Source: Geobacter sp. (GTDB lineage Bacteria; Desulfobacterota; Desulfuromonadia; Geobacterales; Geobacteraceae). Taken from it: a DNA stretch of 24,296 nucleotides. This document shows, one piece after another, positions 1-24,296 of the stretch. How positions within the stretch are numbered: the first letter of the stretch is position 1; the number at the start of each line of letters is the position of its first letter. The notes beneath the pieces were generated by a model that was not told the DNA's origin, ran no database searches, and was given only the letters and a program-made list of their open reading frames with translations. The DNA lies in the NCBI GenBank assembly GCA_003857395.1, contig RPRC01000123.1, positions 1-24,296 on the forward strand, in the 5' to 3' direction. The position numbers and the translations under genes were made by a program.

Positions 1-276
1 GAAATTCGGATTAAAAAGTTGCAGCCCCTGCGGGAGAAATCCAATCCGGTCCCAGGCGGTGAAGGCTGTCTGTGGGGTGCCGAATAGTGAGATTTTTCCC
101 TGTACCACACTGTTGAGCCCCAGGATGCAGCGTATCAGAGTGCTCTTGCCTGAACCGTTAGGGCCTACGACTCCCACGTAATCTCCCGCTTTGATTCCGC
201 AGGTTATGTCGTGCAGCACTTCGGTTCCCTGATAGGCGAAGGAGAGTCCTTCAATGGAAATGATATCTACCGGCAT
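1..276 (-). CDS. znuC: Metal ABC transporter ATP-binding protein, N-terminal part (ZnuC-like)
   Basis: This is the first 92 codons of an ABC-transporter ATPase; the rest lies beyond the left edge. The start is the ATG at 276-274 (MPVDIISIEGLSFAY). The Walker A motif GPNGSGKST is complete at about residues 36-44, and the region leading to the Q-loop (GFLPQG, about residues 82-87) is present. The Q-loop context, followed by a polar stretch, fits the ZnuC/TroB/MntB branch of metal importers. The start lies inside the end of the upstream substrate-binding-protein gene (10-bp overlap), so the two are translationally coupled. The protein should sit on the cytoplasmic face and energise uptake of Zn2+ or Mn2+ through a permease not seen here. 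The metal is inferred only from the partner. Confidence 0.85.
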   Translation of the reverse strand, partial: MPVDIISIEGLSFAYQGTEVLHDITCGIKAGDYVGVVGPNGSGKSTLIRCILGLNSVVQGKISLFGTPQTAFTAWDRIGFLPQGLQLFNPNF

Positions 277-1205
277 TGCAGTCCGATCCTGAGATTCCTT
301 AGGTTCTGTTCCATGAGGGAAATGAAGGTGGCGCCGGCCTCCAGATCATTCTTGCTGATGTTGTGTGCCCCGTGAAGCTTGAGGACAGTCGCTCCTGTTT
401 CCCGGGAAATGGTGTCGGCAATCCTTGGCTCCACCAGTTCTTCGGTATAGATGTAGTGCAGGCCGTTTTCCTGAATCTGGCGAATGAGTCGGGCGATTTT
501 TGCCGGTGAGGGTTCGGCATTGGCGCTGACGGCATAGGCGGATTCATATTTCAGGCCATAACGGTTGGCCAGGTAGCCAAAGGCGTAGTGGCCGCCGTGA
601 AGGAAAATGTGTTTGGCGCAGTGCGACAAGCCGCTTCGATAGCGGCCGTCCAGGTCCCGGAGCTGTGCCTTGTAGGCTTCGGCATTGGTGGTGTAATAGT
701 CCCGGTGTGAAGGGTCTTTGGCGACAAGGGCAGTGAGGATGCTGTCGACCATGGTTTGTGCGTTGGCAAAGTCAAGCCAGATATGAGGGTCCATCCCTTC
801 GCCGTTATTTCCTTCGTGGTGGTGCTCTGCACCCTGTCCAGCTTGCAGGAAATGCACACCTTGGCTGGTATCCACCACCAAGGTCTTCCGGGAATCGATC
901 CCGTTGGAAATATTTGCCGCCCATGGTTCCATGTAGCGGTTCGTGTAGATGAAGAGGTCTGCCTTGTTTGCCCTGATGATATCGTCAGGTTTTGGCTCAA
1001 AGCTGTGCGCCTCCATGCCGGGAGGGAGCAGCAGGGTGACCTCCACCTTGTCCCCGCCGATAGTCCGGGTAAAATCATAGAGAGGGAAAAGCGAAACCAC
1101 GATCTGCAGCTTTCCCTGCGCTCCATTTTCTGGTGGAGTTTTTTTGCATGATACGCACAGGAGCAACAAAACGCAAAGGAGGACACGGGTAAAAACTTTT
1201 CTCAC
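267..1205 (-). CDS. znuA: Zinc/manganese ABC transporter substrate-binding lipoprotein (ZnuA-like)
   Basis: This 312-aa protein is a cluster A-I metal-binding protein of a high-affinity ABC importer. A hydrophobic signal peptide (residues 4-19) ends at Cys20, the likely lipidated residue, although the lipobox LCVSC is not ideal. Family metal ligands are visible as His67 (EAHSFEPKP), His141 (MDPHIWLD) and His206 (HGGHYAFGY). The usual histidine-rich loop is reduced to HHHE at about 128-131. Where many relatives have Asp or Glu as fourth ligand, this protein reads KLHGAHNIS, so His278 or His281 may serve. The start codon is GTG (1205-1203), chosen because AGGAG lies at the right distance upstream and the signal peptide begins there. 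The stop overlaps the znuC start. A candidate promoter and operator lie upstream. Zn2+ versus Mn2+ cannot be decided from sequence. Confidence 0.88.
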   Translation of the reverse strand: MRKVFTRVLLCVLLLLCVSCKKTPPENGAQGKLQIVVSLFPLYDFTRTIGGDKVEVTLLLPPGMEAHSFEPKPDDIIRANKADLFIYTNRYMEPWAANISNGIDSRKTLVVDTSQGVHFLQAGQGAEHHHEGNNGEGMDPHIWLDFANAQTMVDSILTALVAKDPSHRDYYTTNAEAYKAQLRDLDGRYRSGLSHCAKHIFLHGGHYAFGYLANRYGLKYESAYAVSANAEPSPAKIARLIRQIQENGLHYIYTEELVEPRIADTISRETGATVLKLHGAHNISKNDLEAGATFISLMEQNLRNLRIGLQCR

Positions 1206-1660
1206 TGTAGACTCCTTTTCTGCAGAGGATGGTGGGTCAGGGTTGTCAGGGGTTCCGGAATCTCCGGCAACCGGTTGATTGTTTAACCAAGCGTAAAGCC
1301 TGAAAAGCTCTTGTCAAATGGAGAGGAAGATTAAGCATTGTCCGGAAATCATGAATCGTCATGTCTCAACTTTCTTTTAGTATCAGAAAACAATCTCCAA
1401 CTCCAGACTAATATATTTGTATCAGGTCGCTCCGTTCGCAATAAAACCGTTGTCAGAAGCCCCCCTGAAGTGATACAAAAATGGATGTTGAGTAAAAAAC
1501 CCCTTTGGAACAGGGCATCTGTCGAAGCAGAGTTTTCGCGGTTGGCAGGTGAGAAGGTCCACGAAGGTATTGGCCTCCAGCTGAAGCCGGTGAATGCAAT
1601 AGCTGCACGAGACACGAGTGAGATTGGACAGGGAAGATGACCAGGGAGGAAAATGTCTGC
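1206..1660. other. Gene-free stretch between divergent znuA and mqnP-like genes
   Basis: About 455 bp lie between two divergently transcribed operons. Open frames exist on both strands (for example 1338-1640 plus, with a TTG start, and 1349-1615 minus). None has a convincing ribosome site or a recognisable protein. A separated perfect 9-bp inverted repeat, TTTGTATCA at 1416-1424 and TGATACAAA at 1471-1479, is the only clear structure besides the znuA promoter. The stretch may hold the promoter of the menaquinone block or a decayed gene. Confidence 0.5.
1273..1317 (-). promoter_or_regulatory. Predicted sigma-70 promoter with imperfect palindrome for znuA-znuC
   Basis: Read on the minus strand, TTGACA (1317-1312) is followed after 16 nt by TACGCT (1295-1290). 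Directly downstream is an imperfect palindrome at 1288-1273, with GGTT and AACC as outer arms. Its position over the transcription start would suit a metal-sensing repressor such as a Zur/Fur family protein. The repressor assignment is inference from the target genes; no consensus box could be matched with certainty. Confidence 0.35.
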
Positions 1661-2557
1661 ATGGGAATGGCGTCACACCAGCCGACCGGTTTATTCGGGG
1701 TAATCCGAACTTTCCTGGAGACGATTAAATTTTCCCATACGGTTTTTGCCCTTCCCTTTGCCTTTACCGGTGCGGTGCTGGCAGCTTCGGGACTTCCCTC
1801 TCTCTACCAGATATTCTGGATCCTGATGGCGATGGTCGGTGCCCGTACTGCGGCAATGGGATTGAATCGCCTGATAGACGCTGAAATTGACCGGGCAAAT
1901 CCTCGCACTTGCGGGAGGGCGATCCCGGCCGGACTTCTCGGTAAAAAAACCGTTGCCCTCTGTAGCGGTGCAGCTGCAATTCTTTTTCTCCTTGCTGCGT
2001 ACCGTTTGAATTACCTCTGCTTCATCCTTTCGCCGCTTGCGCTCTTTTTCCTGGTGTTATATTCCTATTGTAAGAGGTTTACCGCCCTGAGCCATGTGGT
2101 CCTTGGCCTGTGTCTTGCCGTGGCTCCTGTTGGTGCCTGGATTGCTATTCAGGGCAGCCTGGAACTCACTCCGGTCATCCTTGGCATTGCTGTCCTGTTC
2201 TGGGTCGCAGGTTTTGATATCCTCTATTCCCTGCAGGATTTCGAATTCGATTGCGCAACGGGCCTATACTCAATTCCTGCTCGACTCGGTGTGAGAGGAG
2301 CTCTCCTGACAGCCCGTTTGTTCCATGTTGCCACACTCGGAGTGCTGGTTTCCCTTTTTGTGATAGCTGGGCTTGGATATCTCTACCTCACGGGTGTTTT
2401 TATTGCCGCGCTTCTTTTAGCCTACGAGCACTGGCTGCTGAAGGATGGGGACCTCACGAAGCTGAATGCAGCTTTTTTTACCATGAACGGCTACATCAGT
2501 ATTACGGTCTTTTTTTTCACCCTGGGTGATGTATTGTTTTCCCAGGGTTTCTGGTAA
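1661..2557 (+). CDS. mqnP: UbiA-family prenyltransferase (menaquinone, MqnP-like)
   Basis: This integral membrane prenyltransferase is of the UbiA family. The first Asp-rich motif reads NRLIDAEIDRANPRT and the second DILYSLQDFEFD; both bind the Mg-diphosphate of the polyprenyl donor. Many hydrophobic segments follow, consistent with the usual eight or nine membrane helices. Because ubiX, mqnE and mqnC follow, the substrate is inferred to be the aromatic acid of the futalosine menaquinone route (1,4-dihydroxy-6-naphthoate), which makes this MqnP rather than a 4-hydroxybenzoate enzyme. The start at 1661 is preferred because GGGAGG lies 11 nt upstream. An in-frame ATG at 1637 would add 8 residues but has a weaker ribosome site. 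The product has 298 aa from 1661 or 306 aa from 1637. Confidence 0.85.
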   Translation: MGMASHQPTGLFGVIRTFLETIKFSHTVFALPFAFTGAVLAASGLPSLYQIFWILMAMVGARTAAMGLNRLIDAEIDRANPRTCGRAIPAGLLGKKTVALCSGAAAILFLLAAYRLNYLCFILSPLALFFLVLYSYCKRFTALSHVVLGLCLAVAPVGAWIAIQGSLELTPVILGIAVLFWVAGFDILYSLQDFEFDCATGLYSIPARLGVRGALLTARLFHVATLGVLVSLFVIAGLGYLYLTGVFIAALLLAYEHWLLKDGDLTKLNAAFFTMNGYISITVFFFTLGDVLFSQGFW

Positions 2558-2575
2558 ACTCAAAGGCTCGGCTCG

Positions 2576-2617
2576 GGCGTTCCTCCCAGCTATTCCTTTG
2601 GAACGGGGAGGAACGCC
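2576..2617 (+). other. Strong hairpin in the mqnP-ubiX gap
   Basis: A perfect 12-bp stem is formed by GGCGTTCCTCCC (2576-2587) and GGGAGGAACGCC (2606-2617). The loop itself can pair (TTCC with GGAA). No T-run follows, so it is not a standard intrinsic terminator. It sequesters the GGGGAGGA motif upstream of ubiX and could act as a processing or stability element. Confidence 0.5.
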
Positions 2618-2631
2618 GGCAGAAAGCACGT

Positions 2632-3240
2632 ATGCAAATAATTTTGGCAATAACGGGAGCTTCTGGCGCCCAATACGGTCTCCGGCTGTGTGAAGAACTC
2701 CTTGCAGCGGGACACTCTCTTTCCTTCCTGGTCAGTATGGCCGGCTTTGAGGTTCTCAGGGCCGAAGCTGGTTTTGACTGGTTCGGTGCAGAGCACGAGG
2801 TCTCTGCCCGGCTGCGGGAGTATTTCCAGGTACCTGAAAACCGGCTCCGATACTATTCCGGAGATAATCTGCTTGCCTCCATCGCAAGCGGTTCATCGGC
2901 TGCCGATGCCATGGTTGTCTGCCCCTGCAGCATGGGGAGCCTTGCGAGGATCGCATGCGGAATCTCCGGGAATCTCCTGGAGCGTTCCGCCGATGTGATG
3001 TTGAAGGAAAAGCGTCCCCTGGTCCTGGTGCCGAGGGAAACCCCATTCTCCGAGATCCACTTGGAGAACATGCTGAAACTGGTTCGCATGGGGACCAGAA
3101 TCGTACCTGCCATGCCGGCCCTGTACCATTCTCCTCAAACGGTGGCGCAGATGATAGACTTTGTGGTCGGCAAGGTGCTGGAGGCACTGGCTATCAAACA
3201 CTGCCTTTACCGCCCGTGGAATCCTCTGGTGAAGCGATGA
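2632..3240 (+). CDS. ubiX: UbiX-family flavin prenyltransferase
   Basis: This 202-aa soluble enzyme makes prenylated FMN, the cofactor of UbiD-type decarboxylases. The N-terminal ITGASGAQYG flavin-binding motif, the central SSAADAMVVCPCSMGSLARI block and the PRETPFSEIHLENM motif are all diagnostic of UbiX/Pad1 proteins, and the length is normal. In the futalosine route a UbiD-like decarboxylase removes the ring carboxylate after prenylation, so ubiX beside mqnP, mqnE and mqnC makes sense. No ubiD-like gene is present in this window. The ATG at 2632 has only a weak ribosome site (AGAAAG). The stop TGA overlaps the mqnE start as ATGA, showing translational coupling. Confidence 0.93.
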   Translation: MQIILAITGASGAQYGLRLCEELLAAGHSLSFLVSMAGFEVLRAEAGFDWFGAEHEVSARLREYFQVPENRLRYYSGDNLLASIASGSSAADAMVVCPCSMGSLARIACGISGNLLERSADVMLKEKRPLVLVPRETPFSEIHLENMLKLVRMGTRIVPAMPALYHSPQTVAQMIDFVVGKVLEALAIKHCLYRPWNPLVKR

Positions 3241-4319
3241 TTTCATTTGATTCCATTACTGACAAGGTCAGGACAGGAAGGCGACTCAGCGATTCCGAAG
3301 CCCTTTTCCTCTTTGAATCGGAGGACCTCCTCGAGATTGGTGAATTGGCGGCGTTTGCCAACGCTTCGAAAAACGGTCGACGCGTCTATTATAACGTAAA
3401 CCGGCATATCAATTATTCCAATATCTGTGTCAATCACTGTCGTTTTTGCGCCTTTCGACGTGACGCGGGCGAAGCGGGCGCCTATCTCCTGACTCTTGAG
3501 GATATTCGCTCCCGTGCCGAGGAGGCCCTTCGGCAGGGGGCCACGGAGATCCACATGGTAGGAGGTCTCCATCCGGACCTCTCCTTGCCCTGTTACGAGG
3601 AGATGCTCCGTGCGGTGAAGGCGGTTTCTCCACGCCTCCATCTGAAGGCCTTCACCGCCGTGGAAATCGATTATTTTTCGCGGATCAGCGGTCTTTCTCT
3701 TCGGGAGGTACTTCTCAGTCTCAAAGAGTCGGGGCTCGATTCCCTGCCCGGGGGCGGTGCGGAAATTTTTGCGCCAGCCGTCCGAAGCGAACTCTGTGAA
3801 GAAAAAATATCCGGCGACAGGTGGCTCGAGGTTATGGAGGAGGCGCACCGGTGCGGATTTCGTTCTAACGCTACGATGCTCTACGGACATCTGGAAAGTC
3901 ATTCCGACAGGGTGGCTCACCTCTCCCGCCTGCGGGACCTTCAGGACCGTACGGGCGGATTCCAGGCATTAGTCGCGCTGCCTTTTCAGCCTTTGAATAC
4001 GCAACTGCACTCAGATCGGAACCTGCGGGCTGGGGGGGTAGACGACCTCAAAACGGTTGCGGTTAGCCGGTTGTACCTTGATAACTTCAACAATATCAAG
4101 GCATACTGGGTACTGCTCGGCGAAAAGATCGCCCAGGTGGCCCTTGCCTTTGGTGCGAACGACCTGGATGGTACGGTGGTGGACGAACGGATCGGTCATG
4201 AGGCCGGGGCCGAATCTCCCCGGGGAATGACCCGGGACGAAATTCTCCGTCTGATAGGTTCGGCGGGGAAAGAGCCGGTGGAACGGGATTCCCTCTACCA
4301 AGAAATCCTGAGCCGCTAA
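3237..4319 (+). CDS. mqnE: Aminofutalosine synthase, radical SAM (MqnE)
   Basis: This 360-aa radical SAM enzyme joins SAM-derived adenosyl to 3-[(1-carboxyvinyl)oxy]benzoate to give 6-amino-6-deoxyfutalosine in menaquinone synthesis. The [4Fe-4S] cluster motif is Cys64-x3-Cys68-x2-Cys71 (ICVNHCRFCAF). The C-terminal signature FNNIKAYWVLLGEKIAQVAL, followed by DLDGTVVDERIGHEAGAESP, separates MqnE from its paralog MqnC. A longer open frame extends upstream to 2955, but it runs through ubiX. The ATG at 3237, in the ATGA overlap with the ubiX stop, gives the normal family length. The sister gene mqnC lies 55 bp downstream and both should be transcribed together. MqnA, MqnB and MqnD are not in this window. 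Confidence 0.93.
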   Translation: MISFDSITDKVRTGRRLSDSEALFLFESEDLLEIGELAAFANASKNGRRVYYNVNRHINYSNICVNHCRFCAFRRDAGEAGAYLLTLEDIRSRAEEALRQGATEIHMVGGLHPDLSLPCYEEMLRAVKAVSPRLHLKAFTAVEIDYFSRISGLSLREVLLSLKESGLDSLPGGGAEIFAPAVRSELCEEKISGDRWLEVMEEAHRCGFRSNATMLYGHLESHSDRVAHLSRLRDLQDRTGGFQALVALPFQPLNTQLHSDRNLRAGGVDDLKTVAVSRLYLDNFNNIKAYWVLLGEKIAQVALAFGANDLDGTVVDERIGHEAGAESPRGMTRDEILRLIGSAGKEPVERDSLYQEILSR

Positions 4320-4374
4320 TGTATGATTCTGGCGGTACGGGCAATCATCCAAGGCTCCGGAAGGGGAAAGGTCA

Positions 4375-5448
4375 TTGCAGTCATTTCTGAGAAAATGCGC
4401 GGAACGACTTGAAACCGGCGCTCCGTTGAACAGGCAGGAGGCCCTGCGGATCTTCGTGGAAGCCGACCTCCTGGAACTTGGGAAACTTGCAGACGGTGTT
4501 CGGCGGCGGCTTCATCCGGAAAAAATTGTTACCTTTGTGGTTGACCGGAATGTAAACTATACGAATGTTTGTGTCTCTCGATGCAGGTTTTGCGCCTTCT
4601 ATCGTGATGAAGCGGATGCCGATGCCTACCTCCTGTCACAGGAGGAGATCTACCGTAAGGTTGAGGAACTGGTGGCGCAGGGAGGGACCCAGCTTCTCAT
4701 GCAGGGGGGGCTCCATCCCCAGCTGGGTATAGAGTTCTTCGAGAACCTGTTCCGGGGGATCAAGGGGCGTTTTCCGGAGATCCTTAATCATTCCCTTTCT
4801 CCCACCGAGATCTCCCATGTTGCCCGAATTTCCGGCCTGACCATAGCTGACGCTCTGCACCGCCTGAAGGAGGCGGGGCTCGATTCGATCCCTGGCGGTG
4901 GTGCCGAGATACTCGTGGACCGGGTTCGGGCCGAGATCTCACCGGACAAGATCGGCTGGGAAGAGTGGTCGGAGGTGATGCGTGAAGCCGCCCGCCAGGG
5001 ATTTCCCACCACGGCTACCATGATGTTTGGCAGCTTGGAGCGGTCTGAAGATATTGTAGAACATCTGTTTCGCATCAGGGAAATACAGGAGCAGGGTGGG
5101 ACGTTTACCGCCTTTATCCCCTGGACCTATCAGCCGGGAAACACTGAATTGGGGGGCGTTGCTGCCTCCGGAGTCGAGTATCTGAAAGTGCTGGCCCTGT
5201 CACGCCTTGTGCTTTGCAACATCCCTAACATCCAGGCGAGTTGGGTGACCCAGGGGGCGAAACTTGCCCAGGTTGCTCTCTATTTCGGCGCCAATGACCT
5301 TGGCGGAACAATGCTTGAAGAAAATGTCGTGGCCGCGGCAGGCTGTTCCTTCCGCATCACCAGGGAAGAACTGATTGCCTTGATCAAGGGTGCCGGGTTT
5401 GCCCCTGCACAGCGGACCACCGACTATAAAATAGTACAATTCTATTGA
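4375..5448 (+). CDS. mqnC: Cyclic dehypoxanthinyl futalosine synthase, radical SAM (MqnC)
   Basis: This 357-aa radical SAM enzyme cyclises dehypoxanthinyl futalosine, the step after hydrolysis of futalosine. The cluster motif is Cys66-x3-Cys70-x2-Cys73 (VCVSRCRFCAFYRD). The motifs FIPWTYQPGNTEL, NIPNIQASWVTQGAKLAQVA and MLEENVVAAAG are typical of MqnC and distinguish it from MqnE. The start is TTG at 4375; AAGGGG is placed about 8 nt upstream and no in-frame ATG fits better. A small perfect hairpin (GAGACC/GGTCTC, 5447-5461) covers the stop codon but has no T-run. The gene is last of the four-gene menaquinone block; the RNase D gene follows after a 70-bp gap. Confidence 0.92.
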   Translation: MQSFLRKCAERLETGAPLNRQEALRIFVEADLLELGKLADGVRRRLHPEKIVTFVVDRNVNYTNVCVSRCRFCAFYRDEADADAYLLSQEEIYRKVEELVAQGGTQLLMQGGLHPQLGIEFFENLFRGIKGRFPEILNHSLSPTEISHVARISGLTIADALHRLKEAGLDSIPGGGAEILVDRVRAEISPDKIGWEEWSEVMREAARQGFPTTATMMFGSLERSEDIVEHLFRIREIQEQGGTFTAFIPWTYQPGNTELGGVAASGVEYLKVLALSRLVLCNIPNIQASWVTQGAKLAQVALYFGANDLGGTMLEENVVAAAGCSFRITREELIALIKGAGFAPAQRTTDYKIVQFY

Positions 5449-5518
5449 GACCGCTGGTCTCGGGTGGGGCGCGATCCGTGTCCTCACGTGAAAATGCCGG
5501 CCGGCGGGGAAGGACATA

Positions 5519-6658
5519 ATGAAACAGCATCACGACATGCGACCGAAAATGATAGAATCGCGGGAAGCTCTCCTGCGGCTGGTGGAAAAGCTTGCCGGGG
5601 AGACCGTGCTTGCCTGGGATCTGGAGGCTGATTCACTCCACCATTATCGGGAAAAGGTCTGCCTGATACAGATAGCCACTTCGAAAGAAGTTTTTCTTGT
5701 TGACCCACTGGCGGTTCCGGATCTTTCGCCCCTGGCAGCTCTCCTGGAGAACCCGGCAATTCGCAAGATCTTTCACGGCGCAGATTACGATATCCGTTCC
5801 CTCCACCGGGACTTTTCCCTTAGCGTCCTTAATCTGTTTGACACCATGATAGCCTGTCAGCTCCTTGGTGAAAAGGAAGTCGGCCTGGCGGCAGTGCTGA
5901 AAAAACGCTTCGGTGCTGAACTGGATAAGCGATACCAGAAGGCCGATTGGAGCCGGAGGCCGTTGGACGAAGGAATGATAGCCTATGCTGCGGCTGATAC
6001 CTCGTATCTCGTCGCACTGTATCGCCAGCTGGAACAGGAACTTGAAGCGCGAGGGAGGCTCTCCTGGGTAGAAGAAGAGTGTCTTCTCCTTTCTGAGGTT
6101 CGTGCTGCCGACCGCGGAGGTGAGCCGTTATTTCTTCGTTTCAAGGGGGCAAACAGGTTGGACCGGCGGACTCTTGCCGTGCTGGAGGAACTCTTGCAAT
6201 ACCGGGACGAAAGGGCTTGTCAATCCGATCGTCCACCGTTCAAGATCCTTTCCAACGAGACACTCCGAGAGTTGGCGGAGAAAAAGCCGTCAACCCTTCA
6301 GGACATGGCGGGAGTGCCTGGGCTCCCGGCTCGCTCGGTTGAGCGGTATGGCCGGGATATACTGAAAGCGGTGGCGCAAGGGTGTTCGGTTCCGGAAGAT
6401 CAGCTGCCGGTAATTGCGCGTCCTGTACGACCTGAAAGGGATGCTGAAAGGGAAGATCGACTGAAACGGCTGAAGCGCTGGCGTGAGGGAAAGGCCCTCG
6501 CGTTGGGAATTGATGCCGGCATCCTTGTCAACAATGCCTTGTTGGAAAACCTGGCAAAGGAAGTTCCCCGCAGCCTGAGCGATCTGAATGCCATGCCGGT
6601 GTTGCGGCGCTGGCAGAAAGGCGAACTGGGCGAGGAACTGCTGAACATGCTGCGTTGA
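5519..6658 (+). CDS. rnd: Ribonuclease D family 3'-5' exonuclease with HRDC domain
   Basis: This 379-aa protein has a DEDD-type 3'-5' exonuclease domain (about residues 10-175) followed by an HRDC nucleic-acid-binding domain (about residues 205-290). Catalytic residues are visible: Asp34 and Glu36 (AWDLEADS), Asp91 (HGADYDIRSL), and Tyr156 with Asp160 (YAAADTSYL), the DEDDy arrangement of RNase D. The domain order and length match bacterial Rnd, which trims tRNA 3' ends and stable RNAs in the cytoplasm. The C-terminal region after 310 is another helical segment resembling a second HRDC-like unit. The ATG at 5519 follows GGGGAAGGA at good spacing. The gene ends 11 bp before a palindromic repeat element shared with a convergent gene. 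Confidence 0.9.
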   Translation: MKQHHDMRPKMIESREALLRLVEKLAGETVLAWDLEADSLHHYREKVCLIQIATSKEVFLVDPLAVPDLSPLAALLENPAIRKIFHGADYDIRSLHRDFSLSVLNLFDTMIACQLLGEKEVGLAAVLKKRFGAELDKRYQKADWSRRPLDEGMIAYAAADTSYLVALYRQLEQELEARGRLSWVEEECLLLSEVRAADRGGEPLFLRFKGANRLDRRTLAVLEELLQYRDERACQSDRPPFKILSNETLRELAEKKPSTLQDMAGVPGLPARSVERYGRDILKAVAQGCSVPEDQLPVIARPVRPERDAEREDRLKRLKRWREGKALALGIDAGILVNNALLENLAKEVPRSLSDLNAMPVLRRWQKGELGEELLNMLR

Positions 6659-6669
6659 CTGGTTCTTAG

Positions 6670-6810
6670 CAGGTTGTTGAAAAACTACTGCGGGGCCGGT
6701 CTGGGACGTTGCCGCTCGTTCCAACACTCAACGTAGCGAAGCTACGCCTCGCGTCCTCACTTGCTTGCGCCTACCATCTCGGCCTCCTCGCGACGTTTTT
6801 CAACAACCTG
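6670..6810. repeat. 141-bp palindromic interspersed element (MITE/REP-like)
   Basis: Perfect 16-bp terminal inverted repeats, CAGGTTGTTGAAAAAC (6670-6685) and its complement (6795-6810), enclose about 109 bp that contain an internal hairpin CGTAGC-GAA-GCTACG (6732-6746). The element sits exactly between two convergent genes: rnd ends 11 bp to the left, and the stop codon of the zinc-ribbon gene begins at the next base to the right. There is no coding capacity. I believe this kind of element occurs many times in Geobacter genomes, but copy number could not be tested here. Confidence 0.75.
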
Positions 6811-7518
6811 TCAGGAAGGTTTTTTTTCGGATTCGACAGGATCCTCGTCGGCAAAGATCATTTCAAATTCTTTGTCAAAATCTTCCAGGTTAGGCTGAGG
6901 TTTTTTCTCTGCAGGCGTTGGCTGGTCGAGCTCGTTTTCCATTCCGAAAATGTCTTCCCGAGACGATTCCGGTGCGAAATCAAAATCACTGGTGCCGAAG
7001 GATCCAAGATCTTCAGCCTCTTTCAGCCCATTTTCCCCGAGTTGGTCGTCGCTGTTGCCGATGCTTTCCGGCGCAAGGATTCTTTCGTAGTCGTCCATTC
7101 CCGAACCGTTAGTATCAAACTGTATATCCCAGCTTGAGGATTTCGACTCATCATCTGCCGGTTCGCCAAAGGAAAAATCATCCTCCATTGTTCCGCTGGC
7201 TGTCGCTATGTTGTCTTGTGCCAGAGGAGCAGGTTCATCGGAAAAAGCAAAGCCTTCGAACTCCGCATTTTTCCCTACATCCCGGGGTGAATCGGGGAAT
7301 TCGAGGTCAAAGCTGGCATGGAGATTTCCCTCCTGGACAGGGGCCGGTGTTGCAACCGGGGGGGCCGCCTGCACGGGAAGTGCCGTTGGCACTGCAGCGA
7401 TGCGACGAAGCACCGTGCTAATGCGGTGTGTTTTTTTGAATGAACTGAGCTCTGAACCGCATTTCTTGCAGGCATCAAGAAACTCGAAGCTGTTGTATCC
7501 GCATTTTGGACATTTCAT
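6811..7518 (-). CDS. Zinc-ribbon protein with long acidic disordered tail, unknown function
   Basis: This 235-aa protein begins with a compact zinc ribbon (MKCPKCGYN...ACKKCGSE; Cys3, Cys6, Cys17, Cys20). A short basic and proline/alanine-rich linker follows, then about 160 residues of acidic, low-complexity sequence. The tail carries recurring short aromatic motifs in an Asp/Glu background, such as FDLEF, FEGFAF, DDFSFGE, WDIQFD, FDFAPE and FEMIF, which look like repeated docking peptides. I do not recognise a named family beyond the zinc ribbon. AAGGAG lies upstream of the ATG at 7518. The gene is 26 bp downstream of rsmE on the same strand, so it belongs to the prmA-rsmE operon and may relate to translation or methylation. 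Its stop codon directly abuts the palindromic element. Confidence 0.8.
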   Translation of the reverse strand: MKCPKCGYNSFEFLDACKKCGSELSSFKKTHRISTVLRRIAAVPTALPVQAAPPVATPAPVQEGNLHASFDLEFPDSPRDVGKNAEFEGFAFSDEPAPLAQDNIATASGTMEDDFSFGEPADDESKSSSWDIQFDTNGSGMDDYERILAPESIGNSDDQLGENGLKEAEDLGSFGTSDFDFAPESSREDIFGMENELDQPTPAEKKPQPNLEDFDKEFEMIFADEDPVESEKKPS

Positions 7519-7544
7519 GTCAGGATCTCCTTTTTTTCCTACTT

Positions 7545-8285
7545 TTACCCCATGTCACCCCAGAAAAACTGTAAGACAGCCAGCAGGGCCATTCCGGCTG
7601 TTTCGGTCCTGAGAATCCTCGACCCGAGTGTCACCGGTATGAAGCCGGCTTTGGTTGCTGCCGTAACTTCATCCTTTGACAAGCCACCTTCCGGTCCTAC
7701 CATGACCGCAACTGTTTCGGGGAGCGGCAGGGACCCGAGTACCGACTTGAGCCGATTGGATTTTTCTTCTTCCCAGAGAAGAAGCTTTACTGCCTGGTCG
7801 GCGGAATCGAGAAGTTTCGAAAAATCCAGTACCGGCCGGAGTTCGGGGATGGATGCCCTGTTGGATTGTCGTGCCGCCTCTGCGACGATCCGGCGCCAGC
7901 GATTCAAGCGCTCGGTTTCCCTGTCCTGTGGTATCTGGGCAATGGAACGACCGGCCACGAAAGGAATCAGGGAATTGACACCCAGTTCTGTACACTTCTG
8001 CAAGATGAATTCCATCTTGCTGCCTTTCGGTAGTCCCTGATAGAGCGTAATAAGGGGGCCTCGCGGCCTTTCCGGCTCCGAGGTGCTTTCTGCAAGCCGG
8101 ATAACAAGGTTTTCCTTGCCGATGCTTTCGATAACTCCCACATGGCGTCTGCCGATTCCGTCGGAAAGAAGCACGCGAGTGCCGATTTTAAGTCGCAGAA
8201 CCCGCGTCATGTGACAAAAAAGGTTACCGGTTATCACCGCGTTGTTTTCCCTGATGGCATGTTCGTCGATAAAGAATCGTCGCAT
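7545..8285 (-). CDS. rsmE: 16S rRNA (uracil-1498-N3)-methyltransferase RsmE
   Basis: This 246-aa SPOUT-class methyltransferase modifies U1498 of 16S rRNA in the 30S subunit, using SAM. The N-terminal PUA-like part reads HMTRVLRLKIGTRV. The central QGLPKGSKMEFILQKCTELG is a hallmark of RsmE, and the C-terminal knot carries MVGPEGGLSKDEV and LGSRILRTETA, the SAM-binding trefoil loops. The length is normal for the family. The ATG at 8285 directly adjoins the stop codon of prmA (no gap), so the two are translationally coupled. This prmA-rsmE pairing is common in bacteria. Confidence 0.95.
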   Translation of the reverse strand: MRRFFIDEHAIRENNAVITGNLFCHMTRVLRLKIGTRVLLSDGIGRRHVGVIESIGKENLVIRLAESTSEPERPRGPLITLYQGLPKGSKMEFILQKCTELGVNSLIPFVAGRSIAQIPQDRETERLNRWRRIVAEAARQSNRASIPELRPVLDFSKLLDSADQAVKLLLWEEEKSNRLKSVLGSLPLPETVAVMVGPEGGLSKDEVTAATKAGFIPVTLGSRILRTETAGMALLAVLQFFWGDMG

Positions 8286-9212
8286 TTACCTTTCCCGCTG
8301 AAAGACGAGGCAACTCCATTCGCCTTCTCGGCAAACCTCCTTGAGTGACATGGTGCTGATTCCATAACCGTCGATGACCATGGTTTCTTTCTCGATCAGA
8401 ATGCCGGAAAGAATAAGCAATCCACCCGGATTCAGGTGGGCGATCAGTTCCGGGGCCATGCGAACCAAATCTTCTGCCAGGATATTGGCCAGGACGATAT
8501 CAAAACTGTCGCTGATCATGGCAAGGGGCGTATCGCTGACGCATACCTGCTCTGTAACCCCGTTCAGGAGACAATTTTCCTGAGCGACCTTTACCGCCTC
8601 CGGGTCGATATCGACCGCGGAAATACGCGTAATACCGAGTTTTGCGGCTGCAATGGTGAGTATACCCGAACCGGTTCCCACATCAAGCGCCGTTAACAAT
8701 TTTTTCTTGCCACGGTGGCCTGACAGAATTTTCTCCAGAACGGTGAGACAGAGCATGGTTGTCGGGTGCGTGCCGGTTCCGAAAGCCATCCCGGGGTCTA
8801 TCTTCAGCAGGATATCCTCGGGGCCGGCCGGAAAGTCTTCCCACGTGGGCTTTACCACCAGGTGTTTCCCGACTCGCAGTGGCTTGAAGTGCTCCTTCCA
8901 GCTTGTGCTCCAGTCTTCATCCGTGATTCGTGTAATGGTTGGATCCTGGTAGATGAAACCAGGGAAGTTCGGGCCGTTTTCGATAAGGAAAGCTTTGATA
9001 TCCCGAATTCGCTCATCAAGGAATTCGTCGCTTTGAAAATATGCCGTGACCATCTTGGTCGGTGTTTCTTCGAGAGAATCAAGTGAAAAGGTGTCCAGGG
9101 TGCGGTTATCGATTCCGACGCCGGTAGAGGAAAGCTCGATGAGAAACTCCGCGATGGTGTCAACCATTGCGTCCGGCACTTCGTAAGCTAGTTGAATCCA
9201 CTCTTTTTGCAT
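8286..9212 (-). CDS. prmA: Ribosomal protein L11 methyltransferase PrmA
   Basis: This 308-aa class I SAM-dependent methyltransferase trimethylates ribosomal protein L11. After an N-terminal substrate-recognition domain, the linker FGTGTHPTTMLCL leads to SAM motif I ALDVGTGSGILTIAAAKLG. The acidic motif II VDIDPEAV and the catalytic-face motif DIVLANILAEDLV follow. This order is characteristic of PrmA. The ATG at 9212 is preceded by AAAGG. The gene heads the minus-strand operon prmA-rsmE-zinc-ribbon protein, and its promoter should lie in the gene-free stretch to the right. Confidence 0.95.
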   Translation of the reverse strand: MQKEWIQLAYEVPDAMVDTIAEFLIELSSTGVGIDNRTLDTFSLDSLEETPTKMVTAYFQSDEFLDERIRDIKAFLIENGPNFPGFIYQDPTITRITDEDWSTSWKEHFKPLRVGKHLVVKPTWEDFPAGPEDILLKIDPGMAFGTGTHPTTMLCLTVLEKILSGHRGKKKLLTALDVGTGSGILTIAAAKLGITRISAVDIDPEAVKVAQENCLLNGVTEQVCVSDTPLAMISDSFDIVLANILAEDLVRMAPELIAHLNPGGLLILSGILIEKETMVIDGYGISTMSLKEVCREGEWSCLVFQRER

Positions 9213-9732
9213 ATTCCAAAAACCTTTCTGGTTTCGTGCTGATTAATATTTATACGTATTCATTCGCAGAAGCTCAGGTGCCGCTTCATGGTGAATCCGG
9301 ACCCGATGCCTGCCGACCCAGGAGGCAGTTTTGGTATGGCATTCTGCCCAATAAACAAAAATAGCAAAAGTAGAGGGTGCTGACAATTAAAACCTTGACA
9401 AATGATGGCCGAAAACGGTAATTCTCATTAAAACCTTTCTTGAGTAAAACCCTTTATCCCTGCAAGCCTGTTTGAATTTTTCCCAGATGGAAGCTGGTTG
9501 ACAAATAGATATTTTAATTGGGGAAACTTATTGCATCTTCGATCTAGTGTGGTATAAGTTCCCTCATGAGACTCTTGTACTTATTCACTTTTTGTCGTGA
9601 TGTCAGATGATGACAGAAGAATAGAGCTGAAAAAGGGGCTTGATGGCTGGGTTTCCCTTGCAAAAAACAATTCGGTCGTTACATTAAACTTGTCGTTTCA
9701 AGTATTTTCCAAGAACACGAAGAGGTGAAAAA
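9213..9732. other. Gene-free stretch with promoter-like motifs between prmA and the response regulator
   Basis: About 520 AT-rich bases separate divergent genes and contain no credible reading frame. Two copies of TTGACAAAT occur at 9395-9403 and 9498-9506. A TTGCAT (9531-9536) with a TATAAG (9553-9558) 16 nt downstream is the best-looking plus-strand promoter. A small palindrome TGTCA-GATGA-TGACA lies at 9601-9615. The stretch should hold the promoters of both prmA and the response regulator, with a 5' leader of about 170 nt if the 9531-9558 promoter is real. Confidence 0.5.
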
Positions 9733-10407
9733 ATGAAAATTCTGGTAGTGGAAGACGAAAAAAAGGTTGCCAGTTTTATCAAGCGAGGGCTTGAAGAAGA
9801 GAAGTATGAAGTGGATGTTGCCTACGATGGCGAAGAGGGCTGCCAGAAAATACTGGATGGCGCTTACAGTCTTATTATCCTTGATGTGATGCTTCCGAAA
9901 AAGGATGGTTTCGCGGTGGTCAAGGAAATGAGGATGAAAAAGCTTCAGACTCCGGTTTTGATGCTGACGGCGAAAGATACGGTTGAGGATATTGTTGCCG
10001 GACTTAACTCAGGGTCTGATGACTATTTGACAAAGCCGTTTGCTTTTGCTGAGCTCCTTGCCCGAGTTCGTGCCCTTCTTCGCAGGTCTGAGCAGGAGCG
10101 CGGCGCCGAAATCCGTTTCGCCGATCTGCGTCTCGATCCGGTTACCCACAAGGTTTGGAGGAACGACAAGGAAATCGACCTGACGGCGAAAGAATACTCG
10201 CTGCTGGAATTCTTTATGCGCAACCCGAACCAGGTGCTGACCAGGACCACCATTGCCGAGAATGTCTGGGATTATATCTTTGACAGCTTCACCAACATTA
10301 TCGACGTCTACGTCAATTACCTCCGCAAGAAAATCGACCGGGACGCAGACAAGAAGCTTATTCACACCGTGCGCGGCGTTGGTTACATTCTGAAGGAAGA
10401 AGACTAA
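9733..10407 (+). CDS. OmpR/PhoB-family response regulator, orphan
   Basis: This 224-aa two-component regulator has an N-terminal receiver domain (1-115) and a C-terminal winged-helix DNA-binding domain (about 128-222). The acidic pair Glu7/Asp8, phospho-acceptor Asp51 (IILDVMLP), Thr79 and Lys101 (YLTKPF) are all present, so the receiver should be functional. The effector ends with the usual VNYLRKKIDRD...HTVRGVGYIL motif. The ribosome site is AGAGGTG before the ATG at 9733. No histidine kinase gene is next to it: a strong terminator closes the unit after this one gene, and the following gene is an HtrA protease. It resembles CusR/CopR/MprA-type regulators, but the target genes are unknown. 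Confidence 0.9.
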   Translation: MKILVVEDEKKVASFIKRGLEEEKYEVDVAYDGEEGCQKILDGAYSLIILDVMLPKKDGFAVVKEMRMKKLQTPVLMLTAKDTVEDIVAGLNSGSDDYLTKPFAFAELLARVRALLRRSEQERGAEIRFADLRLDPVTHKVWRNDKEIDLTAKEYSLLEFFMRNPNQVLTRTTIAENVWDYIFDSFTNIIDVYVNYLRKKIDRDADKKLIHTVRGVGYILKEED

Positions 10408-10451
10408 CCGGCCCCGGCAGGGTTTCGGAAAAATAGTGTCAGAAACATTGG

Positions 10452-10498
10452 GCGGGACGACCAATCCTTGAAAGGGATTGGTCGTCCCGCTTTTTTTT
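10452..10498 (+). terminator. Strong intrinsic terminator after the response regulator
   Basis: A perfect 16-bp GC-rich stem, GCGGGACGACCAATCC (10452-10467) with its complement (10475-10490), has a 7-nt loop and is followed at once by eight T residues (10491-10498). It separates the response regulator from the HtrA gene, which has its own promoter. Confidence 0.95.
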
Positions 10499-10558
10499 GT
10501 ATCTTGCCGCGGCAGATTTCGCGGAATCCTTTGGTCTTTTTCAGATTCCGGCACCGGG

Positions 10559-10587
10559 TTGACAAATAGGCACCCCATCTATACCAT
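10559..10587 (+). promoter_or_regulatory. Predicted sigma-70 promoter of the htrA gene
   Basis: TTGACA at 10559-10564 and TACCAT at 10582-10587 are 17 nt apart; TATACC at 10580 is an alternative -10 with a short spacer. The 13-base string GGTTGACAAATAG around the -35 is also present upstream of the response regulator (9496-9508), which suggests shared control. Confidence 0.6.
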
Positions 10588-10633
10588 TAGAAACGGCATT
10601 CCTTGCCAAACTATCACGAGGAGGTATTATCCC

Positions 10634-12031
10634 ATGCGCACATCACTATATCATGTGCTGATGGTCATTGTGACCGCTTCTATTGTATCCTTTTCGACAG
10701 GACTTGCTGTTGCCAAGAACGCCCCGCCTGATTTTGTCGAACTCTCCAAAAAGCTCACGACCTCGGTTGTCAATATCAGCACCTCGAAAACAGTCAATCC
10801 ACAGCAGCAGTTTAACCAGCCTCAGACAAGCCCTTTCGGTTCAGATCCCTTCAGTGATTTCGAACGTTTTTTCCGGGGCATGCCTCAGCGCCCGCATAAG
10901 CAAAGAAGCCTCGGTTCCGGCTTCATCATCAGCGATGAAGGATACATCCTCACCAATAACCATGTGGTGGTCGGGGCCGACGAAATCAATGTCAAGCTTT
11001 CCGATGGCCGGGAATTCAAGGGTGAGCTGAAGGGCTCCGACGAAAAGCTCGACCTGGCACTGATCAAGATCGCAGCCAAGGATAATCTGCCCGTGGTCCC
11101 CCTTGGCGACAGCGATGCCATTGAAGTGGGCGAATGGGTCCTGGCTATCGGCAACCCCTTTGGCCTCAGTCAGACAGTGACCGCCGGGATCGTCAGCGCC
11201 AAAGGCAGGGTTATCGGCAGCGGACCGTACGACGATTTCATCCAGACCGACGCGTCCATCAACCCCGGTAATTCCGGCGGGCCGCTTTTCAACGCAAAGG
11301 GCGAGGTGATCGGCATCAATACCGCCATCGTATCCGGTGGCCAAGGGATCGGATTTGCCATTCCGGTTAATATGGCCAAGTCGGTTATCACGCAGCTGCG
11401 GGAAACGGGCAAGGTGACGCGGGGCTGGCTGGGTGTTTCGGTGCAGCCGGTTACTCCCGATCTTGCCAAATCATTTGGCATGAAAAACGACAAGGGCGCT
11501 CTCATCTCGGAAGTGATGAAGGACAGCCCGGCGGAAAAGGCCGGTTTCAAGGTCGGTGATATCATCCTGGATTTTGATGGAAAACCCATCGCGGATATGC
11601 ATGAACTTCCCCGGCTTGCCGCGGTGACCCCTGTCGGTAAAAAAGCTGTTGTCAAGGTCTTGCGAAACGGGAAGATCATAGAGAAGACCGTTATCATTGA
11701 GAAGATGGTCGATAGTGGCGTAACGGTGCAGCAGAGCGCAAAGATCCAGGAAAAGCTTGGTATCGTGGTCTCGGATATTACCAAGGAACTGGCCGCGCAG
11801 TTGCGGACAAACCAGACCCGAGGTGTCGTCGTGATGGAAGTCAAAGCGGGGAGCCTGGCCGAAGATGCGGGCCTTGCCCGGGGAGACATCATCACGCAAA
11901 TCAACAGCACTGCTATTGGTGACAGCACGGAGTATGCAAAGGCGATCTCTACGCTTAAAAAAGGGGAGATTGTCCGCTTTCTCCTGCACCGGGGAGAGGC
12001 CGCGCTGTTTGTCGCGATGAAGGTAGAGTAA
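10634..12031 (+). CDS. degP: Periplasmic serine protease HtrA/DegP family, two PDZ domains
   Basis: This 465-aa envelope protease-chaperone has a signal peptide (residues 1-27, cleavage after AVA). A trypsin-like domain has the triad His110 (NNHVVVG), Asp140 (KLDLALIK) and Ser214 (GNSGGPLFN). Two PDZ domains follow, at about 280-370 and 385-460, and bind substrate C-termini. The Q-rich linker with QQQFNQPQ before the protease domain matches the LA loop of DegP/DegQ types. The open frame extends upstream to 10478, but GAGGAGGT (10618-10625) fixes the ATG at 10634, where the signal peptide starts. It is transcribed alone between two terminators. It degrades or refolds misfolded periplasmic proteins; the upstream response regulator is a plausible controller, but that is inference. 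Confidence 0.95.
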   Translation: MRTSLYHVLMVIVTASIVSFSTGLAVAKNAPPDFVELSKKLTTSVVNISTSKTVNPQQQFNQPQTSPFGSDPFSDFERFFRGMPQRPHKQRSLGSGFIISDEGYILTNNHVVVGADEINVKLSDGREFKGELKGSDEKLDLALIKIAAKDNLPVVPLGDSDAIEVGEWVLAIGNPFGLSQTVTAGIVSAKGRVIGSGPYDDFIQTDASINPGNSGGPLFNAKGEVIGINTAIVSGGQGIGFAIPVNMAKSVITQLRETGKVTRGWLGVSVQPVTPDLAKSFGMKNDKGALISEVMKDSPAEKAGFKVGDIILDFDGKPIADMHELPRLAAVTPVGKKAVVKVLRNGKIIEKTVIIEKMVDSGVTVQQSAKIQEKLGIVVSDITKELAAQLRTNQTRGVVVMEVKAGSLAEDAGLARGDIITQINSTAIGDSTEYAKAISTLKKGEIVRFLLHRGEAALFVAMKVE

Positions 12032-12078
12032 GATCGATATCACCTCGCGACTTGTCGCAGCGGGAAAAGTCAGCAGCA

Positions 12079-12113
12079 GGGAGGTCGCCGGAAAGAGGCG
12101 GCCTCCCTTTTTT
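12079..12113 (+). terminator. Intrinsic terminator after degP
   Basis: GGGAGG-T-CGCC (12079-12089) pairs with GGCG-G-CCTCCC (12097-12107), one G-T pair included, across a 7-nt loop, followed by six T residues at 12108-12113. Confidence 0.9.
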
Positions 12114-12145
12114 GCATCTGTCCTGCCGAAAAAATCCGCAGTTAC

Positions 12146-12154
12146 TGGTATACT
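12146..12154 (+). promoter_or_regulatory. Extended -10 promoter candidate for the gcv operon
   Basis: TGGTATACT contains the TGn extension and a TATACT -10 box 43 bp before the gcvT start. No good -35 box is visible. The leader is too short for a glycine riboswitch. Confidence 0.45.
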
Positions 12155-12196
12155 GTTCCCAACGCAGAAAGATCCTCCCGGTCATTCGGAGATTGC

Positions 12197-13288
12197 ATGG
12201 AATCCCTGAAAAAAACACCCCTCATGGGGGAGCATACACGGCTTGCAGCCCGTCTCTTGCCCTTTGGCGGCTGGTTGATGCCGCTCCAGTATGACGGTAT
12301 CCTGGCAGAACACCGCTGGTGCCGGGAGTCGGCCGCCCTGTTCGATACCTGCCACATGGGCCAGTTTCTCTTCCAGGGGAATATTGCCACAGCAGGCTTC
12401 GAACGGCTGTTCTCCTTCCGGCTCGACACGATAGCGGTTGGTCGCTGCCGCTACGGATTTCTCCTCAATGAGCAGGGCGGTATTGTCGACGACCTGACGG
12501 TGTACCGGCTGGCAGACGATCAGCTAATGGTGGTCGTAAACGCCGGGCCTGAGGAAAAAGATTTTGCGACGATCCAGGCGGGATTGCAGTCCTGTTCACA
12601 TTTTTCAGACGGTACCGGCCACAGCGGCAAGCTGGACATCCAGGGGCCCCTTTCCCGGGAGGTGCTGGTGAGGTTTTTCGGCGCGGAAGTTGAGAAAGTT
12701 TCTTTCTTCGGATTCCGGCAGATGGACATACTCGGTGACGAAGCGATTGTGAGCCGCACCGGTTATACCGGCGAACTTGGCTACGAAATCTACTGCAGAA
12801 ATGACCGGATCGTTGAACTGTGGCAACTCCTGTTGGAAGATGGACGCGTCAGGCCGGCCGGACTCGGGGCACGGGACCTGCTGCGCCTGGAGATGGGCTA
12901 CAGTCTCTACGGCAATGACCTGGATGAGACGACCACCCCCCTGGAGGCAGGACTCGAAAAGTTCGTGGATTTCAGCCGGGATTTTGTTGGCCGGGAGGCT
13001 CTGCTTCGTCAGCAGGCCGAAGGTCTCCGGAGGGTCAAGGTGGCCTTCCGGGTTGCTTCCCGGCGCTCGCCGCGCCACGGCTATGGGATCTTCCGGCAGG
13101 GCGAGCCGGTCGGCACGGTAACCAGTGGCTCCTTCTCCCCTATGCTCGGCTGCGGCATTGGCATGGGCTATGTGGCGCCTGACGCGGCAGAGATCGGTGC
13201 TTCACTCCAGGTCGGCCAGGAAGGGCTGTCCCTGGAGGCAACGGTGGTGGAGTTGCCGTTCTATCGGGACGGGTCGTTGCGGAAATAG
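12197..13288 (+). CDS. gcvT: Glycine cleavage system T protein (aminomethyltransferase)
   Basis: This 363-aa protein transfers the methylene group from aminomethyl-lipoyl H protein to tetrahydrofolate and releases ammonia. Family features are FGGWLMPLQYDGILAEHRWCR near the N-terminus, LFDTCHMGQF, the folate-binding GGIVDDLTVYRL, SRTGYTGELGYEIYC, and LGARDLLRLEMGYSLYGNDLD with the Thr-Pro-Leu-Glu-Ala-Gly that follows. The length is normal. The ribosome site GGAG precedes the ATG at 12197. It is the first gene of the glycine cleavage set but is separated from gcvH by 270 bp that contain an inverted repeat element, so the operon may be interrupted or read through. The L protein (lipoamide dehydrogenase) is not encoded here. 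Confidence 0.95.
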   Translation: MESLKKTPLMGEHTRLAARLLPFGGWLMPLQYDGILAEHRWCRESAALFDTCHMGQFLFQGNIATAGFERLFSFRLDTIAVGRCRYGFLLNEQGGIVDDLTVYRLADDQLMVVVNAGPEEKDFATIQAGLQSCSHFSDGTGHSGKLDIQGPLSREVLVRFFGAEVEKVSFFGFRQMDILGDEAIVSRTGYTGELGYEIYCRNDRIVELWQLLLEDGRVRPAGLGARDLLRLEMGYSLYGNDLDETTTPLEAGLEKFVDFSRDFVGREALLRQQAEGLRRVKVAFRVASRRSPRHGYGIFRQGEPVGTVTSGSFSPMLGCGIGMGYVAPDAAEIGASLQVGQEGLSLEATVVELPFYRDGSLRK

Positions 13289-13350
13289 CAGCCAAACTGA
13301 TAGCGGTTGGTTGTTGAGTGCCAGGACAGGCCTGAACCAAAAAAGCTTTT

Positions 13351-13465
13351 GCCACGGATACACACGGATGAACACGGATGTGAAACAAAACTGAAAAGCT
13401 TGTAGGGGTTTAAATCTTTTTCTTGTAAAAGATTTTATCCGTGAATATCCGTGTGCATCCGTGGC
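13351..13465. repeat. Interspersed inverted repeat with CACGGAT units
   Basis: GCCACGGATACACACGGATG (13351-13370), continuing with AACACGGAT, is mirrored by ATCCGTGAATATCCGTGTG and CATCCGTGGC (13437-13465). The centre carries its own AAATCTTTT/AAAAGATTT hairpin. The CACGGAT unit occurs three times in each arm. Similar CACGGATGAACACGGAT repeats are known to be scattered in many bacterial genomes. It lies between gcvT and gcvH and could attenuate or process the operon mRNA. Confidence 0.75.
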
Positions 13466-13558
13466 TGAAAAAGGTTTTTACGCAGTTTCTTTGCTGGAAA
13501 TTTCCATACAGGTTACAGTTGCGCGTAACTTCACATTTCACTGCGGAGGGATGAACGC

Positions 13559-13933
13559 ATGGACTACTATTTCACCAAGGAACACGAATGGCTGCGGCTC
13601 GACGGCCAAAGAGGCTTAGTCGGCATTACCGCCTATGCTGTGGAGCAGCTGGGTGATATCACCTTTGTCGAGCTGCCCCGTCCGGGCCGGGAGGCGAAGC
13701 AGTCGGAGGTGCTTTGCGCCCTCGAGTCGGTCAAGGCGGCAAGCGATATCTATGCCCCGGTTTCGGGACGGGTGATCGCGGTAAACGTGCAGGTGGAAAG
13801 CCGTCCGGAGATTGTCAATCAGAGTCCCGAAGAGGAGGGCTGGCTGGTGGAACTGGAGATTGCCGAGCCCGGCGAATTGCAGCGTCTGATGAATCGCGAA
13901 CAGTACCAGGAATACCTCGGGGGACTTTCGTGA
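13559..13933 (+). CDS. gcvH: Glycine cleavage system H protein (lipoyl carrier)
   Basis: This 124-aa protein carries the lipoyl arm that shuttles the aminomethyl group between P, T and L proteins. The lipoyl-lysine motif is [11 protein letters not shown], with Lys59 the modification site. The N-terminus [12 protein letters not shown] and the [19 protein letters not shown] segment are standard. The ribosome site GGAGG lies 10 bp before the ATG at 13559; the nearby ATG at 13551 is in another frame. The stop overlaps the GTG start of gcvPA. The enzymes that could lipoylate this protein (lipM, lipA) are encoded at the end of the same cluster. Confidence 0.96.
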
Positions 13934-15276
13934 ATCGCTCCGGCTACTGTCCCCAGACCCCGGCACAGATCCGGGAGATGCTTGCTGTCATCGGCGTCAG
14001 CAGCATTGCCGAGCTCTTTGCCGTTATCCCGTCTGAGCTGCGGGCCCGCTCCTTCGAGCTGCCGGAGGGTATGTCGGAATTCGAGATGCTGGCCGGGCTG
14101 GAACGGCTGGCCGGGCTGGACCGGCGCGACATCGTCCCGTTTATCGGCGGCGGCAGCTACGACCACCTGATCCCCGCGGTTGTCGACCATCTGGCCGGGC
14201 GGGCCGAGTTTGCCACCTCCTACACCCCGTACCAGCCGGAATGTTCCCAGGGAACCCTTCAGGCCCTCTACGAATACCAGACCGTTATCTGTCGATTGAC
14301 CGGTATGGAAACAACCAATGCCTCCCTCTACGACGGTGGCACCGCCCTGGCAGAGGCTGCCCTCATGGCCCTGCGCATCACCGGCAGGAAGAAAATCCTC
14401 ATGGATGCTGCGGTCAATCCCTTTTCGCGGCAGATTGTGCATTCCTACCTGGCCAACCTGGAAGTGGAGATCGTCGAGATCACGACCGGGGAGGGCCTGA
14501 CCGACCGGCAGGAATTCCTCGCCGCGCTTGATGACGAAACCGCTGCCATCGTCTTGCAGAACCCCAGCTTCTTCGGCGGGGTCGACGACTTCAGCGACCT
14601 GGCCGCGGCAGCCCGTGGCCGCGGCGCGCTGACGGTCGTCTCCGTCTACCCGATCAGCCTCGGTCTACTCAAGACTCCCGGCGAGATGGGTGCCGACCTG
14701 GCGGTTGGCGACGGCCAGAGTCTCGGTAATCCGCTCTCTTTCGGCGGCCCATCTTTCGGCTTCCTGGCGGTGCGAAAGGAGCATATCCGCAACCTGCCGG
14801 GGCGGATTGTCGGCGAGACCGTGGACACGTCCGGCAGGCGTGGCTTTGTTCTCACCCTCCAGGCCCGTGAACAGCACATCCGGCGCCAGAAGGCCACCTC
14901 CAACATCTGCAGCAACCAGAGCCTCTGTGCCCTGCGCGGCCTGATCTTCCTCTCTACCCTCGGCAGGGAAGGGATTGCAGAGCTGGCACGACTCAACTAC
15001 GACAAGGCCCAGTATGCCAAGGCAATACTCGGGAACATCCGCGGGGTGTCGCTTCTCAGCGGGGGGCCGACCTTCAACGAATTCACCCTCACGCTGCCGA
15101 AGGAGGCCGCAAGCGTCTGCGAACGGCTCCTGGCGGCAGGGATCGCCGCCGGGATGCCCCTGGGCCGCTGGTACCCGGGGCTGGAGTCCTGCATGGTGGT
15201 CACGGTAACGGAGAAGCGCAGCCGAGCGGAGATCGAGACCCTGGCGACACGGCTGGAGGAGGTGCTATGGAGCTGA
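13930..15276 (+). CDS. gcvPA: Glycine dehydrogenase (decarboxylating) subunit 1 (P protein alpha)
   Basis: This is the 448-aa N-terminal half of the split, PLP-dependent P protein that decarboxylates glycine and loads the H protein. Recognisable family blocks are [73 protein letters not shown] and [17 protein letters not shown]. The frame is open from 13714, but that part runs through gcvH. The start is taken as the GTG at 13930, which overlaps the gcvH stop and follows a GGGG ribosome site, giving the normal GcvPA length. The 3' end overlaps gcvPB by 10 bp. The split alpha/beta form is typical of many non-enteric bacteria. Confidence 0.95.
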
Positions 15277-16709
15277 TCTTCGAAAAATCCGTCCCCGGCC
15301 GGCACGGCACCATACTCCCGCGGAGTGATGTGCCGCGGGCTGCCGACCTCCCTGTCGATCTCCTCAGGGCTGAGTCAGCCGGGCTGCCCGAGCTGAGCGA
15401 GCTTGAGGTGGTGCGCCATTTCAGCAATCTTTCGCGGCGAAACTTCTCCGTGGACACGAACTTCTACCCGCTTGGCTCCTGCACCATGAAATACAACGTC
15501 AAGGCGGCCGAGGAGGCGGTCCGGCCCTTTGCCGCTGCCCACCCGCTGTTGCCCTTTCTCCCTTCCGGTGAGTCATTCGTGCAGGGCTCGCTGGCGGTGA
15601 TTCACCGCTTGTCGCAGCTCCTGGCAGAGATCACCGGCATGGCGGCCTTTTCCTGTCAGCCTCTGGCCGGCGCCCACGGAGAAATGACCGGTATCATGAT
15701 GATTGCCGCCTGGCACCGCTCACAGGGACAGCAGCGCCGCTTCGTGGTGGTGCCGGACTCCTCCCACGGCACCAACCCTGCCACTGCCGCCATGGTCGGC
15801 TACGAGGTGCTCACGGTGCCGACCACGCCCTCCGGCGACATGGACCTTGACGTCTTCCGTCAGACCATGAATAATGAGGTGGCGGCGGTAATGATGACCT
15901 GCCCCAACACCCTCGGTCTCTTCAATCCCCAGGTGGCGGAGATCTGCGCCATCGCCCACCAGTTCGGCGCCCTGGTCTACTGCGACGGCGCCAACCTGAA
16001 CGCGATTCTCGGCAAGGTGCGGCCGGGCGATATCGGTTTTGACGTCATGCATGTCAACCTGCACAAGACCTTCGGCACCCCCCACGGCGGAGGCGGGCCG
16101 GGGAGCGGTCCGGTCGGAGTGAGCGAAAAGCTGCGGCCCTTCCTGCCATCGCCCACGGTGGTGCGGCGGGTTGACGGCAGCTACTCTCTTGAAGAAACGA
16201 ATACGGAAAGCATCGGCCGACTGGCCAACTTTTACGGCAACTTCGGGGTGCTGGTGCGGGCGCTGGCCTACATCACCATGCTCGGCAGGGATGGCCTGGT
16301 GGAGGTGAGCGAGCAGGCGGTGCTGAATGCCAACTATGTCATGAGCCGGCTGAAGGGTTGGTACGACCTGCCCTTTGACAAGACCTGCATGCATGAATGC
16401 GTTTTTTCCGCCTCCCGGCAGCTGAAGCAGGGCGTCCATGCCCTCGACATCGCCAAGTATCTCATCGACCGCGGCTTCCATCCGCCCACGGTCTATTTCC
16501 CGCTGATCGTCAAAGAGGCGATCATGATCGAGCCGACCGAGACCGAGAGCAAGGAAACCCTTGATGCCTTCATCGCCGTGATGATCGAGGCTGCCGAACT
16601 GGCCGAAACCAATCCCGAGGCGCTTTTCCAGGCTCCCCGAACCATGCCGGTCTCGCGGCTGGACGAGACGAAAGCGGCGCGGGAAATCAACGTCTGCTGC
16701 AGCGGTTGA
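15267..16709 (+). CDS. gcvPB: Glycine dehydrogenase (decarboxylating) subunit 2 (P protein beta)
   Basis: This is the 480-aa C-terminal half of the P protein, carrying the PLP lysine. Lys267 lies in [19 protein letters not shown], the conserved Schiff-base site with its glycine-rich loop. Other family blocks are [38 protein letters not shown] and [11 protein letters not shown]. It should pair with GcvPA as an alpha2-beta2 enzyme in the cytoplasm. GGAGGAGG before the ATG at 15267 lies within the end of gcvPA, so the subunits are translationally coupled, which suits equal production of the two. Confidence 0.96.
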
Positions 16710-16750
16710 CGGTAGCTCCGTTACTTTCAGTAACAGGAAATCTTTTATGT

Positions 16751-16809
16751 GTAGGGGCACCCCCCTGTGGGTGCCCTTGCTTTACGCAGGCTCCGGGGGC
16801 TGTCCCTAC
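16751..16809. repeat. Short palindromic repeat between gcvPB and lipM
   Basis: GTAGGG (16751-16756) and CCCTAC (16804-16809) bound a segment containing a perfect 8-bp hairpin, GGGCACCC (16755-16762) with GGGTGCCC (16769-16776) and a 6-nt loop. No strong T-run follows, so termination is doubtful. It resembles GTAGGGGC-type interspersed repeats found in many bacteria and lies just before the lipM start. Confidence 0.5.
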
Positions 16810-16826
16810 CGGGCGGATATACTCAA

Positions 16827-17636
16827 ATGACCGATTCCTCAAAATTCTGGCGGCTGATCGATAGCGGGTCGCTTGACGGACCGGGCAACATGGCCCTTGA
16901 CGAGGCTCTGCTCTCCTGTTTCGATCCCGGCAGTTCGCTGCCGATACTGCGTTTCTACGGCTGGAGTCAGCCGGCCTTCTCCCTTGGCCGCTTCCAGAAA
17001 CCGGACGAGGTCCTTGACCTGGAAGGTTGCTCCCTGGCCGGGATTCCGGTGGTGCGGCGGGTGACCGGAGGCGGCTGTATCTTTCATGCCGAGGAGCTGA
17101 CCTACAGCATCGTCTGCACCCCCGGCCAGATCGCGGGCATCATCGGCGTCAAAGAGTCGTTCCGGCGACTCTGCGGCTTTCTGCTCCTTGCCTACCGTAA
17201 GATTGGTCTGTCCCCCGGTTTTGCCATCGATTCCCCGCTGCGTCCCGCGCTGCTTGGCGAACGGACTCCGCTCTGCTTTGCCGGCACCGAAGAGTACGAT
17301 ATCCTGGTTGACGGCCGTAAACTCGGCGGCAACGCCCAGCGCCGCTCGCGCGGCCGGATCTTCCAGCACGGCTCCATTCCCTTGCGCCCGGCATTATCCC
17401 AGGCTTGGACTTTTCTCCGCTGTGCGGTTCCCGAAGGGGCAACCTCCCTGGCCGAGGCAGGATTCCCGCTGGAGCCGGAGTTGCTGAAGGAACAGCTCCG
17501 AACCTCGTTCGAGGAGAATCTCGGCATCAGCCTGCACAGCAGCATTCCCGACAGCGAGGAACAGAAAAAAGCCGGGCAGCTGCGGGAGGCGAAATACTGC
17601 TCGGCTGCCTGGAATCTTGCCGGAGAAGCGCCATGA
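16827..17636 (+). CDS. lipM: Octanoyltransferase LipM-like (lipoate-protein ligase A family)
   Basis: This 269-aa member of the BPL/LplA/LipB superfamily is likely to transfer octanoyl groups to GcvH or other lipoyl domains. The motifs RRVTGGGCIFHAEELTYS (about 77-94), the invariant Lys165 in DGRKLGGNAQRR, and FQHGSIPL are visible. Cys150, in PLCFAGTEEYDI, stands where LipM enzymes have their acyl-carrying cysteine, which favours octanoyltransferase over ATP-dependent lipoate ligase. The frame is open upstream to 16767, but the ATG at 16827 starts the conserved FWRLIDSG...NMALDEALL block, and the upstream part is repeat sequence. The stop overlaps the lipA start (ATGA). Its place after gcvPB points to the glycine cleavage system as a main client. 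A ligase function remains possible. Confidence 0.88.
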   Translation: MTDSSKFWRLIDSGSLDGPGNMALDEALLSCFDPGSSLPILRFYGWSQPAFSLGRFQKPDEVLDLEGCSLAGIPVVRRVTGGGCIFHAEELTYSIVCTPGQIAGIIGVKESFRRLCGFLLLAYRKIGLSPGFAIDSPLRPALLGERTPLCFAGTEEYDILVDGRKLGGNAQRRSRGRIFQHGSIPLRPALSQAWTFLRCAVPEGATSLAEAGFPLEPELLKEQLRTSFEENLGISLHSSIPDSEEQKKAGQLREAKYCSAAWNLAGEAP

Positions 17637-18505
17637 TCCGCTCCCGCCGTCCCGCGTGGCTGCAGAAAAAGATTTCACCCGTTGCCCACCGTGACATGGA
17701 TCAGCTCCTCGAAGACCTGCGCCTTCACACCGTCTGCCGCGAGGCCCACTGCCCGAACATCAGCGAATGCTATGCCAACAATCAGGCGACTTTTCTCATT
17801 CTCGGCACGATCTGCACCCGGCTTTGCTCCTTCTGTAATGTCACGAAGAGGATACCCCTGCCACCCGACCTCGAAGAGCCGCAACGGGTGGCAGAGGCGA
17901 TCCGGCGGTTGAAGCTTCGCCATGTGGTGGTCACCAGTCCCACCCGCGACGACCTTCCGGACGGTGGCGCGGGCCTCTATGTGGAAACGGTGCGGGAGAT
18001 CCGCTCTGTCTCTCCCGACACGACCATCGAGTTGCTGATCCCTGATTTTCAGGGTGACCGGGAGAGTCTGGAAAAGGTTGTGTCTGCCCGACCGGACATC
18101 CTTGGCCATAACGTGGAAACGGTTCCGCGCCTGTACCCGATCCGGGATGGCGCCGACTATCGACGGTCCCTCCGGGTACTGCGGATCATCGCTGACATGA
18201 ATGCTGCCGTTCGGAGCAAATCAGGGGTCATGCTCGGCATGGGGGAGAGGGAGGACGAGGTGGTCGGGGTTTTTGCCGACCTGCTGGAGGCAGGCTGCCG
18301 CTACCTGAGCATCGGCCAGTACCTGGCACCGAGCAAGCGGCACTATCCGGTTCAGGAGTATCTGCCCCCCGAGGCCTTCGACCGTTACCGGGAAAAGGCC
18401 CTGGCGATGGGCTTCGGGCATGTGGAGAGCGGGCCGTACGTCAGAAGCTCCTATCTGGCGGAGCGCTACGGGAAGGAAACTCCAAGAGCGAATTTACAGG
18501 GATGA
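17633..18505 (+). CDS. lipA: Lipoyl synthase LipA, radical SAM
   Basis: This 290-aa enzyme inserts two sulfur atoms into protein-bound octanoyl groups to make lipoyl. Both iron-sulfur clusters are visible: the auxiliary cluster Cys35-x4-Cys40-x5-Cys46 (CREAHCPNISEC) and the radical SAM cluster Cys61-x3-Cys65-x2-Cys68 (CTRLCSFC). The C-terminal serine motif that holds the auxiliary cluster is present as YVRSSYLAE. The frame is open from 17405, but that part overlaps lipM; the ATG at 17633 in the ATGA overlap gives the proper start (MIRSRRPAWLQKK). With lipM it completes a lipoate-assembly pair for the H protein just upstream. Confidence 0.96.
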   Translation: MIRSRRPAWLQKKISPVAHRDMDQLLEDLRLHTVCREAHCPNISECYANNQATFLILGTICTRLCSFCNVTKRIPLPPDLEEPQRVAEAIRRLKLRHVVVTSPTRDDLPDGGAGLYVETVREIRSVSPDTTIELLIPDFQGDRESLEKVVSARPDILGHNVETVPRLYPIRDGADYRRSLRVLRIIADMNAAVRSKSGVMLGMGEREDEVVGVFADLLEAGCRYLSIGQYLAPSKRHYPVQEYLPPEAFDRYREKALAMGFGHVESGPYVRSSYLAERYGKETPRANLQG

Positions 18506-18569
18506 AGGGGATAGAACTGCAGGGAACTGGTTTCCAGGATTGGGATTAAACACTGCAGAGGCTTGCAGC

Positions 18570-18598
18570 TTGACATTCGCCAGGTATTTTAAGATAAT
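18570..18598 (+). promoter_or_regulatory. Sigma-70 promoter of tRNA-Ser
   Basis: TTGACA (18570-18575) and GATAAT (18593-18598) are separated by exactly 17 nt. The predicted transcript starts about 7 nt before the mature tRNA 5' end. Confidence 0.85.
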
Positions 18599-18611
18599 GC
18601 TTGGTCACTGA

Positions 18612-18699
18612 GGAGAGATGTCCGAGTGGTCGATGGTGCCTGACTCGAAATCAGGTGTACGGCAACGTACCTAGGGTTCGAATCCCTATCTCTCCGCCA
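18612..18699 (+). tRNA. tRNA-Ser (anticodon CGA), with encoded CCA
   Basis: An 88-nt class II tRNA. The acceptor arms GGAGAGA and TCTCTCC pair fully, followed by discriminator G and an encoded CCA. The anticodon stem CCTGA/TCAGG holds the loop CTCGAAA, giving anticodon CGA for the codon UCG. A long variable arm (TGTACGGCAACGTAC) and a normal T arm (AGGGTTCGAATCCCT) are present. The 3' half is the likely attachment site of the island that follows. Confidence 0.97.
18672..18699 (+). other. Putative attL core in the tRNA-Ser 3' end
   Basis: P4-type integrases usually recombine within tRNA 3' ends. The T arm to CCA of tRNA-Ser directly precedes the integrase region. The second copy (attR) was not found in this window, so it should lie beyond the right edge. 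Confidence 0.5.
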
Positions 18700-18734
18700 G
18701 TTAATTATCCATCGAAATCCGATGGTGTCCAAAT

Positions 18735-18759
18735 AGCCCCGAGAAATCGGGGCTTTTTC
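18735..18759 (+). terminator. Intrinsic terminator downstream of tRNA-Ser
   Basis: AGCCCCGA (18735-18742) pairs perfectly with TCGGGGCT (18747-18754) around a GAAA tetraloop and is followed by a T-run. It ends the tRNA transcript and shields the integrase genes from it. Confidence 0.92.
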
Positions 18760-18794
18760 TTTATCTGGCGTCTATTGCTGTCCACGATTGTGTA

Positions 18795-18864
18795 TTGACA
18801 TCCAGCCCGATCAGGGGTAGATTTGCAGCATCTACCCCTCCTACCAAAAATAGACTACCCCTGA
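18795..18864 (+). promoter_or_regulatory. Promoter with three TCTACCCCTGA-like repeats (operator or integrase arm sites)
   Basis: TTGACA (18795-18800) and TAGATT (18818-18823) with a 17-nt spacer form a good promoter for the two integrase-type genes. The motif TCTACCCCTGA occurs in reverse at 18821-18811, overlapping the -10 box, and forward in close variants at 18831-18841 and 18854-18864. The first two form a perfect 8-bp palindrome, GGGGTAGA/TCTACCCC. The forward copies are 23 bp apart, about two helical turns. This suggests binding by Int, by the neighbouring arm-domain protein, or by a repressor. Confidence 0.6.
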
Positions 18865-18901
18865 AAAGTCTGTAAAGCCTTGTGTAATGGGAGAACACGG
18901 C

Positions 18902-19327
18902 ATGTCTATGCGAATTTCCCCACTTTCCGAGACTGAAATTGAATCAGCCCTACCCTGCGATAAACCCATCAAGATGTTTGACGGTGCAGGCCTTTTCCTC
19001 CAAATTGAGACGAGCGGACGTAAGTTGTGGCGCTATAAATACCGCTTTGAAGGAAAAGAGAAACTGCTCTCATTTGGTAAATACCCCGATGTATCCTTGT
19101 CAGATGCTCGTCTGATGCGGGCGGAAGCGCGTCTCCTTCTCGGTAAAGGGATTGACCCTTCTTCAGCAAGGAAAAAAGAGACGTTGATACATGGGGCTAC
19201 GGAGGTGAAACCTTCTGTGAGGGTGGTCATGGATGGAACCATAGAAATTTGGAAGGGACGCTCCGTTCTTCGGTTTACTCAGGAAGAGGCGACATTCGTC
19301 AACAAACTTTTAAACAAACTGCTGTAG
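18902..19327 (+). CDS. Stand-alone integrase arm-binding-domain (DUF4102-like) protein
   Basis: This 141-aa protein has residues 1-92 closely resembling the N-terminal arm-type DNA-binding domain of the integrase encoded next door (shared FDGxGLFL, WRxKYRFxGKEKLL, YPxVSLSDAR, IDPxxARK). It has no core-binding or catalytic domain. Instead a distinct tail of about 45 residues follows, with a predicted strand-strand-helix pattern (VVMDGTIEIWKGRSVLRFT, then a Leu-rich helix). The stop codon is in frame and the tail has clean composition, so it looks like a real small gene rather than a truncated integrase. The ATG at 18902 is preferred over 18887 because GGGAG lies 8 nt upstream. It ends 11 bp before the integrase start, so both are one operon. 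A role as directionality factor, repressor or Int competitor is inferred. Confidence 0.75.
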   Translation: MSMRISPLSETEIESALPCDKPIKMFDGAGLFLQIETSGRKLWRYKYRFEGKEKLLSFGKYPDVSLSDARLMRAEARLLLGKGIDPSSARKKETLIHGATEVKPSVRVVMDGTIEIWKGRSVLRFTQEEATFVNKLLNKLL

Positions 19328-19338
19328 CGAGGTGACCT

Positions 19339-20574
19339 ATGGCACTGACAGACGTTAAAGTCCGCAACGCAAAGCCCACTGAAAAACAGTTCAAACTCTT
19401 CGATGGTGACGGTTTATTTCTTCTTGTAATGCCACCCGGCAAGAAAACTCCGAACGGTAGCAAGTGCTGGCGGTTTAAGTATCGTTTCGGCGGCAAAGAA
19501 AAGCTCCTAGCTCTCGGAACGTATCCGGAGGTAACCCTTTCAGACGCTCGCGACAAAAGGACAGAGGCCCGACGCCTGATAGCCGCTGCTATCGACCCTG
19601 GAGAAGCCCGGAAAGCCCGTAAGGTGGCAAATGCTGAGAAGGCGGCGAACACCTTCGAGGTTGTGGCCCGGGAGTGGTACGGCAAGAATGAACCAGTATG
19701 GAGCCCGTCACATGCTGTTATGGTGATAAGCCGTCTTGAAAAGGATGTGTTCCCGGTAATCGGCAGTAGACCTATCTCGGAAATCAAGGCCCCTGAGGTT
19801 TTGCGGATGCTGCAGAACATCGAGGCCCGGGGAGTGATTGAAACGGCCTACCGTATCAAGATTGTTTGCGGCCAAGTGTTCCGGTATGCCACGGTGACCG
19901 GGCGGGCCGATGGAGACCCCACGACGGCATTGAAGGGAGCGCTTTCAAAGCGGCTGGTAAAGCACCATGCCAGTATCACGGACCCGAAAGAGGTAGCGAG
20001 ACTTCTGAAGGAGATAGACGCTTATCAGGGCGGATTTGTCGTGAAGAGTGCCCTACGCCTTGCCCCCCTCGTCTTTGTCCGTCCAGGTGAGCTACGGAAA
20101 GCGGAATGGGCGGAAATCGACCTTGGGAATGCCGAATGGAACATCCCGGCGGAAAAAATGAAGATGAAGCAACCGCACCTTGTACCCCTTTCCAAGCAAG
20201 CGGTTGAGATTCTTCGTGAACTACAGCCGGTTACCGGGAGTGGGAAGTATCTCTTTCCTGGCCGCGCCTCAAAACCGATGAGCGAGAACGGAATAAATGC
20301 CGCCCTGCGATACTTGGGATATGATAAGGACACCATGACCGGCCACGGTTTCAGGGCGATGGCAAGGACGATCCTCGACGAGGTCCTACAGGTCCGGATT
20401 GACTTCATTGAGCATCAACTGGCCCACGCCGTCAAAGACCCGAACGGCCGAGCCTATAATCGGACGTCTCACCTTGCCGAGCGCCGGAAGATGATGCAGA
20501 CATGGGCCGATTATCTGGACGGTCTCAAGAGCGGGGCGAAGGTTATACCGTTAACTGGTCGGACGTCCCGGTAG
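19339..20574 (+). CDS. P4-type tyrosine integrase
   Basis: This 411-aa site-specific recombinase inserts and excises the island at tRNA-Ser. Its domains are an arm-binding DUF4102-type region (1-92), a SAM-like core-binding region (about 103-195) and a catalytic domain (about 210-395). Catalytic residues visible are Arg248 (FVRPGELRKAEW), His336 and Arg339 (GHGFRAMARTIL), His363 (LAHAVKD) and the nucleophile Tyr373 (RAYNR), so it should be active. GAGGTG precedes the ATG at 19339. It follows the arm-domain protein by 11 bp. The normal length and complete motifs suggest a mobile rather than decayed element. Confidence 0.95.
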   Translation: MALTDVKVRNAKPTEKQFKLFDGDGLFLLVMPPGKKTPNGSKCWRFKYRFGGKEKLLALGTYPEVTLSDARDKRTEARRLIAAAIDPGEARKARKVANAEKAANTFEVVAREWYGKNEPVWSPSHAVMVISRLEKDVFPVIGSRPISEIKAPEVLRMLQNIEARGVIETAYRIKIVCGQVFRYATVTGRADGDPTTALKGALSKRLVKHHASITDPKEVARLLKEIDAYQGGFVVKSALRLAPLVFVRPGELRKAEWAEIDLGNAEWNIPAEKMKMKQPHLVPLSKQAVEILRELQPVTGSGKYLFPGRASKPMSENGINAALRYLGYDKDTMTGHGFRAMARTILDEVLQVRIDFIEHQLAHAVKDPNGRAYNRTSHLAERRKMMQTWADYLDGLKSGAKVIPLTGRTSR

Positions 20575-20668
20575 TCACGTCCCTTTCGGATGGTAATCGT
20601 TCACCATGTTTCCCAGGTTTTCCATCTGTAACATATTGTTTTAACAAAGTTTTAGCTGATAATTCTTA

Positions 20669-20696
20669 TTGACGTTATCGTTTGAATTGGTATAAT
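20669..20696 (+). promoter_or_regulatory. Strong extended -10 promoter of the island replication module
   Basis: TTGACG (20669-20674), a 16-nt spacer, and a perfect TATAAT (20691-20696) preceded by TGG make this the best-looking promoter in the window. Transcription should begin near 20703. Confidence 0.88.
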
Positions 20697-20702
20697 GCCG
20701 TA

Positions 20703-20809
20703 CGACATATGTTGATTCCGCTTACATGGCGGGGTCAAGGTCACGGCACAAGACTTCGTGTCTTTAAGCAAAGGCCATTACCCTGATTGAAAGGGTGATG
20801 GCCTTTTTT
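20703..20809 (+). ncRNA. Candidate small RNA or attenuator leader (about 107 nt)
   Basis: Between the strong promoter and an intrinsic terminator lie about 70 nt with no reading frame but with small hairpins: CCGC-TTACATG-GCGG at about 20718-20732, and AAGAC-TTCGT-GTCTT just before the terminator stem. Transcripts ending at the terminator would be a discrete short RNA, while read-through would express the HTH and primase genes. In satellite phage P4 the primase-helicase operon is silenced by exactly this kind of premature termination with a small immunity RNA. The parallel is inferred from layout only; no sequence homology is claimed. Confidence 0.5.
20771..20809 (+). terminator. Intrinsic terminator upstream of the AlpA-like gene
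   Basis: AAGGCCATTACCC (20771-20783) pairs with GGGTGATGGCCTT (20793-20805), with one G-T pair, around a 9-nt loop and followed by a T-run to 20809. It lies only 35 bp before the start codon of the next gene, in the same direction, so it is either the end of a small RNA or an attenuator. Confidence 0.92.
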
Positions 20810-20844
20810 GTTAATCCAACAAAGAAACCATGGAGGCGGTTCGA

Positions 20845-21081
20845 ATGGAAATCATCGTAGCCAAACCAACCTTGCCGGAAACGGGCTTTGTCCGGCTCCC
20901 CCACATCATCGGCAATCCCAAGGCCAATCCACCGATCCCCCCGATCATTCCGGTCTCCAAGAGTACCTGGTGGGCCGGGGTCAAGTCCGGTCGGTATCCG
21001 CAACCGGTAAAGCTCGGCCCGAAGATTACAGCCTGGAAAATTTCAGATATCCGGGCGCTTATCGAAGGACAGCCCACATAG
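20845..21081 (+). CDS. AlpA-family helix-turn-helix regulator
   Basis: This 78-aa small DNA-binding protein has a winged-helix/MerR-like fold of the AlpA (phage CP4-57 regulator) type. The motifs FVRLPHIIG, PVSKSTWWAGVKSGRYPQPVKLGP and TAWKISDIRALIE match the standard AlpA pattern (strand, HTH, RxPxPxKLGxxxxxW). An insertion, roughly NPKANPPIPPIIP, lies between the first two motifs and is unusually proline-rich. The ATG at 20845 is chosen because GGAGG lies at 20832-20836, inside the longer frame that begins at 20830. AlpA relatives activate excision or integrase genes, or bind island origins. It is followed after 10 bp by the primase-like gene. Confidence 0.88.
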   Translation: MEIIVAKPTLPETGFVRLPHIIGNPKANPPIPPIIPVSKSTWWAGVKSGRYPQPVKLGPKITAWKISDIRALIEGQPT

Positions 21082-21091
21082 GGGACGGCCT

Positions 21092-23485
21092 GTGAGTAGT
21101 GAGAATTTTCTCGACGCAATCCGGGAAGCAACAGGCGGCGCCCCTCGCCCTTCCGACATCGTTCCGGGCAAAATGGTCAGGTTTGCCACCAGTGTCCGGA
21201 AGAACGATAAGGCCGGCTGGTGCAAACTCTTCGATGACGGCACAGGCGGCATATTCGGCTGTTGGCGCTCCGGCATCTCGGAAACTTGGCAGGCTGCTTC
21301 CGGCAGGAATCCGGAAGAGCAGGCCGCCTTCCTGGTTCGGGTGAAACAGGCGAAGGAAGAGGCCGCCATACTGGAGCGGGAGATCCGTAAGCAATGCCGG
21401 GAGAGATCGGCGTATCTCTGGAAAAAAGGCCGGGACGTTGATGAAAAGCATCCCTACCTTGCTGCAAAGGCTATCAAGCCCCATGGCATCCGGCAACTGT
21501 GGGAAGCGCTTCTGGTCCCCATCCGGGACACCGCCGGGACCATGCACGGCCTGCAATTCATCCTGCCGGACGGCAGCAAGAGGTTCAAGGCCGGCACAGC
21601 CATAACCGGCTGTTACCACGCCATCGGCCAAGCAAACGGCAGGATCCTGATTGCCGAAGGCTACGCGACCGGCGCCACGCTCCATGAACTCACCGGCCAT
21701 GCCGTGGCCTGCTCCTTCACGGCCGGCAACCTGAAGCCGGTGGCAGAGGCGCTGCGGCAAAAGTATCCCGACACTGCCTTGATCGTCTGTGCCGATGACG
21801 ATCACGCCACAGAGGGAAACCCCGGTATGACGAAAGCCACCGAAGCGGCGTTGGTTGTGTCAGGCCTGCTTGCCGTGCCCCGATTTCCCGCCACCAGGAC
21901 AGAGAAGGATACCGACTTCAACGACCTGGCCCGGCTTGCAGGACCGGAGGCGGTCATAAGCTGTATTGAGGATGCGACCGCTCCCGCACCTCCCACACTC
22001 GCCGGAAACGCATTCCCCGAATACCCACTGGAAGCAGTTATCGAGAGATTGTCAAAACTCCCCCCCCTGCACTACGACCAGGTGCGCAGGCAAGAAGCAC
22101 GGGCGCTCGGCGTCCGGCCCGCGACCCTGGATGCAGCCGTCAGGGATGCCCGCAAGGGTACCGTTGCCGATGACCTTCCCTTTGCCGAGGTCGAGCCTTG
22201 GCCGGATCAGGTAGAACCGGCGAAACTGCTGGCCGACATCGCCGCCACGGTCCGGCGGTTCATCGTCTGCGAACGGGAGACCGCCCATACGGTCGCCCTG
22301 TGGGCCGCCATGACCTGGTTTATCGACGTGGTGCAGGTTGCGCCGCTGGCGATCATTACCGCACCCGAGAAACGGTGCGGCAAGTCGCAGCTCCTGTTTC
22401 TCCTGGGACGGCTGTCTGCCCGGGCCATCACCACCAGCAGCATTTCCCCGGCGGCCCTGTACCGCACCATCGACGCCTGGTGTCCCACCCTGCTGATCGA
22501 CGAGGCCGACGCCTTCATGAAAGACAACGAGGAGCTGCGCGGAATTTTGAACAGCGGCCATACCCGCGAGAGCGCCTATGTCATCCGCACCGTGGGTGAC
22601 AGTTTCACCCCGACCAGGTTCAACACCTGGGGGGCCAAGGCCTTAGCGGGGATCGGCCGTGTTGCCGACACCCTGATGGACAGGGCCATCATCCTGGAAT
22701 TGCGGCGCAAGTTGCCCCACGAAGAGGTGGCCCGCATCCGCCATGCCGAACCGGGGCTGTTCGATGCCCTGCGCTCAAAGCTGTCGCGTTTTGCCGAGGA
22801 TTACCGGGACCAGGTGAGGCAGGCCCGGCCACCGTTGCCCCAAAGCCTGAACGACCGGGCGCAGGACAACTGGGAGCCGCTCCTTGCCATTGCCATGACG
22901 GCCGGCAACGACTGGCTGCAGCTCGGCACTACGGCGGCGCTGAAACTGTCAGGCAACGAGAGCGCGGCGCAGACCGTCGGCACGGAACTCCTTGCCGACA
23001 TCCGGGAGATCTTCGGCCATGACCGGGTCCGGATAACCACGGCAGAGCTGATTCGGCTCCTGTGCGCCGATGAGGAAAAGCCCTGGGCCACCTTCAACCG
23101 GGGGAATGCGATAACTCCCCGACAGGTGGCAAAGCGTCTCCGGGAATACGGCATCCTTTCCCATACCATCCGAATCGGGATAGAGACCGCCAAAGGGTAC
23201 ACCCTCGATCAATTCAAAGAGGCCTTTTCACGATATCTGACCTACCCCCCTGAATTATCCGTAACAACGTCACAAACCAATAACCATGCGGATTTGCCCG
23301 TGACGGATCATCCGACACACTATCCGACACATTCTCCGTCACGTCATCCGACATGTTTCGTTTCCGACATGCAAAACGTAACATACAAATCCACAACAGA
23401 TGCGGCTTGTGACGCTGTTACGGATAAAACCCCCGAAGAGACCGTATTATTTTTGACCGAGGATGACCTGGAGATGCCGCCATGA
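21092..23485 (+). CDS. Island replication protein: Toprim primase with DUF3631 helicase-like domain
   Basis: This 797-aa protein likely initiates replication of the excised island. The N-terminal region (1-75) resembles the DNA-binding part of phage and plasmid primases. A Toprim domain spans about 184-290, with Glu189 (LIAEGYATGAT) and Asp235-Asp237 (IVCADDDHAT). A P-loop ATPase follows, with Walker A as APEKRCGKS (424-432; first Gly replaced by Ala) and Walker B LLIDEAD (467-473), continuing into a DUF3631-type C-terminal region. After about residue 710 the tail is low in complexity, rich in Thr, Pro and His, and encoded by 12-bp repeats. The start is GTG at 21092, following AGGGGA. Base composition is more GC-rich than in the integrase genes. 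It is functionally analogous to phage P4 alpha protein. Confidence 0.9.
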   Translation: MSSENFLDAIREATGGAPRPSDIVPGKMVRFATSVRKNDKAGWCKLFDDGTGGIFGCWRSGISETWQAASGRNPEEQAAFLVRVKQAKEEAAILEREIRKQCRERSAYLWKKGRDVDEKHPYLAAKAIKPHGIRQLWEALLVPIRDTAGTMHGLQFILPDGSKRFKAGTAITGCYHAIGQANGRILIAEGYATGATLHELTGHAVACSFTAGNLKPVAEALRQKYPDTALIVCADDDHATEGNPGMTKATEAALVVSGLLAVPRFPATRTEKDTDFNDLARLAGPEAVISCIEDATAPAPPTLAGNAFPEYPLEAVIERLSKLPPLHYDQVRRQEARALGVRPATLDAAVRDARKGTVADDLPFAEVEPWPDQVEPAKLLADIAATVRRFIVCERETAHTVALWAAMTWFIDVVQVAPLAIITAPEKRCGKSQLLFLLGRLSARAITTSSISPAALYRTIDAWCPTLLIDEADAFMKDNEELRGILNSGHTRESAYVIRTVGDSFTPTRFNTWGAKALAGIGRVADTLMDRAIILELRRKLPHEEVARIRHAEPGLFDALRSKLSRFAEDYRDQVRQARPPLPQSLNDRAQDNWEPLLAIAMTAGNDWLQLGTTAALKLSGNESAAQTVGTELLADIREIFGHDRVRITTAELIRLLCADEEKPWATFNRGNAITPRQVAKRLREYGILSHTIRIGIETAKGYTLDQFKEAFSRYLTYPPELSVTTSQTNNHADLPVTDHPTHYPTHSPSRHPTCFVSDMQNVTYKSTTDAACDAVTDKTPEETVLFLTEDDLEMPP
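23299..23369 (+). repeat. 12-bp tandem repeats (CCGACA) and 9-bp inverted repeat in the end of the primase gene
   Basis: CCGACA or CCGTCA recurs at 23312, 23324, 23336 and 23348, exactly every 12 bp, with another CCGACA at 23364. The encoded peptide is a four-residue repeat (HPTH-YPTH-SPSR-HPTC). CGTGACGGA (23299-23307) and TCCGTCACG (23335-23343) form a perfect inverted repeat within the array. It could be an iteron-like replication site or simple repeat expansion. Confidence 0.6.
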
Positions 23486-23649
23486 AGGCTCGGCCCAATG
23501 GCCACTTCATGGAATTGCGGGAGGAGCGCGCCGCAATGATGGAACATGACGGCGGCCTGTCCCGGTGTGATGCGGAACACCAGACGGCGGAACGTCTGCA
23601 CTTGCCGGCGTTCCTGGTTATCCGCGCTGATGCGCGGAGCGGAAACTGA
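23482..23649 (+). CDS. Small conserved-looking protein coupled to the primase gene
   Basis: This 55-aa protein starts with the ATG at 23482, which overlaps the primase stop as ATGA, so it is translationally coupled. The central stretch, MELREERAAMMEHDGG followed by LSRCDAEHQTAERL, resembles a motif (ERAA-x3-E-x-DGGL-x-R-x-x-AE) that I recall from small proteins and protein tails in phage and plasmid replication regions. No catalytic residues are evident and it is mostly helical. Function unknown; an accessory replication role is suggested by its position only. Confidence 0.65.
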   Translation: MKARPNGHFMELREERAAMMEHDGGLSRCDAEHQTAERLHLPAFLVIRADARSGN

Positions 23650-23731
23650 GGGGGTCATAGTAATTACCGTAGGCAGCATATGCAGCTGCTCGGCATGTGC
23701 GAATGTTGTCGGTGTTTATACTGCCCCCTCA

Positions 23732-23773
23732 GTCCCCGCGCTGTGTCAGCATGCGCGGACACAGCGCGGGGAC
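23732..23773. repeat. Perfect 16-bp inverted repeat in the island intergenic region
   Basis: GTCCCCGCGCTGTGTC (23732-23747) and its exact complement (23758-23773) flank a 10-nt spacer that contains most of a GCATGC palindrome. An outer pair GGTGTT/AACACC (23711-23716, 23774-23779) extends the symmetry. No T-run follows. Candidate roles are an origin hairpin, a transfer or recombination site, or a dimer-binding operator. The 178-bp gap also holds the short palindromes GCATATGC and GCAGCTGC. Confidence 0.75.
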
Positions 23774-23827
23774 AACACCGGCGCGGGTTTGCGGGGATCG
23801 ATGCGACACAATGGGGAGGACAGCAGC

Positions 23828-24130
23828 ATGAGCAAGGGGGACGAGACATTTGACGCACTGGCGGAGGTGGAGCGCATCCGTGCCCGCCGCGCCGAGGCGA
23901 GGCGCAAGCTCTACCGCAGGAGTCGCCTCGACAGGTACCGTGCCGAGCTGGTTGCGATGAAACGGGCAGGCGCCTCGTGCGCCGACCTGGCCGAGTGGCT
24001 GCGGGTGCAGCACCGCTGCAAGGTCAACCGCAGCACCATTGACCGCTATCTCAAAAAGCTGCCGGAACTGCACGGGGCTCAGGCGGTCGCAATAGAATCA
24101 GGACCGCCTCTGCCAGGGGACGACAGGTAA
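23828..24130 (+). CDS. Small HTH-like basic protein of the island, unknown function
   Basis: This 100-aa protein has a strongly basic helical N-terminal half (RIRARRAEARRKLYRRSRL) followed by a segment with the form of a helix-turn-helix: AGASCADLAEWLR, then VNRSTIDRYLKKLPEL. The longer open frame back to 23546 crosses the inverted repeat, and the ribosome site GGGGAGGA fixes the ATG at 23828. Proteins with this RxxLxxYRAEL...GAS...WLR...RSTxxRYLxKL pattern occur, as far as I recall, in mobile elements and plasmids, sometimes near mobilisation or recombinase genes. DNA binding is a reasonable inference; the 16-bp inverted repeat just upstream could be its target. It precedes the next gene by 10 bp. 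Confidence 0.75.
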   Translation: MSKGDETFDALAEVERIRARRAEARRKLYRRSRLDRYRAELVAMKRAGASCADLAEWLRVQHRCKVNRSTIDRYLKKLPELHGAQAVAIESGPPLPGDDR

Positions 24131-24140
24131 CGGGGAAAAC

Positions 24141-24296
24141 ATGCCGAGCTTCCGCGCACCAAAAGCCCAATCCGAGCATGCCATATCACAGAAGGTCGCC
24201 CTGGGTACAGGACGTCACGATCATCGGGACGACGGCAGGATTCACAGCGTCGGCACGGCACGGAATTACGAGCAGGCCCTCAAGGGGATTGCCGAA
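24141..24296 (+). CDS. Partial CDS, possibly a second tyrosine recombinase (N-terminus only)
   Basis: Fifty-two codons are visible before the right edge. The ATG at 24141 follows CGGGGAAAA, 10 bp after the HTH-like gene. The start is polar and basic. The last part, RIHSVGTARNYEQALKGIAE, resembles the beginning of the SAM-like core-binding domain of phage-type integrases. With no catalytic region visible the assignment is tentative; it could be another DNA-binding protein of the element. Confidence 0.5.
   Translation, partial: MPSFRAPKAQSEHAISQKVALGTGRHDHRDDGRIHSVGTARNYEQALKGIAE

Follow-up and report, generated by a model that had tools for sequence, protein, structure and literature searches.

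The window, by which we mean the whole 24,296-nucleotide stretch of Geobacter sp. DNA that was analyzed, contains a small gene between a tRNA gene and an integrase gene, all on the forward strand. ARAGORN identified the tRNA gene as tRNA-Ser(CGA) (18612–18699, forward strand), which is the attachment locus on the attL side; a partial 3′ copy of it is present in the closest relative element. The small gene (18902–19327, forward strand) starts 202 nt after the end of the tRNA gene and has an open frame for a protein of 141 amino acids. A second in-frame ATG at 18887 would give a 146-amino-acid form, and most relatives use the start equivalent to 18902. The integrase gene (19339–20574, forward strand) begins 11 nt after the end of the small gene and encodes a full-length P4/SXT-type tyrosine integrase of 411 amino acids, in which Pfam identified Arm-DNA-bind_3, Phage_int_M and Phage_integrase domains. 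By gene arrangement, the small gene and the integrase form a closely spaced unit of two genes in which the small gene comes first, in keeping with a preliminary description of this DNA that had placed both in one operon. Downstream of the integrase are a primase-like gene and a gene for an AlpA-like small HTH protein, a candidate excisionase (20830–21081, forward strand), whose match to PF05930 (E = 5e-4, 20.3 bits) is slightly under the cut-off of 21.

The small protein consists of an arm domain and a conserved tail. Pfam detected PF13356 (Arm-DNA-bind_3) at residues 13–98 of the 146-amino-acid form with E = 2e-24, and its 86 bits pass the curated cut-off of 27. In the 141-amino-acid form the arm domain covers residues 8–93 (18923–19180, forward strand). 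Fold searches with the arm part matched its predicted structure to the solved arm domains 3ju0, 3jtz and 3rmp, and the domain shares 53% identity with its counterpart in the neighboring integrase, bearing out the proposal that the N-terminal part is a paralog of the integrase N-terminal domain. As had also been claimed, Pfam found Arm-DNA-bind_3 alone, with no core-binding or catalytic recombinase domain in the 146-amino-acid open reading frame; the neighboring integrase has both. Neither Pfam nor PHROGs detected an AlpA- or HTH-type domain in the small protein at E ≤ 1, and such a match is found instead in 20830–21081; we consider the AlpA-like protein the likelier excisionase of the two. The tail (19211–19324, forward strand), identified from the alignment of relatives and from structure prediction, comprises about 38 residues that follow a linker of variable length, and is predicted to form β strands and a C-terminal helix. 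It is distinct in that it had no match in Pfam, PHROGs or NCBIfam.

A sigma-70-like promoter for the small gene and integrase (TTGACA-N17-TAGATT, 10/12 matches; 18795–18823, forward strand) shares its −10 box with the first of three GGGGTAG repeats, and the other two are directly downstream. The first, O1 (18814–18820, forward strand), emerged from the repeat and promoter searches and has its TAG within the −10 box. O2 (18832–18838) and O3 (18855–18861), found by the repeat search, are inverted, on the reverse strand, with O3 23 nt from O2. These candidate arm-type sites or operators correspond to the repeats that had been noticed at 18811–18864. GGGGTAG occurs five times in the window compared to 2.2 expected, and three copies within 50 nt were found in none of 2000 base-composition shuffles. 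A hairpin scan also revealed a single terminator-like hairpin just inside attL (18735–18754, forward strand), a number no higher than in shuffled sequence; a GC hairpin with a T-run after the RNA gene is visible by eye at other loci too.

Many integrases without the small gene are also preceded by repeats with G-runs like those in the window. We analyzed sites at 63 of the 80 loci kept from a genome scan with the whole small protein, after manual exclusion of tail-bearing loci, truncated frames, a near-duplicate and some further loci. Of the 63, 51 had two or more typed sites and 12 were not typeable; 47 of the 51, all within L002–L080, had a long enough integrase. In all 47, which are no random sample because the peptide words of the scan favor arm domains with YRFEGKEK, the base after GGGG follows one arm-domain residue, located just after KEK: Leu or Val accompanies T sites (GGGGT, 28 of 28), and Arg or Lys accompanies C sites (GGGGC, 19 of 19). 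Mutual information between this residue and the base is 0.97 bit (z = 22.5), compared to z = 4.7 for the best position outside the arm domain. Site type requires 11 changes on a tree built from the other domains, with arm columns left out, and the residue switched with site type in six of six independent well-supported pairs (sign test, p = 0.031).

Because the base follows the arm residue in every classified integrase, we interpret the GGGG[T/C] repeats as arm-type sites read by this class of domain, which agrees with their earlier designation as integrase arm sites. That one arm residue predicts GGGGT or GGGGC is, at the level of sequence, a recognition rule for the arm-type sites of this integrase family. 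Such a rule would make these sites predictable from sequence and is directly testable. In the window, the residue is Leu in both the small protein (Leu55, 19064–19066, forward strand) and the integrase (equivalent residue Leu56), and the sites have T. The promoter is thus overlapped by sites of the class that the small protein's DNA-binding domain belongs to, as assigned through integrases rather than through the small protein.

To the small protein we could add 35 other proteins with an arm domain and tail, of which 34 were aligned (47–99% identity). A second tail subtype comprised 12 proteins, one of them from the query locus itself. A search with the tail alone had been suggested; we used tail profiles in five sets of genomes. 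Matches were found in four of 277 genomes in the class of the closest relative (after removal of one false hit), three of 395 in a sample of its phylum, six of 399 in the order of a Dechloromonas genome (after one removal), two of 199 in the family of that genome, and nine of 155 in the class of G498. As genomes overlap between these counts, they amount to 21 distinct genomes. One more, a Nitrospinae MAG (L019), came from the 80 loci of the whole-protein scan, bringing the genomes with this gene to 22. In a search for tail-only regions, a method of limited reach, the seven matches, including the query, all carried an arm domain. Two profile matches were dropped: one in G221 (E = 3e-5), in a 471-amino-acid open reading frame that reads like a sensor kinase, and one in G999, where 24 residues matched in a 44-amino-acid frame and re-reading of the region revealed nothing. 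Whole-protein tblastn with query P0006 gave matches in 230 plasmid records and 277 phage records; a Comamonas plasmid match, among the best 10 of the 230 plasmid records, was an ordinary integrase. No tail was present at 19 viral-contig loci found with the same query, and two further viral scans gave no confirmed relative. The type I tail had no match in plasmids, and the type II tail had none in plasmids or phages.

A P4/SXT-type integrase, or its beginning, is directly downstream on the same strand in 21 of the 22 genomes. It is complete in 15 (L001, L019, L058, L091, L093, L098, L099, L129–L132 and L149–L152), truncated at a contig end in four (L144, L145, L147 and L148), and interrupted in two (L128 and L146). 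At L092, the small gene (9363–9860) has no adjoining integrase; by eye, the sequence upstream of it looks like the terminal part of a reverse transcriptase from a group II intron. A gene for tRNA-Ser, -Leu, -Ala, -Thr, -Val or -Met, or for tmRNA, is upstream in 20 of the 22 genomes, the exceptions being L092 and L151, in which only 85 nt of contig precede the open frame of the latter. Two of these loci, L148 and L149, resemble one element in two genomes. At 16 loci where spacing was measured, the small gene and the integrase overlap by up to 14 nt or are up to 13 nt apart, and in several copies the integrase ribosome-binding site appears, by eye, to be inside the end of the small gene, which suggests translational coupling. 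Thus, the two-domain form first described from one locus represents a genuine family that accompanies P4/SXT-type integrases inserted at tRNA and tmRNA genes.

The small gene is unbroken in 18 of the 22 genomes. The possibility that relatives would have one full-length integrase, with the window gene a frameshifted fragment of it, is therefore rejected for the family, as the relatives carry a separate small gene beside a separate integrase. Four copies (L093, L131, L145 and L146) have a frameshift within the arm domain, and the tail frame stays open. Real decay and assembly error cannot be told apart in these four; because of them, the small gene may be dispensable or the islands may be decaying. 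These copies would also fit a functionless leftover of integrase duplication, but the small gene recurs at the same position in distant bacteria and its tail is conserved, making this explanation extremely unlikely. Tail dN/dS was below 1 in all 30 computable pairs of 49 small-gene pairs, many of which were saturated, and tail dN was lower than arm dN in 42 of the 49. Examples of tail dN/dS are 0.024/1.09 for L098–L147, 0.023/0.12 for L149–L151, 0.065/0.465 for L129–L130 and 0.16/2.06 for the window and L144. The small genes of the window and L001 differ by four replacement changes and one silent change and are too close for an estimate of selection. These values indicate that the tail, far from being unique to one genome and unconstrained, is under purifying selection.

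Both tail types are predicted to form a β-hairpin followed by a helix. Profile comparison supports their homology weakly (E = 0.0034, probability 9.5%), and the case for it lies in the order, position and predicted topology that the two have in common. A single origin of the type I small proteins was not rejected (p-AU = 0.72) on a tree of only 86 columns. In two tmRNA-inserted elements, L129 (4788–5144) and L130, the arm regions of the small proteins are 46–76% identical, the tails are 83–91% identical, and the integrases are 88–98% identical in all 60-column windows but one (71%). This combination of a low arm identity with high tail and integrase identities indicates that the arm module was exchanged.

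Among 16 loci with the small gene and a readable integrase, the reading residue of the integrase is Leu or Arg at 11, all of which fit their sites by eye, and Gln, Thr or Met at the remaining five. Leu is present in 18 of the 34 aligned database relatives of the small protein. We read 17 small proteins together with their sites, leaving out the four frameshifted copies, L148 (a copy) and L001 (a near-copy). In 13 of the 17, the residue is Ser, Asn, Cys, Thr, Met or Gln, none of which is found in the 47 classified integrases. Of the other four, the window protein has Leu and L144 has Ile, both with T sites, and two small proteins contradict the relation: L019 has Arg yet T sites, and L092 has Leu yet mixed sites. 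The residue differs between small protein and own integrase in 13 of 16 pairs, so the two proteins may not always share sites. Site sharing is well supported for the window, with its matching residues and sites, and less certain for many relatives.

Small-protein arm domains were 51.4% identical to those of their own integrases and 48.8% to those of others (permutation p = 0.001, with kinship not controlled and the L144 integrase mis-framed), a difference too weak to prove co-evolution. In L091 and L132, the small protein and integrase both carry an unusual Thr at the reading position and are near each other in the arm-domain tree (supports 90–91, unstarred), a hint of co-evolution or gene conversion.

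We sought attR in 11 elements, many of them on short contigs; it was seen in L001 and L091 and not found in the other nine. One more candidate attR is in genome G498. L001, the closest relative element, is 92% identical to the window over 7.4 kb. It has a degenerate copy of the tRNA 3′ end (18 nt, three mismatches) 22.6 kb from attL, after GGGGTAGTTTTTGGGGTATATAAG, and GGGGTA sites near this attR. L091 has an exact copy of the tRNA end 7.0 kb away, after GGGGTGTATTTGGGGGTGTC. In the elements with both ends seen, there are thus arm-type sites at each end, and the promoter is overlapped by those at attL. L091 has GCGGGTG as its attL operator and GGGGTG and GGGGGTG at attR, and G498 has CGGGTA at attL and two copies of GGGGGTA at its candidate attR. 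This difference of CGGG from GGGG or GGGGG, in L091 and possibly G498, may mean that the operator has been adapted to the small protein. A repressor with an operator of its own, unlike the sites of the integrase, would account for these differences and also for the replaced small-protein arm between L129 and L130, whose integrases are nearly alike outside one window. We nevertheless consider it very unlikely, as GGGGTA is common to attL and attR in the closest relative of the window, and the GGGGTAAC repeats are unchanged in L129 and L130 despite their unlike small-protein arm domains.

The presence of arm sites at both ends of the relative element could reflect an architectural cofactor, which would fill some arm sites to let the integrase assemble a productive intasome and would thus favor integration or excision instead of blocking it; for a stoichiometric partner of this kind, the close pairing of the two genes would be fitting. 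However, the small gene was present at only three of the 80 scan loci, some of which had little upstream DNA, so that integrases of this type usually manage without it. In addition, AlpA-type genes above the Pfam cut-off follow the integrase in L091, L093, L129 and L134 (14 relatives were inspected by eye and five open reading frames run in Pfam). A cofactor role thus seems unlikely.

Several elements with the small gene use tRNA-Ala(CGC) and several use tmRNA, as expected if the small protein of a resident island covered arm sites on like islands that arrive later, and so blocked tandem integration at the same RNA gene. Defense genes on the closest relative island could also be counted in favor of such exclusion. 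Nothing specific points to it, however, and sequence does not separate it from repression; we regard it as quite unlikely. The 22.6-kb island of the closest relative (L095:192–9537, L155:15776–19952) encodes QatABCD and type I restriction-modification subunits, together with an RmrA-like protein and a PDC-S25 protein that also resembles ThsA, more weakly. It is a defense island, and the window ends before that part. With these genes aboard, the switch may govern the movement of a defense island.

The promoter geometry, the domain of the small protein and its recurrent pairing with an integrase argue for a dedicated arm-site occupant that acts as both repressor and competitor. The small protein is probably an autorepressor that would bind O1–O3, perhaps as an oligomer through its tail, although oligomerization is a guess. 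When bound, it would repress transcription of its own gene and that of the integrase and, on the attL arm sites, would compete with the integrase and keep the island integrated. In elements that have only an integrase, sites overlapping the promoter would be occupied by the integrase; here, this duty may have been split off to a recombinase-free protein. The preliminary description had envisaged an arm-site occupant that either sets the direction of recombination or represses the operon. Occupancy and repression fit the arm-type sites on the promoter and the common reading residue in the window; direction-setting is less favored, because the downstream AlpA-like gene is the more obvious directionality factor.

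More tentatively, and with a little less than even confidence, we propose that the small protein exemplifies a previously undescribed class of catalytically empty mini-integrases. In these, a duplicated arm domain with a β-hairpin-helix oligomerization tail would have taken over arm-site occupancy and operon repression, the arm being exchangeable independently of the tail and the integrase. If so, the two jobs of the integrase arm domain, site occupancy and recombination, would have been separated in nature, which would offer an easy way into the question of how genomic islands are kept quiet.

AlpA, Vis and TorI are small HTH-type proteins that are not derived from integrases. Like these excisionase-regulators, the small protein is small and encoded by an island or phage; unlike them, it is integrase-derived, and the window has an AlpA-like gene as well. 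By profile and predicted fold, its first ~90 residues are the arm domain (DUF4102/Arm-DNA-bind_3) of genomic-island integrases such as those of HPI and HAI7 (3jtz, 3ju0, 3rmp). Those proteins carry the domain at the N-terminus of a full recombinase, whereas the small protein has it by itself, followed by a new tail. In the open-licence literature searched, we found no published description of a recombinase-free arm protein, in line with the preliminary description, which knew of no role for this two-domain form. DUF4102 integrases are presented as characteristic of the IntSXT subgroup in PMC8138268, the consulted passages of which do not contain the term stand-alone.

The closest parallels are KplE1 IntS and P4 Int, as described in the available portion of one study (PMC2951348). 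As in the window, a tRNA gene, an int promoter under arm sites and the integrase follow one another in one direction, with the intS −10 sequence of KplE1 overlapped by one of the IntS arm sites. The intS gene is repressed by its own product, self-regulation through binding at similar positions is described for P4 Int, and the same is predicted for integrase genes with a promoter inside the attachment region (PMC2951348). Single arm-site mutations in KplE1 left repression intact and the site in the −10 box was inseparable from promoter activity (PMC2951348), so that repression through arm sites is not cleanly proven even there. Expression of int is also lowered by TorI and Vis (PMC2951348). Thus, in KplE1 and P4 the integrase itself represses, helped by TorI or Vis, whereas in the window a separate arm-domain protein precedes the integrase.
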